DNA of 64,000 nt from Hydrogenophaga sp. (GTDB lineage Bacteria > Pseudomonadota > Gammaproteobacteria > Burkholderiales > Burkholderiaceae_C). Each line of letters starts with the position of its first letter. The stretch's first letter is position 1. The notes beneath the pieces are model-generated. The model was not told the origin of the DNA. It saw only the letters and a program-made list of their open reading frames with translations, and made no database searches. The stretch is taken from assembly GCF_026125785.1 (NCBI RefSeq), contig NZ_JAHCKL010000013.1:1-64000 (forward strand). The letters run 5' to 3'. The position numbers and the translations under genes are program-made. Shown here piece after piece: positions 1 to 64,000 of this stretch.

Positions 1-312
1 CTTGTGTTGGACGAAGGTTGAGGTCAGCGAAAGACGCAGGCGCGCACCGGCCCTGGCCGGGCACACGGGCGGCGGTGTCAGTCGGGTCGAGGGGGCTTCG
101 GGCCTGCAGGCCCGGGGCCGGCTAGCGGCGGTGGCGGTCAGGTCCGTGGCGGACCGTGCGTTCGGGGTTCATGGCGTCTCCAAGTCTTGTTGTTCCGTAC
201 TGGGCACCCAGGGGGTGCACGGGCTCAGAGTATGGGACGCAATCCATGTCGGTGAAAATGAAAAAAACGTCTCATTCATACCTTTATGGATATGGATGAT
301 CGCCGCTTCACT
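1..312. other. Left-edge stretch without a supportable gene
   Basis: Frames here are open mainly because the DNA is GC-rich; none has a convincing start with a ribosome binding site or a recognisable protein. A minus-strand ATG at 172-174 has a GGAGAC just upstream but meets a stop after 16 codons. A perfect 16-bp palindrome, cgggcctgcaggcccg, lies at 99-114. From about 241 to 300 the DNA becomes markedly AT-richer, directly downstream of the AraC-type gene stop. It may be the 3' flank of that gene plus the promoter of something left of the window. Confidence 0.4.
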
Positions 313-1239
313 TCACGCCTTTGCCTCGGTGGGCGAGGGGTCGAACTGCCGCAGGGCCTGTGCCCGGAAGTCGCGCGGGCTCATGCCGGTCTGCCGTTTG
401 AAGAAGCGGCTGAAGTAGGCGTCGTCCTCGAAGCCGAGTTCGTGCGCCACCATCTTGACGCTGCCCACGGTGTAGACCAGTTCGCGCTGCGCCTCATGGA
501 TGAGCCGGGCGTTGATCAGGTCCAGGCTGGACATGCCCAGCACTTCGCGGCAGATGCGCGAGAGCTGGCCGGCGGTCAGTCCCATGATGCTGGCGTAGGC
601 CTGCACGCTCCAGTGTTCGCGGAAGTGCTGGTCGAGCAGGGTCTTGAACTGCTCGATCTGCCGCGTCTTGCGCGAGCTGAAGGGCAGTTCGATGCGGGTG
701 TCGGCTTTCTCCGGCGTGCCCACGATGCGTGCGATCAGCACCAGCAGCGCGGTCATGAGCGACATGCCCGCAGCGGTCTGGCCGCTGGCGTGAAGGCGGG
801 ACTCGCGTTCGAGTTCGAGGAAGATGGGCATGAGCGAGGCCACGTGGCGGCTGTCGGTGGGCAGCGCGACGACCCTCGGCGTGCGGATCACGCTCTGGAG
901 TTCGGGCATGAGCAGCGTGGCCAGGGACTCCAGCACCTTCTGTGTGATGGTGACCACGGGGCCGTTGACCTTGGGCGTGAAGCTGAAGCCGTGGGCGGTA
1001 CCGGCCGGCAGCAGGATGAGGCAGGGTGCCTGGGCACGGATGCGCGCGCTGTTGATCGTGACCTGGCCTTCGCCCTCGGTCAGGTAGAGCAACTGCAGGA
1101 AGGCGTCGTGCCGGTGTACCTGAATTTGCCAGTTGTAGAGGCGCGAACGTTGCGGAATCCACTCGAAATTGAAGGAGTTCGACCAGGCCAGGCCTGCCTG
1201 ATCGCCGTAAAGGTCATAGTTGGGAATACTCCGGGCCAT
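313..1239 (-). CDS. AraC-family transcriptional regulator (PobR-like)
   Basis: This 308-residue protein has the two-part layout of AraC regulators that sense aromatic or other carbon compounds. The N-terminal half (about 20-150) has a cupin-like effector region with an HRHDAFLQLLYL stretch and a LLPAGTAHGF turn. The C-terminal 100 residues carry the paired helix-turn-helix, including the family signature around AYFSRFFKRQTGMSP. It is divergent from the SDR/flavoprotein/NIPSNAP operon across 123 bp, the usual arrangement for a local activator, so it probably controls that operon. The effector cannot be read from sequence. PobR (4-hydroxybenzoate) is the nearest family style, but the neighbours are not pobA. 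Confidence 0.88.
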   Translation of the reverse strand: MARSIPNYDLYGDQAGLAWSNSFNFEWIPQRSRLYNWQIQVHRHDAFLQLLYLTEGEGQVTINSARIRAQAPCLILLPAGTAHGFSFTPKVNGPVVTITQKVLESLATLLMPELQSVIRTPRVVALPTDSRHVASLMPIFLELERESRLHASGQTAAGMSLMTALLVLIARIVGTPEKADTRIELPFSSRKTRQIEQFKTLLDQHFREHWSVQAYASIMGLTAGQLSRICREVLGMSSLDLINARLIHEAQRELVYTVGSVKMVAHELGFEDDAYFSRFFKRQTGMSPRDFRAQALRQFDPSPTEAKA

Positions 1240-1362
1240 GGGCGTGCACAGGTCCTGATGGTCAAAAATGTGCAGGAATTGTCCTGTTCATGGCTGCAAA
1301 CGTCAAATCCGGGACGGCCGCTCTGGCCAACAATCAAGCCCTCGAAAAACCAGGAGACAAGC

Positions 1363-2187
1363 TTGTCCGAACCGTCTTCCCATTGGCTGGGCCTGCAGGG
1401 CCGTGTTTGTGCAGTGACCGGCGCCGCCAGCGGCATCGGCGCTTCCGTGGCGCGCCAGTTGGCGCAGGCGGGCGCCCACGTGGCGCTCATTGACCGCGAC
1501 CTCGAAGGGGCCGGCCGCCTCGCCGCCGAACTGGCCACCACCTTCGGTGCCTCGGGGGTGCGCACCCTCGCCGTGGGGTGCGACATCGCCAGCGAGGAGC
1601 AGACCCTGGCCGCAGCTGCCCAGGTGCAGGCCCAACTGGGTGATTGCGCGGCCCTCATCAACAACGCCGGCCTGCTGCGCGCGGGCAGCCTGGACAGCGT
1701 CAGCCTGGCCGACTGGAACATGGTGCTGGGTGTGAACCTCACCGGCTACCTGCTGTGCTCGCGGGCCTTCAAGCCGCAGCTTGCGCGTACCCGCGGCGCG
1801 TTGGTGCACGTCTCGTCCATTGCCGGGTTGTTCCCGCAGTCCAGCAGCGGGGCCTACAGCGCGGGCAAGGCCGGTGTGCTGCTGATGTCGCGCCAGATGG
1901 CGACCGAATGGGGGCCACTGGGCATCCGCAGCAACGCCATCTGCCCAGGCATGATCCGTACCGCGCTGTCGGCCAAGTTCTACGAGGAACCGGGCCTGGA
2001 AGAGAAACGCGCGGCCGTCACCGCGAGCCGGCGCGTCGGCGAGCCGCAGGACATTGCCGATGTGGCGTTGTTCCTGGCCAGCCCACGCTCGGCCTACATG
2101 AACGGCGCCGAACTGTCCGTGGACGGTGGCATGTCCTCCATGCTCATGGACATGGTGCCGCGCCCTGGCTACAACAAAACCGCTTGA
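1363..2187 (+). CDS. Short-chain dehydrogenase/reductase (SDR)
   Basis: A classical SDR of 274 residues if translation starts at the TTG at 1363, preceded by AGGAGA six bases upstream. The frame is open far upstream, but that part is antisense to the regulator gene and unlike an SDR. Visible elements are the NAD(P)-binding TGAASGIG at 19-26, NNAG at 100-103, catalytic Ser in VSSIAG near 152, Tyr165 and Lys169 (YSAGK), and the C-terminal VDGG. It probably oxidises an alcohol or reduces a ketone on a hydrophobic substrate. It is first in a three-gene operon with a KstD-like flavoprotein (13-base gap), suggesting consecutive redox steps on a ring or steroid-like compound. Substrate unknown. Confidence 0.88.
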   Translation: MSEPSSHWLGLQGRVCAVTGAASGIGASVARQLAQAGAHVALIDRDLEGAGRLAAELATTFGASGVRTLAVGCDIASEEQTLAAAAQVQAQLGDCAALINNAGLLRAGSLDSVSLADWNMVLGVNLTGYLLCSRAFKPQLARTRGALVHVSSIAGLFPQSSSGAYSAGKAGVLLMSRQMATEWGPLGIRSNAICPGMIRTALSAKFYEEPGLEEKRAAVTASRRVGEPQDIADVALFLASPRSAYMNGAELSVDGGMSSMLMDMVPRPGYNKTA

Positions 2188-2200
2188 GGAGATATCTCTC

Positions 2201-3904
2201 ATGAAGACCGAATACGACCTGATCGTCGTGGGCTCCGGCGCCGCCGGCCTGGCTTGCGCCGTGACCGCCAAGAAGCGCGGCCTGGATGTGGTGGTGCTGG
2301 AAAAGGAACCGGTGTTTGGCGGCACCACCGCGTTGTCGGGCGGTGTGCTGTGGATTCCACTGAGCACGCACGGACGCAAGCAGAACCCGCAGGACACGCG
2401 CGACGCGGTGCGCCGCTACATGCTGGAAGAGACCGGCCAGTACTACGACGAAGCGGCGGTGGAGGCCTTCATCGAGCAGGGGCCGAAGATGGTGGAGTTC
2501 TTCGAGCGCGAGACCGCCATGCAGTTCGCGCCCACGCTGTACCCGGACTACCACCCGCACCTGCCGGGTGGTGCCGACATCGGCCGCTCCATCCTGGCCG
2601 CGCCCTTCGATATCCGGGGCCTGGGCAAGGACATGCCGCGCCTGAAGCGTCCGCTCAAGACCATCACCTTCATCGGGATGATGTTCAACTCGTCGAACGC
2701 CGATCTCAAGCACTTCTTCCAGTTCACCAAGTCGCTGACCTCGTTCGTCTACGTCACCAAGCGGCTGTTGACCCACCTCAAGGAACTCGCGCTCTACCAG
2801 CGCGGCATCAACGTCACGACCGGCAACGCGTTGGCGGCACGGCTGGCCAAGTCGGCGCTGGACCTGGGTATCCCGATCCTGACCGACACGCCGGTGCAGG
2901 GCCTGGAGCAGGACGGCGATCGCGTCGTGGGCGTGCGCACGGGCGGGCAGGGCGGTGCGAAGCGCTTCACCGCTCGCCGCGGCGTGGTGCTGGCCACCGG
3001 CGGTTTCCCGCACGACGCCAAGCGCCTGGCGCAGGCCTACCCACACGTGCGCCGTGGGCATGAACACCTCTCGCCCACGCCGACCAGCAACACCGGCGAC
3101 GGCCTGAACATGGCCGAGAAGGTCGGGGGTGTGGTCGACATTCGCCTGAAGTCGCCCGCAGCCTGGATTCCGGTGTCCCGAGTGGACTATGGCGGCGGCG
3201 AGATCGGCGTGTTTCCTCACCTGCTGGACCGCTACAAGCCCGGCATCATCGGTGTGCTCAAGAGCGGCAAGCGCTTCACCAACGAATCCAACTCGTACCA
3301 CGACGTCGGCGCGGCCATGGTCGAGGCCTGCGAGGGCACGGGCGAGACGGCCATGTGGCTGATCTGTGACAAGCCGACCCTGGCCAAGTACGGCCTGGGC
3401 TTCGTCAAGCCCGCGCCCATGCCCATTGGCAAATTCCTGCGCAACGGGTACCTGGTCAAGGGCAACACGCTGGCCGAGCTGGCCAGGAACGCCGGTATCG
3501 ACCCGGTGGGCCTGGAGCAGACGGTGCGCGAGTACAACGCGGGCGCGGTCAAAGGCGAAGACCCGGCCTTTGGCCGCGGCAGCACCGCTTTCAACCGCTA
3601 CCTGGCCGACCCGGCCGTGCAGCCCAACCCCTGCGTGGCGCCGGTGCAGAGCGGCCCGTTCTTCGCGGTCAAGCTGGTCATGGGCGACCTGGGATCGTTC
3701 GACGGCCTGAACACCAGCGTGGTCGGCGAGGTGCTGCGGCGCGACGGCTCGGCCATCGCCGGCCTCTATGCCGTGGGCAACGACCGCGCCAGCGTCATGG
3801 GCGGCAACTACCCGGGCGCCGGCATCACCCACGGGCCGAACATGGTGTTCGGCTACGTTACCGCCAACCACATCGCCGATCGCAGCACCGGGAGCCCCGC
3901 ATGA
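2201..3904 (+). CDS. FAD-dependent dehydrogenase, 3-ketosteroid dehydrogenase/fumarate-reductase-like
   Basis: A 567-residue flavoprotein starting at the ATG at 2201, seven bases after GAGATAT. The Rossmann motif VVGSGAAG sits at the N-terminus (GxGxxG at 11-16), followed by the FAD-contacting EKEPVFGGTTALSGG. The C-terminus has NYPGAGITHGPNMVFGY, typical of the family containing KstD, flavocytochrome c and related ene-oxidising enzymes. KstD relatives introduce a double bond beside a keto group. Overlapping stop/start (ATGA) with the NIPSNAP gene implies translational coupling. The exact substrate (steroid, terpenoid, cyclohexanone-like) is not deducible. Confidence 0.85.
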   Translation: MKTEYDLIVVGSGAAGLACAVTAKKRGLDVVVLEKEPVFGGTTALSGGVLWIPLSTHGRKQNPQDTRDAVRRYMLEETGQYYDEAAVEAFIEQGPKMVEFFERETAMQFAPTLYPDYHPHLPGGADIGRSILAAPFDIRGLGKDMPRLKRPLKTITFIGMMFNSSNADLKHFFQFTKSLTSFVYVTKRLLTHLKELALYQRGINVTTGNALAARLAKSALDLGIPILTDTPVQGLEQDGDRVVGVRTGGQGGAKRFTARRGVVLATGGFPHDAKRLAQAYPHVRRGHEHLSPTPTSNTGDGLNMAEKVGGVVDIRLKSPAAWIPVSRVDYGGGEIGVFPHLLDRYKPGIIGVLKSGKRFTNESNSYHDVGAAMVEACEGTGETAMWLICDKPTLAKYGLGFVKPAPMPIGKFLRNGYLVKGNTLAELARNAGIDPVGLEQTVREYNAGAVKGEDPAFGRGSTAFNRYLADPAVQPNPCVAPVQSGPFFAVKLVMGDLGSFDGLNTSVVGEVLRRDGSAIAGLYAVGNDRASVMGGNYPGAGITHGPNMVFGYVTANHIADRSTGSPA

Positions 3905-4275
3905 ACGCCACCACACCACTGCCCTGGACCTCCACCAGCGCCACCTCGTTGAGCAAGCCGCTGGTGGACCACCGGATCTACACCATTGCTCTGCGCAAGA
4001 TGCCCGAGTTCCTGGACGTCTTCAACCGTCTGGCCATGCCCATCCTCATGAAGACCCTGGCGCACCCGGTGGGCTTCTACACCAGCATGGTCGGGCCGCA
4101 GAACCAGTTCATCCACATGTGGGCCTACGAAGACCTGGCCGACTACGAGCGCCGCAGCCGCCAGCGCGACAGCCACCCGGACTTTCCGGCCTACCTCAGC
4201 GCCTCGGCCCACCTCATCGTGGCCCAGGAAACCCGGCTGATCCGGGCCACCGCCATGCCAGGCTGGGCGGCTTGA
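3901..4275 (+). CDS. NIPSNAP-family protein
   Basis: This 124-residue protein carries one NIPSNAP/dimeric alpha-beta-barrel-like unit: VDHRIYTIALRKMPEFLDVF, a GFYTSMVGPQNQFIHMWAYEDL core and a short helix ending near residue 100. Bacterial NIPSNAP proteins are small and recur in catabolic operons, but their biochemical role is unestablished; binding or isomerisation of hydrophobic intermediates is only inferred. Its start overlaps the flavoprotein stop by four bases, so the two are probably made in fixed ratio. No signal peptide; cytosolic. Confidence 0.82.
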   Translation: MNATTPLPWTSTSATSLSKPLVDHRIYTIALRKMPEFLDVFNRLAMPILMKTLAHPVGFYTSMVGPQNQFIHMWAYEDLADYERRSRQRDSHPDFPAYLSASAHLIVAQETRLIRATAMPGWAA

Positions 4276-4362
4276 AGCGGCCGGACGACTCGCTCAAGGT
4301 GAGGAATACGTCACATCCGGCCGATCCAGACGGATTTCGGCCGGTTTGTCACGCAGTTCTGC

Positions 4363-4391
4363 TTACTTTTTGTTGCGGGCGGCCCTATACT
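4363..4391 (+). promoter_or_regulatory. Candidate sigma-70 promoter for the HPr-rel-A-type operon
   Basis: A good -10 hexamer, TATACT, at 4386-4391 lies 17 bp after a poor -35 match (TTACTT, 4363-4368), within the 180-bp gap before the GYWKN-domain gene. Transcription would begin near 4398 and give a leader of about 58 nt. Confidence 0.4.
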
Positions 4392-4407
4392 TGACGTACA
4401 AAGATTG

Positions 4408-4421
4408 AACCCCCGGGGGTT
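4408..4421. repeat. 14-bp perfect palindrome in the operon leader
   Basis: AACCCCCGGGGGTT is a perfect palindrome with no loop bases, so it is more plausible as a protein-binding site than as an RNA hairpin. It lies just downstream of the predicted start point, where a repressor could act. It might equally be chance in GC-rich DNA. Confidence 0.3.
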
Positions 4422-4455
4422 TTCCGGATTCGGGAGCGAACACGAGGTACGCAAC

Positions 4456-5058
4456 ATGATGGACTCTTCTCAGCAACCTTCTTCCACGCCGTCGTCTCAC
4501 CAGGCATCGGGGATTGCTCGACGCCGTCTGGTGCGTGCCGGCCTGACCGCCGCGCCCGTGCTGGCCGCGCTGAAGACCAACAGCGTGCTGGCCGGTGACC
4601 ACACCTGCATCCGCCCCTCGTCGTTCTCCTCGCTGGCCGCTGCCCACATGAAGGTCAGCCAGGGTCGCGTGATCCGCTCCGACTACGAGTGCCAGTCGCA
4701 CGGCTACTGGAAGAACAAAGGCTCGGGCCTGCCGAGCAACTTCAAGGAAAAGACCCTGTTCCTGGGTGCCACCGGCTTCGTTGCCAACCCTCGCGATGCC
4801 TACAGCAAGCTTTCGCTGCAGGACGTGCTGGAACTCAAGGGCAACCAGAACAACGCTGCGCTGGCGCGCCATGTGGTCGCGGCCTACCTGACGGCAACCA
4901 AGTTCAACAACAGCTCCGAGCGCGTGCTGCTGACCAAGGGCCAGTGCGTACAGATCTGGAATGGCCAAGGCAACTGGTCGCCGTTTGCCGGTGCCAACTG
5001 GAATCTGGCGCAGACCATGGCGTATTTCGACATGATCTACGGCCCGGCCTTCCTGTGA
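4456..5058 (+). CDS. Exported GYWKN-domain protein, first gene of HPr-rel-A-type operon
   Basis: Two ATGs in tandem (4456, 4459) follow CGAGGTA and give about 200 residues. After a Ser/Gln-rich start comes a basic RRRLVRAG followed by a hydrophobic stretch ending LAALKTNSVLAG, which resembles a Tat-like or Sec export signal with cleavage near residue 47. The mature part has DYECQSHGYWKNKG and later ALARHVVAAYLTATKFNN. These resemble the 'GYWKNH ... LG ... GN ... LA.QLIAAKLN' domain of many secreted proteobacterial surface proteins. Three mature Cys are visible (in HTCIR, YECQS, GQCVQ). The stop overlaps the PqqD-like start (GTGA), so it is coupled to the modification-type genes. I infer that it may be their substrate or partner; its function is unknown. 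Confidence 0.7.
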   Translation: MMDSSQQPSSTPSSHQASGIARRRLVRAGLTAAPVLAALKTNSVLAGDHTCIRPSSFSSLAAAHMKVSQGRVIRSDYECQSHGYWKNKGSGLPSNFKEKTLFLGATGFVANPRDAYSKLSLQDVLELKGNQNNAALARHVVAAYLTATKFNNSSERVLLTKGQCVQIWNGQGNWSPFAGANWNLAQTMAYFDMIYGPAFL

Positions 5059-5354
5059 CCCTGGCGCCGGCGTATGCCGGTTGCCATTGCGCGCGGCCCG
5101 GCGATTTCGTGCTTCAGCGCTGGCCGGACGGAGTGGTCGTCTACGACGATGCCAACGCCAGCCTGCACGCCTTGAACCTCGTCGCCGGCGAGGCTTTCGA
5201 ACTTCTCCTGAACCAGTCCGAAGCGACGGATGCCCGTGCGCTGGCGTACGCGCTGGTGCAGACCGAGCCCACGGAGGAGGATGTCGAACTGGTGGCCTCC
5301 CTGCTGGCGCAATTCGAGTCCATGGGTCTGATCGAGTGCACGCAGACGCGCTGA
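5055..5354 (+). CDS. PqqD-like protein of HPr-rel-A-type system
   Basis: Ninety-nine residues from the GTG at 5055, which overlaps the preceding stop. The features DFVLQRWPDGVVVYDDANASLHALNLVAGEAFELL and a C-terminal helix ending FESMGLIE match the small winged-helix PqqD/RRE fold: a beta hairpin, then 'L N . . A . . ih . LL'. PqqD-type proteins bind a peptide or protein substrate and present it to a modifying enzyme. No radical-SAM enzyme follows; instead there is an HprK-like kinase and a nucleotidyltransferase. That combination is what NCBI naming calls the HPr-rel-A system, with no known chemistry. Confidence 0.78.
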   Translation: MTLAPAYAGCHCARPGDFVLQRWPDGVVVYDDANASLHALNLVAGEAFELLLNQSEATDARALAYALVQTEPTEEDVELVASLLAQFESMGLIECTQTR

Positions 5355-6268
5355 GCGCCCCGCGGACGGTGGCCTCGTTGCCGCCCGACGAACTGGCCCG
5401 CCGTCTCGACGGCGACGGCATTGTGCTGCGCCTGCCTCCTTTTGCCATGCGCATCCGCAGCCCGATTCCAGTGGTGGCCCAGGGCCTGCGCGCGCTCTAC
5501 CCGGACCACGTGCTGCTGGAAGGGGAAGACCATTTCGTCGACTTCCACGTCGCGGTCAAGCCCCGGCGCCGGCTGTTCAAATCGGTCTGCGTGTTCGAGA
5601 TGGACGGCTTCCAGCCCTTCACGCCGCTGGCCTATGGCGAGGCCTTCGCCTTTCTCGAATGGGGCATGAACTGGTGCGTCACCAGCTACTGCCACACCTG
5701 GATCACCATCCACTCTGCCGTGCTCGAGCGCAACGGGCGCGTGGTGCTGCTGCCGGCCCCGCCAGGATCGGGCAAGAGCACGCTCTGTGCCGCGCTGATG
5801 CTCAGCGGCTGGCGCCTGCTTTCTGACGAGATGGCGCTGCTGGACCCGGTCACGGGCCTGGTCACGCCTTCGCCACGCCCGGTAAGCCTGAAGAACCGGT
5901 CCATCGAGGTGATCCGCCAACGCGCCCCGGACGCCGGCTTCGGCCCGGTGGCCCGCGACACCATGAAGGGCACGGTGGCCCACATGCGCATCTCCGCCGA
6001 CAGCCTGGCGCGCGCCGACGAACCCGCCCGTCCGGCCTGGGTGGTGTTTCCGCGTTACCAGCAGGACGCACCGCTGACCATCACCGAACGTCCCCGCGCC
6101 AGCGCCCTGGTGGAACTGGCGTCCAACAGCTTCAACCAGCATGTGCATGGCCGCGACGGTTTTCAGGCGCTGGCGCGGCTGGTGGATGGCTGCGCTTGCC
6201 ACGACCTCGCCTACGGCCAGCTCGATGAGGCCATTGCCTGGTTCAATGCACAGGCGGAGGCCGCATGA
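5336..6268 (+). CDS. HprK-related kinase A
   Basis: About 310 residues from a GTG at 5336 (overlapping the PqqD-like gene by 19 bases); a second in-frame GTG at 5369 would give 299 and fits family N-termini (ASLPPDELARRL) equally well. The nucleotide-binding APPGSGKST lies near 141-149, followed by LLSDEMALL, an acidic motif comparable to the post-P-loop Asp/Glu of HPr kinase/phosphorylase. The N-terminal half (RSPIPVVAQGLRALYP) is specific to this HprK offshoot. HprK proper phosphorylates a serine of HPr; this protein sits away from any pts genes, so its target is open. Its stop overlaps the nucleotidyltransferase start (ATGA). Confidence 0.82.
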   Translation: MHADALSAPRTVASLPPDELARRLDGDGIVLRLPPFAMRIRSPIPVVAQGLRALYPDHVLLEGEDHFVDFHVAVKPRRRLFKSVCVFEMDGFQPFTPLAYGEAFAFLEWGMNWCVTSYCHTWITIHSAVLERNGRVVLLPAPPGSGKSTLCAALMLSGWRLLSDEMALLDPVTGLVTPSPRPVSLKNRSIEVIRQRAPDAGFGPVARDTMKGTVAHMRISADSLARADEPARPAWVVFPRYQQDAPLTITERPRASALVELASNSFNQHVHGRDGFQALARLVDGCACHDLAYGQLDEAIAWFNAQAEAA

Positions 6269-7365
6269 CGCTGCCAGCCATCGACCTGCTCGTCACCGCG
6301 CTGCAGCGTCCGCAGACCTTGCCCTCATTGGCGCCGCGCGACTGGGATCTGCTCATCCGCCAGGGCCGCCAGGCCGATCTGCTGGCCCGCCTGGGCGGTC
6401 GCGCGCAGGCCTCGGGCCAGTGGGACGCGCTGCCCGCTTCGCCGCGGCGCCATCTGGCCTCGGCCATGATGCTGGCGGCGCGCCAGCACCGCGAGCTGCG
6501 CCACGAGGTGGTGCAGGTGGCGCGCGCGCTCGAACCGATCGGCGTGCCCACCGTGCTGCTCAAGGGGGCGGCCTACACGATGGCCGGGCTGGACGCCAGT
6601 GTCGGGCGCATGGTGTCGGACGTGGACATCCTGGTGCCGCGCGAACGGCTGGCCGAAGTGGAGTCGGCGCTGATGATGGCCGGATGGGTGTCCATGAACC
6701 GCGATGCCTACGACCAGCGCTACTACCGCACCTGGATGCATGAGCTGCCGCCGCTCAAGCACATGCGCCGTGGCACGGTGCTGGACGTGCACCACGCCAT
6801 CATGCCGCTGAGCGCACGCCTCAAGCCGGATTCGCACCTGCTGCTGGCCGCCGCGCGGCCGCTGCCGGCGGACCCTCGCATCCGCGTGCTGAGCGAGCCC
6901 GACATGGTGCTGCACAGCGCGGCCCATCTGTTTCACGAGGGCGACCTGGAACTGGGCCTGCGGGGCCTGGTGGACCTGGATGCGCTGCTGCGTGAATTCG
7001 AGGCGACGCCCAACTTCTGGCCTGGACTGGTCGAGCGGGCGGAGCACATGCAACTGGAGTGGCCCCTGCACCAGGCGCTGCGGTACCTGGCCCTGCTGCT
7101 GGGCACGCCCGTGCCGGCAGCGGTGACGCAGGCGCTGCAGGCGACGGCGCGCGTGCATGCGGGTGCGCGGCGCCAGCGCTGGCTGGATGCGCTGTTCCTG
7201 CGTGCGTTGCGCCCGGCGCATGCCTCGACCTCCGATGCCTGGACACCGACAGCCCGCTTCCTGCTGTACCTGCGCGGCCACTGGCTGCGCATGCCGCCCG
7301 GTCGCCTGGCCTGGCATCTGCTGCGCAAGGCTCTGCGGCCGGCGCCGCCTCCCAGCGAGGCCTGA
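6265..7365 (+). CDS. Nucleotidyltransferase family protein (NTP_transf_5-like)
   Basis: A 366-residue protein with the pattern of the uncharacterised nucleotidyltransferase family: PTVLLKGAAYTMAGLD near 95-110 and RMVSDVDILVPRERL near 114-128, where the two Asp of DVD would bind metal. A LIRQGRQADLLARL start precedes these and a DMVLHSAAHLFHEGDL segment follows, as in related proteins. It probably transfers a nucleotide or phosphoryl-sugar to an acceptor; which one is unknown. It is the fourth gene of a unit with overlapping starts and stops, so it should act with the PqqD-like and kinase-like proteins. Confidence 0.78.
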   Translation: MTLPAIDLLVTALQRPQTLPSLAPRDWDLLIRQGRQADLLARLGGRAQASGQWDALPASPRRHLASAMMLAARQHRELRHEVVQVARALEPIGVPTVLLKGAAYTMAGLDASVGRMVSDVDILVPRERLAEVESALMMAGWVSMNRDAYDQRYYRTWMHELPPLKHMRRGTVLDVHHAIMPLSARLKPDSHLLLAAARPLPADPRIRVLSEPDMVLHSAAHLFHEGDLELGLRGLVDLDALLREFEATPNFWPGLVERAEHMQLEWPLHQALRYLALLLGTPVPAAVTQALQATARVHAGARRQRWLDALFLRALRPAHASTSDAWTPTARFLLYLRGHWLRMPPGRLAWHLLRKALRPAPPPSEA

Positions 7366-7369
7366 CGTG

Positions 7370-8143
7370 ATGGCCTCGCTGCGCTGGCTGACGGGGTGGC
7401 TGGGTCTCGCCGTCCTGGCCTGGAGCCTGCCGGTGCATGCCGCCGGCCTGGTGGATACGGTGGCCCGTGTGCGCAACTCGGTGGTGCTGGTGGGGAGCGT
7501 GAAAACCGACGAAAGCCCGCACTTTCAGCACCGGGGTACTGGCTTCCTGGTGGGGCGGGGCGATCTCGTGGTGACCACCGCGCATGCGCTGGCGGACACC
7601 CAGGGCGGGGCCGACGTCTCGGTGCCCGTGGTGCAGGTGCGCCAGGCAGGGGGCGCGTGGCAGATGCGCACAGTGACGGTGGTGGAAATCGATGCCGCCC
7701 GCGACCTGGCGTTGCTGCGCCTGCGCGAGGTGGCCGGTGCCGGCTTGCGGCTGGGCGACTCTTCAGGCGTGCGTGAAGGAGACGATCTGGCTTTCATCGG
7801 ATTTCCCGTCGGAGGGGCCCTGGGTTATGCGCCGGCCACCCACCGTGCCATGGTGTCGTCCATCACCTCGGCGGCCTTGCCCAGTCCTTCGGCCGAGCGT
7901 TTGCAGCCGCAGGCCATACGCAGTTTGCGCGAGGGCCGCATCGAGCTCTTCCAGCTCGATGCCACCGCGTTTCCGGGCAACAGCGGAGGCCCTTTGTTCG
8001 ATGTACAGACCGGCGAGGTCGTGGGCGTGATGAACCTCGCCCTGATCAAGACCACGCGCGAGGCGGTGCTCAGCCAGCCCTCGGGCATTTCCTACGCAAT
8101 ACCCAGCCGGTATGTCGCCGAGCTGCTGAAGAAATACCTCTGA
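7370..8143 (+). CDS. Exported trypsin-like serine protease
   Basis: A 257-residue protein with a signal peptide ([22 protein letters not shown], split by a typical AxA-type site), starting at ATG 7370 (an adjacent GTG at 7367 is also possible). The chymotrypsin-fold catalytic triad is visible: His72 (TTAHAL), Asp112 (ARDLALL) and Ser205 (PGNSGGPLF). There is no PDZ domain, so it is shorter than DegP/DegQ. The gene begins four bases after the nucleotidyltransferase stop, placing it in the same transcript. It may process the exported first-gene product in the periplasm (inference), or be a general quality-control protease. Confidence 0.85.
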
Positions 8144-8153
8144 GACGGGAGAC

Positions 8154-9275
8154 ATGACGATGCAGGGTGAGGAGCTGGTGGATGTGGTGGTGGTCGGGGC
8201 CGGCGTGGTCGGGCTGGCGGTGGCGCGCGCCCTGGCGCTGGCAGGCCGCGAAGTCATGGTGCTGGAGCGCGAGGCCGCCATAGGCACTGGCACCAGTTCG
8301 CGCAACAGCGAGGTCATCCACGCCGGCATCTACTACCCCACCGGTTCTCTCAAGGCAGCGCTCTGCGTACAGGGGCGTGACGCGCTGTACGCCTACTGCG
8401 CCGAACGTGGTGTGGCCCACCAGCGCTGCGGCAAGCTGATCGTGGCGAACACGCCTTCGCAACTGGGTGCTCTGCCGGCCATCGTCGAGAAGGCCCGGGC
8501 CAATGGCGTTGACGACCTGCGCCTGCTCTCTCGCGAGGAAGCCTGCGCATGGGAGCCCGCGCTCGAATGCCTGGGCGCCGTGCACTCGCCCTCGACCGGC
8601 ATCGTGGACAGCCATGGCCTCATGCTGGCCTACCAGGGCGACCTGGAGCATGCCGGCGGCATGGTGGCCTGTCACAGTGGCGTAGAGGCCATGGTGGTGT
8701 CCGAGGGGGGCATTGGTTTGCAGGCCACCGACGGCACGCGCCTGCGGGCCCGCGCGGTGGTGAACGCCGCTGGCCTGGACGCCTGCGCGCTGGCTTCGCG
8801 CACGCACGGCCTGGACCCACGCCACGTACCGCGAGCCTGGTACGCCAAGGGCAACTACTTCACGCTGGCCGGGCGTTCGCCCTTTACCCGTCTGATCTAC
8901 CCGGCGCCGGAGCCCGACCGCCACCTGGCGGGCCTGGGCGTGCACCTGACCATCGACCTTGGCGGGCAGGCCAAGTTCGGCCCTGATGTGCAATGGGTGG
9001 CGTCGCCCGACGACCTGGTGGTCGACCCCGCGCGCGCAGAGGCCTTCTACGGCGAGGTGCGCCGCTACTGGCCAGGCCTGGCCGATGGAGCCCTGCAGCC
9101 GGGCTACGCCGGCATGCGGCCCAAGATCAGCGGGCCGGACCAGCCGGCGGCCGATTTCCTGATCCAGGGGCCCCAGGTGCACGGTGTGCCGGGCCTGGTG
9201 AACCTCTTCGGCATCGAGTCGCCCGGGCTGACCAGCAGCCTGGCCATCGGTGCGCGCGTGGCCGCGCTGCTCTGA
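8154..9275 (+). CDS. FAD-dependent oxidoreductase, L-2-hydroxyglutarate oxidase-like
   Basis: A 373-residue DAO-superfamily flavoprotein with VVGAGVVG (GxGxxG at 15-20) and the signature [15 protein letters not shown] found in L-2-hydroxyglutarate dehydrogenases/oxidases (LhgO, L2HGDH). The C-terminal [13 protein letters not shown] closes the FAD site. LhgO returns L-2-hydroxyglutarate, a metabolic by-product, to 2-oxoglutarate using a quinone or oxygen. It begins ten bases after the protease stop with GGGAGA ahead, so it probably shares the upstream transcript, though a functional link is not obvious. It converges on pyrD with a nine-base gap. Confidence 0.8.
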
Positions 9276-9284
9276 CGAAAAGTA

Positions 9285-10373
9285 TCAGGCCTTCTTGGCA
9301 TGGGCCTGGAGGGCCCGCGCCGCCTCCCAGACCAGCGACGGGCCCTTGTAGATCAGGCCCGTGTAGATCTGCACGAGCTGGGCGCCGGACTCCAGTTTGC
9401 TCACCGCGTCCTCCGCGCTGAGCACGCCGCCCACGCCGATGATGGGGAAGCTCTTGCCCAGGCAGGCGCGCAACTGGCGGATCACGCGGTTGCTGGCCTG
9501 CAGCACCGGCCCCCCCGAGAGGCCACCCGCTTCCTGCGCATGCGGCAGGCCCGCTACCGCCTCTCGGCTGAGCGTGGTGTTGGTGGCGATCACGCCGAGG
9601 GCGTTGGTGGCCTGCCCTTGCGCGTCGGCGCCGTAGCGCATCAGCGTGGCGGCGATGACCTCGATCTGCGCGTCGTCCAGATCGGGGGCGATCTTCACGA
9701 ACACAGGAATGCGTTTGCCGTGGCGCTGCGCGAGCAGCTCGCGCCGCTCCGCCACCGCACCCAACAGGGCATCCAGCGCCGCATCGCTTTGCAGACTGCG
9801 CAGGTTCTGCGTGTTGGGGCTGGAGATGTTGACCGTGACGTAGTCGGCGTGGGGGTAGACGCCGTCCAGGCAGGTGAGGTAGTCGTCGGTGGCGCGCTCG
9901 ATCGGCGTGCTTGCGTTCTTGCCGATGTTCAATCCCAGCAGCATGGGACTCACGCCCGCCTGCTGGCGAAAGCGCGCGCGCTGCACGTTGCTGACGAAGG
10001 CGTCGAGCCCCTCGTTGTTGAAGCCGAGCCGGTTGATCAGCGCGTTCGCCTTGGGCAAGCGGAACATGCGTGGTTTGGGGTTGCCGCCTTGCGCCTTGGG
10101 TGTGACGGTGCCGACCTCGACGAAACCGAAACCCATGGCCGAAAGGCCGTCGATGCAGCGGGCGTTCTTGTCCAGCCCGGCGGCGAGGCCGATCCGGTTG
10201 GGGAACTGCAGGCCGGCCACGGTGCAGGGGTCGTGCACGCGCGGCTCACCGTAGAGACAGGTCAGCGGCGAACGCTGGAGGCGGGCGATGGCGTCGAGGG
10301 TCAGTTCATGGGCCGCCTCGGGATCCATCTTGAACAGCAGAGGGCGCGCGAGAGCGTACGGCAGCAGCGACAT
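9285..10373 (-). CDS. pyrD: Dihydroorotate dehydrogenase (quinone), class 2
   Basis: A 362-residue class-2 enzyme that oxidises dihydroorotate to orotate at the inner membrane with FMN and ubiquinone, the fourth step of pyrimidine synthesis. An amphipathic N-terminal helix region ([21 protein letters not shown]) typical of membrane association precedes the barrel. [39 protein letters not shown] (catalytic Ser region) and [11 protein letters not shown] are all present. The start lies only 38 bp from rpiA, which is divergent, so the promoters of both must overlap or enter coding sequence. Confidence 0.96.
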
Positions 10374-10411
10374 TGGATAATCCGACTTGTTGTTTTCACC
10401 GATTGTCTCAA

Positions 10412-11083
10412 ATGACCCAAGACGAACTCAAAGCGCTGGTGGGCCAGGCCGCCCTGCAATACGTGACCCCTGGCGAGATCGTCGGCGTGGGCACGGGCTC
10501 CACGGTCAACAAGTTCATCGATGCCCTGGCCTCCATGCGCGAACAGATCCGCGGCGCGGTGTCCAGTTCCGAGGCATCGACGGCCCGCCTGAAGTCACTG
10601 GGCATTCCGGTGTTTGAGGCGAACGCGGTGGAAGAACTCTCGGTCTACATCGACGGCGCCGACGAGATCGACGCCCGGGGTTTCATGGTCAAGGGCGGCG
10701 GCGCGGCACTCACGCGCGAGAAGATCGTGGCGGCACAGTCTCGGCGCTTCGTCTGCATCGCCGACGAATCCAAGCTGGTCCAGGCGCTGGGCGCCTTCCC
10801 GCTGCCGGTGGAGGTGATCCCGATGGCGGCGGCCCGCCTGATGCGCCAGTTCGCTGCGCTGGGCGGGGTCGCGAAGATCCGCCTCAAGGACGGCATACCG
10901 CTGGTGACGGACAACGGGCAGCACATCCTGGACGTGACCGGGCTGCGCATCACCGAGCCGCTGGCCTTCGAGAGCCAGGTGAACCAATGGCCGGGCGTGG
11001 TGACGGTGGGCGTTTTCGCCCACCAGAAGGCGCATGTCTGTCTGCTGGGCACGCCCAACGGCGTGAAGACGCTGAACTTCTGA
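10412..11083 (+). CDS. rpiA: Ribose-5-phosphate isomerase A
   Basis: A 223-residue enzyme interconverting ribose-5-phosphate and ribulose-5-phosphate in the pentose phosphate pathway. Family hallmarks are [12 protein letters not shown] (phosphate loop) near 27-38, DGADEID with the catalytic Asp region, and [13 protein letters not shown]. The start at 10412 is chosen because the protein then begins MTQDELK, as in other RpiA; 13 upstream in-frame codons are unlike the family. It faces the glutaredoxin-type gene tail to tail with nine bases between stops. Confidence 0.96.
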
Positions 11084-11092
11084 CGGTCGCCG

Positions 11093-11755
11093 TCAGAAAC
11101 GGATGCCAGCGGGATTGGGTGGCGCGGGCTCGGCGGCGGGCGCCTGTTGCTGTGCCGGAGGTGTCGATGCCGGCGCGGCGCCACGCGCACCTGCTGCTTC
11201 GGTCTGCACCGCCACCAGTGGGCTGGGTGCCGGGCGGCGGTAGCTGGAGGGAAGGGCGGACTGCTTGGGGTAGCCCGCCGCGTCCAGGAACTTCGTCCAT
11301 TCGGTGTCCGAATAGCCCTTGATCTGTTGGCCGCCAATGGTCAGGAACGGCAGCGACGTGTCGCCGCTGAGCCGCTGCAGCGCCTCGGTGTCCTGCGCGC
11401 TGTCGATCGTCTTTTCCACATACGGGATGCCGCGCGCGTTCAGCAGGTTGCGCCCGCTGTTGCATGGGGCGCAGTCGCGGCTGCTGTAGAGCGTGACCGG
11501 GAAGCGGCTGCTGATCTGGCGCAGTTCATAGGGCAACTGCGCGGACGCCGCGGGGGCCGGGCCGGAGGCCGCGCCGGCCGCTGGCCGGTTGCCCTGGCCG
11601 GCCGGCGGCGGCTGGTCCGAGAAGGTGACCCGCCCGTCGGGCCCCACGATGCGGTAGACGCCTTGTGCCAGCACCGGTGCAGCCAGCAAGCCGGTGAGCA
11701 GGCCCAGGCCCAGCAGACGGGGCAGGAAGGCGAAGGCGGGGCGGGTGACGTTCAT
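11093..11755 (-). CDS. Exported DUF4124-glutaredoxin protein
   Basis: A 220-residue protein with a cleavable signal (PRLLGLGLLTGLLAAPVLAQG), a DUF4124 segment (VYRIVGPDGRVTFSDQPPP, about 31-50), a Pro/Ala linker and a glutaredoxin domain (about 85-155) with the redox pair CAPC in YSSRDCAPCNSG and a TLPF-equivalent SLPFLTI. The tail (160-220) is Pro/Ala/Gln-rich and probably disordered. DUF4124-glutaredoxin fusions are common in Burkholderiales and are predicted periplasmic thiol-disulfide proteins without assigned partners. The gene follows prlC by 31 bases on the same strand. Confidence 0.82.
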   Translation of the reverse strand: MNVTRPAFAFLPRLLGLGLLTGLLAAPVLAQGVYRIVGPDGRVTFSDQPPPAGQGNRPAAGAASGPAPAASAQLPYELRQISSRFPVTLYSSRDCAPCNSGRNLLNARGIPYVEKTIDSAQDTEALQRLSGDTSLPFLTIGGQQIKGYSDTEWTKFLDAAGYPKQSALPSSYRRPAPSPLVAVQTEAAGARGAAPASTPPAQQQAPAAEPAPPNPAGIRF

Positions 11756-11786
11756 GAAGGCTCCTATCGGCAGTCGTCGGCAGAAC

Positions 11787-13868
11787 TCAAGCCATGCCCT
11801 GGTGGCGCAGCAGCGCGTCGATGCTCGGCTCGCGTCCTCGGAAGGCCTTGAAGGACTCCATGGCCGGCCGGCTGCCACCCGCTTCCAGGATGGCCTCACG
11901 GTAGCGGCGTCCGGTGGACACGTCCAGCGTGCTGTGGCCATTCTGCTGCGCAGCCTCCTCAAAAGCCGCATAGGCGTCGGCAGACAGCACCTCGGCCCAC
12001 TTGTAGCTGTAGTAGCCGGCCGAGTAGCCGCCCGCAAAGATGTGGCTGAAGGTGTGGGGCGTGCGGCTGTAGGACGGAGGCTTGAGCACAGCCACCTCAT
12101 CGCGCACCTGCCGCTGCAGCGCCAGGATGGCCGCGCCGCTGGTCAAGGGTTCGGGCTGGCTGTGCAGCAGCATGTCGAACAGCGCGAACTCCACCTGGCG
12201 CAGCGTCTGCAGGCCGCTCTGGTAGTTCTTGGCCGCCAGCATCTTGTCGAACAGCGCGCGCGGCAGCGGCTCACCGGTGTCCACATGCGCCGTCATGTGC
12301 CGCAGCACGTCCCATTCCCAGCAGAAGTTCTCCATGAACTGGCTGGGGAGTTCCACGGCGTCCCACTCCACGCCGCTGATGCCCGAGACATCGCGCTCGT
12401 TGACCTGCGTGAGCATGTGGTGCAGGCCGTGGCCGAACTCGTGGAAGAGGGTGATGACGTCGTCGTGCGTCAGCAGCGCGGGCTTGCCATTGACCCCTTC
12501 GGCGAAGTTGCAGACCAGGTGCGCCACCGGTGTCTGCAGCCGGCCGGTATCGGGGCGCAGCCAGCGCGCGCGCACGTCGTCCATCCAGGCGCCGCCGCGC
12601 TTGCCGGTGCGCGCGGCCGGGTCCAGGTAGAACTGACCGACCAGTTCTGTCCCCCCCGGGCCACGGCGTTCAATGCGGTAGAACTCGACGCCCGGGTGCC
12701 AGACGGGCGCCTGGTCGCGCCGGATGGCGACCTCGAACAGCGTCTCGACGATCTGGAACAGGCCGGCCAGCACCTTGGGGGCGGTGAAATAGGGTTTGAC
12801 CTCCTGCTCGCTGAAGGCGTACCGCGCCTCTTTGAGCTTCTCGCCGATGTAAGGCCAGTCCCATGCCTGGGGATCGGTCAGGCCCAGTTCGGACGCCGCG
12901 AACGAACGCAGGTCGGCCAGGTCTTTCTCCGCATGGGGCCGTGCCTTGCGGGCCAGGTCGCGCAGGAAGCCGATCACCTGCTCGGGCGAGTCGGCCATCT
13001 TGGGCACCAGCGACACGTCGGCGTAGTGGCGGTGGCCAAGCAGACGGGCCTCCTCGTGGCGCAGGGCCAGCAGCTCGCCCATGATGGCCGCGTTGTCGAA
13101 CTTCACCGCATCGCCGTCGGCCTGGTCGCTGGCACGCGTGGCGTACGCCCGGTAGAGCTTTTCGCGCAGCGCGCTGCTGTGCGCGAACTGCATCACCGGC
13201 AGGTAGCAGGGCATCTTCAGCGAGAGTTTGTGGCCCTCCTTGCCCTCGGCCCGCGCGGCTGCCGCCGTGGCCTGCAGCACGTCGTCGGGCACACCCGCCA
13301 GCTCGGCGGTGTCCGCGTACAGCACGAAGGCGTCGGTGGCGTCGAGGGCGTTTTCGCTGAATTTCTGGGCCAGTTCGGCCTGGCGTTCCTGCAGCCAGGC
13401 GAACCGGGTACGGGCCTCGCCCTGCAGCTCGGCACCGCCGAGAACGAAGCCCAGCATGGCGTTGTGGTGGGCGCGCGCCTGCTCCGGGGTGAGCCGTGTC
13501 GGGTCCATGGTCTTGTACTTGGCGTACAGCCGCTCATCGGCGCCCAGGCGCGTCCAGAACTCGGTGACGCGGGGCAGGGCCTCGTTGTAGGCCGCACGCA
13601 ACTCTGGCGTGTCGGCCACGCTGTTGAGGTGGTTGACCGCACCCCATGCCCGCGACAGCCGCTCGGTGGGCACGTCCAGTGCCAGCGAAATGGCGCGCCA
13701 GTCGGCCGGGAAGTCGGCGGCGGTCACTTTTTCCAGAGCTGCGTCGGCATCCTGGAGCAGTGCGTCGATGGCGGGCGCCACCAGAGCGGGCGTGATCGCG
13801 TCGAACCGGGGCAGGTCGGAGAAGTCGAGCAGCGGGTTTTCCGCGAGAGGGGTGGTGGAGTCGGTCAT
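11787..13868 (-). CDS. prlC: Oligopeptidase A, M3-family metallopeptidase
   Basis: A 693-residue cytosolic zinc peptidase; the zinc motif HEFGHGLHHM lies near residue 476 and the M3 fold signature GGYSAGYYSYKWAEV is close to the C-terminus. Length matches E. coli PrlC (680). It degrades peptides of roughly 8-20 residues, including cleaved signal peptides. The gene sits between the CRM-domain gene (51-base gap) and the DUF4124-glutaredoxin gene on the same strand, so the three may be co-transcribed. Confidence 0.94.
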   Translation of the reverse strand: MTDSTTPLAENPLLDFSDLPRFDAITPALVAPAIDALLQDADAALEKVTAADFPADWRAISLALDVPTERLSRAWGAVNHLNSVADTPELRAAYNEALPRVTEFWTRLGADERLYAKYKTMDPTRLTPEQARAHHNAMLGFVLGGAELQGEARTRFAWLQERQAELAQKFSENALDATDAFVLYADTAELAGVPDDVLQATAAAARAEGKEGHKLSLKMPCYLPVMQFAHSSALREKLYRAYATRASDQADGDAVKFDNAAIMGELLALRHEEARLLGHRHYADVSLVPKMADSPEQVIGFLRDLARKARPHAEKDLADLRSFAASELGLTDPQAWDWPYIGEKLKEARYAFSEQEVKPYFTAPKVLAGLFQIVETLFEVAIRRDQAPVWHPGVEFYRIERRGPGGTELVGQFYLDPAARTGKRGGAWMDDVRARWLRPDTGRLQTPVAHLVCNFAEGVNGKPALLTHDDVITLFHEFGHGLHHMLTQVNERDVSGISGVEWDAVELPSQFMENFCWEWDVLRHMTAHVDTGEPLPRALFDKMLAAKNYQSGLQTLRQVEFALFDMLLHSQPEPLTSGAAILALQRQVRDEVAVLKPPSYSRTPHTFSHIFAGGYSAGYYSYKWAEVLSADAYAAFEEAAQQNGHSTLDVSTGRRYREAILEAGGSRPAMESFKAFRGREPSIDALLRHQGMA

Positions 13869-13919
13869 GCGTTCTCAGATGTGGCGCTGTGAGGGGAATT
13901 CAAGCCGACGGTCCGGGCG

Positions 13920-14390
13920 TCAGCGGGCGCTTTTCTTCACGCTCTTCTTGAGCACTTTCGCCCGCTTGACCTGTCCCCCCGGTGTCAGGCGCTGGTTGCC
14001 CAGCACGCGGACCACCTTGACCTCGGGCCGCTGGCTACCACGTTTGCTGAACTTGAGCACCTTGACGTCGCGCGGACCGGGCATGCGGTCCTCGTCCACC
14101 ACCTTTTCCTTGGGGGGGATGGGGCGCCAGAGCACCAGCAGCTTGCCAATATGCTGGATGGGGGCCGCATCCAGCTCGTCGGCCAGCGTCTGCAGCATGG
14201 CTTCCCGCTGGGCGCGGTCGTCGCTGAACACGCGGATCTTGATTAGGCCATGCGCCTTGAGCGCAAGGTCGGTTTCCTTCTTGACCGCAGGGCTGAGGCC
14301 GTCTGCGCCGATGTGCACGACGGGGTCCAGGTGATGGGCCTCGGCGCGGTGAACCTTGCGTTGGGCGGGAGTGAGAATGATCTGGGGCAT
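13920..14390 (-). CDS. yhbY: CRM-domain RNA-binding protein (YhbY-like)
   Basis: The first ~95 residues form a CRM/YhbY domain: [46 protein letters not shown] and [11 protein letters not shown]. YhbY associates with pre-50S ribosomal particles. Unlike the ~97-residue E. coli protein, this one has a ~60-residue Lys/Arg-rich tail ([15 protein letters not shown]) that may add RNA contacts. It is divergent from rlmE over 38 bp; the yhbY/rlmE/ftsH arrangement is widely conserved. Confidence 0.9.
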
Positions 14391-14428
14391 GGGAGAATTA
14401 TCGTTTACCAGCTCTTCAGGCGACCCGC

Positions 14429-15106
14429 ATGGGCATCAAAGTCAAGACCCAGAGCAAGAAGGTCAACAAGGCCTGGCTCAACCAGCACGTCAACGACCCC
14501 TATGTGCGCATGGCGCAGAAGGACGGCTACCGTGCGCGTGCCGCGTACAAGCTCAAGGAAATCGACGAAACCCTGGGCCTGATCCGGCCGGGCCAGGCCG
14601 TGGTGGACCTGGGCTCCGCACCCGGCGCCTGGAGCCAGTACGTGCGGCGCCGGCTCAGCCCGCAGGGCGCGGCGGTGGGGGAATTGCAGGGACAGATCAT
14701 GGCGCTGGACCTGCTGCCGATGGAGCCGGTGGAGGGGGTGCACTTCATCCAGGGCGACTTCACCGATCCCGAGGTTTTGGCCAGCCTGGAGCAGGCGCTC
14801 ACGGAGCGTGGCATCCAGCAGGTGGACGTGGTGGTTTCCGACATGGCCCCCAACCTGTCGGGCATTGGGTCGGCCGATGCCGCTCGCATCGAGCACTTGG
14901 TGGAACTGGCGGTGGATTTCTCTCTCCATCACCTCAGACCCGAAGGTGCCCTGGTGGTCAAGCTGTTCCATGGAGGGGCTTACGACCCCATGGTGAGCCT
15001 GTTCCGGGAGACCTTCCGAACTGTCAAGGCGATCAAGCCCAAGGCGTCCAGGGACAAATCCGCGGAAACCTTCCTGGTGGGAATGGGTCTGAAAAAGGGC
15101 CGATGA
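14429..15106 (+). CDS. rlmE: 23S rRNA 2'-O-methyltransferase RlmE
   Basis: A 225-residue RrmJ/FtsJ enzyme that methylates the 2'-O of U2552 in the ribosomal A loop at a late 50S assembly stage. The SAM-binding [12 protein letters not shown] is near 58-69, and the catalytic set is recognisable: Lys41 in AAYKLKEID, Asp in [11 protein letters not shown], Lys in LVVKLFHGG, and Glu in SAETFLVG. The gene is followed by ftsH, as in many proteobacteria, but a 162-bp gap leaves room for a separate ftsH promoter. Confidence 0.95.
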
Positions 15107-15204
15107 GGCGACCGTTCATCGGTCCACCGCTGAGCCCGTGACGCGCCACGCACAGGCCTACCCTGCCGTTGACACAGGCTCGTCACCGTTCGGCGGCAGC
15201 CGGA

Positions 15205-15233
15205 CTTGAAAGTCCTAGAATGGCGGGTATATG
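15205..15233 (+). promoter_or_regulatory. Candidate ftsH promoter with heat-shock-like -35
   Basis: CTTGAAA at 15205-15211 is identical to the sigma-32 -35 core, followed after 16 bp by TATATG (15228-15233), a sigma-70-style -10. The sigma-32 -10 (CCCCAT) is not obvious. ftsH is a heat-shock gene in E. coli, so this may be a mixed or sigma-32 promoter. A second -35-like TTGACA at 15169 lacks a matching -10. Confidence 0.35.
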
Positions 15234-15268
15234 GGTAAGACCGTCTCTTTTGTCTCCAGGAGCTGCAT

Positions 15269-17188
15269 TTGAACAACCAGTGGTTCTCGAAAATCGCCGT
15301 GTGGATGGTCATTGCCATGGTGCTTTTCACCGTTTTCAAGCAGTTCGACAGCCGCTCGACCGCCGGCGCGGGCTACATGGGCTATTCCGAGTTTCTTGAT
15401 GCGGTGAAAACCCAGCAGATCAAGAGCGCCACCATCCAGGAAGGCCAGGGCGGCACCGAGATCGTGGCCATCACGCAGGACGACCGTCGCGTGCGCACCA
15501 CGGCCACCTACCTGGACCGCGGTCTGGTGGGCGATCTGATCAACAACAACGTGAAGTTCGACGTGCGCCCTCGCGAAGAGGGTTCGTTGCTCATGACGCT
15601 GCTGGTGAGTTGGGGCCCGATGCTGCTGCTGATCGGGGTCTGGATCTACTTCATGCGGCAGATGCAGGGCGGCGGCAAGGGCGGGGCGTTCAGCTTCGGC
15701 AAGAGCAAGGCCCGCATGCTCGACGAGAACAACAACACCGTGACCTTTGCCGACGTCGCCGGCTGCGACGAGGCCAAGGAAGAAGTGAAGGAGGTCGTGG
15801 ACTTCCTCAAGGACCCCGCCAAGTTCCAGAAGCTCGGTGGCCGTATTCCGCGTGGCCTGCTGCTGGTCGGCCCGCCGGGCACCGGCAAGACCTTGCTCGC
15901 CAAAGGGATCGCCGGTGAAGCCAAGGTGCCTTTCTTCAGCATCTCCGGCTCCGACTTCGTGGAAATGTTCGTCGGTGTCGGCGCAGCCCGTGTGCGCGAC
16001 ATGTTCGAGAACGCCAAGAAGAATGCGCCCTGCATCATCTTCATCGATGAAATCGACGCCGTCGGTCGCCAGCGGGGCGCCGGTCTCGGCGGCGGCAACG
16101 ACGAGCGCGAGCAGACGCTCAACCAGATGCTGGTGGAGATGGACGGTTTCGAGACGAACCTGGGTGTGATCGTGGTGGCCGCCACCAACCGCCCGGACAT
16201 CCTGGATGCGGCGTTGCTGCGCCCGGGCCGTTTTGACCGCCAGGTCTATGTGACGCTGCCCGACATCCGTGGGCGCGAACAGATCCTCAACGTGCACATG
16301 CGCAAGGTGCCGCTCGGTACCGACGTGAATGCCAGCGTGATCGCACGTGGTACGCCGGGCATGAGCGGCGCCGACCTGGCCAACCTGTGCAACGAAGCTG
16401 CCCTGATGGCTGCGCGCCGCAACGCGCGCGTGGTCGAGATGCAGGACTTCGAAAAGGCCAAAGACAAGATCTTCATGGGCCCGGAGCGCAAGAGCATGGT
16501 CATGCCCGAGGAGGAGCGCCGCAACACGGCCTACCACGAGGCAGGCCATGCGCTCATTGGCAAGCTGCTGCCCAAGTGCGACCCGGTGCACAAGGTCACC
16601 ATCATTCCCCGTGGCCGTGCGCTGGGCGTGACCATGAGCCTGCCTGAAAAGGACCGTTACAGCTACGACCGCGAGTACATGCTGAACCAGATCAGCATGC
16701 TGTTTGGCGGGCGCATCGCGGAAGAAGTGTTCATGAACCAGATGACCACCGGCGCGAGCAACGACTTCGAACGCGCCACCCAGATCGCGCGCGACATGGT
16801 GATGCGCTATGGCATGACCGATGCGCTCGGGCCCATGGTGTATGCCGAAAACGAAGGTGAGGTGTTCCTGGGCCGTTCGGTGACCAAGACCACCAACATG
16901 AGCGAGCAGACCATGCAGAAGGTCGATGCCGAGGTGCGCCGCATCATCGACGAGCAGTACAAGCTGGCGCGCGAACTTATCGAGCAGCATAGCGACAAGA
17001 TGCATGCCATGGCCAAGGCGCTGCTGGAGTGGGAAACCATCGATACCGAGCAGATCGACGACATCATGGCCGGCAAGCCGCCCCGTCCCCCCAAGGACTG
17101 GACGCCGCGCAATCCGGTGGGTGGTGGTGACAATGGCGGCGGCGGGACGCCGGCTGTCAACCCCGATCCCTCGCCTACCGTGGCCTGA
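15269..17188 (+). CDS. ftsH: ATP-dependent zinc metalloprotease FtsH
   Basis: A 639-residue membrane AAA+ protease that extracts and degrades membrane and soluble proteins such as LpxC and sigma-32. There are two transmembrane helices (about 7-22 and 104-126) flanking a periplasmic loop, Walker A GPPGTGKT at 201-208, the second region of homology around ATNRPDILD, and the zinc motif HEAGH at 423-427. Translation appears to start at a TTG (15269) after CCAGGAG; family N-termini (xNNQWFSK) support this. The rlmE-ftsH-folP-glmM order is conserved. Tandem hairpins follow the stop. Confidence 0.97.
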
Positions 17189-17189
17189 G

Positions 17190-17208
17190 CGAGGCTGATT
17201 CAGCCTCG
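17190..17208 (+). terminator. Stem-loop immediately after ftsH
   Basis: cgaggctg-att-cagcctcg is a perfect 8-bp stem with a 3-base loop two bases after the ftsH stop. It lacks a U tract, so it may protect the 3' end or slow polymerase before the true terminator 22 bases further on. Confidence 0.5.
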
Positions 17209-17229
17209 ACCTCAAGGACGATCGCACTC

Positions 17230-17257
17230 ACGGGGCCTTTGGCCCCGTTCTTTTTTT
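17230..17257 (+). terminator. Rho-independent terminator after ftsH
   Basis: acggggcc-ttt-ggccccgt forms a perfect 8-bp stem with a 3-base loop and runs into TCTTTTTTT. This is the best intrinsic terminator in the window and separates ftsH from folP, which begins only 21 bases later. The folP promoter would therefore have to overlap the terminator, or folP depends on read-through. Confidence 0.85.
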
Positions 17258-17278
17258 GTGACTCCTCGATTTTTCCCC

Positions 17279-18112
17279 ATGCATTGGCAGACCGCACGCT
17301 TCGACATTGATCTGACCACGCCGCGGGTCATGGGCATCGTGAACGTCACGCCCGACTCGTTTTCCGACGGAGGGCGGCATGCCGGCGCCGCGGCGGCACT
17401 GCGTCATTGCGAGCAGCTGATGCGTGACGGCGTGGACATCCTGGACATCGGTGGCGAGTCGACCCGTCCGGGCAGCCCGGCCGTTCCCCTGGACGAGGAG
17501 CTCGCCCGCGTCATGCCCGTGCTGCACGAGGCGGTGCGCCTGGGCGTTCCCGTGTCCGTGGACACCTACAAGCCGCAGGTGATGCAGGCGGCCCTGGATG
17601 CCGGTGCCGACATCGTGAACGATATCTGGGCCTTGCGCCGTGACGGCGCGGAAGCGGTGGTGGCTGCGCACCCGCGCTGTGGCGTGTGCCTGATGCATAT
17701 GCACCGCGACCCGCAGACCATGCAGGTGGCGCCCATGGAAGGCGACGTGCTGCCACAGGTCGATGCCTTCCTGCGGGAGCGTGCCCAGGCGCTGCGCGCC
17801 CTTGGCGTGGCGCAGGCGCGCATCGTCCTGGATCCCGGTATCGGTTTTGGCAAGACGGTGACGCAGAACTTCAGCGTGCTCGCGCGGCAGAGCCGGTTGC
17901 TGGCCGGTGGTTACGCCTTGCTGGCTGGCTGGTCGCGCAAGTCCTCTTTGGGGCGCATCACAGGGCAGGAGGACCCGGCTCGGCGGGTGGCGGCCAGCGT
18001 GGCGGCCGCGGTGCTCGCCATCGACCGTGGGGCACGTGTGGTGCGCGTGCACGACGTGCGTGAAACAGTCGACGCCCTGAAGGTCTGGCAGGCCGTCCAG
18101 GCCGGCACTTAG
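17279..18112 (+). CDS. folP: Dihydropteroate synthase
   Basis: A 277-residue DHPS that condenses p-aminobenzoate with hydroxymethyl-dihydropterin pyrophosphate in folate synthesis; the sulfonamide target. Diagnostic motifs are [14 protein letters not shown] near 20-33, [30 protein letters not shown] and GWSRKSSLG. The ATG at 17279 is preferred over a GTG 21 bases upstream because that GTG lies at the end of the ftsH terminator. folP is followed by glmM, as in E. coli. Confidence 0.95.
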
Positions 18113-18210
18113 GCGCCGGCGGCGCAGATAATGCGCAGTGGCCTCCCATGGACGAAGTCGAGAATGGCGTGGGGCGCTGCACAGAACACTTCCAGGCGAG
18201 AGAGGACAAC

Positions 18211-19554
18211 ATGCCCCGCACATACTTTGGCACCGACGGCATCCGCGGCACCGTCGGCCAGGCCCCCATCACACCGGACTTCGTGCTGCGCCTGGCGCAT
18301 GCCGTGGGGCGGGTGCTGCGCCGAACCGAGGCCCATCCCACGGTGCTCATTGGCAAGGACACCCGCATATCGGGCTACATGCTCGAATCCGCGCTGGAGT
18401 CTGGTTTCAACTCGGCCGGTGTCGATGTGGTGCTGCTGGGGCCGGTTCCCACGCCGGCGGTGGCCTATCTCACCCGCGCTCAGCGGGCCAGCCTGGGGGT
18501 GGTGATCTCCGCCAGCCACAACCCTTTTGCAGACAACGGCATCAAGTTCTTCAGCGCATCGGGCGCCAAGCTGCCCGATGAATGGGAAATCGCGGTCGAA
18601 GCCGCGCTGGAGGAGCCGCCGGCCTGGGTGGCGTCCGCCCAACTGGGCAAGTCGCGCCGGCTGGACGATGCGGCGGGCCGCTACATCGAGTTCTGCAAGA
18701 GCACGTTTTCCAACAGCCTCACGCTCAAGGGCTTGAAGATCGTGGTCGATGGTGCCCATGGCGCGGCCTACCAGATTGCGCCGGCCGTTTTCCATGAGCT
18801 TGGCGCCGAGGTGGTGAAGATCGGCTGCGCGCCCGACGGCCTGAACATCAACCAGGGTGTGGGTGCCACGCATCCGCAGGCGCTGGTGGACGCCGTCAAG
18901 GCCCATGGCGCCGACTACGGTGTGGCGCTGGACGGCGATGCCGACCGCATCCAGATGGTCGACGCCCGCGGCCGTCTCTACAACGGCGACGAATTGCTTT
19001 ATCTGATGGCGGCCGACCGCATGGCGCGCGACGAAGACGTGCCGGGCGTGGTGGGTACCCTGATGACGAACATGGCGGTCGAGGTGGCGCTCAAGTCGCG
19101 CGGCGTGAAATTCGTGCGGGCCAAGGTGGGCGACCGCTACGTGCTCGAAGAACTCGAACGCCACGGCTGGATACTGGGTGGCGAGGGCTCGGGCCACCTG
19201 CTCGTGCTGGACCGCCACACCACGGGCGATGGGCTCGTCTCGGCGTTGCAGGTGCTGCAGGCCTGCGTGGACAGCGGCAAGACCATGGCGCAGTTGCTGG
19301 CGGATGTCAGCCTGTTTCCGCAGACACTGATCAATGTGCGGCTGCAGGCCGGCCAGGACTGGAAATCCAATACCCTGCTTGCCGACGAAACCCGTGCGGT
19401 CGAGGACGAACTGGGTGATGGCGGACGCGTCCTGATCCGCGCCAGCGGCACGGAGCCGTTGCTGCGTGTGATGGTGGAGGCGCGCGACGCGAAGCAGGCG
19501 CAGGCCTGCGCGGAGCGCCTCGTGGCGGCGGTGCGCGCGCAGGTGCCTGCCTGA
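18211..19554 (+). CDS. glmM: Phosphoglucosamine mutase
   Basis: A 447-residue enzyme converting glucosamine-6-phosphate to glucosamine-1-phosphate for UDP-GlcNAc, feeding peptidoglycan and LPS. The phosphorylated active-site Ser is Ser102 in SASHNPF, the same number as in E. coli. The Mg-binding DGDADR and C-terminal [12 protein letters not shown] phosphate loop are present, and the N-terminus is [12 protein letters not shown] 18211 follows GAGAGGA; a further 21 open codons upstream do not resemble GlmM. Its stop overlaps the next start by one base (TGATG). Confidence 0.97.
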
Positions 19555-20048
19555 TGGCCGGGCATGGCATCACCGTATTGCAGGCCGACTACGCCCATCC
19601 GGCGCATGCGGATGCGCTGGTGACGCTGCTCGATGCCTATGCCCGCGACCCCGCCGGTGGTGGGAAGGGACTCTCCGAATTCGCCCGCAGCCGCCTGGTG
19701 CCCGAGCTCGCGGCACGGCCACAGGCCTACAGCGTGTTGGCCTTTGAGGGGGAGCTCCCGGTGGGCCTGGTCAATTGTTTCGAGGGTTTTTCCACTTTCG
19801 CGGGACGGCCCCTGGTCAACGTCCATGACGTGGCGGTGCTGGCCAGTCACCGTGGGCGCGGCGTGGCCGGGCAGATGCTTGCGCGGGCCGAATCGATCGC
19901 TCGCGACAGGGGCGCGGTCAAGCTCACGCTGGAGGTGCTTTCTGCCAACCACGGCGCGATGCGTTTGTACGAGCGCATCGGCTTCGCTGGCTATCAACTC
20001 GACCCGGCCATGGGCCAGGCCGTCTTTCTCCAGAAGTGGCTGACCTGA
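19554..20048 (+). CDS. GNAT-family N-acetyltransferase
   Basis: A 164-residue single GNAT domain. The acetyl-CoA pyrophosphate loop is in LASHRGRGVAGQML (about 100-113), followed by LTLEVLSANHGAMRLYERIGFAGY, the family's C-terminal strand and helix with conserved Asn and Tyr. The acceptor is unknown. It is translationally coupled to glmM by a one-base overlap, so a link to amino-sugar metabolism is possible but unproven. Confidence 0.85.
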   Translation: MAGHGITVLQADYAHPAHADALVTLLDAYARDPAGGGKGLSEFARSRLVPELAARPQAYSVLAFEGELPVGLVNCFEGFSTFAGRPLVNVHDVAVLASHRGRGVAGQMLARAESIARDRGAVKLTLEVLSANHGAMRLYERIGFAGYQLDPAMGQAVFLQKWLT

Positions 20049-20084
20049 ACTGAGCGCGCCGCTGGTTGGGCGCAGCACGTGCGC

Positions 20085-21308
20085 TCAGTACAGCAGGTAG
20101 GGCTGGCGTGCCTGCCGCCACGCGGCTTCGTCGGCCGCCGCGGCCGCATCCAGGTCTTCAGGCGGCGCGGAGACATCGTCTACCCACTCACGCAGCAGTG
20201 GGCCCCCGTTGATGAGATCGATCGCCAGTCTGTCGTGCTCGTATTCGTACGCAAAGTCGCGCCACAGCGGGTAGCCGGGTGCCTGCAGGCGCACCGCGCG
20301 GAAGGCCAGGGCCTGCAGGCGCCAGGGCCGGAAGGTCTCGTGGTCGTAGTGCGAAGGGTCCTCCACGTGGATCTGCACCCCCCGGCAGAGCTGGCCCACG
20401 TGTTTGTGGAACGTGGGTTCGAAGAAGCACTCGCGCAGCACACAGCCTTGCAGCCATTCCGGTGCCAGGCGCCGCATGTCCGCCAGCAGCCGGCGCACGT
20501 CCAGGTCGGGAGCGCCAAACAACTCCAAGGGACGCGTGGTGCCGCGGCCTTCGCTGAGTGTCGTGCCCTCCAGCATCACCGTACCGGCATACGCGCGCGC
20601 CATGTTCAGGTTGGCGGCGTTCGGGCTCGGGTTGACCCAGGTGCGCCCGGCCGGCCATCCAAAACCTGGACCGGCCTGGGGCTGCCACCCTGTCATGGTG
20701 ATCACGCGGTACTCCAAGTGCAGGCCCAGGCTGGCGATGAACCAGTGGCCCAACTCCCCCATGGTCATGCCATGCCGCATGGGCATGGGGCCGGCACCCA
20801 CGAAACTCTCCCAGCCCTCGCGCAGCGTGAGTCCCTCCACCGGACGGCCTGCGGGGTTGGGGCGGTCCAGCACCCAGACCGCCTTGCCGTGGCGTGCCGC
20901 GGCCTCCAGCACGTAACGCAACGTGGTGATGAAGGTGTAGATGCGGCAGCCCAGGTCCTGCAGGTCCACCAGCAGGACGTCAAAACTGTCCATCATCGTG
21001 TCCGTGGGGCGGCGCACCTCGCCGTACAGGCTGAACACCGGTATACCCAGGCGCGGGTCGTTGAAGTCGGGGGACTCCACCATGTTGTCCTGCTTGTCAC
21101 CGCGCAGCCCATGCTGCGGGCCGAACGCCGCGCTGAGCTTCAGGTCCGGCAGAGCCGCCAGTGCGTCCAGCGAGTGGGTGAGCCCGCGCGTGACAGACGC
21201 GGGATGCGCCAGCAGCGCCACACGCCGGCCCGCCAGCGGCGCTCGCAGAGAGGGGTCTTGCAGGAAACGTTCGATGCCGAGTTGCATGGTGGTTGAAGCA
21301 GGGGTCAT
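20085..21308 (-). CDS. NamZ-like exo-beta-N-acetylmuramidase (DUF1343)
   Basis: This 407-residue DUF1343 protein shows the family's blocks: RRVALLAHPASVTRGL, AAFGPQHGLRGD, GIPVFSLYGE, VLLVDLQDLGCRIYTFITTL, VLDRPNPAGR, TMGELGHWF and MLEGTTLSEGRGTT. The characterised Bacillus member, NamZ, removes N-acetylmuramic acid from the non-reducing end of peptidoglycan fragments, so a cell-wall recycling role is likely. There is no signal peptide, which suggests cytosolic action on imported muropeptides. It overlaps the DOMON-like gene by four bases (ATGA) and is coupled to it. Confidence 0.8.
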   Translation of the reverse strand: MTPASTTMQLGIERFLQDPSLRAPLAGRRVALLAHPASVTRGLTHSLDALAALPDLKLSAAFGPQHGLRGDKQDNMVESPDFNDPRLGIPVFSLYGEVRRPTDTMMDSFDVLLVDLQDLGCRIYTFITTLRYVLEAAARHGKAVWVLDRPNPAGRPVEGLTLREGWESFVGAGPMPMRHGMTMGELGHWFIASLGLHLEYRVITMTGWQPQAGPGFGWPAGRTWVNPSPNAANLNMARAYAGTVMLEGTTLSEGRGTTRPLELFGAPDLDVRRLLADMRRLAPEWLQGCVLRECFFEPTFHKHVGQLCRGVQIHVEDPSHYDHETFRPWRLQALAFRAVRLQAPGYPLWRDFAYEYEHDRLAIDLINGGPLLREWVDDVSAPPEDLDAAAAADEAAWRQARQPYLLY

Positions 21309-21868
21309 GGGTGGGCCAGTCGCAGGGTGCGGCCGCCGGGGTGATGGAAGTCCGGGCGAGCGCCCGGATGGTGCAAGGCCCAGTAGCTGAGACGGCCATC
21401 GGTCTCCTCAACCACGGCGCTGAGTCCCAGCGCCCAGCCTGACGCCGATGGGGGCAGGGCGGCGCGGGGCAGGCTGGCGGTGAGAGACAGCGCCTGAGGC
21501 GAGAGCCGGCAGTCCAGCACCGGTGCGTGCAGTGCCTGTGCGTCGGTATCGCGCACGCGCTCGGCGGCGAATCGGTAGGCGGCCCAGCGGCCAGAAGGCG
21601 CGAAGTTGAACTCCTGGTAGGCCTCGGTTTGGCCATCGGAGCAGAACGCTTCGAAGCAGGTGTGTTGCCACAAGCCGTCGGCCGGACCACCTTGGGGTTG
21701 CGCGGCGGGAATCTTCAGGGCCGAGAGGAGGCCTGTCAGTTCGTAACGCAGGACGCAGGCATCCGCATCCATCCACACCTGCACACCGATGACAAGCTTC
21801 ACGCCCGCCGGTGTGGCCGGATGGCATTGCAGAGGAGCGGACAACGCAGATGCGGGCTGGAGGATCAC
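21305..21868 (-). CDS. DOMON-like domain protein
   Basis: A 187-residue protein with the sequence style of the DOMON_murB-like family: VWMDADACVLRYELTG, LWQHTCFEAF and YQEFNFAPSGRWAAYRF, ending in a FHHPGGRTLRLAHP-like strand. DOMON folds bind haem or sugars; this branch has been noted near murB-type genes but has no defined function. Coupling to the NamZ-like gene supports a role in muropeptide or sugar binding. No signal peptide seen. Confidence 0.65.
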   Translation of the reverse strand: MILQPASALSAPLQCHPATPAGVKLVIGVQVWMDADACVLRYELTGLLSALKIPAAQPQGGPADGLWQHTCFEAFCSDGQTEAYQEFNFAPSGRWAAYRFAAERVRDTDAQALHAPVLDCRLSPQALSLTASLPRAALPPSASGWALGLSAVVEETDGRLSYWALHHPGARPDFHHPGGRTLRLAHP

Positions 21869-21905
21869 GGGGCCCTATTCTGGCAGGGCGCTGGAACGCT
21901 TCCGT

Positions 21906-21923
21906 GTGTCATGAAAACTTCAC
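21906..21923 (+). promoter_or_regulatory. Weak Pho-box-like repeat before the lipid cassette
   Basis: GTGTCAT-GAAA-ACTTCAC compares with the PhoB target CTGTCAT-N4-CTGTCAY: the first repeat matches 6 of 7 bases and the second 4 of 7, with the correct 11-bp period. No good -10 is seen at the usual 10-bp spacing, so support is moderate at best. The box lies 46 bp before the OlsB-like start in a 101-bp divergent gap. Confidence 0.35.
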
Positions 21924-21969
21924 CCGTTTGCCACGGGAAGGACACGACGGAGGCCAAGAATGCAGATTC

Positions 21970-22875
21970 ATGACGACACACCTGACCCCCACAGCGTCCC
22001 TGGAGGACGCGCTGCTCCAGGAGCCCGCCATGAAAGAGTTGCCCACGCCGACGCTGGACCTGTCGCCAGTCTCGCTGCCACGGAGGTCTCTTCATCCCCG
22101 TTCGCCGCTGGTGGACGGGACACCGGAAACCCAGGCTCCAGGCATCGAGGTCACCTGGGCGCGCCACCTGGATGAAGTTCGTGAAGCGCAAAGGTTGAGG
22201 TATGCGGTGTTCGCGGGGGAAATGGGTGCCATCCTGAGCAACCAGCTGCCTGGCCATGATGTCGATCTGTTCGATGACTTTTGCGAGCACCTGCTGGTTC
22301 GTGATGCCGCCAGCCGCGAGGTGATCGGCACCTACCGCGTGCTCACACCTGCGCAGGCCCGGCGTGTGGGCAGCACCTACAGCGACACGGAATTCGACCT
22401 CACCCGTCTGCGCACCGTGCGCGAGCGCATGGTGGAACTGGGCCGCAGCTGCGTGCACCGCGAGCACCGCCATGGTGGCGTGATCATGGCGCTGTGGGGG
22501 GCTCTGGCGGCATTCATGGTGCGCAACCAGCTCGACACCATGATTGGCTGCGCCAGCATTCCCATGCAGCATGAAGGTCCGCATGGCATGGTGGGCGGCG
22601 GTCACGCTGCCGCCAGCATCTGGCGCCAGGTCAGGGAAACGCATCTGGCATCGATCGACCTGCACGTCAGGCCTCGCTTGCCACTGCCTATTGAACAGCT
22701 CGACAGCACGCTGGACGTGGAACCTCCGGCGCTCATCAAAGGCTACCTGCGCCTCGGCGCCAAGGTGCTCGGTCCTCCCGCCTGGGACCCAGATTTCAAT
22801 GCCGCCGATCTGCCTATGCTCATGCGCATCTCAGACCTGCCGGCGCGCTACCGCAAGCACTTTCTGGGGGCCTGA
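21970..22875 (+). CDS. OlsB-like N-acyltransferase (GNAT, Acetyltransf_5)
   Basis: A ~301-residue protein resembling OlsB, which N-acylates ornithine with a 3-hydroxy fatty acid to make lyso-ornithine lipid. Family features are RLRYAVFAGEMG near 80, DLFDDFCEHLLV, EVIGTYRVLTP and the core ELGRSCVHREHRHGGVI. The start is uncertain: ATG 21970 has a distant GGAGG, while ATG 22030, behind CAGGAGCC, gives 281 residues and removes a non-conserved leader. An OlsA-like second acyltransferase is not in the window. It overlaps the phosphoesterase by one base (TGATG). Confidence 0.75.
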   Translation: MTTHLTPTASLEDALLQEPAMKELPTPTLDLSPVSLPRRSLHPRSPLVDGTPETQAPGIEVTWARHLDEVREAQRLRYAVFAGEMGAILSNQLPGHDVDLFDDFCEHLLVRDAASREVIGTYRVLTPAQARRVGSTYSDTEFDLTRLRTVRERMVELGRSCVHREHRHGGVIMALWGALAAFMVRNQLDTMIGCASIPMQHEGPHGMVGGGHAAASIWRQVRETHLASIDLHVRPRLPLPIEQLDSTLDVEPPALIKGYLRLGAKVLGPPAWDPDFNAADLPMLMRISDLPARYRKHFLGA

Positions 22876-23774
22876 TGCGCACCACCTTCGATGCCGCAGC
22901 GCCGTGGGACTTCCCGCCTGGCGACCTCGGCGAGGAGGCGGTGTCCGATGACCGCGCGGTGGACCTGGACGACACGAGCGACCCGGAGCCTCCCGAGCGG
23001 GCCCGCTACCGCACGGTGTTCATCTCCGACCTGCACCTGGGCACGGCGGGCTGCCAGGCACGGGCCCTGCTGGATTTCCTCAAGCACCACCCCAGCCAGA
23101 CGCTCTACCTGGTGGGCGACATCATCGATGGCTGGCAATTGCGCCGTCGCTGGCACTGGCCGCAGGCCCACAACGACGTGGTGCAGAAGCTGCTTCGCCG
23201 CGCGCGCAAGGGTTGCCGCGTGGTCTTCGTGCCGGGCAACCACGACGAATTCGCCCGCCAGTTCGATGGCCATCACTTCGGTGGCATCGAGGTGCGCAAT
23301 GAGACCGTGCACGAAACGGCCGACGGTCGGCGTCTGTGGGTGGTGCATGGCGACCATTTCGATGGCGTCATCCAGTGCGCCAAATGGCTGGCTTACCTGG
23401 GTGACAACGCCTATGAGTTCACGCTGAGGCTGAACCGCCATCTCAATTCTCTGCGTGCGCGCATGGGCCTGCCGTACTGGTCGCTGTCCCAGTACCTGAA
23501 GCACAAGGTCAAGAGCGCGCTCAACTATGTGACGGACTTCGAGCGCGCGGTGGCGGCCGAGGCCCGGCAGCGGGGTTACCAGGGCGTCGTGTGCGGGCAC
23601 ATTCACCGCCCGGAGATGCGCATGATCGAGGGCACCCTGTACTGCAACGATGGCGACTGGGTGGAGAGTCTGTCGGCCCTGGTCGAACACTTCGACGGGC
23701 GCCTGGAGATCGTCCACTGGCAGGCCCGCGCATCGGCGTTCCACTCCCGTGCCGAACGGCATGAAGTGGCCTGA
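22875..23774 (+). CDS. Calcineurin-like phosphoesterase (PlcP/LpxH-related)
   Basis: A 299-residue metallophosphoesterase with all metal-ligand motifs: ISDLHLGT, VGDIIDGWQL, VPGNHDEF, VVHGDHFDG and CGHIHRPEM. A ~45-residue acidic leader precedes the domain. The branch is annotated as UDP-2,3-diacylglucosamine hydrolase-like, yet it includes PlcP, the phospholipase C that strips head groups from phospholipids in phosphate-starved alphaproteobacteria. The neighbours (OlsB-like gene upstream, SQD2/MgtA-like glycosyltransferase downstream, ppk1 next) favour PlcP. LpxH itself is shorter, about 240 residues, and usually sits elsewhere. Confidence 0.75.
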   Translation: MRTTFDAAAPWDFPPGDLGEEAVSDDRAVDLDDTSDPEPPERARYRTVFISDLHLGTAGCQARALLDFLKHHPSQTLYLVGDIIDGWQLRRRWHWPQAHNDVVQKLLRRARKGCRVVFVPGNHDEFARQFDGHHFGGIEVRNETVHETADGRRLWVVHGDHFDGVIQCAKWLAYLGDNAYEFTLRLNRHLNSLRARMGLPYWSLSQYLKHKVKSALNYVTDFERAVAAEARQRGYQGVVCGHIHRPEMRMIEGTLYCNDGDWVESLSALVEHFDGRLEIVHWQARASAFHSRAERHEVA

Positions 23775-23799
23775 TGACGCGTCACGTCGAGGGCGGCAC

Positions 23800-24861
23800 A
23801 TGCGCATACTGTTCGTCACCGACGCCTGGTTGCCGCACGCGCAGGGCGTGGTGACACTGCTGGTGGAGCTGGCGCGCGCCCTGCAGGCGGCAGGCCATGA
23901 GGTGGTCGTGATCCACCCCGGCCAGTTCCGCAGCCGGCCTTGCCCGGGCCAGAGAGACATGGACCTCGTGCTGTTTCCAGGTCGTCGCCTGCAGGCACTC
24001 ATGGAGGCTGCGCGACCCGAGGCCATCCATCTCGCCACCGAAGGCCCTCTGGGATGGGCGGCGCGCAGACATTGCTTGCGCCAAGGCCTGCCGTTCACGA
24101 CCGCATTTCATGCCGACTTTCCCGAGATCCTGCGCGCCACACTGGGGCTGCCGCTGGCCTGGGGGCGCAGGCTGTCCCGGCGTTTCCACCGGGTCAGCCA
24201 GGCGGTGATGGTGCCGGGCGCACAAACGCTCGAGCACCTGAGCCAGGCAGGCATGGAGCGCCTTCGCCTGGGGCCCCGGGGCGTGGACGGGCGGCTGTTC
24301 GCCTTGGCCGACCCCCCTCTGAGTCATCCACCTCTGGGTCCATTGGCTCGGCCGGTGAGCCTCTACGTGGGGCGGATCAGCCACGACCGGAACATCGAGG
24401 ACTTTCTGCGCCTGGACGTGCCGGGCAGCAAGGTCGTCTGTGGCGACGGCCCCCTGGCTTCGGGATTGCGCCACCGCTATCCCAATGTTCACTGGCTGGG
24501 CGTGCTGCCGCGCCAAGAGCTGGCGCGGGTGTATGGCGCTGCCGACGTTTTTGTGTTTCCCACCCGTCAGGCCACGCTGGGCCTGGCGATGCTGGAGGCC
24601 ATGGCGTGTGGCGTGCCGGTGGCGGCGTACCCGGTCGATGGCCCCATGCAACTGCTGGGGGCGGGACGCGCTGGCGCCATGCACCAGGACCTGCGCAAGG
24701 CTTGGCGCCGCGCACTCACGGTGAGGCGGTTCGAGGCCCGCTCCCGCGCACTGGAATTCGGCTGGGCCCGGGCGGCAGAGCAGTTCGTCGCGCAACTCTG
24801 CGTACTGCCGCAGGCGCCAGTGCGCAACCTGGGTGTCACACAAACGTCATTCGCTCGTTGA
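23800..24861 (+). CDS. GT4-family glycosyltransferase (SQD2/MgtA/Agt-like)
   Basis: A 353-residue GT-B enzyme with TDAWLPHAQGVVTLL at the N-terminus, IHLATEGPLGWAARR, FTTAFHADFPE, RGVDGRLF, and a donor-site block LAMLEAMACGVPVAAYP. This pattern is that of SQD2/MgtA-like transferases, which glycosylate diacylglycerol in sulfo- or glycoglycerolipid synthesis. With the phosphoesterase releasing diacylglycerol, it could build a phosphate-free glycolipid. It lacks the strict E-x7-E motif: the second Glu position reads YPVDGP. The start at 23800 follows GAGGGCGGC. Its last codons overlap a PhoB-like site for ppk1. Confidence 0.78.
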   Translation: MRILFVTDAWLPHAQGVVTLLVELARALQAAGHEVVVIHPGQFRSRPCPGQRDMDLVLFPGRRLQALMEAARPEAIHLATEGPLGWAARRHCLRQGLPFTTAFHADFPEILRATLGLPLAWGRRLSRRFHRVSQAVMVPGAQTLEHLSQAGMERLRLGPRGVDGRLFALADPPLSHPPLGPLARPVSLYVGRISHDRNIEDFLRLDVPGSKVVCGDGPLASGLRHRYPNVHWLGVLPRQELARVYGAADVFVFPTRQATLGLAMLEAMACGVPVAAYPVDGPMQLLGAGRAGAMHQDLRKAWRRALTVRRFEARSRALEFGWARAAEQFVAQLCVLPQAPVRNLGVTQTSFAR

Positions 24862-24866
24862 ATAAT
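24833..24866 (+). promoter_or_regulatory. Pho box and -10 for ppk1
   Basis: GTGTCAC-ACAA-ACGTCAT (24833-24850) matches the PhoB consensus at 6/7 and 5/7 in its two repeats. A -10 hexamer AATAAT (24861-24866) follows after exactly 10 bp, the spacing used when PhoB replaces the -35. The predicted start point is about 24873, two bases from the ppk1 ATG. The box lies inside the 3' end of the glycosyltransferase gene. Confidence 0.6.
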
Positions 24867-24874
24867 CGTCACAT

Positions 24875-26950
24875 ATGAGCGGAACTCCCAACCAACAGAA
24901 ACTTTCCCTGCTGGACCGCGACCACAGCATCCTGGCCTTCAACGAACGCGTGATGGACTGGGCGCGCCGACCCGACGTTCCTCTGCTGGAGCGGCTGCGC
25001 TACCTCAGCATCGTCTCCAGCAACCTGGACGAGTTCTTCGAAGTGCGTGTAGCTCCGCACCTGACGGCCGCCAAGGCCAATGAGCAGCGCGGGATCTACA
25101 CCGTCCAGAGCTTTGAACAGCTGTCCTCCCAGGTGCACGCCCTGGTGGCCCAGCAGTACGCGATCTACAACGACGAACTGCTGCCGCTGCTGGAGAAAAA
25201 GGGCATCAAGCTGATTGCGCACGGCGAGCGGAATGCCCGCCAGCGGCGCTGGGTCAAGGAGTTCTTTGTCAAGGAAGTCCAACCCCTGCTCATGCCGGTA
25301 GGCCTGGATCCCGCGCATCCCTTTCCCCAGGTCGCGAACAAATCGCTGAACTTCATTGTTCGCCTGACGGGCAAGGACGCCTTCGGCCGCGAGAACGAGA
25401 TCGCCATTGTCAAAGTGCCGCGCATACTGCCGCGCTTCTTCCGCATGCCTCCGGTCAAAGGCTCGAAGCAGACGCACTTCGTTTCCATCTCCAGCCTCAT
25501 CCGATCGCACCTGGGCGACTTGTTTCCCGGCCGGCAGGTGACCGAATTCTCCCAGTTCCGGGTGACGCGCCATTCCGACCTCGCCGTGGATGAGGAAGAG
25601 GTGAAGAATCTGCGCACCGCGCTGCGCAAGGGCCTGCAGCAGCGCCACTACGGTCAGGCCCTGCGCCTGGAGGTGTCGGCAGGCTGTTCGCCCTATCTCT
25701 ACAACTTTCTGCTCGAACAGTTCGGCCTGCCCGAACAGTCGCTCTACCGCGTGCCCGGGCCGGTGAATCTGGTGCGCCTGAACCAGCTCATCGACCAGGT
25801 CGATGCGCCCTCGTTGCGCTTCGAGCCTTACCAGGCCGGTTGGCCCCTGCAGCTCACGCCCGGGCAGTCCTACTTCGAACGACTGCGCCAAGGCGATGTC
25901 CTGATCCACCAACCTTACGAGAGTTTCGACGCCGTGCTGGGCTTCCTGCGCGAGGCGGTCGAAGACCCGGACGTGTTGGCGATCAAACAGACCATTTACC
26001 GCACGGGCGCCAAGTCTGAACTGATGAACCTGCTGCGCGAGGCCGTGCGCCGCGGCAAGGAAGTGACCGCGGTGGTGGAGCTCAAGGCCCGTTTCGACGA
26101 AGAGGCCAACATCAACTACGCCGAGCGGCTCGAATCGGTGGGCGCGCAGGTGGTATACGGCGTGGTCGGCCTCAAGACGCACGCCAAGATGCTGCTGGTC
26201 ACCCGGCGAGAGGCGGGTGGCCTGCGCCGCTACGCCCACCTGTCCACCGGCAACTACAACCCGGGCACAGCGCGGCTCTACACCGACCTGAGCTACCTGA
26301 CCGCAGACGAGGCGCTCACCGCCGACCTGGAACAGATCTTCCTTCACCTGGCCAGCCAGAACAGGCTGTCCCGGCTCAACAAGGCCCTGATCGCGCCTTT
26401 CCATCTGCACAAGGCCATGCTCGACAAAGTCGAGGCCATCGGCGCGGCCGCGCGCGCGGGGCGCGATGCCCGCATCATCCTGAAGATGAACTCGCTGACC
26501 GACGAGCCGCTGGCGCGTGCGCTGGCGGCCGCGTCCCAGCAGGGCGTGAAGATCGATCTCATCGTGCGGGGGGCCTGCATCCTGCCTGCACAGGTGCCAG
26601 GCGCAACGGACAACGTACGGGTTCGCTCGGTGATCGGCCGTCTGCTGGAACACTCTCGCGTGTTCTATTTCCGTGCTGGCGACGACGAAGAACTCTGGCT
26701 GTCGAGCGCCGACTGGATGAACCGCAACATGCTGCGACGCATCGAACTGGCCTGGCCGGTGACGGACCCGGCTTTGCGGCACCGCCTCATCGAAGAGTGC
26801 CTGCAGGCCTACCTGCACGACACCCGCGATGCCTGGCTGCTGCAGGCCGACGGGCGCTATGTCCCGGCGGCTGCGGTCAGCCGGGGACGCGCTGCGGCGC
26901 CGCTGTCCGCCCAGGCGAGTCTCATGGCCCGCTACGGCTCCAAGGGCTGA
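24875..26950 (+). CDS. ppk1: Polyphosphate kinase 1
   Basis: A 691-residue PPK1 that reversibly polymerises the gamma-phosphate of ATP into polyphosphate at the membrane. The N-terminal LAFNERVMDWA, SSNLDEFFEVR and the active-site His436 in GLKTHAKML (E. coli His435) are present, as is the second His in RYAHLSTGNYNP and the C-terminal SSADWMNRNMLRRIE. No Shine-Dalgarno precedes ATG 24875, and the adjacent promoter would give a nearly leaderless message. sixA-like follows after 16 bases. Confidence 0.97.
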   Translation: MSGTPNQQKLSLLDRDHSILAFNERVMDWARRPDVPLLERLRYLSIVSSNLDEFFEVRVAPHLTAAKANEQRGIYTVQSFEQLSSQVHALVAQQYAIYNDELLPLLEKKGIKLIAHGERNARQRRWVKEFFVKEVQPLLMPVGLDPAHPFPQVANKSLNFIVRLTGKDAFGRENEIAIVKVPRILPRFFRMPPVKGSKQTHFVSISSLIRSHLGDLFPGRQVTEFSQFRVTRHSDLAVDEEEVKNLRTALRKGLQQRHYGQALRLEVSAGCSPYLYNFLLEQFGLPEQSLYRVPGPVNLVRLNQLIDQVDAPSLRFEPYQAGWPLQLTPGQSYFERLRQGDVLIHQPYESFDAVLGFLREAVEDPDVLAIKQTIYRTGAKSELMNLLREAVRRGKEVTAVVELKARFDEEANINYAERLESVGAQVVYGVVGLKTHAKMLLVTRREAGGLRRYAHLSTGNYNPGTARLYTDLSYLTADEALTADLEQIFLHLASQNRLSRLNKALIAPFHLHKAMLDKVEAIGAAARAGRDARIILKMNSLTDEPLARALAAASQQGVKIDLIVRGACILPAQVPGATDNVRVRSVIGRLLEHSRVFYFRAGDDEELWLSSADWMNRNMLRRIELAWPVTDPALRHRLIEECLQAYLHDTRDAWLLQADGRYVPAAAVSRGRAAAPLSAQASLMARYGSKG

Positions 26951-26966
26951 CCAGGGGAGGGTCGGC

Positions 26967-27449
26967 ATGGACCTGATTCTGTGGCGACACGCCGAGGCCC
27001 AAGAACACCCGGATCCTCTGGCAGGGCTGCCGGGTGATGCGGCCGACATGGCGCGCCGCCTGACGGCGCGGGGCGAAAAGCAGGCCGCGCGCATGGCGTC
27101 CTGGCTTGACCGTCAACTGCCGGATGGCGCTCGCATCTGGTGCAGCCCTGCGCAGCGTTGCGAGCAGACCGCGCTGGCACTGGGACGCAAATACAAGCTG
27201 CGCGCCGAGATCGCCCCCGATGCCGACCCGCTTGCCCTGCTGGAGCTGGTGCAATGGCCCATGGGACGGTCGCCGGTGGTGGTGGTAGGCCACCAGCCTA
27301 CCCTGGGGCGCGTGGTGGCGCGGCTGCTGCACCTGGCCGACCCGGAATGCCCTGTGAAAAAAGGGGCCGTGTGGTGGCTGCGTCATCGCGAGCGCAGTTC
27401 CGTGGAGCAGACGGTGGTGGTCACCGTGCAGACTCCCGAGCTCGTCTGA
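26967..27449 (+). CDS. SixA-like phosphohistidine phosphatase
   Basis: A 160-residue histidine-phosphatase protein. The phosphate pocket RHAEA has Arg7 and nucleophilic His8; a second conserved His lies in VVVGHQPTLGRV. E. coli SixA dephosphorylates phosphohistidine proteins such as ArcB or NPr. Its position just after ppk1, with a strong GGGGAGGG site, suggests co-expression with polyphosphate synthesis; SixA-like genes beside ppk1 are common in betaproteobacteria. Target unknown. Confidence 0.85.
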   Translation: MDLILWRHAEAQEHPDPLAGLPGDAADMARRLTARGEKQAARMASWLDRQLPDGARIWCSPAQRCEQTALALGRKYKLRAEIAPDADPLALLELVQWPMGRSPVVVVGHQPTLGRVVARLLHLADPECPVKKGAVWWLRHRERSSVEQTVVVTVQTPELV

Positions 27450-27467
27450 TCCGCGCGGGCGCCGGTT

Positions 27468-27863
27468 TCAGGCCGCCTTTTTCCTGGCGGCCGTCTTCTT
27501 GACAGCGGGGGCGCGCTTGGCGGGCGCTTTCCGAGCAGCGGTGGTCTTGACGACGGCCTTGGCCGTGGCAGGTTTTTGCGCTGCCTTGGCGGGCGTCTTC
27601 ACCGGCGCCGCTTCCTCGACCTTGGGCCGACCGGTCTTGAGCGTGGGCACGGCGGCCAGAGCGGCCTTGAACCCGGCGTCGTTGAGCCCTTGCAGGACCA
27701 CCAGTCCCGCGCGCAGCAGTTCGCTCTTCTTCACGCTGGTGCCCAGTGCAATCGCGCGGGTCTTGAGTGCCTCGATGGCGGCAAACTCGTTCTTGGGGAT
27801 GGTGAAGCTGTCGCGCACCAGCTTGGGCTTCTTGGGGTTGCTCTTGCTGTTCTGACTGGCCAT
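27468..27863 (-). CDS. Histone H1-like Lys/Ala-rich protein
   Basis: A 131-residue protein in two parts. Residues 1-75 form a compact region (VRDSFTIPKNEFAAIEALKTRA, KKSELLRAGLVVLQGL) resembling a ribbon-helix-helix or small DNA-binding fold. Residues 80-131 are an Ala/Lys/Pro-rich tail with AKP/KTAA/KKA motifs, as in histone H1-like bacterial proteins such as AlgP and HctB. It lies between ppk1-sixA and ppx and follows ppx by 98 bases on the same strand. AlgP-type proteins have been tied to polyphosphate granules in Pseudomonas, so a DNA-polyphosphate organising role is a reasonable guess. Confidence 0.7.
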   Translation of the reverse strand: MASQNSKSNPKKPKLVRDSFTIPKNEFAAIEALKTRAIALGTSVKKSELLRAGLVVLQGLNDAGFKAALAAVPTLKTGRPKVEEAAPVKTPAKAAQKPATAKAVVKTTAARKAPAKRAPAVKKTAARKKAA

Positions 27864-27898
27864 GAAAGGACTCCGGGTGGTTGCAAAGAACCGGATTT

Positions 27899-27918
27899 TA
27901 AACCGTATATACGGTTTA
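27899..27918. promoter_or_regulatory. 20-bp perfect palindrome before the H1-like gene
   Basis: taaaccgtatatacggttta is a perfect inverted repeat centred 36 bp before the H1-like start, in a short AT-rich island. Its half-site, AAACCGTATA, looks like a dimeric repressor operator. If the H1-like N-terminus is a ribbon-helix-helix, autoregulation is the simplest model. Confidence 0.55.
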
Positions 27919-27961
27919 TACTGTTATGGCAAACGCGTGACGTTTCAATGACAAATAGGTT

Positions 27962-29446
27962 TCAGCGAATGTCCGCGGTGAACTTCCAGACGGTCTTTTG
28001 CCAGGCCAGAACCTCTTCGCCCAGCAGCCAGGCGGACTGCGGGTACCGTCTGGCCCAGCCCGGGTTGGTCGAGAGTTTGAAGGCGCGTGGCTTGTAGCTC
28101 AGCTTGATTGACTGATGCTCCGGCAACTGGCGGGCATGGCACAGCAAAACCGCCAGTCGCAGCGCCATCAACTGTTTGGCGAACAGCTCGTCCTGCAGCG
28201 ACTCCTCCAGCTTGCGCAGCTTGCCACGTTGACCCAGCACGAGCTGGCTCATGCGGTGCAGTTCCAGTAGGGAGAACCCGCGCGCGTCCACGTTGTCCAG
28301 GATGTAGGCGCCGTGGTGATGCGAGCGTTCGTGCGATATGTGGGTGCCGATCTCATGCAGCCGTGCCGCCCAGGCCAGCTTTTGCGAATAGCGTTCATTC
28401 TGGGCATCTTGCGCGGCGATCTGGTAGAAGAGGGCGGTGCTGACGTCGCTCACGCGCTGTCCCTGCGCCTCGTCCACCGAGAAATGATTGGCCAGCCACA
28501 GCACGGTGCGCTCGCGGACATCGCCACCATCGGTTTCGCGGTCGATCAGGTCGTACAACGCTCCATGGCGCAGCGCCCCTTGCGCGGGCAGCATCTGTTC
28601 TATGCCAAACAGGTCGAAGATGGCGCGCAACACACTGACCCCACCGCCGATGACCGGGCGGCGGTCGTCCTTGAGGCCCTCCAGCCGTATCTGGTCGGTG
28701 CTGCCGGACTTGATCATGCGGTCCACCAGCCAGTCCAGTCCCGAGCGGGTGATCACGCCCGTTGCCCAGCCGTTGGCGCCCAGTATGTCCGCTACCGCGT
28801 TGACGGTTCCCGAGGAGCCATAGGCCACGGTCCATTCGGACGGCGGGAACTTGTCCAGGGCATCGTCAATGACCGCCTTGGCCGCGACCTCCGCTGTCTT
28901 GAAGGCCGCCGCACTGAACTGGCCTCGCGGGAAATAGCGGGTAGACCAGGCCACGCTGCCCAGGTGGTAGGACTCCATGGTGCGCGCCCGGTAGCCTTCG
29001 CCCAGGATCATCTCGGTGGAGCGGCCGCCGATGTCGACAACCAGGCGCCGCTCATCCGAGTGCGGCAGCAGGCGAGACACCCCTTGGTAGATTAGCCGGG
29101 CTTCCTCATAACCGGAGACGACCTCGATCGTGAAGCCCAGAATGGCCTGGGCCTTGCGCAGGAACTCGTCCCGGTTCTTGGCCTCCCGCAAAGTCTGGGT
29201 GGCAACGGCCCGCACCTGCTGCTTCTTGAAGCCGTGCAGACGCTCGGCGAAGCGGGCCAGGCATTCCCAACCGCGCTCCATGGCAGCCTGGCTGAGTACT
29301 TTTTCCTCATCCAGCCCATTGCCCTGGCGCACGGTCTCCTTGAGGTATTCGATGCGCTCTATATGGCCGGAGTGGTAACGCCCGATCTCCAGGCGAAAGC
29401 TGTTGGAGCCGAGGTCGATGGCGGCGAGGAGGGTACCGTTTTGCAT
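27962..29446 (-). CDS. ppx: Exopolyphosphatase / Ppx-GppA phosphatase
   Basis: A 494-residue protein that removes terminal phosphates from polyphosphate (and possibly pppGpp). The ASKHA phosphate-1 motif AAIDLGSNSFRLEIG is at the N-terminus, VDIGGRSTEMILG is the phosphate-2 motif, and an HD-like C-terminal half contains RLHEIGTHISHERSHHHGAYI. ATG 29446 is chosen because the family starts directly before 'lAAIDLGSNS'; an ATG 63 bases further upstream is possible. It is divergent from pstS over about 200 bp. Confidence 0.95.
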   Translation of the reverse strand: MQNGTLLAAIDLGSNSFRLEIGRYHSGHIERIEYLKETVRQGNGLDEEKVLSQAAMERGWECLARFAERLHGFKKQQVRAVATQTLREAKNRDEFLRKAQAILGFTIEVVSGYEEARLIYQGVSRLLPHSDERRLVVDIGGRSTEMILGEGYRARTMESYHLGSVAWSTRYFPRGQFSAAAFKTAEVAAKAVIDDALDKFPPSEWTVAYGSSGTVNAVADILGANGWATGVITRSGLDWLVDRMIKSGSTDQIRLEGLKDDRRPVIGGGVSVLRAIFDLFGIEQMLPAQGALRHGALYDLIDRETDGGDVRERTVLWLANHFSVDEAQGQRVSDVSTALFYQIAAQDAQNERYSQKLAWAARLHEIGTHISHERSHHHGAYILDNVDARGFSLLELHRMSQLVLGQRGKLRKLEESLQDELFAKQLMALRLAVLLCHARQLPEHQSIKLSYKPRAFKLSTNPGWARRYPQSAWLLGEEVLAWQKTVWKFTADIR

Positions 29447-29575
29447 GCGAGACGGGGCGGTCGGGCCGGGAACGGCCCATGGGATGGGCGCTGAGCGTGA
29501 GACAGCCCGCATTGTGACGCATGCCCGGGCCACTGGCAGCCCGCCCGGCCCGTTTCTGTGTGTGACGCCACCGTG

Positions 29576-29609
29576 ATGTCACATGCCTGTCATATTGCCT
29601 GCCTAGAGT
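29576..29609 (+). promoter_or_regulatory. Pho box and -10 for pstS
   Basis: ATGTCAC-ATGC-CTGTCAT (29576-29593) matches the PhoB consensus at 6/7 and 7/7 with the right 11-bp period. Ten bp downstream is a -10-like TAGAGT (29604-29609). This is the best Pho box in the window and is expected for the pst operon. Confidence 0.8.
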
Positions 29610-29647
29610 CCTCCTTGTTCCCCTTTACCCAACGCAAGGAGTCTCGA

Positions 29648-30679
29648 ATGTTCACCAAACGCACCTTCCTCAAGAGCGTGGCCGCCGCCGCCATGGCGAC
29701 CGCCGCCATGGGCTCCGCCCTGGCCGCCGACATCACCGGCGCAGGTGCCTCCTTTCCCTTCCCGGTCTACGGCAAGTGGGCCGAGGCCTACAAGAAGGAG
29801 ACGGGCATCGGCCTGAACTACCAGTCCATCGGTTCGTCCGGCGGCATCCGTCAGATCCGTGCCAAGACCGTGGCCTTTGGTGCCACCGACGCCCCGATGT
29901 CGGGTGCCGACCTGGAGAAGGACGGCCTGGTCCAGTTTCCCGCCATCATCGGTGGCACCGTGCCGGTGTTCAACCTGGACGGTTTCAAGCCCGGTGAACT
30001 GCGCGTGACGGGGCCCGTGCTGGCGGAAATGTTTATGGGCACCATCAGCAACTGGAACGACGCCAAGCTGGCGGCCCTCAACCCGGGCAAGAAGCTGCCG
30101 GACCAGGCCATCACCGTGATCCACCGTTCGGACGGTTCGGGCACCACCTTCAACTTCACCGACTACCTGAACACGGTCAGCAAGGACTGGGCGGACAAGG
30201 TGGGCAAGGGTGCGGCGGTCAAATGGCCTGCAGCGTCTTCGGTCGGCGGCAAGGGCAACGAAGGCGTTGCTGCCAACGTGAGCCGCGTCAAGGGTTCTCT
30301 GGGGTACGTGGAATACGCCTACACCAAGAAGAACAACATGCCGTTCCTGCAGATCCAGAACAAGGACGGCAAGTACGTTAGCCCGGACGACAAGTCGTTC
30401 GCCGCCGCGGCTGCCGGCGTGGACTGGTTCAGCGTGCCGGGCATGGGCGTTTCCATGGTCGACGCCAAGGGTGCCGAGAGCTGGCCCATCAGCACGGCGT
30501 CCTTCATCCTGATGTACAAGGTGCCGGTCGACAAGGCCCAGTCCGCCGAAGTGCTCAAGTTTTTTGACTGGTCTTTCAAGAGCGGCAAGCAGATGGCCGC
30601 CGATCTGGACTATGTGGCTCTGCCCGACAGCCTGACCAACGAGATCCGCTCCAAGGTCTGGAGCCAGATCCAGAAGTAA
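29648..30679 (+). CDS. pstS: Phosphate ABC transporter substrate-binding protein PstS
   Basis: A 343-residue periplasmic phosphate-binding protein. The signal peptide is KRTFLKSVAAAAMATAAMGS, ending ALAA, with ADITGAGASFPFPVY directly after cleavage, as in all PstS. Phosphate-contact motifs SSGGIRQI, FGATDAPM and RSDGSGTTFNFTDYL are intact. The ATG has GCAAGGAG upstream. First gene of pstSCAB-phoU-phoB-phoR, under the Pho box. Confidence 0.97.
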   Translation: MFTKRTFLKSVAAAAMATAAMGSALAADITGAGASFPFPVYGKWAEAYKKETGIGLNYQSIGSSGGIRQIRAKTVAFGATDAPMSGADLEKDGLVQFPAIIGGTVPVFNLDGFKPGELRVTGPVLAEMFMGTISNWNDAKLAALNPGKKLPDQAITVIHRSDGSGTTFNFTDYLNTVSKDWADKVGKGAAVKWPAASSVGGKGNEGVAANVSRVKGSLGYVEYAYTKKNNMPFLQIQNKDGKYVSPDDKSFAAAAAGVDWFSVPGMGVSMVDAKGAESWPISTASFILMYKVPVDKAQSAEVLKFFDWSFKSGKQMAADLDYVALPDSLTNEIRSKVWSQIQK

Positions 30680-30689
30680 GCTGGGCTGT

Positions 30690-30711
30690 GGCATCCACCC
30701 GGGTGGGTGCC
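30690..30711 (+). repeat. Intercistronic inverted repeat between pstS and pstC
   Basis: GGCA-T-CCACCC / GGGTGG-G-TGCC can fold into a strong stem. Hairpins here are usual in pst operons and are thought to let pstS be made in excess of the membrane parts by protecting the upstream mRNA or attenuating read-through. Confidence 0.5.
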
Positions 30712-30749
30712 GCAGCAGGCCTGGCTGAAGCCATCGCAACGGAGTCAAC

Positions 30750-31748
30750 ATGAACGTGGGAACCACCATGAGTTCGCAACCAGTGCCTGTGGAGTCGGGC
30801 AACCCGGACATGCTGTCGATCGCCAGGCGGCAGCGCATCGAGGACGTCGTTTTCCACCGGGTGACGCAAGGCTTCTCCCTGTTGGTTCTGGTGGCGCTTC
30901 TGGGCATCATCATTTCCCTGTTCATCAACGCCTGGCCGGCATTTCAGAAGTTCGGCATCGGCTTCCTGTGGCGCGTCGAATGGGATGTGGTCAATGAAGA
31001 GTTCGGAGCCGCGATAGCTATCGTCGGCACGCTGCTGAGCGCAGGCATCGCCTTGTTGATCGCCGTTCCTCTGGCGTTTGGCATCGCGCTGTTTCTCACG
31101 GAGAACTGTCCCGTCTGGCTGCGCCGACCCTTGGGCACCGCCGTGGAACTGCTGGCGGCCGTGCCCTCCATCATCTATGGCATGTTCGGCCTGTTCGTTT
31201 TCGCGCCGCTGTTTGCCGACCACGTGCAACCTGGCATCCAGGGCCTGCTGGGCAGCATGCCGCTGATCGGGCCTTTGTTTGGCGGTGCCACCAACGGTAT
31301 TGGCATCCTGGCGGCGGGCATCGTCCTGGCGTTCATGATCCTGCCCTTCATCGCGGCCGTGATGCGCGACGTGTTCGAGATCGTGCCGCCCATCCTGCGC
31401 GAGTCGGCCTACGGGCTGGGTTGCACCACCTGGGAAGTGGTGCGTCGCGTGGTGCTGCCTTACACACAGAAGGGCGTGATCGGCGGCGTCATGCTGGGGC
31501 TGGGCCGCGCGCTGGGCGAGACCATGGCCGTTACTTTCGTGATCGGCAACGCCAACCGTTTGCCAACATCGCTGTTCTCGCCGGGGACCTCGATCGCGTC
31601 CACCCTGGCCAACGAGTTTGGCGAGGCCGCTGACTTCCATCTTTCTGCCCTGTTCGCGCTGGGCTTCCTGCTCTTCGTCATCACTTTCGTGGTGCTGGCT
31701 GCGGCCAAGGTGCTGGTGCTGCGCGCCGAGAAAGCCAAGGGCCTGTGA
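30750..31748 (+). CDS. pstC: Phosphate ABC transporter permease PstC
   Basis: A 332-residue inner-membrane permease with six predicted helices (first at about 38-58). The cytoplasmic EAA-type coupling loop is [32 protein letters not shown] 30750 follows CGGAGTCA; a second ATG at 30768 is possible. It pairs with PstA to form the phosphate channel. The pstA start region follows closely. Confidence 0.96.
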
Positions 31749-31783
31749 GTCGGCCACGATCCTCCAACGCAACGGACGACCCC

Positions 31784-32638
31784 ATGGAATTCAACCGAAC
31801 CCTCTACAAGCGCCGCCAGCGTGCCAACACCGTCGGACTCACCCTGTCCATGGGGGCCATGGTGCTGGGCCTTTTCGTGCTGCTCTGGATCCTGAGCGTG
31901 CTGTTCTCCAACGGCTTCAAGGCGCTGGACTGGAACCTGTTTACCCATTCCACGCCGGCACCGGGCAGCGACGGCGGCGGGCTGGCCAATGCCATCGTGG
32001 GCAGCCTGATGATGGTTGGGTTTTCGGTGCTGGTGTCGACGCCGGTCGGCATCCTGGCGGGCATCTACCTGGCCGAGTACGGTGACCGCAGCCGGGTGGC
32101 CGAGCTCACCCGCTTTGTCACGGACATCATGCTTTCGGCTCCCTCCATCGTGCTGGGCCTGTTCGTCTACGCCATTGCGGTGGCCACGGTGGGCAAATTC
32201 TCGGGCTGGGCGGGCAGCCTGGCGCTGTCGCTGATCGCCGTGCCGGTGGTCGTGCGCACCACCGAGAACATGCTTCGCCTGGTGCCCGGCAGCCTGCGCG
32301 AAGCGGCGTTCGCCCTCGGCGCACCGCGCTGGAAGGTGGCCACCATGGTCACGCTGCGCGCGGCCAAGAGCGGCGTCATGACCGGCCTGCTGCTGGCGGT
32401 TGCTCGTATCAGCGGGGAGACCGCGCCGCTGCTGTTCACCGCGCTGAACAACCAGTTCTTCAGCACCGACATGGGCGGGCCCATGGCCAACCTGCCGGTG
32501 GTGATCTTTCAGTTCGCGCTCAGTCCCTACGACAACTGGATTCGCCTGGCCTGGGCCGGCGCGCTTCTCATCACGCTCTCGGTGCTGCTGCTCAACGTGG
32601 TGGCCCGCGTGTTCCTGCGGGAAAAGAAAGCCGGTTGA
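31784..32638 (+). CDS. pstA: Phosphate ABC transporter permease PstA
   Basis: A 284-residue permease starting at ATG 31784 (MEFNRTLYKRRQ); an upstream in-frame GTG overlapping pstC would add 13 unconserved residues. Six helices are visible, and the coupling loop is EAAFALGAPRWKVATMVTLRAAKSGVMTG. The periplasmic segment DWNLFTHSTPAPGSDGGGLANAIVGS is typical of PstA. Confidence 0.96.
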   Translation: MEFNRTLYKRRQRANTVGLTLSMGAMVLGLFVLLWILSVLFSNGFKALDWNLFTHSTPAPGSDGGGLANAIVGSLMMVGFSVLVSTPVGILAGIYLAEYGDRSRVAELTRFVTDIMLSAPSIVLGLFVYAIAVATVGKFSGWAGSLALSLIAVPVVVRTTENMLRLVPGSLREAAFALGAPRWKVATMVTLRAAKSGVMTGLLLAVARISGETAPLLFTALNNQFFSTDMGGPMANLPVVIFQFALSPYDNWIRLAWAGALLITLSVLLLNVVARVFLREKKAG

Positions 32639-32677
32639 GCCTCGCCACCCCTTCACGTCACACACGAAACCCACGCC

Positions 32678-33484
32678 ATGGACATGACCATGCCCGACCT
32701 CGCCCCCAATCCCTCCACCAAGCCTGCGGCCAGGAATGCGCTGGAGTTGCATGACCTGAATTTCTACTATGGCAAGTTCCAGGGTCTGAAGAACGTCAAC
32801 CTCCATATCGAGGAGCGCAAGGTCACGGCTTTCATCGGGCCTTCAGGCTGTGGAAAATCCACGCTCCTGCGTACCCTCAACCGCATGTACAGCCTCTACC
32901 CGGGGCAACGTGCCGAAGGCCGGATCCTGTTCTATGGCCAGGACATTCTTGATCCCAAACAGGACATCAACCTGCTGCGCGCCCGTATCGGCATGGTGTT
33001 TCAGAAGCCCACGCCGTTCCCGATGTCGATCTACGACAACATCGCCTTCGGAGTGAAACTCTACGAAAGCCTGGACAAGAGCGACATGGACGATCGCGTG
33101 GAGTGGGCTCTTTCCAAGGCGGCGCTGTGGAACGAGGTGAAGGACAAGTTGCACCAGAGCGGCCTTTCGCTCTCCGGTGGCCAGCAGCAGCGGCTGTGCA
33201 TTGCGCGCAGTGTGGCGGTCAAGCCCTCGGTCTTGTTGCTGGACGAGCCCACCTCCGCGCTGGATCCGATTTCCACGGGCAAGGTGGAAGAGCTGGTGCA
33301 TGAACTCAAGCAGGACTACACCATCGCCATCGTCACGCACAACATGCAGCAGGCGGCGCGTTGCAGCGACTACACGGCCTACATGTACCTGGGCGAGTTG
33401 GTCGAGTTCGGCACCACCGAACAGATTTTCTTCAAGCCCAGCAAGACAGCCACGGAAGACTACATCACCGGGCGCTTCGGCTGA
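32678..33484 (+). CDS. pstB: Phosphate ABC transporter ATPase PstB
   Basis: A 268-residue ABC ATPase that drives phosphate import. Walker A is GPSGCGKST at 54-62, the signature is LSGGQQQRL, and Walker B is [12 protein letters not shown]. The PstB-specific [12 protein letters not shown] and [17 protein letters not shown] are present. With PstCA and PhoU it also forms the phosphate-status signal to PhoR. Confidence 0.97.
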
Positions 33485-33509
33485 TCGGCACACTTTCGGG
33501 AGACACCCC

Positions 33510-34211
33510 ATGAGCGACAAACACATTTCCAGCCAGTTCGATGTCGAACTGAACTCCATCTCCACGCAGGTGCTTGAAATGGGCGGCCTGGTGGAATCCC
33601 AACTGCACCAGGCGGTCTATGCCTTGGTCAACATGAGCCTGGAGTCGGCCGAGCAGGTGATCGAGAACGAGAACCGGATCAACCAGATGGAGCTGCAGAT
33701 CGATCACGAGATCATCTCGACCATAGGCCGCCGTCAACCCACCGCGCGCGACCTCCGTTTCCTGATGGCCATCTCACGCACCACCCAGAACCTGGAACGT
33801 GCAGGCGATGAGGTGGCGCGCATCGGTCGCATGGTCAAATCCATCATCGAAGGCGGATCTCCCCGCAGCCTGCCGATTTCCGAACTGCGCGTGGCCGCCG
33901 ACCTGGCGGCGGCGCTGCTGCGCAAGGCGCTGGACTCCTTTGCCCGGCTGGACACCACCATGGCGGTGGCGATCATCAAGGGTGACAATGAGATCGACAA
34001 CGAGTACAACGGTTTCCTGCGCAAGCTCATCACCTACATGATGGAAGATCCTCGCACCATCTCTCCCAGCCTGGACCTGCTGTTTCTGGCCAAGTCCATC
34101 GAGCGCGTGGGCGATCACGCCAAGAACATTGCAGAGCAGATCATCTTTATCGTCAAGGGCGAGGACGTGCGCCATACGCCCATGGCCAAAGTGGAGTCGG
34201 TGGTCGGATGA
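33510..34211 (+). CDS. phoU: Phosphate regulator PhoU
   Basis: A 233-residue protein of two three-helix PhoU repeats, each with the metal-binding E/DxxxD pattern: RTTQNLERAGDEVARI and LDLLFLAKSIERVGDHAKNIAEQ. PhoU links PstB to PhoR and keeps PhoR in phosphatase mode when phosphate is plentiful. GGGAGAC precedes ATG 33510, 25 bases after pstB. Confidence 0.96.
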   Translation: MSDKHISSQFDVELNSISTQVLEMGGLVESQLHQAVYALVNMSLESAEQVIENENRINQMELQIDHEIISTIGRRQPTARDLRFLMAISRTTQNLERAGDEVARIGRMVKSIIEGGSPRSLPISELRVAADLAAALLRKALDSFARLDTTMAVAIIKGDNEIDNEYNGFLRKLITYMMEDPRTISPSLDLLFLAKSIERVGDHAKNIAEQIIFIVKGEDVRHTPMAKVESVVG

Positions 34212-34224
34212 AAGTGGTGTGCAG

Positions 34225-34237
34225 ATGTTCAGAACAT
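34225..34237. repeat. ATGTTC-A-GAACAT inverted repeat in phoU-phoB gap
   Basis: A perfect 6-bp inverted repeat around one base in the 61-bp gap before phoB. It could be an operator giving phoBR separate control, since no Pho box or clear promoter is seen in this gap. Confidence 0.3.
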
Positions 34238-34272
34238 GCGGCCGTGAGGCTGGTTGACGCTGGAGGCGTGGC

Positions 34273-35000
<728 letters not shown>

Positions 35001-35004
<4 letters not shown>

Positions 35005-36320
35005 CCCGGCGTGCGATCGAGCTGCTGCTCCTGGTGGCGCTGGGAGCGGTGCTGGGCTGGGTGCAAAGCTCAGCCGGCTGGACCTTTGCTGGCGGGTTGA
35101 CGGGCGCGTTGGCCTGGTCGTTCATCGATGGCCTGCGCGCGCGCCGCGTGGTGCGCTGGCTGGGCAAGGCCGATAGCGCGCGGGCGCCACGCATCGGCGG
35201 CACCTGGGGCGAGGTGATTGACCGTTGCCGCAAGCTCATCAAGAAGCTGGAGAAAAAGGCCCAGAACAGCGATGCGCGGCTCGAGGACTTTCTGGCCGCC
35301 ATCCAGGCGTCTCCCAACGGTGTGATCCTGCTGGACTCGAGCGGTCGCATCGAATGGTCCAATCTCACGGCGGCCAATCACCTCGGCTTCGATCCCCAGC
35401 GCGACCTGGGTCAGTATGTGCGCAACCTGGTGCGCAATCCCGCATTCACCGCCTACCTCGCGGGCGGTGACTACAGCTTCGAGATCCAGATCGATGGTCC
35501 CGGTCCCCGACCATCGCAACCCACCAAGATATCCACCCAGCTTCATCCTTACGGCAAGAAGCGCAAGCTCATGCTCACGCGCGACGTCACGGCCGTGCAG
35601 TTGGCGGAAGCCATGCGGCGTGATTTCGTGGCCAACGTCTCGCATGAGATCCGCACGCCACTGACCGTGCTCAGCGGTTTCGTGGAGACCATGCAAACCA
35701 TTCCTTTGGACGAGGCCGACCGGGCGCGCTACCTGGAGCTCATGAGCCAGCAGGCGCAGCGCATGCAGACACTGGTGAGCGACCTGCTGACGCTCTCGCG
35801 GCTGGAAGGCAGTCCTGCTCCCGGGCAGGGCGAGTGGATTGATGCCGAGGAACTGCTCACCCATGTACTGCAGGAGGCCAAAGGCCTCACGCTCGCCATC
35901 GCTCAGACGCCTCACGATATCGACGCGGTGGCCGGGCCAGGGCTGTGGGTGTCCGGCGCCAAGACCGAGCTGCTCAGTGCCATGTCCAACCTGTTGAGCA
36001 ACGCCGTGCGCTACACGCCGGGCGGCGGCCGCATCCGTGCCGGCTGGCGGATGCGGGAAGACGGTGGGGCGGAGTTCTTCGTCACCGACAGCGGTCCTGG
36101 CATTGCCGCCGAGCATCTGCCGCGCCTGACCGAGCGCTTCTACCGTGTGGACCGCAGCCGTTCACGGGAGACAGGTGGTACGGGCCTGGGGCTCGCGATC
36201 GTCAAGCACGTTGCCCAGCGCCATGGTGGCCGCATCGAGGTGCAAAGCACATTGGGCGAGGGGTCGACCTTTGTGATCGCGCTGCCGGCGTCCCGCGTGC
36301 GCGAGCGCGTCAGCGGTTGA
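35001..36320 (+). CDS. phoR: Phosphate sensor histidine kinase PhoR
   Basis: A 439-residue kinase with an N-terminal membrane region (LLLLVALGAVLGWV and an adjacent helix), a PAS domain (about 90-190: LDSSGRIEWSNLTAANHLG), the HisKA His215 in VSHEIRTPL, and an ATPase domain with NLLSNAVRYTPGG, DSGPGIA and GTGLGLAIVKH. It lacks a large periplasmic domain, as expected for PhoR, which reads Pst/PhoU status rather than external phosphate. Coupled to phoB. Confidence 0.96.
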
Positions 36321-38043
36321 TGCGCTGGTAAACCAGCAAGCTTTCCTTGTTGTCCGTCAGGCGCCGCACGGTCGCCTTGAACGCCCACTGGGTCAGGTCC
36401 ACACGTTGATCCAGCGTGGGCTGCGTGTCCGGTGAGACCACCATGTGGCGGCATGTGCCTGCCTGCGGGGCGCTGCTTCGCACCAGTTGCATCTGGCCGT
36501 GGTACTGCAGTGCCGAGATCTGGGCCTGCGTCAGGCCATCGACCAGTACACATTGCGTGCGGTCGACGATGCCTGCGATGCCGCGCGAGATCGGGCCATA
36601 GCTGCGACCAAAGTCCAGCAGCGGCAGCCAGAGCGTCATGAGCAGCAGCCAGCACAGCGTGCTGCCCGCGGCCGGGAGGATCAGGCTCTTCCAGATGGCC
36701 TGGCGGTGTTTGCCCACGCGCCAGACCACCAGCCAGATCCATGCAGCGGTGGCCAGCGCGCCCACGGCGAACAGCACCAGGGAGAACGACGGAACGAAAC
36801 CGGGCGCGAGCTTGGCCACATTGGCCGCCGGCTTGGCGGGCACACCCGTCTGCATGGCGAACCAGATGACCCAGATGACCAGGGCGCAACTGGAAAAGAA
36901 CAGCAGCGTGAACCAGTCCACCAAGGCGGACACGCTGCGCCGCAGCGTGGGCAGCGCAAAGGCCGCCAGCGCCGCCAGGGCCGGCAGGGCCAGCAGCAGC
37001 GCACGGTCGCGCTCATCCGCAAATGCGCTGTTGAAAACACTCACCAGGGTGGCCCACAGCGGCAGGGCCACGTGTGGCCGCAGCAATTGGTAGCGCCATC
37101 GCCACAGTGTCCACAGCGCCAGTGGCCAGGCGGGCCAGGTGAACCAGATCAGCAGTTTGAACCAGCTTCGCCACTGGACATCCGCCAGAGGTGTGTACAA
37201 CTCGGGTGGCGGCACTTGCCCGGCCAGCCAGGCCAGGAGCAGCGCAGCAGGCAGTGCGATGCTGCTCCAGCGCAGGGCGTCAGGTTGCCCGGAGGCCGGG
37301 GAGGCCATCAGCCAGTCGGTCTCCGGCGTTACGGCAGGGCCGCGCCGGGCCAGCCAGAGTACCGCCAGCAGGCCCGCGCCTAGGGCCAGTGCGGTCCAGG
37401 GAGCGCCGCTGAGCATCAGAGACAAGGTGGCGAGTGCCCAGGCGACCACGCTGCGTACTGGCCTGCGGCCTCCGGCGTGGGCCATGCGGGCGGCAGAGAA
37501 GAGCAGCAGAGACACCAGGGCCAGTCTGGCCAGATCCGGCGTGGTTTCATGAGAGAGCTGCGCCAGGCCCAGGCAGGCGACCAACGCCAGCAGCCCGGCG
37601 TCAGCGAGCGCGCGGGCGTAGTCCTTGGGATGGGCCTCGCCGCCGAACGCGAACGCCACCGGTTGGGCAGCCGGCTGGCGAGCGAGGTGGTAGACGGTGT
37701 ACCAAGTGCAGACCAGTGTCAGGGCCAGCAGCAGACCGAACGGGACGCGGACCGCGAATTCGGGCGACAGGAACGGCAACAGCCGGATGAACAGCGCCCC
37801 CAGCCAGTAGGGCAAAGGCCCGGGTTCTTCCGCGGCCAGCCCCAGCACTTCGGGTGACCACCAGGCGCTGCGTCCGCCGGCCAGCTCCAGCATCACGCCA
37901 AAGGCCGAGACATCGTCGTTCTTCCAGGGCTCACGACCCAGGAAACCGGGCAGCACATAGGCCACACAGAAGAGCACCAGCGCCAGCCGGGGCAGGCGCC
38001 GCACGGCCGACTGGCTGACGATGGCTGGGGTGGGCTGATTCAC
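36310..38043 (-). CDS. Polytopic membrane protein, GT39/ArnT-like
   Basis: A 577-residue protein with about 10-12 hydrophobic helices. The N-terminal segment FLGREPWKNDDVSAFGVMLELA, followed by PLPYWLGALFIRL, resembles the DE-containing first periplasmic loop of lipid-linked-sugar glycosyltransferases (GT39/GT83, e.g. ArnT: 'D E . . Y . . . A . . M . .'). Here the acidic pair reads DD. A periplasmic C-terminal domain of about 110 residues is predicted (QCVLVDGLTQAQIS). It probably transfers a sugar from a polyprenyl donor; the acceptor is unknown. Its 3' end overlaps phoR by 11 bp, tail to tail. Confidence 0.7.
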   Translation of the reverse strand: MNQPTPAIVSQSAVRRLPRLALVLFCVAYVLPGFLGREPWKNDDVSAFGVMLELAGGRSAWWSPEVLGLAAEEPGPLPYWLGALFIRLLPFLSPEFAVRVPFGLLLALTLVCTWYTVYHLARQPAAQPVAFAFGGEAHPKDYARALADAGLLALVACLGLAQLSHETTPDLARLALVSLLLFSAARMAHAGGRRPVRSVVAWALATLSLMLSGAPWTALALGAGLLAVLWLARRGPAVTPETDWLMASPASGQPDALRWSSIALPAALLLAWLAGQVPPPELYTPLADVQWRSWFKLLIWFTWPAWPLALWTLWRWRYQLLRPHVALPLWATLVSVFNSAFADERDRALLLALPALAALAAFALPTLRRSVSALVDWFTLLFFSSCALVIWVIWFAMQTGVPAKPAANVAKLAPGFVPSFSLVLFAVGALATAAWIWLVVWRVGKHRQAIWKSLILPAAGSTLCWLLLMTLWLPLLDFGRSYGPISRGIAGIVDRTQCVLVDGLTQAQISALQYHGQMQLVRSSAPQAGTCRHMVVSPDTQPTLDQRVDLTQWAFKATVRRLTDNKESLLVYQRINR

Positions 38044-38095
38044 TGCAGGAAATATACAAGGCCTGTCACGGGCGTGTGACGGGTGCCCTCAGGGC

Positions 38096-38125
38096 AAAAA
38101 AAAGCAGCCTGCGAGGCTGCTTTTT
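38096..38125. terminator. Bidirectional intrinsic terminator after rpmE2
   Basis: AAAGCAGCC-TGCGA-GGCTGCTTT, a 9-bp stem with a 5-base loop, is flanked by an A tract on the left and TTTTT on the right, so it can act on both strands. It ends minus-strand rpmE2 transcription 20 bases after the stop and shields the GT39-like gene's 5' side. Confidence 0.8.
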
Positions 38126-38145
38126 CTGCCGGGGCAGAGGGCCGC

Positions 38146-38400
38146 TTACTTGGCGGCTTTGGCGTAGCGGTTGCGGAAGCGTTCGACGCGGCCGCCCATG
38201 TTGTCCACGCTCTTCTGCGTGCCGGTGTAGAAGGGATGCGATTCGCTGGAGGTATCCAGCTTGAAGAGCGGCAGTTCGCGGCCGTCTTCCATCTTGATGG
38301 TTTCCTTGGTGTTGGCGCAGGAGCGCGTCACGAATTTGAAACCGTTGGAGAGGTCCTGGAAGCAGACTTCGCGGTAGTTCGGGTGAATGCCTTCTTTCAT
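38146..38400 (-). CDS. rpmE2: 50S ribosomal protein L31 type B
   Basis: An 84-residue L31 with [20 protein letters not shown] and the type-B block [26 protein letters not shown]. Only two Cys are present and not in the CxxC arrangement of zinc-binding L31, so it is the zinc-free (C-minus) form. In other bacteria this form is induced at low zinc to replace the zinc form; here it may be the only L31, as in many betaproteobacteria. No Zur-box is evident in the 134 bp upstream. Confidence 0.95.
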
Positions 38401-38534
38401 GGCGGATCTTTCAGGTCAGGTGCGGCAGCCGCAGGGAACCCATTTCCCCGTACTTTCCGCAATGTGCAAAGCCTCGGATTATACCGTCTTCGGCGCCACC
38501 ATCCACGGGAGCGCCGCCAGACGAGCGCAGCGGG

Positions 38535-39797
38535 TCAGCCGCCCCTTCGCATCATGTCGAAGAACTCGGAGTTGTTCTTGGTCGACTTCATGCTCTTGAG
38601 CACCATTTCCATGGCCTCGATCTCGTCCATGTTGTACATGAACTGACGCAGGATGCGTGTCTTCTGCAGGATCTCCGGCTGCAGCAGGAGCTCCTCGCGG
38701 CGGGTACCGCTGCGGTTGAGCTGGATCGAGGGGAACACGCGCTTTTCATAAAGGCGGCGATCGAGGTGGATTTCGCAGTTGCCGGTGCCCTTGAACTCTT
38801 CGAAGATCACCTCGTCCATGCGGCTGCCGGTGTCCACCAGCGCGGTGGCGATGATGGTCAGTGAACCGCCTTCCTCGATCTTGCGCGCCGCGCCGAAGAA
38901 ACGCTTGGGGCGCTGCAGGGCGTTGGCGTCGACACCGCCGGTCAGCACCTTGCCGCTGGAGGGCAGCACGTTGTTGTAGGCGCGGGCCAGGCGGGTGATG
39001 GAGTCGAGCAGGATCACCACGTCCTTCTTGAGTTCCACCAGGCGCTTGGCGCGTTCGATCACCATCTCGGCCACGTGCACGTGGCGCGCGGCAGGTTCAT
39101 CGAAGGTGGAGGCAATGACTTCGCCGCGCACCGTACGCTGCATCTCGGTCACTTCCTCAGGGCGTTCGTCGACCAGCAGAACCATGAGCACGACCTCGGG
39201 GTGGTTGGCCGTGATCGCATGGCATATGTGCTGCATCATCACCGTCTTGCCGCTCTTGGGCGGCGCGACGATGAGGGCGCGCTGACCTTTGCCGATGGGC
39301 GCGATGATGTCGATCACCCGGCCGGTGATGTTCTCTTCGCTCTTGATGTCCCGCTCAAGCCGCATCTGCTCCTTGGGGAACAGCGGCGTGAGGTTCTCGA
39401 ACATGATCTTGTGCTTGTTGTCCTCGGGGGGCAGGCCATTGATCTTGTCGAGCTTGTTGAGGGCAAAGTAGCGTTCGCCATCCTTGGGGATGCGCACCTC
39501 GCCTTCGATCATGTCGCCGGTGTGCAGGTTGAAGCGGCGGATCTGGCTGGGCGAGATGTAGATGTCGTCGGTGCTGGCGGTGTAGCTGGTGTCGGGCGCC
39601 CGCAGGAAGCCGAAACCGTCGGGCAGCACTTCAAGCACGCCATCCGCGTAGACCAGTTCACCGCCCTTGGCGCGCTTCTTGATGATCGCAAACATCAATT
39701 CCTGTTTGCGCATGCGGCCCGTGTTCTCGATTTCGAGCGCTTCGGCCTGCTTGAGGACTTCAGACACGTGAAGTGCCTTGAGTTCGTTGAGGTGCAT
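38535..39797 (-). CDS. rho: Transcription termination factor Rho
   Basis: A 420-residue hexameric RNA helicase that ends transcription at C-rich unstructured RNA. The N-terminal [18 protein letters not shown] helix bundle, the cold-shock-type RNA-binding domain ([13 protein letters not shown]), Walker [21 protein letters not shown], the Q-loop region and R-loop ([18 protein letters not shown]) are all intact. ATG 39797 is preferred over a GTG nine bases upstream because GGAG lies eight bases before it. Length is almost identical to E. coli Rho (419). Confidence 0.98.
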
Positions 39798-39941
39798 GGA
39801 ATTCACTCCGGGGAGGAGTTGAGTCAGTAACCGGGGGAGGGGGCGCCGGCGTCCGGGTGGCGGACGGTGCGCTAGAAGATGGGCGGGTGTCTGTCAGGCC
39901 CGCTGGCGCAAATTATGACAGGAAAACAGGGCCTGGGGAAA

Positions 39942-39970
39942 GCCGGCCCGGGCGTTGCACCGGGGCCGGC
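39942..39970. terminator. Possible hairpin after trxA
   Basis: GCCGGCCC ... GGGGCCGGC can form a strong stem with an 11-12 base loop 14 bases beyond the trxA stop (minus strand). It is followed on that strand only by CTTTCCCC, so it is a weak intrinsic terminator at best. Confidence 0.4.
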
Positions 39971-39983
39971 ATCGGGGATGGGG

Positions 39984-40316
39984 TCAGGCCAGTTGCTGGT
40001 CGATGAAGGCGGTGAGCTGCGCCTTGCTCAGCGCGCCGACCTTGGTGGCGGCCAACTGGCCGTCCTTGAACAGCATCAGCGTGGGAATGCCGCGGATGCC
40101 GAACTTGGCGGGCACGTCGCGGTTGTCATCGACGTTGAGCTTGGCGATCTTGAGCTTGCCGTCGTAGGAGCCGGCCACTTCGTCGAGGATCGGGGCGATC
40201 ATCTTGCAGGGGCCGCACCATTCGGCCCAGAAGTCCACCAGCACCGGCGCCTTGGCTTCCAGCACGTCGGCCTGGAAGCTCGCATCGGAAACGTGTTTGA
40301 TCAGGTCGCTGGCCAT
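39984..40316 (-). CDS. trxA: Thioredoxin 1
   Basis: A 110-residue thioredoxin with the active site WCGPC at 33-37, the buried Asp in VLVDFW and the cis-Pro in [14 protein letters not shown]. It is the general cytosolic dithiol reductant. The trxA-rho-rpmE2 order on one strand is conserved in betaproteobacteria. It is divergent from the AddB-like gene over 123 bp. Confidence 0.97.
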
Positions 40317-40439
40317 GATTGATCCTAATTAGCGTTGAACGGGGAGGTTACAGTTTGGTCCATTGCCTGGGCGGATACAGCGGGGTGGAGCACCCTCTGC
40401 GCACAGACTCCGCACCATTGTGACAGAAACCCCTTTTTC

Positions 40440-43100
40440 ATGACGCCTGTGAGCCCATCCCGCGACCACCCGCCGCAGGCCCACGGGCCGGGCGGCGCGG
40501 TGCGGGATGTCCATCTTTCCGAGCGGCTCTGGCAGCGGGCCATTGCGCGCTTGCGGGAACTGATGGCCGAGCGCGACGTGTCGCCGGGGCGCGTGGTGGT
40601 TCTGGTGCCTTATGCGCAACTGATGGAGCCAGGGCGGCGCGCCTGGGCCTGTGCCTGCCCGAGTGGTTTTTCTCCGCGCTTCGAATCCAGCCGGAACTGG
40701 GCAGCCTCCCTCCAGCCGTTCGCGCCGGGACCCGGAGACATCGGGCTGGACATGGCGCGCGACAGTCTGGTGGCCGCGGCGTTGGTCGACCGTGTGGCGC
40801 CCGTGCGCACGGAAGCCGGGCTGCGGGCCGTCATGGCCAGCCGCCTGGTCGAGGCCGCGCGACAGTTGGCGCCTCTGGCGGCCGCTGTGCGGCCCCAGGA
40901 TCGGCTGGCCTGGGCCGACGGGTTGCGCCAGGCGGCGGCGTTGGGACAGCCCTCTTTGCAGTGGGAAAACCTGCTCGCCTCGCTGGCATTGACCTGGGTG
41001 GGGACTTCCGCCTTCGCCACCGACGTGCTCTGGGGTGAGTGTGCCCGCCCTGGCGAGGACGCCGACCTGCTGGTGGTGCTGCAAGGGTTTCAGCAGGACC
41101 CGTTGGCCCAGGCTCTGGCCATGCGCTGGGGTGAGCGGGCCAGCGTGCTGCCGCTGTATGAACCGAGTGAGGCCGGGGTTCCGGTGCCAGCCGCACGCCA
41201 GCATGCCTGTGGCGACGCCGAGGACGAGGCCCAGCGGGCGGCGGCTTGTGTGATCGCGCGGATCAACGCTGGTTGCGCGCCGGTGGCACTGATCGCCAAC
41301 GACCGCCTGCTCACACGTCGGGTGAGCGCCATGCTGCACGAAGTGGGACTGCCTGTGCGCGACGAGACCGGCTGGAAACTGTCGACCACGCACGCAGCGG
41401 CAGGTCTCATGAGCCTGCTGAGGGCCGCGGATGCGCGCGCGTCCATGGACGACGTGCTGGATCTGCTCAAGCAGGCGCCGCGCTGGGCCGATGCGCAGGT
41501 GCGCCCCTTTGAACACCAGGCGCGCGAACTGGGCGTGTCTCGCTGGAGTGCCGCGCGCAGCCATCATGCGCTGGCCACGCTGCTGCCCGAAGGGCTGGCG
41601 GCGCTTCTGGAAGGCCTGGGTGCCAGCCGCCCGTTGCCGGACTGGTTGGAGGATCTGGCCGCTGCCCTGCGGGAGAGCGGGTTGTGGGCGCGCCTGGACG
41701 CGGACCCGGCCGGTCAGCAGATGCTGCAGGTGCTCAGGCTCAACGAAGGTGCCGCGATGGAACTGGTCAGCGTCGGGCAGGGCATCGCCGCCGCCGATGG
41801 GCGCGCGCGTGGCGCGCGCATGCCTTTGGCTGTTTTCACTGCCTGGGTGCGCGATGTCCTTGAAGGAGCCAGCTTCACGCCGCGCCAGGAAGGCGAGGCC
41901 ATGGTGGTCGTGCTGCCGCTGCCGCAGTTGCTCGGCAGGCACTTCCCGGCCGCGGTGATGCCCGGTTGCGATGAGGTTCATCTGAACCCCAGCCCCGAGC
42001 CACCCGGTGAATGGACGGCCGCGCAGCGCGAATGGCTGGGCCTGCCGTCGCGCGAAACCCTGGCCCGGGCGGCGCAACTGGCCTGGCTGCATGCGCGCGA
42101 GTGGCCCGAGCTGGACCTGCTCTGGCGCACGCAGGACCGTGGCGAGTCGGTCCAGCCCAGCGGCTGGCTGCAAGGGTTTTCGCCGGCACCGACCGAGGAT
42201 CCCAGGGGCCTGCGCGCGCTGACGCCCCACGTCGACCCACCGCCGGCACCCAGCGCCGCAGACGTACTTCCCGCCGCACTGTCGGCCAGTGCCTACCAGG
42301 ATCTGCGCGACTGCCCCTACCGTTTCTATGCGCTGCGGCAGTTGCGGCTGGCCGAGACCGCCGAACTGGACGCGGAACCCGACCAGCGCGACATGGGCAA
42401 CTGGCTGCATGCCGTGCTGCGCGCGTTCCACGAGCAGCGCGGTGACGCCCGGCCAGGCCGCGAGGCCGACCGTGACGCGCTGGACCGCCTGGCCGATGCC
42501 ACGGCCCGGGCCATGGGCTTGCAGGGTGGGGAGGGCGAAGCGGGCTTCTTGCCGTACCAGGCGTTGTGGCCGGCCCTGCGCGAGGGCTACCTGGACTGGC
42601 TGGCCGGGTTTGAGGCCGCGAGCTCCGGCAGTGGGCCGCGTTTCGAGCGCGCCGAGGCCGAACTGACCGTGAAGATCGGCCCCTGGAGCCTGTTGGGCAA
42701 GCTCGATCGCATCGATCGGCAGGACAGCCCCGAGGGCGGCATCCCCATCGTGATCGACTACAAGACCGAGAACCGCCAGAAAACCCTGGACCGGGTGAAG
42801 CTGCCGCTGGAGGACACGCAACTGGCCTTCTACGCCGCGCTCATGCCGGATGAGAATTTGCGCGCGGCCTACCTCAGCATCACCGACCGGCGCGGCGATG
42901 GACCGCGCGATGCGCCGACGCTGCTGGTGGAGCAGCCAGAGGTACTGGCCGCGCGCGAGGCCTTGCGCGAAGGGCTGGTGCATGACATGGCCCGGGTGGC
43001 AGCGGGGCAAGCCATGCCCGCGCTGGGTGAAGGCCGCGTGTGCGAATACTGCGCCGCGCGCGGGTTGTGCCGCAAGGACTTCTGGGAGCATGCCGCATGA
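40440..43100 (+). CDS. AddB-like PD-(D/E)XK nuclease subunit
   Basis: An 886-residue protein whose N-terminal two thirds is a degenerate UvrD-like helicase with no Walker A, and whose C-terminal 260 residues form a RecB-type nuclease. VIDYKTEN supplies Asp773 and Lys775. Four Cys (625, 868, 871, 877; DCPYRFYALR ... CEYCAARGLC) match the AddB iron-sulfur staple around the nuclease. It pairs with the AddA-like gene 61 bases downstream to process double-strand ends to a Chi-like site for RecA. ATG 40440 has no strong SD; the 35 open codons before it look unlike coding sequence. Confidence 0.8.
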   Translation: MTPVSPSRDHPPQAHGPGGAVRDVHLSERLWQRAIARLRELMAERDVSPGRVVVLVPYAQLMEPGRRAWACACPSGFSPRFESSRNWAASLQPFAPGPGDIGLDMARDSLVAAALVDRVAPVRTEAGLRAVMASRLVEAARQLAPLAAAVRPQDRLAWADGLRQAAALGQPSLQWENLLASLALTWVGTSAFATDVLWGECARPGEDADLLVVLQGFQQDPLAQALAMRWGERASVLPLYEPSEAGVPVPAARQHACGDAEDEAQRAAACVIARINAGCAPVALIANDRLLTRRVSAMLHEVGLPVRDETGWKLSTTHAAAGLMSLLRAADARASMDDVLDLLKQAPRWADAQVRPFEHQARELGVSRWSAARSHHALATLLPEGLAALLEGLGASRPLPDWLEDLAAALRESGLWARLDADPAGQQMLQVLRLNEGAAMELVSVGQGIAAADGRARGARMPLAVFTAWVRDVLEGASFTPRQEGEAMVVVLPLPQLLGRHFPAAVMPGCDEVHLNPSPEPPGEWTAAQREWLGLPSRETLARAAQLAWLHAREWPELDLLWRTQDRGESVQPSGWLQGFSPAPTEDPRGLRALTPHVDPPPAPSAADVLPAALSASAYQDLRDCPYRFYALRQLRLAETAELDAEPDQRDMGNWLHAVLRAFHEQRGDARPGREADRDALDRLADATARAMGLQGGEGEAGFLPYQALWPALREGYLDWLAGFEAASSGSGPRFERAEAELTVKIGPWSLLGKLDRIDRQDSPEGGIPIVIDYKTENRQKTLDRVKLPLEDTQLAFYAALMPDENLRAAYLSITDRRGDGPRDAPTLLVEQPEVLAAREALREGLVHDMARVAAGQAMPALGEGRVCEYCAARGLCRKDFWEHAA

Positions 43101-43161
43101 GCGCGGCCCGGTGGTTCCACAAGCGCCCGCATCCACGGCGCACCGCGCGGAGGGTGTTCCC

Positions 43162-46100
43162 ATGAACCCGCTGGACCAGGCGGCCTACCGCATCGACGGC
43201 GTGCTCACGGCGCGCGAGGCTTTTTACGCTGTCGCGTGCAACCCTGCTCGCAGCGTGGCGGTGGAGGCCTGTGCCGGCGCAGGCAAGACCTGGATGCTGG
43301 TGTCGCGCATGCTGCGCGCGCTGCTGGACGGCTGCGCCGCTCAGGACATCCTGGCCATCACCTTCACCCGCAAGGCCGCTGGCGAGATGCGCGAACGCCT
43401 TGACGCCGAGTTGCGGCGCTGGAGCCAACTGGACGACAGTGCCCTGGCCGCCGAACTGCGAGCGCGCGGGCTGCCGGCGGACATGGCACGGCAGCGTGTA
43501 CCGCAGGCACGCGCCCTGCAGGCGCAGGTGGTGGCCCAGGGGCGCCCGGTACAGGTGCGCACCTTTCACGGCTGGTTTGCGGCCTTGCTGCGTGGCGCGC
43601 CGCTGAGCGTGCTGCAGTCGCTGCAACTGCCTCTGCAATACGAACTGCTGGAGGACGACGAAAAAGCCGTGAGCCTCGTGTGGCCACGGTTTTACGCCGC
43701 GCTCAACGAAGCACCTCCGCTGCGGCAGGACTTCATGGCGTGCGTGGCTCTGCACGGCCGCGCGCAGATGGGCAACGCCTTGAGGAAGGCCTTGCAGAAA
43801 CGCGTGGAGTTCGCGCTGGCCGACGCAGCGGGCGTGGTGGACACGTCGGTGGAGCCGGTGGCGGAGCTGTTCCCGGAATTCGCAGGTACGGAGGGGGAGC
43901 CCCGGCAATGGCTGGTGCGGGACGCCCGTGCCCAGACCCTCTTGCGCGAAGCCGCGCAGGCGCTGGCTGGTGCCAGTGCCCCGAGCTTTGCCGCCAAAGG
44001 CCGCGAGCTTGCGCAGGCGCTGGACGGCGGCGATGCCGCAGGCGTGCTCGATGCCCTGTTGACGCAGAAAGGCGAGCCGCGCAAGTTCGGCGAAAAGATC
44101 GCTGGCATCGACTCGGTGCGCACCGCGCAGGATCTGGCCCAGCGCACCGTGGCGGCCCAGGCGCAGCACACGGCCTGGCTGCACCACCATCGCATGGCCC
44201 GTCTCACCCGCGCGCTGTTGCAGAGCTACGCCCAGCTCAAGCGCGAACGCGGCTGGGTGGACATGAACGACGTGGAAGGGGCGGCGCGCCGGCTGCTGGG
44301 TGACGCCGAGCTCTCGGGCTGGCTGCAGCAGCGTCTGGATGCGCGCGTGCGACACGTGCTCATCGACGAATTCCAGGACACCAATCCGCTGCAATGGCAG
44401 GCGCTTTACGGCTGGCTCTCCGCCTACGCAGGTGCGGGCGCAGGTGAAGCCCCGGGCGTGTTCCTGGTGGGCGACCCCAAGCAATCGATCTACCGCTTTC
44501 GCCGCGCGGAGCCGCAGGTGTTCAAGGCGGCACAGGCCTTCGTGGTGGAAGGGCTGGGCGGCGCGCTGCTCAGTTGCGACCACACGCGGCGCTGTGCGCC
44601 AGCGGTCGTGGTCGCACTCAACAGCGTGATGAGCGAGGCGGTCCAGCAAGGGCAGTACAGCAGCGACTTCCGAGCCCACACCACCGAGAGCAGGGAAGAC
44701 GGCGCCGTGCTGTGCCTGCCCCAACTGGCGCGTGATACCCGGGAACCGGCCGCCGAGGCAGCGGACGACGGCTGGCGTGACAGCCTGCTGACCCCCCGCG
44801 TGACGCCTGAGGACAGCATGGCGTCGCGCGAGGCCGCGCAGGCGGCCGACTGGGTGGTCGGTGAAATCGCCGCCGGGCGGGTGCGCCCGGACGAGGTGAT
44901 GGTGCTCTCGCGCCGGCGCGAACGCCTGACCTGGATGTTCGAGGCCTTGCGTGAGCGCGGGGTGGCCAGCGAGCAACCCGAGAAGCTCGAACTGGGCGAC
45001 GCACCGGCCGTGCAGGACGTGGTGGCGCTGCTCGACGTGCTCGTCTCCGTCGGCCACGACCTGAGCCTGGCACGCGCGCTGAAGTCACCGCTGTTCGGTT
45101 GGCACGACGACGACCTCGCGCAATTGGCGCGTCTGCGGCAGCAATGGTCGCCGGCCCGCGCCCCCGGCAGCCTGGAGGCGCCGGCTCGCCTGTCCTGGTG
45201 GGACGTGATGCAGCGGCTGGCCGGGCTGGCCAGCGCCGATCAGGTGAGTGCCGCAGGGGACTCCGCCCGCGCCGTCCGCATCACCGATGCCGCACAACGC
45301 CTTGCCCGCTACCGCGAATGGGTATGGGCGCTGCCCCCGCACGACGCGCTCTCGGCCATCTATGCCCAGGGCGATGTTCTCGCTCGCTTCGCCCAAGCCG
45401 TGCCCGCCGCACAGCGGCTGGCCGTCCAGGCGCAGTTGCGCGACCTGCTCTCCCAGTCGCTGGCGCTGGAAGGCGGGCGTTTCCTGACGCCGTACCGCCT
45501 GGTGCGCGCGCTCAAAGCCGGTGGCATCAAGGCCACACCGGTGCACACGCCCGGTGCCGTGCGCCTGCTCACCATCCATGGCGCCAAGGGGCTGGAGGCG
45601 CACACCGTGCTGATGCTGGACACCGATACCGGCAGCGCGCGCCCGGAAAGCATGGGCGTGCTCGTCGACTGGCCGGGCGAAGACCCGGCGCCGCGCCGCT
45701 TCGTCTTTCTCGCCAGCGAGAAGCAGCCACCCGCATGCGCCGCCGACGCGCTGGCCATTGAGCAGCAGGCCCGTTCGCTCGAAGAACTCAACGCGCTTTA
45801 CGTTGCCATCACACGCGCCGCGACGCGCCTGGTGATCTCGAGTTTCCAGCCCCACCAGCGCAGCGCGCAGAACACCACCTGGTACGAGCGCCTGCAGCCG
45901 CGGGCCGATGCCGTGCCCAGCGTGCCGGTGCCCATCACCGAGGCCGCGCAGTCGGCCATGCCCATTCCCAGCCTGCCGTGCCTGCCCGCGCTGGACGCGG
46001 CCATGGTGCCGCCGCGCGCGCCCGTGGAGCCCACCGAGGCGCGCGACGACACCGCCACGCGCCTCGGCCTGGCGATGCACCGGCTGTTGCAATGGCGGCC

Positions 46101-46512
46101 CACACCGGTGCGGGACTTCACCTGGAGCGACGTCCATGTGCAGGCCGTGGCGCGCGAGTTCGAGCTGGATGCCCCGCTGGCCCGCGAAGCCCTGGCCATG
46201 GCCCGCCGCATCGTCTCCGGTCCCGCTGCGTGGGCCTGGGATGCCGACCAGCTTCGGCACTGGGGCAACGAGGTGGCGCTGTTCCACGAAGGCCAGTCGT
46301 GGCGGCTGGACCGCCTGGTGCGCCGACGAGACACGGGCGACTGGTGGGTGCTGGATTTCAAGAGCGCCGCCCAGCCACAGCAGCAGCCCGAGTTGCTGGC
46401 GCAGATGCAGCGCTACCGCGAGGCCATGGTCGCCGCACGGCCTGGTGAACCCGTGCGCCTGGCCTTCATCAATGCCCAGGGCCACCTGATCGAACTCCCG
46501 TCCTCGTCATGA
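43162..46512 (+). CDS. AddA-like UvrD helicase-nuclease
   Basis: A 1,116-residue superfamily-1A helicase. Walker A ACAGAGKT is at 36-43, ITFTRKAAGEMRERL is motif Ia, LIDEFQDTN is motif II, GDPKQSIYRFR motif III, TIHGAKGLEAHTV motif V and LYVAITRAATRL motif VI. The C-terminus has a RecB nuclease domain (VLDFKSAAQPQQQP). Two nucleases plus one motor is the AddAB plan rather than RecBCD. GGAGGG precedes the ATG. Its stop overlaps the next gene (ATGA). Confidence 0.85.
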   Translation: MNPLDQAAYRIDGVLTAREAFYAVACNPARSVAVEACAGAGKTWMLVSRMLRALLDGCAAQDILAITFTRKAAGEMRERLDAELRRWSQLDDSALAAELRARGLPADMARQRVPQARALQAQVVAQGRPVQVRTFHGWFAALLRGAPLSVLQSLQLPLQYELLEDDEKAVSLVWPRFYAALNEAPPLRQDFMACVALHGRAQMGNALRKALQKRVEFALADAAGVVDTSVEPVAELFPEFAGTEGEPRQWLVRDARAQTLLREAAQALAGASAPSFAAKGRELAQALDGGDAAGVLDALLTQKGEPRKFGEKIAGIDSVRTAQDLAQRTVAAQAQHTAWLHHHRMARLTRALLQSYAQLKRERGWVDMNDVEGAARRLLGDAELSGWLQQRLDARVRHVLIDEFQDTNPLQWQALYGWLSAYAGAGAGEAPGVFLVGDPKQSIYRFRRAEPQVFKAAQAFVVEGLGGALLSCDHTRRCAPAVVVALNSVMSEAVQQGQYSSDFRAHTTESREDGAVLCLPQLARDTREPAAEAADDGWRDSLLTPRVTPEDSMASREAAQAADWVVGEIAAGRVRPDEVMVLSRRRERLTWMFEALRERGVASEQPEKLELGDAPAVQDVVALLDVLVSVGHDLSLARALKSPLFGWHDDDLAQLARLRQQWSPARAPGSLEAPARLSWWDVMQRLAGLASADQVSAAGDSARAVRITDAAQRLARYREWVWALPPHDALSAIYAQGDVLARFAQAVPAAQRLAVQAQLRDLLSQSLALEGGRFLTPYRLVRALKAGGIKATPVHTPGAVRLLTIHGAKGLEAHTVLMLDTDTGSARPESMGVLVDWPGEDPAPRRFVFLASEKQPPACAADALAIEQQARSLEELNALYVAITRAATRLVISSFQPHQRSAQNTTWYERLQPRADAVPSVPVPITEAAQSAMPIPSLPCLPALDAAMVPPRAPVEPTEARDDTATRLGLAMHRLLQWRPTPVRDFTWSDVHVQAVAREFELDAPLAREALAMARRIVSGPAAWAWDADQLRHWGNEVALFHEGQSWRLDRLVRRRDTGDWWVLDFKSAAQPQQQPELLAQMQRYREAMVAARPGEPVRLAFINAQGHLIELPSSS

Positions 46513-47825
46513 GCAATCCCGTTTCGGAAACGTTCTTGGAAGTGGCCGTCATCGGCGGTGGCCCCGCCGGCCTGATGGCGGCAGAGGTGATGAGCCGCGC
46601 CGGCGTGTCCGTGCACGTGTTCGACGCCATGCCTTCGGTGGGGCGCAAGTTCCTGCTGGCAGGCAAAGGCGGCATGAACCTCACCCACGCCGAACCCTTG
46701 CCCGCCTTCGTGTCCCGCTATGGCAGGCAGGCAACACGCGTGCAGGCATGGCTCCAGGCGTTCGGTCCGCAGGCCGTGCGCGACTGGGCGAACGGGCTGG
46801 GCATAGACACCTTCGTGGGCAGCTCCCAGCGCGTATTTCCGTCCGACATGAAAGCCGCACCGCTGCTGCGCGCCTGGCTGCACCGCCTGCGGCACCCAGC
46901 GCCCGGTGGCGCACCGGTGCAACTGCACATGCGCCACCGCTGGCTGGGCTGGACGCCAGAGGGCGCGCTGCGCCTGGGCACCCCGCAGGGCGAACGCACG
47001 GTCCAGGCGCGTGCCACGGTATTGGCGCTCGGTGGTGCCAGCTGGGCGCGTCTGGGCTCAGACGGCGCCTGGTTCCCGTGGCTGCAGGCCGCGGGTGTGC
47101 CCGTGGCACCGCTGCAACCCAGCAACTGCGGCTTCGACGTGGTGGGTGGCTGGACCCCGTTCTTTGCCGAACGCCATGCGGGCCAGCCTTTCAAGTCGGT
47201 CGCCATCCGCGTGCGAGACGACGCGGGTCAGGTGCTGTTCCACCGCAAGGGCGAGTTTGTCGCCACCGCCACCGGCGTGGAGGGCAGCCTGGTCTATGCC
47301 GCTTCCAGCCTGCTGCGCGAACAGATCCAAGACCACGGGCAGGCCCGCTTCGAGCTGGACCTGCTCCCCGACCGCACGCCCGAGCAGGTGCTGGCCCAGG
47401 TGGCCCACCCACGGGGCTCGCGCAGTGTCTCCAGCCACCTCAAAAGCCGGCTGGGTCTGGACGGCATCAAGATGGCCATCGTCAACGAACTGCTGGACAA
47501 AGCCAGCCTGCACGACCCGGCCCGGCTTGCCGGCGCGCTCAAGGCCCTGCCCGTCACGCTGGCGCAGGCGCGGCCGATCGACGAAGCCATCAGCACCGCA
47601 GGCGGGGTGCGGCTGGACGGGTTGGACGAGCACCTCATGGTGTCGGCGTGCCCGGGCCTGTTCTGTGCGGGAGAGATGCTGGACTGGGAAGCGCCCACCG
47701 GCGGCTACCTGCTGACCGCTTGCCTGGCCAGCGGCGTGGTGGCCGGGCAGGGCGTGCTCGCCTACCTCGCCACAGAGCTCACACCGTCTCAGCTACCACC
47801 CAGCACCGACAGATCCAGCGTATAG
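46509..47825 (+). CDS. HI0933-family NAD(P)/FAD flavoprotein
   Basis: A 438-residue protein with AVIGGGPAG (GxGxxG at 16-21), VGRKFLLAGKGGMNLTHAE and the C-terminal GEMLDWEAPTGGYLLTACLASG. These are hallmarks of the HI0933/YhiN-like family, here the 'PP4765' subgroup by overall pattern. Members bind FAD; a role in tRNA or other modification has been suggested but not established. It overlaps the AddA-like stop by four bases, so it is co-translated with a repair helicase. Confidence 0.82.
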   Translation: MSNPVSETFLEVAVIGGGPAGLMAAEVMSRAGVSVHVFDAMPSVGRKFLLAGKGGMNLTHAEPLPAFVSRYGRQATRVQAWLQAFGPQAVRDWANGLGIDTFVGSSQRVFPSDMKAAPLLRAWLHRLRHPAPGGAPVQLHMRHRWLGWTPEGALRLGTPQGERTVQARATVLALGGASWARLGSDGAWFPWLQAAGVPVAPLQPSNCGFDVVGGWTPFFAERHAGQPFKSVAIRVRDDAGQVLFHRKGEFVATATGVEGSLVYAASSLLREQIQDHGQARFELDLLPDRTPEQVLAQVAHPRGSRSVSSHLKSRLGLDGIKMAIVNELLDKASLHDPARLAGALKALPVTLAQARPIDEAISTAGGVRLDGLDEHLMVSACPGLFCAGEMLDWEAPTGGYLLTACLASGVVAGQGVLAYLATELTPSQLPPSTDRSSV

Positions 47826-48145
47826 GACCGGCCCAGCCACAGCGCACTGTCGCGGTGGTCACCCAGCTCGTCGCCGGTATTGGGGTGGATGAACACATCC
47901 AGCCCCCCATGGTTCAGGGCCAGCCAGCCCACCACATGGCTGAAATTCGCCGGCTCAAAGGCCAACTGGTAGCTCCAAGCCGGATGAGGCCCCACAGGCC
48001 GCTCATGAAACCGCCCCATCTCCACCCTCGCCGCCAACTCCAGCCCCACCAGTTCACGCAAGGCCCACGCAGCATCGCGCGAAGCGGCATCGAAGTAGAC
48101 GTGGGCGTGCCAACTGTGGATGTGGCTGGGATTGCGAGCGGTCAT
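47789..48145 (-). CDS. DOPA 4,5-dioxygenase family protein
   Basis: A 118-residue member of a small fold family: HIHSWHAHVYFDAASRDAA at the N-terminus and a second His-rich stretch, GWLALNHGGLDVFIHPNTGDELGDH. Paired His residues suggest a metal site as in extradiol DOPA dioxygenase. The bacterial role is unknown. ATG 48145 gives the family length; longer starts run into low-complexity codons. Its last 37 bp overlap the flavoprotein gene tail to tail. The left 16-bp repeat of the insert begins 17 bp upstream of its start, so its original promoter may have been displaced. Confidence 0.75.
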   Translation of the reverse strand: MTARNPSHIHSWHAHVYFDAASRDAAWALRELVGLELAARVEMGRFHERPVGPHPAWSYQLAFEPANFSHVVGWLALNHGGLDVFIHPNTGDELGDHRDSALWLGRSYTLDLSVLGGS

Positions 48146-48162
48146 TCGGGATGGGGGAAGGG

Positions 48163-48178
48163 AGGGTGACGAGCCTTG
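48163..48178. repeat. Left 16-bp direct repeat of the 1-kb insert
   Basis: AGGGTGACGAGCCTTG, identical to the copy at 49187-49202. It marks the boundary between GC-rich flank and AT-rich insert. Confidence 0.8.
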
Positions 48179-48298
48179 GCATTGCCAAGTTGCTGAAAAA
48201 TACAACTAAATAAATAACTTGTGAGATTTTTATTCGTCGCAAGTGATACAGGGCGGTGCGAACCCCATGCTAGCCGAGTCCAACTCCAACTCCAGAAC

Positions 48299-49081
48299 CT
48301 ACGTCGTTGCAATGCTCGTTGGCCGCGTTGTCGCAAGAAGGTGTGCTTGACCCATAGCTCTGTCGAGCAGGACCACACCGTCGAAGCCGGTTGAGTATGT
48401 GGCCTCCAATGTGTGGGAGGGGATGTGCACCGCCGTGGAGCCTGTGAATCCCTCTGCGACGATGAGCAGATAGACGGTTGACGTCTTTTGGCGGTACGCA
48501 CTCAGCTTGGGTTCTTTCCCATGTATCGCCTTGCGGAGTCTCGCCGGGTCTAGAGAGCCAACCGACCACGCCTTCACCGAGTGCCACCGCTCGAACTGCC
48601 AGTCCTCAATATAGTGAATAAATACGGTCGATACGTAGGTCCAGAGAGGAGACCCCAAGCAATCGACCCGAACTTTCCAATCTTTACTTTCACGGCCTGA
48701 GGCGTGCTGAAGCACGAGTTCTGCGATCTGCCGCGCAGCGTCCTCTCTATCGACAGTTCGTGCCAGATCGATCTCGCGCTGAAACAAAACAGCGACATCT
48801 ATGCCGAGTCCCAGATGGGCGATGTTCCGCGCTCTAGTGCACACTTTCCGTCGCTGTGCCTCGCCGCTCTTTACCGTCTCATTCACGAGTTCCGTCACCT
48901 CGATTCCGACAGAGCCTCCCGCAAGCATCACATCTGGACTTTCACCCGGTACTTCTTCTCCCAACTCATGAGGCCACACTCCGGGCAAGGCTTCCCGTGC
49001 AATGCGGACAAACGCGATCTCTCGGGCTTTCTTTTGGTCGGCGGTGTTTCGACTCATACAGAGACCGGTCAAACCTGCCAT
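48299..49081 (-). CDS. Unknown protein in the insert, possible PD-(D/E)XK nuclease-like fold
   Basis: A 260-residue protein unlike its neighbours in base composition. ATG 49081 is preceded by GAGGTCAC; ATG 49057 is an alternative. Residues ~40-65 read PHELGEEVPGESPDVML then VGIEVTELV, reminiscent of the 'PD ... (I)EVT' segment in nuclease-like proteins of defence islands, though the catalytic Lys is not clear. The C-terminal half has STVYLLIVAEGF and FDGVVLLDRA strands. I do not recognise the family. A stand-alone defence or restriction gene is a guess. Confidence 0.6.
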   Translation of the reverse strand: MAGLTGLCMSRNTADQKKAREIAFVRIAREALPGVWPHELGEEVPGESPDVMLAGGSVGIEVTELVNETVKSGEAQRRKVCTRARNIAHLGLGIDVAVLFQREIDLARTVDREDAARQIAELVLQHASGRESKDWKVRVDCLGSPLWTYVSTVFIHYIEDWQFERWHSVKAWSVGSLDPARLRKAIHGKEPKLSAYRQKTSTVYLLIVAEGFTGSTAVHIPSHTLEATYSTGFDGVVLLDRAMGQAHLLATTRPTSIATT

Positions 49082-49111
49082 GTGACCTCACGTTGAACGC
49101 AACGTGTCACA
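49081..49111 (-). promoter_or_regulatory. Hairpin covering the start site of the insert gene
   Basis: TGTGA ... CACGTTG-AACG-CAACGTG-TCACA is a 12-bp, once-interrupted stem with a 4-base loop. In the mRNA of the minus-strand gene it encloses the GAGG ribosome binding site and ends at the AUG. It could gate translation, or be an operator in DNA. Confidence 0.55.
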
Positions 49112-49154
49112 GTCGGGTGCTACAAGAGGGCCTTATGAGGCCTTTGGTCTCGAC

Positions 49155-49181
49155 AACCTGTTGATGCACAACAGGTTTTTT
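49155..49181 (+). terminator. Intrinsic terminator at the right end of the insert
   Basis: AACCTGTT-GATGCAC-AACAGGTT forms an 8-bp stem followed by TTTT, terminating plus-strand transcription. No plus-strand gene lies inside the insert, so it would block transcription arriving from the left. It ends a few bases before the right direct repeat. Confidence 0.65.
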
Positions 49182-49186
49182 ATAGA

Positions 49187-49202
49187 AGGGTGACGAGCCT
49201 TG
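49187..49202. repeat. Right 16-bp direct repeat of the 1-kb insert
   Basis: Second identical copy of AGGGTGACGAGCCTTG, 1,024 bp from the first. GC-rich chromosomal sequence resumes after it. Confidence 0.8.
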
Positions 49203-49321
49203 ACCCCGGCACTGGCTACACAGTTAGGGCTGCTTGGTTCCCCACCTGACCCGGTTGGCCGCTTCACCATGCGGGAAGGCCCGTCGAGGGCTATTGTAGG
49301 CGAGGTGAGGGGGGCGCCTGG

Positions 49322-50449
49322 TCAGCGCAATTGCAAGTCCTCGTTGCCGAAGGTGACGTTGATGGGTTCGATGATGAGTTGCTTGGGGCCGGCTTCGACC
49401 TGGCCGGCGACCAGGGCGGACACGCCTTGTGCACGGGCGATTTCCACCGTGCGTTCGGCTTCGTCGGCGTGGACGAAGAGTGCGAAGCCGGCGCCCATGT
49501 TGAGGGTGCTGTAGGCCTCGCGGTCGTCCTGTTTGGCGTGCTGCTGCATGAACTTGAGCACGGGCGTCACTTCGGGGATGCGGGTGATGCGGTAGGTGAG
49601 TTCTGCGGGGTGGCGCAGCAACTTGCGCCAGCCGTGGCCGGTGATGTTGGCGCAGTAGCGCGGGGTGATGCCGGCGCGGTAGAGCGCTTCGGTCACGGGG
49701 GAGTAGAGCACGGTGGGCGCGAGCAGGGCTTCGCCGTAGCTCAGGCCGGGGGTGACTTCGGTGAGGTAGCCCTGCGGCAGGCGTTCGGCCAGCTTGCGCG
49801 CCAGGCTCAGGCCGTTGGCGTGGATGCCGCTGGAGGCCAGCAGCACGATGGCGTCGCCCGCGCCCAGGCGGTCACCGACGGAGAGGCGTTCCTTGGGGTT
49901 GATGAGGCCGGTGCAGGACGCGGCGAGGTCGATGCGGCCGGGCTCCACGATGCCGGCGAGCGCGGGGGTCTCGCCGCCGCCCCAGGCCACGCCACAGGTG
50001 TCACAGGCTTTCTTCCAGCCGGCCACCAGGGCCTGGGCGCGCCGGGCGTCGCCAAACCAGTCGCTGCCGCCGGCGGCCCAGTAGGCCTGCACCACCAGGG
50101 GCGTGGCGCCCACGGTGATGAGGTCGTTGATCGCCATGGCGATGGTGTCCTGCGCGATGCCTTCGTAGTAGCTGCGGCCGGTCAGGCGTGCCATTTCGTC
50201 GGCCACCAGGGCCTTGCTGCCCAGGCATTCGACGATGCTGGCGAGGTAGAACGGGCCCACGTCCACCACGTAGGCGGATTCGCCGCGGGAGGCGGCGATT
50301 TCAGAGAATCCGTGTGCGCCCAGGTGGGCGCCGGTGGCGGCGGCGGCGCGCTGGGCTGCCACTTTCAGGGGGTCGATCAGGTCGTAGTTGACGCCGGCCT
50401 GTTCGTAGCTCAGCGTGCCTTCGGCGGCGGGGGAGGTGGGGGATGACAT
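49322..50449 (-). CDS. Divergent PurM-like (AIR synthase-related) protein
   Basis: A 375-residue ATP-grasp-like PurM-fold protein. It starts LSYEQAGVNYDLIDPLKVAAQ, has VVDVGPFYLASIVECLGSKALVAD where PurM has its TDGVGTK loop, MAINDLITVGATPL (PurM: MxVND), GGGETPALAG (PurM: GGETAEMPG) and LLASSGIHANGLSLARK (SSGxHSNGYSL). It keeps the fold but lacks the canonical TDGVGTK, so it is a paralogous AIR synthase-like enzyme rather than clearly the housekeeping PurM. ATG 50449 is chosen by family length. Divergent from dnaX over 61 bp. Confidence 0.75.
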   Translation of the reverse strand: MSSPTSPAAEGTLSYEQAGVNYDLIDPLKVAAQRAAAATGAHLGAHGFSEIAASRGESAYVVDVGPFYLASIVECLGSKALVADEMARLTGRSYYEGIAQDTIAMAINDLITVGATPLVVQAYWAAGGSDWFGDARRAQALVAGWKKACDTCGVAWGGGETPALAGIVEPGRIDLAASCTGLINPKERLSVGDRLGAGDAIVLLASSGIHANGLSLARKLAERLPQGYLTEVTPGLSYGEALLAPTVLYSPVTEALYRAGITPRYCANITGHGWRKLLRHPAELTYRITRIPEVTPVLKFMQQHAKQDDREAYSTLNMGAGFALFVHADEAERTVEIARAQGVSALVAGQVEAGPKQLIIEPINVTFGNEDLQLR

Positions 50450-50510
50450 GGGGGGATTATCCGGGATCGCCGGGGCGGGCCGCCGGGGGGTGCCCCGTAG
50501 AATGCGGGGC

Positions 50511-52403
50511 ATGTCCTATCTCGTGCTCGCCCGCAAGTACCGCCCCAAGACCTTTGCCGAAATGGTGGGGCAGGCGCATGTGGTGCAGGCGCTTTCGAAC
50601 GCGTTGACGTCCCAGCGGCTTCACCACGCGTACCTGTTCACCGGTACGCGCGGCGTGGGCAAGACCACGGTCTCGCGCATCCTGGCCAAGTCGCTCAATT
50701 GCGTGGGGCCGGACGGGCAGGGCGGCATCACCGCCGAGCCCTGCGGTGTCTGCCAGGCCTGCACCGACATCGACAGTGGGCGCTTCGTGGACTACACCGA
50801 GCTGGACGCCGCTTCCAACCGGGGTGTGGACGAGGTCCAGGCGCTGCTGGAGCAGGCGGTCTACAAGCCGGTGCAGGGGCGTTTCAAGGTCTTCATGATC
50901 GACGAAGTCCACATGCTGACCAACACGGCTTTCAACGCCATGCTGAAGACGCTGGAGGAGCCGCCCGAGTACCTGAAGTTCGTGCTGGCCACGACCGACC
51001 CGCAGAAGGTGCCGGTGACGGTGCTCTCCCGCTGCCTGCAGTTCAACTTGCGCCCCATGGCACCCGAGACGGTGCTGGAGCACCTGCAGCAGGTGCTGCA
51101 GGCCGAACAGGTGACGGCCGACGTGCAGGCTCTGCGGCTGCTGTCGCGCGCCGCGCGCGGCTCCATGCGCGACGCGCTTTCCCTCACCGACCAGGCGATT
51201 GCCTTTGGCGGTGGCCAGTTGCAGGAAGCGGCGGTGCGCCAGATGCTGGGGGCGGTGGACCGCTCGTATGTGCTGCGCCTCATCGATGCGCTGGCGCGTG
51301 GCGACGGAGCCGATGTGGTGGATACGGCCGAGGCGTTGCGCGTCAACGGCCTGAGCGCGGCGTCCACCCTGGAGGAAATGACCGGTGTGTTGCAGCGCAT
51401 GGCGGTGCTGCAGGCCGTGCCTGGGCGTGCGCCAGCCGAAGACCATGACGACCCGGACGAGCTGCGCATTGCCGAACTGGCCCAGGCGCTGCCGGCCGAC
51501 GAGACGCAACTGCTCTACAGCCTGTGCCTGCATGGCCGTGCGGAGCTGGGCCTCGCGCCCGACGAGTACGCCGCCTTGACCATGGTGCTGCTGCGCTTGC
51601 TGGCCTTCAAGCCCGGTGGGTCGGCCGCGGCGGCCCCGGCGGAAAAAAAAACACTGAAAACGGCTGAAACGCCGCCCGTGGTGGCGGCTGCTCCGGCGGT
51701 GGCGCCTGCGGCGCCGGTGCCGGTGCCGATGCCGGTGGTGGCCCGGCCGCCTGCCGTGGTGCCCGTGCCGCCTACGCGCGCCGTGCCGGTCGTGAGCACA
51801 CCACCCCGCGCCGCCGAGCCCGCACCACCGGCCGAACTGGACGAGGCCCCCTGGCCTGACGACGATGGCCCACCCTGGGAGGAAGCCAGCCCGGCGCCGC
51901 GCCGCGTGGTGGCCGTGCCTGTGCGCGATGCCGGCGACCCCGGGCCGCTGGACCAGCCGCAACCGCGCGCCGAGCGCGGTGCGCTGGCCTTGCTGCCGGC
52001 GGCCCCTGGCGGCAGCGTGGAGGGGGATTTCTGGTTCGAGACGGTGATGCAACTGGTCAAGGCCGAAGCAATTACCGCGCTGGTGCGCGAACTCGGGCTG
52101 CAGTCGCAGCTCGTGGCGCGTGACGAGGGCCAGTGGCTGCTGCGCGTGGAGCGCGAATCGCTCAACCAGGGCAATGGCCGCGAACGGCTGGCGAACGCCC
52201 TCAAGACCCTGGGCCACGAGGTGCGTCTGGCGGTGGAGATCGGGACCGTCACCGACTCACCTGCGCGCCGTCTGGCCTACGAGGCCCAGCGGCGTCAGCA
52301 GGAAGCCGAGGCCGTGATCCTGGGCGACCCGTTCGTGCAGGCGATGATGCGCGACTTTGGCGGCAAAATCGTGCCCGGCACGCTCAAGGCCAGCAGCGTC
52401 TGA
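50511..52403 (+). CDS. dnaX: DNA polymerase III subunit tau/gamma
   Basis: A 630-residue clamp-loader subunit. The N-terminus is [16 protein letters not shown], Walker A GTRGVGKT is at 45-52, a four-Cys zinc region ends CGVCQAC, and [27 protein letters not shown] holds Walker B. A Pro/Ala/Val-rich linker (about 375-480) leads to the C-terminal tau domain that binds the polymerase. GAA AAA AAA ACA at codons 378-381 offers a -1 slip to a stop after five codons, giving a ~385-residue gamma. dnaX-ybaB-recR is a conserved operon. Confidence 0.95.
51643..51651 (+). other. A9 slippery tract for gamma-subunit production
   Basis: Nine consecutive A residues in dnaX include a frame-aligned A-AAA-AAA heptamer at 51644-51650. 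In the -1 frame the codons AAC ACT GAA AAC GGC lead to TGA at 51665-51667. A GCCGCC/GGCGGC hairpin (51671-51688) lies 20 nt downstream. E. coli uses A-AAA-AAG and ribosomal frameshifting; Thermus uses an A9 tract and transcriptional slippage. Confidence 0.65.
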
Positions 52404-52450
52404 GGCGCGCTGGCCATTTCTCTCTCATTCAGACAGACACAAGGAAGACC

Positions 52451-52783
52451 ATGTTCAACAAAGGACAACTCGCCGGCCTCATGAAGCAGGCCCAGGCGAT
52501 GCAGGACAACCTCAAGAAGGCGCAAGAAGAACTGGCGAACATCGAAGTGACGGGCGAGTCCGGCGCGGGTCTGGTGAAGGTGGTCATGACCTGCAAGCAC
52601 GACGTCAAGCGCGTGACCATCGATCCCAGTCTTCTGGCCGATGACAAGGACATGCTCGAAGACCTGGTGGCCGCGGCCTTCAACGCCGCCGTGCGCAAGG
52701 CAGAAGAAACCTCCAACGAAAAGATGGGCAAGATCACCGCCGGCATGCCGGGCCTGCCTGGCGGCATGAAGTTCCCGTTCTGA
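52451..52783 (+). CDS. ybaB: YbaB/EbfC nucleoid-associated protein
   Basis: A 110-residue protein with [27 protein letters not shown] (long dimerising helix), an [25 protein letters not shown] sheet and a C-terminal [13 protein letters not shown]. It binds DNA as a dimer with tweezers-like helices. It lies 47 bases after dnaX with GGAAG upstream, and 22 bases before recR. Confidence 0.95.
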
Positions 52784-52805
52784 GCACGTCCGCCGCCTGC
52801 TCGCC

Positions 52806-53411
52806 ATGGCCGACAACCATTCGCTGGAGGTGCTCGTGCAGGCGCTTCGCCGCCTGCCGGGTGTGGGGGTGAAGTCGGCGCAACGCATGGCTTTTCATTT
52901 GCTGCAGCACGACCGGCAGGGCGCCCAGCAACTGGCGCGTGCGCTGGACCACGCCGTGACCACGGTGAAGCATTGCGCGCTCTGCCACACCTTCACGGAA
53001 GACGAGGTCTGCGCCACCTGCCGCGACCCGCGGCGTGACCACGGGCAGCTGTGCGTGGTGGAGACGCCGGCAGACCAGGCGGCGATGGAACGCACCGGGG
53101 CCTACAAGGGGCTGTACTTCGTGCTCATGGGCAAGCTCAGTCCGCTCGATGACGTGGGCCCGCGCGACATCGGATTGCAGAAACTTTTCGACCGCGTCGC
53201 GGGCACCGTGCCCGAGGAGCCCGCCGTGCGCGAGCTGATTCTGGCGACCAACTTCACCGCCGAAGGCGAGACCACGGCCCACCTGATCGCGCAGGCGCTC
53301 AAGGGCAGTGGCGTGCAGGTGACGCGGCTGGCGCGGGGGGTGCCGGTGGGCAGTGAGCTGGAGTACGTGGACCTGGGCACCATTGCCCATGCACTGGTGG
53401 ACCGGCGCTGA
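52806..53411 (+). CDS. recR: Recombination mediator RecR
   Basis: A 201-residue protein that works with RecO (and RecF) to load RecA at gaps. The helix-hairpin-helix [19 protein letters not shown] is at 15-33, the Cys4 zinc finger uses Cys57, 60, 69 and 72, and the Toprim domain contains [26 protein letters not shown]. No strong SD is seen, so translation may depend on the ybaB ribosomes. Confidence 0.97.
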
Positions 53412-53433
53412 GCGGTCCGCGAGGAAGGAACCC

Positions 53434-53838
53434 ATGAAGATCGCTGGATTGACGGTGGCCTACTGGTCGGTGCTGGTGGCGGCCCTGCTGCCCTTGGTGT
53501 GTGGCTGGCTGGCCAAGTCGGGCGCTTTGGGCAAGCCGCGGCGCGAGGGCGGGTTCGACAACCACGATCCGCGTGCCTGGATGTCGCGCCAGACCGGTTG
53601 GCGCGCACGCGCCAACGCCGCGCAGGCCAACAGCTTCGAGGCGTTGCCCTTCTTCATCGGCGCGGTGGTCATCGCGCACCAACTGGGCGCCACGCAGATC
53701 CGTGTGGACGTGCTGGCCTTCGTGTTCGTCGTGCTGCGCCTGCTCTACATCATGATGTACGTGGCCGACATGGCCACTGCGCGCAGCCTCATCTGGGCGC
53801 TGGCGTTTCTGGTGAACGTTGCCATTCTTTTTGCCTGA
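53434..53838 (+). CDS. MAPEG-family membrane protein
   Basis: A 134-residue protein with four hydrophobic segments. After the first helix comes NHDPRAWMSRQTGWRARANAAQANSFEALPFFIGAVV, matching the MAPEG glutathione-binding loop (R..NA..N..E..P..). Bacterial MAPEG proteins may conjugate or reduce with glutathione; substrates are unknown. GAGGAAGG precedes the ATG. It follows recR by 22 bases. A short hairpin (CCCG/CGGG) and CTTTTT follow the stop. Confidence 0.85.
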   Translation: MKIAGLTVAYWSVLVAALLPLVCGWLAKSGALGKPRREGGFDNHDPRAWMSRQTGWRARANAAQANSFEALPFFIGAVVIAHQLGATQIRVDVLAFVFVVLRLLYIMMYVADMATARSLIWALAFLVNVAILFA

Positions 53839-53906
53839 AACCCGCCGAAACGGGCAAGGTCTTTTTGTTACATCGGCGCGTGCTTTTGGGCTCGGTACAA
53901 ACCCGG

Positions 53907-53922
53907 TCGGGAATGGTCCCGA
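53907..53922. repeat. Inverted repeat before the solute-binding gene
   Basis: TCGGGA-ATGG-TCCCGA, a 6-bp perfect inverted repeat with a 4-base centre, lies in the 156-bp gap after the MAPEG gene, about 73 bp before the next start. Possible operator. Confidence 0.3.
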
Positions 53923-53994
53923 TGCGGAACTCGCGCCCCGCCTCTAGTCTCAAGACCCGATATACGCAGCTTATCCAGAGAGGAATGCCGGGTC

Positions 53995-55047
53995 ATGTGG
54001 AGTCGCCGACATTGGGGTCGAGCCTTTGCGCTGGGGGCCTTGGCCACCGCGCTGCCGCCCCTGCGTGCGCAAGGCGCCTCTGCCCCGGCTGCGCGGGTCG
54101 CCGCCGCACGCCAGGTGATCGCGGCCTATGACCGCGCCTCGTTCTGCTACCTGCCACTGACCATTGCGGAGCGGCTGGGCTTCTTTGCGCAGGAAGGGCT
54201 GGACGTGGATGTGCGCGAGTTCGCCGACGCCCAGCAAGCCACGCAGGCGGTGCTGGGTGGAGCGGCTCAGGTGCTCTCTGCCTCCTACAGCTCCGCCATC
54301 AGCTTGCAGGCCCGGGGGCAGAGCTTCCAGTCCTTCGTGCTGCAGGGTCGGGCACCGCAGGTGGTGCTGGGCATCTCGATCAAGACCATGGGGCATTTCC
54401 GCGAACTGGCCGACCTGCGCGGGCGGCGCGTGGGCGTGGTCGCCGACGGCTCGGCCTCGCACCGCGTGGCCAGCCTCGTGTTGGGCAAGGCCGGCTTGCG
54501 GCCTGGTGAGGTGCAGTACGTGGCCCAGCCATCGCCGGCTCTGGCCCTGCAGGCCTTTCGGCGGGGCCAACTGGATGCCATCAGCTACACCGATCCGACT
54601 GTGACCGAGCTGGAGCAGGGGGGCGAATTGCGGGTGGTGGTCGACACGCGCAGCACGCGCGGCACGGCCGAGGTTTTCGGTGGGCCCATGCCTTCGGGCT
54701 GCCTGTGTGCGCCGGTCGAGTTCCTGACCCAGCAACCCAAGGTCAGCCAGGCCATGGCCGATGCCCTGGTGCACGCGTTGAAGTGGCTACAGACAGCAGG
54801 TCCGTCGGATCTGATCAAGGCGGTGCCCGAGCGCTACTTCCACGGAGACCGTGCGCTCTACCTCGCAGCGTTTGCGCGCGTGCGTGAGGCCTGGACGGTG
54901 GACGGTCTCATGCCCGAGGCCGGTCCTGCCACCGCAGCGCGCATGCTGGCACTGTTCGAGGAGCCCGAGTCGGTGCGGCGCGTGGACCTCGCGCGCACCT
55001 TCACCAATGACTTCGCCCGCAAAGCCAAGGCGCGCTTCAGGGCCTGA
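53995..55047 (+). CDS. ABC-type substrate-binding protein (NMT1/SsuA-like)
   Basis: A 350-residue periplasmic binding protein. A SRRHWGRAFALGALA twin-Arg-like signal leads to a mature domain with YLPLTIAERLGFFAQEGLDVDVREF, the hallmark of the NMT1/THI5-SsuA-TauA group, then ADLRGRRVGVVADGS and AFRRGQLDAISYTDPTV. Such proteins bind nitrate, sulfonates, taurine or pyrimidine precursors. No permease or ATPase genes are adjacent, so it is an orphan; ligand unknown. A GAGAGG lies upstream of ATG 53995. Confidence 0.82.
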   Translation: MWSRRHWGRAFALGALATALPPLRAQGASAPAARVAAARQVIAAYDRASFCYLPLTIAERLGFFAQEGLDVDVREFADAQQATQAVLGGAAQVLSASYSSAISLQARGQSFQSFVLQGRAPQVVLGISIKTMGHFRELADLRGRRVGVVADGSASHRVASLVLGKAGLRPGEVQYVAQPSPALALQAFRRGQLDAISYTDPTVTELEQGGELRVVVDTRSTRGTAEVFGGPMPSGCLCAPVEFLTQQPKVSQAMADALVHALKWLQTAGPSDLIKAVPERYFHGDRALYLAAFARVREAWTVDGLMPEAGPATAARMLALFEEPESVRRVDLARTFTNDFARKAKARFRA

Positions 55048-55071
55048 CCAGCCCTGAAGCCTGTGGCTGTT

Positions 55072-56709
55072 TCAGGGCTTGCGCTCTGGCTTGGTGCTGG
55101 AGGCGACGCGCGTCTTGCTGTTGCTGTGGCCGCTGCTGCTGGCCTTGGTCTTGCCCTTGGCGGTCTTGCTGGCCACGGTGGTGGTGGCCTGGGTCTTGCC
55201 TTTGCTGGCCGAGGCCTTGGCGGTGGACGTCCGCTGGGCGGGTGCCTTCTTGGCGGCACTGGCCACCGCGGCCCGCTTGGGCAACAGGAGGGTGATGCGC
55301 TGACCCGCCTTGAGCGGGGCATTGACGGCGAGCTTGTTCCATTCGGCCGCGCTGACCGGGCTCACGCCGTGCCGACGCGCCAGGCGCGCAAGGTTTTCGC
55401 CCTGGCGCGCGCGCACCGTGGTGCGCGTGAGCACGATCTCTGGCTGCAGGCTGAGGCTGGCGTTGTCGGCCACGTGCACCGGCACGTCGCCATGGTGGCG
55501 GTCCGAGCGCGGTACCAGCAGGCTGGAGCCCGCGCGCACCTGCATGCGCGGCGGGATGTTGTTCACGCGGCGCAGCTCGGCTTCGGTCATGCCGGTGCGC
55601 GCGGCCGCCTGCGCCACGGTCATGGTGCTGGGCACCACCCATGCGGTCCAACTGGCCAGGGGACCGGCGTAGCTCTGCAGGTGGTCCTCGAAGATCACCG
55701 CGTTGTCCCAGGGCAGCAGGATGTTGGGCGTGCCCGCCGCCATCACCATGGGTTGCTTGAGCGAGGGGTTGAGCACGCGGAAATCGGCCTCGCTGATGCC
55801 CGCCAGCCTGGCGATGACGGCCACGTCCATGTCGCGCCTGATCGTGACGGTGTCAAAGAAGGGGTGGTTGCCGATCAAGGGCAGGGTGGTGTTGTAGGCC
55901 TCGGGCCGGGCGATGATGTTCTTGACCGCCTGCAGCTTGGGCACATAGAGGCGGGTTTCTGCGGGCATGGCCAGATCGGTGTAGCCGGTGGGCTCGCCCT
56001 GGCGCTGGTTGCGGGTGATGGCGCGGTTCACATTGCCCTGTCCCCAGTTGTAGGCGGCCAGCGCGAGGTGCCAGTCGCCAAAGCGGGCGTAGAGCTGTTG
56101 CAGGTAGTCCAACGCGGCGCGGGTGGAGGCCAGCACGTCGCGCCGGTCGTCCCGGAACACGTTCTGCTTGAGGTCGAACGACTCGCCGGTGGCCGGCATG
56201 AACTGCCACATGCCGGCGGCACGCGCGCTGGAGACCGCCTGCGGATTGAACGCGCTCTCGATGAAGGGCAGCAGGGCCAGCTCCATGGGCAGGTTGCGGC
56301 GCTCGATCTCTTCGACGATGTGGAACAGGTAGCGGCTGGAGCGCTCGGTCATGCGCTGGATGTAGTCCGGCCGCGTGGCATACCACTGTTCGCGGTCGCG
56401 CACGAGGTCACCCTGCAGGTCGGGCATGGCGAAACCGCGGCGGATGCGGTCCCAGAGATCCGCGGGGGCGGCGAGGCTGGCCACGGCGGGAGGGCGGGTC
56501 TCGGCGGTGCCGATGGAACTCAGCGGGGCCTGAGGATAGACCGGCAGCGAGGGGGTCGAAGATGCGGCGGGGGCGCTTTGAGGTGCGGGGGTGGATGCGG
56601 GTGCGGACGGCGGCAGCGAGGTGGCGCAGCCCGAGAGCACCAGCAGGAGTGCGATGCCGGCGCTCAGCAGCCAGCGGGATGGGGTCCTGGCAGGCGGGGA
56701 AAGGGTCAT
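55072..56709 (-). CDS. mltD: Membrane-bound lytic transglycosylase D-like lipoprotein
   Basis: A 545-residue outer-membrane lipoprotein that cleaves peptidoglycan. The signal ends at lipobox LSGC (Cys28). The SLT domain has ELALLPFIESAFNPQAVSSARAAGMWQFMPATG (catalytic Glu in IES) and AAYNWGQGNVNRA. One or two LysM-like repeats follow (VPSTMTVAQAAARTGM; VRARQGENLARLARRHGVS). An unusual ~65-residue Lys/Ser/Ala/Thr-rich tail ends the protein. The ATG at 56709 shares a base with the gloB stop (TGATG), so the two are coupled. Confidence 0.9.
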   Translation of the reverse strand: MTLSPPARTPSRWLLSAGIALLLVLSGCATSLPPSAPASTPAPQSAPAASSTPSLPVYPQAPLSSIGTAETRPPAVASLAAPADLWDRIRRGFAMPDLQGDLVRDREQWYATRPDYIQRMTERSSRYLFHIVEEIERRNLPMELALLPFIESAFNPQAVSSARAAGMWQFMPATGESFDLKQNVFRDDRRDVLASTRAALDYLQQLYARFGDWHLALAAYNWGQGNVNRAITRNQRQGEPTGYTDLAMPAETRLYVPKLQAVKNIIARPEAYNTTLPLIGNHPFFDTVTIRRDMDVAVIARLAGISEADFRVLNPSLKQPMVMAAGTPNILLPWDNAVIFEDHLQSYAGPLASWTAWVVPSTMTVAQAAARTGMTEAELRRVNNIPPRMQVRAGSSLLVPRSDRHHGDVPVHVADNASLSLQPEIVLTRTTVRARQGENLARLARRHGVSPVSAAEWNKLAVNAPLKAGQRITLLLPKRAAVASAAKKAPAQRTSTAKASASKGKTQATTTVASKTAKGKTKASSSGHSNSKTRVASSTKPERKP

Positions 56710-57479
56710 CAAAATACGTTCTTCCATTCCCGGAGCGTGGCGAACACGCTCACGGCATCGGTGGGTTGGCCCGGCGCATGGGCCTGGGCGGACCGCACCA
56801 CCTCGGCCTGCGTTGCCCGCAGAAAGGGGTTGATGCGTTTTTCCAGGCCGATGGAGCTGGGCAGAGTGGGAAAGTTCTGCGCGCGCAGGGCTTCACAGCT
56901 GCGCTGGTAGGCCGCGAGGTCGGCGTTGTGCGGTTCGACCGCTCGCGCGAAGCGCAGGTTGGACAGCGTGTACTCGTGCGTGCAGCAGACGCGCGTGTCG
57001 TCTGGCAGCGTGGCCAGGCGGGAGAGTGAATCCAGCATCTGGGCGGGCGTGCCTTCGAACAGCCGGCCGCAGCCGCCCGAGAACAGGGTGTCGCCACAGA
57101 ACAGCAGTGGCGCGCCTTCGGCGTGTGCCGCGTAGTAGGCGATATGCCCGGCGGTATGGCCGGGCACATCGATCACTTCGAAGCGCAGGCCCATGGCGTT
57201 CACCTCGTCGCCACCGCCCACGCGGCGCAGCGGCTCGGGCATGCGCTCGCGCGCCGGCCCTGTCACCTGGGCGCCCGTGGCCTCGCGCAGCGCGGCCACG
57301 CCGCCGGTGTGGTCCGGGTGGTGGTGGGTGATGAGGATGGTTTCCAGCCGCAGGTTCTGGCGCCGCAGCCAGGCGACCACACCCTCTGACTCGCCCGGAT
57401 CGACCACCAGCGCCCGTTCACCATCGTGCAAGGCCCAGATGTAGTTGTCGCTGAAGGCGGGAATGGGGGTGAGGTGCAT
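56709..57479 (-). CDS. gloB: Hydroxyacylglutathione hydrolase (glyoxalase II)
   Basis: A 256-residue metallo-beta-lactamase-fold enzyme hydrolysing S-lactoylglutathione in methylglyoxal detoxification. The metal motif THHHPDHTGG is at 51-60 (His52, His54, Asp56, His57), with VPGHTAGHIAYY, GDTLFSGGCGRLFEG and CTHEYTLSNLRFA all canonical glyoxalase II. Divergent from the methyltransferase gene over 108 bp; the gloB/methyltransferase/rnhA grouping is conserved in proteobacteria. Confidence 0.95.
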   Translation of the reverse strand: MHLTPIPAFSDNYIWALHDGERALVVDPGESEGVVAWLRRQNLRLETILITHHHPDHTGGVAALREATGAQVTGPARERMPEPLRRVGGGDEVNAMGLRFEVIDVPGHTAGHIAYYAAHAEGAPLLFCGDTLFSGGCGRLFEGTPAQMLDSLSRLATLPDDTRVCCTHEYTLSNLRFARAVEPHNADLAAYQRSCEALRAQNFPTLPSSIGLEKRINPFLRATQAEVVRSAQAHAPGQPTDAVSVFATLREWKNVF

Positions 57480-57560
57480 CGGCTGGCGCTGGATTTCGGG
57501 TGGGGGCGTGTAGAGTGCGGGCTGGCCGTTGCGGCGTCCCGCAGTGTCGCAGACTTCGGG

Positions 57561-57576
57561 CCGGGCGCGCGCCCGG
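57561..57576. repeat. 16-bp GC palindrome in the gloB/methyltransferase gap
   Basis: CCGGGCGCGCGCCCGG is a perfect palindrome 12 bp before the methyltransferase ATG. It could fold in the leader or be an operator; CG-only sequence makes chance plausible. Confidence 0.3.
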
Positions 57577-57587
57577 CTTTACACACC

Positions 57588-58373
57588 ATGACCGCAAAAA
57601 TTATAGGGTTGACCGAGTGGTTCGGGACCGCGCCAGGCCGCTACCTGCTGGACTGGGAGCAGACCCAATTCGACCAGGCCGCCGTCGACCTGTTTGGGTT
57701 CAATGCCTTGCAACTGGGACTGCCCGAGCTGGAAACGCTGCGCAGCAACCGCATGCCGCACCGCTGGCTGGCGGCGCCCGAGTTGCCGCTGGCCCCGGAA
57801 TCCGAGCCCGCCCCGAGCCCGCGCGCAGCCCTGGTCACCGACGCGGCCGCGCTGCCGTTTCCCGCGGCCAGCCTGGACCTGGTGGTGCTGCCCCACACCC
57901 TGGAGCTCAGCGCCGATCCCCATCAGGTGCTGCGCGAGGTGGAGCGCGTGCTGGTGCCCGAGGGGCGCGTGGTGGTGTCGGGTTTCAACCCGGCCAGCCT
58001 GTGGGGTTTTCGGCAGGCGCGCGGCCGCTTGTGCGCGCAGCTGGGCATTACCGCGCTGGGTGCGTCCAGTCTCTACCTGCCCGAAGCGGGCGAATTCATC
58101 GGCCCCTGGCGCCTGCGCGACTGGCTGCGGCTGCTCAGCTTCGAGGTGGAGGCCGACCGCTTCGGCTGTTACCGGCCGGCGGTGCGCAGCGAAAAATGGC
58201 TGCAGCGCTACGCCTGGCTGGACCGCGCCGGGGCCCGCTCCTGGCCGATCTTTGGCGCCGTGTATTTCATGGTGGCGGTCAAGCGCGTGCGCGGGATGCG
58301 TCTGCTGGGCCCGGCCTGGAAGCCCCGCCGGGCCGGCGCGGCGGCACCCGTGCAGGTGGCCAACCGCCGCTGA
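57588..58373 (+). CDS. Class I SAM-dependent methyltransferase
   Basis: A 261-residue protein with a Methyltransf_11-like core: LVTDAAALPFPAASLDLVVLPHTLELSADPHQVLREVERVLVPEGRVVVSGFNP. The glycine-rich SAM motif I is poorly preserved; a GLPELETLRSNRMPHR stretch occupies the expected place. The same divergence is seen in the proteins usually found between gloB and rnhA. Substrate unknown. The start at 57588 lacks an SD but fits the family N-terminus (WFGTAPGRYLLDWEQ). Confidence 0.8.
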   Translation: MTAKIIGLTEWFGTAPGRYLLDWEQTQFDQAAVDLFGFNALQLGLPELETLRSNRMPHRWLAAPELPLAPESEPAPSPRAALVTDAAALPFPAASLDLVVLPHTLELSADPHQVLREVERVLVPEGRVVVSGFNPASLWGFRQARGRLCAQLGITALGASSLYLPEAGEFIGPWRLRDWLRLLSFEVEADRFGCYRPAVRSEKWLQRYAWLDRAGARSWPIFGAVYFMVAVKRVRGMRLLGPAWKPRRAGAAAPVQVANRR

Positions 58374-58445
58374 GACGCCCGGCTGAGTCCGTTTGCGGGC
58401 TGCTTTACACCATCTTTACTTTTTGCATTTTTGAAGGAGCCTGGC

Positions 58446-58880
58446 TTGAAACATGTGGTGATCTACACCGACGGCGCGTGCAAGGGAAATCCTGGCCCTG
58501 GCGGCTGGGGTGCGTACCTGAAGTCCGACGGGCTGGAGAAGGAACTCTGGGGCGGCGAGCCCAGCACCACCAACAACCGCATGGAACTCACCGCCGTGAT
58601 CGAAGCCTTGAGCGCCCTCAAGCGCCCGTGCCGGGTCTCGCTCTATCTGGACAGCGAGTACGTGCGCAAGGGCATCACCGAGTGGATTCACGGCTGGAAA
58701 CGCAAGGGTTGGGTCACGGCGGCCAAACAGCCGGTCAAGAACGCCGAGTTGTGGCAGAAGCTGGACGCGCTGGTGCACAGCGGCGTGCACCAGATCGAAT
58801 GGCACTGGGTCAAGGGGCACGCAGGCAATGCCGGCAATGAGCGGGCCGATGCCCTGGCCAACCGCGGGGTGCCGAATTGA
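58446..58880 (+). CDS. rnhA: Ribonuclease HI
   Basis: A 144-residue RNase HI degrading RNA in RNA-DNA hybrids. The catalytic residues are Asp9 ([14 protein letters not shown]), Glu47 (NNRMELTAV), Asp69 (LDSEYV) and the late Asp in NERADALA, with His in KGHAGN. The TTG at 58446 is chosen: AAGGAG lies six bases upstream and the protein then begins [10 protein letters not shown], as in E. coli. A TTG further upstream would add five residues and overlap that SD. Confidence 0.96.
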
Positions 58881-58980
58881 CGACCGAGCGTTGGGGTGCC
58901 TGGGCCATGGACCCTCAGTGCGCTCGGAATGAGGAACTTCTCACTGCCGCCGTGGCTCAGCACTGCTACATTTCGTTTCT

Positions 58981-58996
58981 TTGACGTGTCAACGTC
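58981..58996. promoter_or_regulatory. Possible operator before the RND efflux genes
   Basis: TTGACGTGTCAACGTC contains TTGAC/GTCAA with a 2-base spacer, overlapped by GACGT/ACGTC. It lies about 50 bp before the membrane-fusion gene, where a TetR- or MarR-type repressor would act, but no such gene adjoins. Confidence 0.35.
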
Positions 58997-59046
58997 CAGT
59001 TGGCTCGGTCGTTGGGTGTGCAATTTCCCCTGGGGCGTATTCATTC

Positions 59047-60228
59047 ATGGCGAACAAGGCGCTGTATGTGGTGGTGGCCGTGGCCGGTATCGGCCTGGCC
59101 TCGGGTGCGGCCTGGTGGTACCAGAACCAGCACCGTGCTGGCGCCAGCGCCGGGTCAGCGGCCAAGGTGCCGGCATCGGCACCCCAGGGAGGCGGCGGAA
59201 GTGGCGGCGGTGCAGGGGGCGCTCCCAGCGTGGAGGTCGCCAAGGTGAAGACGGTCTCGCTGCGGGACGATGCGCAAGCTGTGGGATCCCTGCGCTCGCG
59301 CCAGAGCGTGACCGTCAAGCCCGAGACCGCCGGGCGCGTTGCCCGCATCGCGTTCGCGGACGGCGCCCAGGTGCGCGCAGGCCAGGTGCTGGTGCAGCTC
59401 GACGACACCCTGCAGCGTGCCGAACTCAGCCAGGCCCAGGCCCAGCTCTCCATTGCGCGGGCCAACCTCAAACGCAACCAGGAACTCGTGGCGCAGAACT
59501 TCGTGGCACAGCGCGTGGTGGATGAGAGCCAGGCCAATCTGCAGGTGGCCGAGGCCCAGGTTGCGCTGGCCGAAGCGCGCCTGCAGCGCATGCGCATCAC
59601 GGCCCCATTCGATGGCACGCTGGGCCTGCGCAGCATCAACCTAGGCCAGTACGTCAAGGATGGCGATGCCTTGGTCAACCTCGAGGACACGTCGCAGCTG
59701 ACGGTGGATTTCCGTCTGCCGGAGCGCTACCAGAGTCGTATCGCACCGGGCCAGGCGGTGCAGGTGCAGCTGGATGCGCTGCCCGGCAAAAGCTTCGAGG
59801 CCAAGGTGGTGGCGGTGGATCCCTTGCTGGACGCGAACGGCCGCTCGATCTCCGTGCGCGCCGCCATGCCGCGCACCGGCGGTTCCGACCTGCGCCCTGG
59901 CATGTTCGCGCGCGTGCTCATTGTGTTCTCCGTCAACGACGGCGCGCTGGTGGTGCCTGAGGAGGCCATGGTCCCGCAGGGTGGAAAGCAGTTCGTCTAC
60001 GTGCTGGACGAGCAAGGGCAGGGAGACGCGAAAAAGATGGTGTCTCGCCGCGTGGAGGTCGAACTGGGCATGCGGCGCGGCGCCGATGTCGAGATCGTCA
60101 AAGGCCTGGGCGCGAACGACACGGTGGTGGTTGCAGGCCAGCAGCGCCTGCAGCGCGATGGCACCGCGGTGCGCGTGGTCGACATGGCGCGCGGCGCGCC
60201 AGCGGCCCAGAACCGCACCAAGCCCTGA
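59047..60228 (+). CDS. RND efflux membrane-fusion (adaptor) protein
   Basis: A 393-residue periplasmic adaptor with an N-terminal anchor (VVVAVAGIGLASGAAWW) and a Gly/Ser-rich linker. The lipoyl halves are VKPETAGRVARIAFADGAQVRAGQVLVQLD and RITAPFDGTLGLRSINLGQYVKDGD, separated by a coiled-coil hairpin (about 110-175). A beta-barrel domain follows. It joins the RND pump 32 bases downstream to an outer-membrane channel, which is not encoded here. Confidence 0.93.
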   Translation: MANKALYVVVAVAGIGLASGAAWWYQNQHRAGASAGSAAKVPASAPQGGGGSGGGAGGAPSVEVAKVKTVSLRDDAQAVGSLRSRQSVTVKPETAGRVARIAFADGAQVRAGQVLVQLDDTLQRAELSQAQAQLSIARANLKRNQELVAQNFVAQRVVDESQANLQVAEAQVALAEARLQRMRITAPFDGTLGLRSINLGQYVKDGDALVNLEDTSQLTVDFRLPERYQSRIAPGQAVQVQLDALPGKSFEAKVVAVDPLLDANGRSISVRAAMPRTGGSDLRPGMFARVLIVFSVNDGALVVPEEAMVPQGGKQFVYVLDEQGQGDAKKMVSRRVEVELGMRRGADVEIVKGLGANDTVVVAGQQRLQRDGTAVRVVDMARGAPAAQNRTKP

Positions 60229-60260
60229 CCCGATGACGCATCCCTCGCACGGGAGTCTCC

Positions 60261-63200
60261 ATGCAACTGCCTGAACTGTCGATACGGCGCCCGGTCTTCG
60301 CCTCGGTGCTTTCCCTGCTGATCCTGCTGGTGGGGCTGGTGTCCTTCAACGGTCTGACGGTGCGTGAATACCCTCGCATCGACGAACCCACCGTCACCGT
60401 CACCACACGCTTTGGCGGGGCCTCCAGCGAAGTGATCGAGTCGCAGGTGACCAAGGTCCTGGAGGACTCGCTGGCGGGCATCGAGGGCGTGGACATCATC
60501 ACCTCGATCAGTCGCCAGGAACAAAGCCAGATCACGGTGCGCTTCAAGCTCGAACGCGACCCGGACTCCGCCGCCGCCGACGTGCGCGACAAGGTCAGCC
60601 GCGTGCGCCAGCGGCTGCCCAGCGACGTGGACGAGCCCACGATCGCCAAGGTCGAGGCCGATGCCACGCCGGTGATCTGGCTGGCGCTCAATTCCGACAA
60701 CGTCTCTCCGCTGGAGCTCAGCGACCTGGCCAACCGCCTGATCAAGCCCCGGTTGCAGACCGCGCCGGGCGCGGCCGACGTGCGCATCTGGGGCGAGCGC
60801 CGCTTCTCCATGCGCATCTGGCTGGACCCGGACCGCCTGGCGGCCTACAGCCTTACGGTGCAGGACGTGGAGGATGCGCTGCGCCGCTCCAACCTGGAGG
60901 TGCCCGCCGGCCGTATCGAGAGTTCACTGCGCGAGTTCAACGTCACCGCCGCGACCGACGTGCAGACGCCTGAGCAGTTCCGTGCCATCGGCATCCGCAC
61001 CATCAACGGGCAGACCATCCGCATTGGTGATGTCGCACGCGTGGAGCAGGCGCCGCAGGATGAACGCACCTCCGTGCGCTACAACGGGCGCGACGCGGTC
61101 TCGCTGGGCGTGATCCGCCAGGCGACCGCGAACCCACTGGAGCTCTCCGCTGCCGTGCAGCAGATGCTGCCGCGCGTGATGGAAGAGCTGCCTGCGGGCG
61201 TGAGCATCGAGGTCGCTAACGACAACTCTATCTTCATCGACCGGTCGATCAAGGCGGTCTACACCACCATCCTGGAAGCCGTGGTGCTGGTGGCGCTGGT
61301 GATATTCGTCTTCCTGCGCACGCTGCGCGCTTCGGTGATCCCGCTGATCACGATTCCCGTGAGCCTGATCGGCTCGTTCGCGCTGATGGCGTTGTTCGGC
61401 TTCTCGATCAACACGCTCACGCTGTTGGCGCTGGTGCTGGCCATCGGCCTGGTGGTGGACGACGCCATCGTGATGCTGGAAAACATCTACCGGCACATCG
61501 AGGAAGGCATGAAACCCTTTGACGCCGCCATCAAAGGGGCGCGCGAGATCGGGTTTGCCATTGTCGCGATGACGCTCACGCTGGCGGCCGTGTACGCGCC
61601 GCTGGCGTTCACGCCCGGCCGCACAGGCCGGCTGTTCGCGGAGTTCGCGCTGGCCCTGGCCGGTGCCGTGGTGGTTTCCGGCTTCGTCGCGCTCACGCTG
61701 TCGCCCATGATGTGCTCCAAGCTGCTGCGCCATGTGGACAAGCCCAGCCGCTTCGACCGCTTCATGGAGTCCGTGCTGGTGCGGCTGACATCGGGGTACG
61801 AGCGCGCACTGGGCGCTTCGCTCAAGGTGCGCTGGCTGGTCGTGGGCGTGATGCTGGCCAGTGCCGGCGCAAGCTGGTGGTTGCTGCAGAGCACGCGTTC
61901 CGAACTCGCCCCCATGGAAGACCGAGGGGTGGTGCTGGCCAACATCAACGGCCCGGACGGCGCCACGCTGGCCTACACGCGGCGCTACGCCGAGGCCATC
62001 GAGAGAATGGCGATGGAGCAGCCCGAGTTCGACCGCATCTTCACGGTGGTAGGCAACCCCTCGGTGGCGCAGGGCAGCGTGGTCATGCGCGGTAAGGCCT
62101 GGGAAGAGCGTGACCGCACCACGATGGACATCGCCCGCTCGATGTCGCCGGCCATGGGGCGCCTGCCGGGCATCAGCGCGTACCCGATCACGCCGCCCTC
62201 GCTGGGCCAGGGCTTTCGCGAGCGGCCGGTGAACTTCGTCATCGTCACCGGCGACAGTTATGAGAACCTGTCGGCGGTGGTTCGCCAGTTCCAGGAGCGC
62301 ATGGCGCAGAACCCCGGCCTGGTGCAGGTGGACACCGACCTGCGGCTGAACAAACCCGAGATCCGCATGGACGTGGACCGCGAACGCGCCGCCGACATGG
62401 GGGTGGGCGTGGACGTCATCGCGCGCACGGTCGAGACCATGCTGGGCGGGCGCATCGTCACCCGCTACAAGCGCGACGGAGAGCAGTACGACGTGGTGGT
62501 GCAGACCGTCTCGGCCAACCGCAGCACGCCCGAGGACATCGACCGCCTGTTCGTGCGTGGCCGCGGTGACGCCATGATTCCGCTGGCCTCGCTGATCACC
62601 ACGCGCGAAGTGGTGGTGCCGCGCGAGCTCAATCACTTTGGCCAACGCCGCAGCGCATCGATCACCGCCAACATCGCGCCCAACTACTCGCTGGGCGAAG
62701 CGCTTCAGTTCATGGAACAGACCGCGCGCGAGATCCTTCCCGCGGGCTACGCCACCGATCTCAACGGCCAGAGCCGGGAGTTCCGCAATGCGTCGGGCTC
62801 GCTGGCGATGGTGTTCGTGCTCTCCCTGCTGTTCATCTACCTGGTGCTGTCGGCGCAGTTCGAGAGCTTCATCGACCCGTTCATCATCATGCTGTCGGTG
62901 CCGCTGTCCATGCTCGGGGCCTTGCTTGCGCTCAAGCTCACGGGAGGCACGCTCAACGTGTTCAGCCAGATCGGGCTGATCACGCTGGTGGGGCTGATCA
63001 CCAAGCACGGCATCCTGATCGTGGAGTTCTCCAATCAGCTCAGGGAGCAGGGCATGGAGAAACTGGAGGCGGTGAAGAAGGCGGCTGGCCTGCGTCTGCG
63101 CCCGATCATGATGACCACGGGCGCCATGGTGCTGGGCGCGATACCGCTGGCGCTGGCCACTGGCGCGGGCGCCGAGAGCCGCCAGCAGATCGGCTGGGTC

Positions 63201-63341
63201 ATCGTGGGCGGCATGAGCCTGGGCACGCTGCTCACGGTGTTCGTGGTGCCCACCATGTACACACTGCTCTCCCGCGACCGGGCTCACCAGCCAGCCAAGC
63301 CCACCCACGAAGAGCCCACCGGCGCGATACCGGCGAAGTGA
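60261..63341 (+). CDS. RND multidrug efflux transporter (HAE-1 type)
   Basis: A 1,026-residue proton-driven inner-membrane pump. It begins ELSIRRPVFASVLSLLILLVG, and has two large periplasmic loops and twelve predicted helices. TM4 holds the proton-relay pair Asp-Asp in IGLVVDDAIVMLENIYRH; the matching region in the second half is LITLVGLITKHGILIVEFSNQ. GGGAGTC precedes the ATG. Pump class: MexF/AcrB-like by length. Substrates are unknown. It converges with moeA. Confidence 0.94.
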   Translation: MQLPELSIRRPVFASVLSLLILLVGLVSFNGLTVREYPRIDEPTVTVTTRFGGASSEVIESQVTKVLEDSLAGIEGVDIITSISRQEQSQITVRFKLERDPDSAAADVRDKVSRVRQRLPSDVDEPTIAKVEADATPVIWLALNSDNVSPLELSDLANRLIKPRLQTAPGAADVRIWGERRFSMRIWLDPDRLAAYSLTVQDVEDALRRSNLEVPAGRIESSLREFNVTAATDVQTPEQFRAIGIRTINGQTIRIGDVARVEQAPQDERTSVRYNGRDAVSLGVIRQATANPLELSAAVQQMLPRVMEELPAGVSIEVANDNSIFIDRSIKAVYTTILEAVVLVALVIFVFLRTLRASVIPLITIPVSLIGSFALMALFGFSINTLTLLALVLAIGLVVDDAIVMLENIYRHIEEGMKPFDAAIKGAREIGFAIVAMTLTLAAVYAPLAFTPGRTGRLFAEFALALAGAVVVSGFVALTLSPMMCSKLLRHVDKPSRFDRFMESVLVRLTSGYERALGASLKVRWLVVGVMLASAGASWWLLQSTRSELAPMEDRGVVLANINGPDGATLAYTRRYAEAIERMAMEQPEFDRIFTVVGNPSVAQGSVVMRGKAWEERDRTTMDIARSMSPAMGRLPGISAYPITPPSLGQGFRERPVNFVIVTGDSYENLSAVVRQFQERMAQNPGLVQVDTDLRLNKPEIRMDVDRERAADMGVGVDVIARTVETMLGGRIVTRYKRDGEQYDVVVQTVSANRSTPEDIDRLFVRGRGDAMIPLASLITTREVVVPRELNHFGQRRSASITANIAPNYSLGEALQFMEQTAREILPAGYATDLNGQSREFRNASGSLAMVFVLSLLFIYLVLSAQFESFIDPFIIMLSVPLSMLGALLALKLTGGTLNVFSQIGLITLVGLITKHGILIVEFSNQLREQGMEKLEAVKKAAGLRLRPIMMTTGAMVLGAIPLALATGAGAESRQQIGWVIVGGMSLGTLLTVFVVPTMYTLLSRDRAHQPAKPTHEEPTGAIPAK

Positions 63342-63376
63342 GCGATGGGGGCAGTGGGAGGAGGGGCGGCGAGCCT

Positions 63377-64000
63377 CTACAGCACGCCTTCGAACATCAT
63401 CACCTCGACGGTGTCGCCCACCGCAACATCGCCGCGGTCGTGCGGCAGCACGATGAGGCCGTTGGCTTCCACCATGGAGCGCAGCACGCCAGAGCCCTGG
63501 TGGCCGGTGGTGCGCACGCTCAGTTGACCCTCTGCCGTGCGTGAGACGATGCCGCGCTGGTACTCGGTGCGGCCAGGTTTCTTGCGCAGCGGCTCCGCAC
63601 AGTGCGCCTGCAGCAGCACCGGCGCGCAGGCCGTGCAGCCCATGAGGCGCTGCAGGGCGGGGCGGACGAACGCGAGGAAGGTCACCATCGCCGCGACCGG
63701 GTTGCCAGGCAGGCCGAACAGCAGTGCGCTGCGGTCTTCTTGAACGATGCGACCCACCGCCATGGGCCTGCCGGGTCGCATGTCGATACGCCAGAAGGCC
63801 ACATCGCCCAGCTTTTTCATCATGGCTCGGGTGTGGTCCGCCTCTCCCATGCTCACGCCACCGGTGGTGATGACCGCGTCGGCCCTGGCCGCCGCTTCGC
63901 GGAAGGCCGCTTCGAGTTGTGCCGGCTCGTCCTTCACCGCGCCCAGATCGACCACCTCGACGCCCAGGCGGCTGAGCAGGCCGAACAGCGTGTAGCGGTT
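63377..64000 (-). CDS. moeA: Molybdopterin molybdenumtransferase, 3' part
   Basis: The gene runs off the right edge: its first half is outside the window and 207 codons plus the stop are visible. VITTGGVSMGEADHTRAMMKKLG is the MoeA/MogA-type MPT-binding loop, followed by PGRPMAVG and LFGLPGNPVAAMVTF, then the C-terminal barrel domain (RTEYQRGIVSRTAEG ... MVEANGLIVLP). MoeA inserts molybdenum into adenylylated molybdopterin. The visible frame is open from base 64000 inward (NRYTLFGLLSRLGVEVVD). Confidence 0.94.
   Translation of the reverse strand, partial: NRYTLFGLLSRLGVEVVDLGAVKDEPAQLEAAFREAAARADAVITTGGVSMGEADHTRAMMKKLGDVAFWRIDMRPGRPMAVGRIVQEDRSALLFGLPGNPVAAMVTFLAFVRPALQRLMGCTACAPVLLQAHCAEPLRKKPGRTEYQRGIVSRTAEGQLSVRTTGHQGSGVLRSMVEANGLIVLPHDRGDVAVGDTVEVMMFEGVL

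Follow-up and report, generated by a model that had tools for sequence, protein, structure and literature searches.

Six tightly packed genes on the + strand occupy positions 4456-9275 of the window, by which we mean the whole 64,000-nucleotide stretch of Hydrogenophaga sp. DNA analysed here. The question they raise is what a PqqD-like protein, an HprK-related kinase and a nucleotidyltransferase-like protein are for when their genes follow directly on that of an exported protein. Our answer is that this HPr-rel-A cassette probably phosphorylates its own Tat-exported protein on serine, that a nucleotidyl or sugar group is probably transferred as well, and that the signal peptide of that protein would double as a leader. 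The features are as follows:

4456..5058, + strand: exported GYWKN protein, the proposed substrate (200 aa; Tat-like signal at residues 1-46; mature part from G47, with cleavage placed by pattern only)
4618..4632, + strand: codons of the candidate acceptor motif S55-S-F-S-S59, from the alignment of class A proteins
4702..4716, + strand: GYWKN motif, residues 83-87, from the sequence
5055..5354, + strand: PqqD-like protein, putative RiPP-recognition element (RRE) (99 aa, GTG start; 4-base overlap with the GYWKN gene)
5336..6268, + strand: HprK-related kinase A (310 aa, GTG start; 19-base overlap with the PqqD-like gene)
6265..7365, + strand: NTP_transf_5 nucleotidyltransferase-like protein (366 aa; 4-base overlap with the kinase gene)
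7370..8143, + strand: trypsin-like protease (4-base gap after the nucleotidyltransferase-like gene; N-terminus signal-like by eye)
8154..9275, + strand: FAD oxidoreductase, LhgO-like (10-base gap after the protease gene)

These coordinates bear out the initial annotation, which had described overlaps of 4-19 bases among the first four genes and gaps of 4 and 10 bases before the last two. The order exported protein, PqqD-like protein, kinase, NTP_transf_5 protein is found again in other genera and families, and together with the protease and FAD genes within the genus, so the packing is not due to chance. Profile matches agree with the identities first given to the genes: the kinase scores 366.7 bits against TIGR04352 (cut-off 200), the NTP_transf_5 protein 184.9 against PF14907 (31.2), the protease 86.0 against Trypsin_2 PF13365 (27.6) and the oxidoreductase 216.1 against DAO PF01266 (27.9), while the PqqD-like protein falls just under the cut-off of TIGR04353 (32.6 bits, cut-off 35) and matches nothing in Pfam at E 0.1. 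An NTP_transf_5 gene next to the kinase is the defining trait of the HPr-rel-A system, and here the two genes adjoin with a 4-base overlap. The locus resembles HPr-rel-A as named in NCBIfam (TIGR04352 and TIGR04353) in a kinase far over its cut-off and an adjoining PqqD-like protein just under its own. In the literature searched there was no mention of HPr-rel-A, HprK-related kinase, TIGR04352 or TIGR04353.

The initial annotation had read the operon as a post-translational modification and export system, a reading that depends on a conserved exported protein standing beside the PqqD-like, kinase and NTP_transf_5 genes in other genomes. Of the 214 loci that carry this kinase, 205 have such a protein in or beside the cassette (found by clustering plus rescued cases), usually encoded directly before the PqqD-like gene; the attempted refutation failed, and modification followed by export gains much support. 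Clustering alone finds the upstream homologue at 188/214 loci, all of which pass a twin-arginine signal filter. Profiles built from the exported proteins gave 190 matches at the upstream place in the fetched stretches and nine elsewhere, these nine only at loci without an upstream copy. Nine of the 214 loci have no such exported protein, and two of these nine have less than 360 bp upstream. In a family sample of 150 genomes (37 kinase-positive and 113 kinase-negative, with four weak kinase matches counted as negative), class A matches at E<1e-6 are confined to kinase-positive genomes (36/37).

From its sequence, the exported protein is a predicted Tat substrate, with a twin-arginine signal, a hydrophobic core and an AxA-like site (ARRRLVRAG...SVLA in the window). 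RR occurs in 187 of the 188 clustered proteins, which were themselves chosen by a filter of this kind, and the filter is loose, passing 156 of 1327 other proteins too. The mature parts span roughly 85-240 residues and fall into clusters without detectable similarity to one another. Pfam gives no match for the window's protein and NCBIfam gives only MamG, at E 0.016; no NCBIfam model reaches its cut-off on either that protein or its counterpart at locus L186. An AF2 model is of moderate quality (pLDDT 74.8), a Foldseek search with it returned nothing under E 1 and hence no solved fold, and PDB sequence searches with the exported, PqqD-like and NTP_transf_5 proteins found no match.

The GYWKN motif, after which the protein was initially described, does not define the family: among 121 class A proteins it is exact in 20 and loosely present in 32, with its Trp column being W in 104. 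What defines the family instead is a Tat-like signal and a serine motif. Most of the exported proteins share the short motif [ST]-x-(mostly hydrophobic)-x-S, and the end that bears it differs from class to class, lying near the mature N-terminus (class A) or near the C-terminus. The last motif Ser is the sole invariant column of class A mature proteins (121/121), and it is kept in 29/29 class B, 9/9 class C and 8/8 class D proteins, though in classes C and D the Ser alone says little because many other columns are conserved there too. In the window this column is S59, and the S55 column is Ser in 113/121; in a 48-row alignment (A2), S55 is invariant instead and S59 is conserved in at least 90%, so which of the two is the conserved position depends on the alignment.

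With motif patterns drawn up once the sequences had been read, the C-terminal form is found in 29/29 class B, 8/8 class D and 4/4 class E proteins (shuffle means at most 0.1) and in only 2 of 1327 other proteins. The N-terminal form is found in 88/121 class A proteins, compared with a shuffle mean of 14.2 (most 27), and in 4 of the 156 other proteins that pass the Tat filter. Exceptions exist: the general pattern is missed in the first 35 residues of 33/121 class A proteins, class C misses the motif in 3/9 (general pattern) or 4/9 (strict), and some minor families (a cluster of three, L166, L277, L280 and L284) have no clear motif. Substrate class changes four times on the kinase tree, which is the minimum, and vertical descent alone can produce such agreement.

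The PqqD-like protein is modelled confidently by AF2 (pLDDT 93.5), and the model folds like a lasso-peptide RRE, i.e., a winged helix. Its top Foldseek match, and the sole one with E below 0.001, is the lasso RRE TbiB1 with leader peptide (5v1v; probability 1.00, TM 0.62/0.69, E 8.1e-4); NO66 proteins rank 7-13 and PqqD (5sxy) ranks 23. We infer that this protein binds the twin-arginine signal peptide in the cytoplasm, the signal serving as a leader as well. A signal core common to classes B, C and E, although their mature parts do not align, is consistent with a leader, but the same core is found in 0/8 class D and 46/121 class A proteins, which counts against it. With the substrate held in this way, the kinase would phosphorylate a motif Ser shortly after the start of the mature chain, S59 being the likeliest residue and S55 the alternative. 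The NTP_transf_5 protein would next extend this phosphoserine, for which a sugar or a nucleotide is the likeliest group, and Tat would export the modified protein.

The trypsin-like protease, with its motifs TAH and GNSGGP and a likely triad of H72, D112 and S205, may then trim or mature the exported protein in the envelope. Its proposed membership of the system stands in part. In the family sample it is present in 36/37 kinase-positive and 4/113 kinase-negative genomes, but as a partner of HPr-rel-A only it is weakened: it is also present in 4/5 PrsK-positive, kinase-negative genomes of that sample and in 14/22 of an order sample (200 genomes, with 29 weak kinase matches counted as negative; the two samples have only G000 and G114 as common positives). 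The protease is therefore a real associate of the cassette that tracks XrtA/PEP-CTERM genes too.

This protease suggests a RiPP-like alternative, which we consider unlikely: the exported protein is a carrier, and the real product is a short peptide, phosphorylated (and glycosylated), that proteolysis after export frees from the motif-bearing end. Such a scheme fits the co-occurrence of protease and kinase, the tandem substrates at L074 and L246, and a Ser close to the chain end: in class A its median distance to the predicted start of the mature chain is 13 residues (range 3-31), and in class B its median distance to the C-terminus is three (1-16). However, the rest of the class A mature chain is also conserved (L, N, W and Cys columns besides the Ser), which a carrier would not need, and the protease is also found in XrtA genomes without the kinase.

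The nucleotidyltransferase-like protein carries the motif KG...R..SDVD at residues 100-121, and a PF14907 match lies on the kinase's strand at 202 of the 214 loci; nine or ten of the remaining 12 have flank enough to show one. KG...R...DxD is readable in all 186 NTP_transf_5 matches of at least 150 positions. Phosphoester chemistry of this kind is known from ApbE, which attaches FMN, and Tat often exports folded, cofactor-bearing proteins. It is conceivable, though doubtful, that the Ser receives a nucleotide or cofactor through a phosphoester made jointly by the kinase and the nucleotidyltransferase, so that the exported protein becomes a redox or binding protein: the near-constant NTP_transf_5 gene with its intact DxD, the habits of Tat and the FAD oxidoreductase that follows in this genus all suit such a role. 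But an unsystematic look at the neighbours showed no recurring cofactor-synthesis gene beside the cassette, the FAD gene was seen in the genus only, and the best-studied kin bear phosphate and hexose (PMC9266682).

The initial annotation's placing of the FAD oxidoreductase in the operon holds for the genus, where the gene follows the protease at 13 of 15 loci and the remaining two loci are truncated. Among 39 family loci plus the window, a strong FAD match follows only in G114 (of the same genus) and the window, and a core role is not supported among the loci checked. Its best NCBIfam match is L-2-hydroxyglutarate oxidase, below the cut-off (219.4 against 299).

In most relatives, the cassette would work alongside the XrtA/PEP-CTERM exopolysaccharide (EPS) machinery. 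It is frequently part of, or next to, an XrtA/EPS-type locus (25/29 for class B) and co-occurs with PrsK. For class A the figure is 48/106 loci, a soft one since the neighbourhood count takes in generic PrsR-like regulators, and no XrtA/EPS gene was seen in the flanks of the 17 class C and D loci. Exosortase was rejected as a specific partner, being present in 35/37 kinase-positive genomes but also in 43/113 kinase-negative ones (counted by hand). The window differs from these systems in that a Pfam profile search found no PEP-CTERM match in its exported protein. No exosortase had been noticed nearby, and there is indeed none among the annotated genes of positions 1-14000, nor any match across this genome (93.8% complete), which also has no PrsK over the cut-off. 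One further possibility, to which we assign a low probability, is that the modification is a phosphodiester-linked glycan on the Tat-exported protein: the kinase would make the phosphoserine, the NTP_transf_5 protein would add the first sugar and XrtA-type EPS machinery would extend or capture it, so that the protein anchors or primes the matrix.

In kinase A the P-loop APPGSGKST, reported as intact, is present at residues 141-149, and it lines up with that of HprK (1jb1/1ko7), as do H126 and D164-E165. In a last alternative, which is very improbable, the exported protein would serve just as partner or sensor, and the target of the kinase would be a different protein, HPr for instance. Homology to HPr kinases of known structure, seen by sequence across the P-loop region, favours it, but kinase A scores just 15.7 bits against TIGR00679 (HPr kinase/phosphorylase; cut-off 240), a separate canonical HPr kinase elsewhere in the genome passes that cut-off (328.3 bits), and a Ser that stays invariant while the rest of the family diverges is more in keeping with an acceptor.

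If the cassette modifies its exported protein as we propose, HPr-rel-A, which has been named but had no substrate, gains a proposed one, along with a candidate acceptor motif and a connection to exopolysaccharide matrix systems that can be put to the test. A signal peptide that directs export and also acts as the leader for an RRE would, if true, be something new. In Bacillota, HprK-like kinases with RREs and NTP transferases are known to modify small peptides, and this cassette appears to do likewise to exported proteins, via the Tat route, in many Pseudomonadota.

Two groups of characterised systems offer the closest comparison. The paeninodin and pseudomycoidin lasso peptides likewise combine an RRE, an HprK-like kinase, a nucleotidyltransferase and a Ser near the precursor end (PMC9266682). 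PadeK and PsmK phosphorylate that Ser, and PsmN is needed for a hexose on the phosphoserine, the review leaving open whether PsmN itself adds it (PMC9266682). Their precursor is a short peptide, whereas the one proposed here is a 200-aa Tat-type exported protein, and neither an asparagine-synthetase-like cyclase nor a B2 leader peptidase is among the six genes or their eight neighbours (316-13868). The LPP systems of Bacillota also have an RRE, an HprK-like kinase and an NTP transferase; according to PMC13381572, they are found in capsular polysaccharide loci, their precursors are 35-200 aa long, and LppK phosphorylates a precursor Ser (S3 of the core). They differ in having a SipW-like signal peptidase and an MsbA-like transporter (PMC13381572), neither of which is among the same six genes and eight neighbours. 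Here there is a Tat-type signal, a trypsin-like protease, another motif and a pseudomonadotal host; the words Tat, twin-arginine, Pseudomonadota and Proteobacteria are absent from the main text of PMC13381572. By analogy, we read the cassette as working like the paeninodin, pseudomycoidin and LPP systems while being none of them.

The cassette at 4456-9275 has the six-gene layout described in the initial annotation, with which both coordinates and sequence agree. It is set among its neighbours as follows:

Upstream: AraC-type regulator, short-chain dehydrogenase, FAD_binding_2 and NIPSNAP genes
4456-9275: exported GYWKN protein, PqqD-like protein, HprK-related kinase A, NTP_transf_5 protein, trypsin-like protease and FAD oxidoreductase
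Downstream: dihydroorotate dehydrogenase, ribose-5-phosphate isomerase, DUF4124 and M3 peptidase genes

Gene 3 is an HprK-related kinase A (TIGR04352, 366.7 bits against a cut-off of 200) and gene 4 an NTP_transf_5 protein (PF14907, 184.9 bits against 31.2), while the PqqD-like gene 2 scores slightly under its cut-off (TIGR04353, 32.6 bits; cut-off 35). The exported first protein had no Pfam match, and NCBIfam gave only MamG (E 0.016).

TIGR04352 matches exceeded the cut-off in 37/150 family, 61/398 phylum and 32/200 order genomes, with weaker matches in more. We read the neighbourhoods of 219 loci, pooled from these samples and further searches, of which 214 have distinct kinase sequences. 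When the first protein was used as the query, 22/147 genomes matched, and all 15 same-genus matches besides the window's own had the kinase within the fetched 1.5-kb flank. One locus with kinase A, L299, comes from a record labelled Phycisphaeraceae, outside Pseudomonadota; an ORF upstream resembles a transposase on visual reading, and that stretch showed no exported protein with the motif.

An exported protein is found in or beside the cassette at 205/214 loci. At 195 of the 214, an ORF encoding a twin-arginine-type signal terminates 100-560 bp 5' of the kinase domain, and a single phmmer cluster holds 188 of these; the remaining seven were judged spurious. At the 26 loci outside the cluster, the protein is upstream in nine (seven by profiles, two by reading), directly 3' of the NTP gene in seven (L246 with two copies) and on the opposite strand in one (L190); none was found in the other nine, two of which have <360 bp upstream. 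Profiles built from these same proteins matched the upstream place 190 times (E<1e-5, fetched stretches) and other places nine times, the latter only where an upstream copy was absent. Among the 150 family genomes, class A, the window protein's class, matched (E<1e-6) in 36/37 kinase-positive and 0/113 kinase-negative genomes, with weak matches (E above 5e-5) in six of the latter.

Some loci vary in arrangement. L246 and L074 carry two exported motif proteins in tandem per cassette. In L162, L164 and L246, where the exported protein is behind the NTP gene, the cassette lies directly 3' of a gene which we take to be hslV-like. GYWKN-type domains (matches to a 48-row alignment of exported proteins) also occur in very long repetitive surface proteins, presumably SdrD-B-like, at L356:4264-10785 and L357:23-3889 (2173 and 1288 aa called), and no kinase match was present in the two stretches read.

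The mature parts of the 188 proteins cluster (phmmer E<1e-4) into classes A (121), B (29), C (9), D (8) and E (4), plus 17 others. In class A the sole invariant column is a serine (121/121; next are L and C, 114 each), which in the window protein corresponds to S59 of the stretch S55-S-F-S-S59 and lies 13 residues into the mature part as predicted. Another alignment, of 48 full-length rows, has S55 as the invariant residue, with S59 conserved at 90% or more. Since the alignments differ on the invariant serine, the candidate acceptor may be S55 or S59.

The motif S/T-[CA]-(hydrophobic)-x-S lies near the C-terminus in every member of B (29/29), D (8/8) and E (4/4), with shuffle means not above 0.1. 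In class C two serines are invariant, and the strict pattern fits 5/9. Invariant columns number four in B, seven in C and many more in D, so the serine is most distinctive in A and B. About half of the 17 others have the motif at an expected end; it is absent there from L166, L277, L280, L284 and most of a three-member cluster. In a 139-locus control, the C-terminal form occurred in the last 45 residues of 2/1327 other proteins and the N-terminal form in 4/156 other Tat-like-filter proteins, compared with 88/121 class A proteins, using patterns composed after the sequences had been read.

Twin arginines are present in 187/188 exported proteins, and a lipobox-like string in three. A signal-core pattern (P, three hydrophobic residues, [TSA], [LVIM]) is carried by all members of B (29/29), C (9/9) and E (4/4), by 12/17 of the others, by 46/121 of A and by none of D (0/8), against a background of 2/156 other Tat-filter proteins; the window's core, PVLAAL, matches it. 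That similar signal peptides precede dissimilar mature domains suggests that a common partner recognises them. For the structure model of the PqqD-like protein (pLDDT 93.5), the best PDB matches are RREs of lasso-peptide systems whose structures include leader peptides (TbiB1, probability 1.00). PMC13381572 gives YxxPxVLxHQxIxFETxxS as the precursor consensus of linear polyphosphorylated peptides (LPP), and its P-x-V-L resembles the signal core here, which may be coincidence.

The kinase retains the HPr-kinase His, P-loop and D-[DE] positions, and the P-loop pattern is present in 213/214 kinases. Because the window's genome has a separate, canonical HPr kinase, the cassette kinase is not needed for HPr. 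An NTP_transf_5 match is on the kinase's strand at 202/214 loci, and KG...R...DxD is kept in every one of the 186 matches that span at least 150 positions. The 12 loci without a match are L184 and L195, whose contigs end <140 bp past the kinase, and ten with at least 1.8 kb; several of these ten are class B (e.g., L202, L203, L207 and L208) and have a 540-580 aa gene after the kinase instead. When mapped onto a FastTree of all 214 kinases, the five classes of substrate require four changes, the minimum (shuffled labels, 47.7), an agreement to which vertical descent contributes.

The protease and PrsK, of the XrtA/PEP-CTERM system, track the kinase when counted by species, which are not independent events (see table).

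Genomes with companion genes (species counts)
Protease homologue (E<=1e-30), family: 36/37 kinase-positive, 4/113 kinase-negative
Protease homologue (E<=1e-30), order: 29/32 kinase-positive, 16/168 kinase-negative
PrsK over cut-off, family: 34/37 kinase-positive, 5/113 kinase-negative
PrsK over cut-off, order: 28/32 kinase-positive, 22/168 kinase-negative
Protease where kinase and PrsK are both absent: 0/108 family, 2/146 order

XrtA/EPS-type genes flank 25/29 class B, 4/4 E, 0/9 C and 0/8 D loci, and 48/106 of A, a figure inflated by generic regulators; PrsK adjoins 18 class A loci and EpsB2 ten. Same-genus loci have the cassette plus protease in 14/15 and the FAD gene in 13/15, the remainder being cut short. 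In the window, FAD_binding_2 and NIPSNAP genes with a 4-base overlap (2201-4275) occupy the upstream place that holds PrsK or EpsB2 in 11/15 same-genus relatives (PrsK 6, EpsB2 5, neither 4). In the window's genome (4.17 Mb, 46 contigs, 93.8% complete), no exosortase was matched and PrsK did not reach its cut-off, so the cassette here, if it works at all, would do without both, unless the sequence missing from the assembly encodes them. A second trypsin-like protease copy, 53% identical, is at C1:203236-203940 of this genome.

The literature searched, which left out most subscription papers, held no description of an HPr-rel-A substrate. Our best reading, by analogy with PadeK, PsmK, PsmN and LppK, is that a dedicated Tat-type protein would undergo serine phosphorylation in the cytoplasm, with an RRE guiding the reaction through binding to the protein's signal peptide; the NTP protein would make a second transfer onto it, and export and then maturation of the modified protein would follow. 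PadeK and PsmK are reported to phosphorylate a C-terminal serine, a hexose on the phosphorylated serine requires PsmN (though the hexose may come from a host glycosyltransferase that acts after nucleotidylation; PMC9266682), and LppK phosphorylates S3 of the LppA core (PMC13381572). The cassette would work like the PadeK/PsmK lasso systems, but without their cyclase and leader peptidase, and like LPP, but without its SipW-like peptidase and transporter, none of which is among the six genes or their eight neighbours. Given these absences we file it as HPr-rel-A, a variant of the kinase-RRE-NTP systems.
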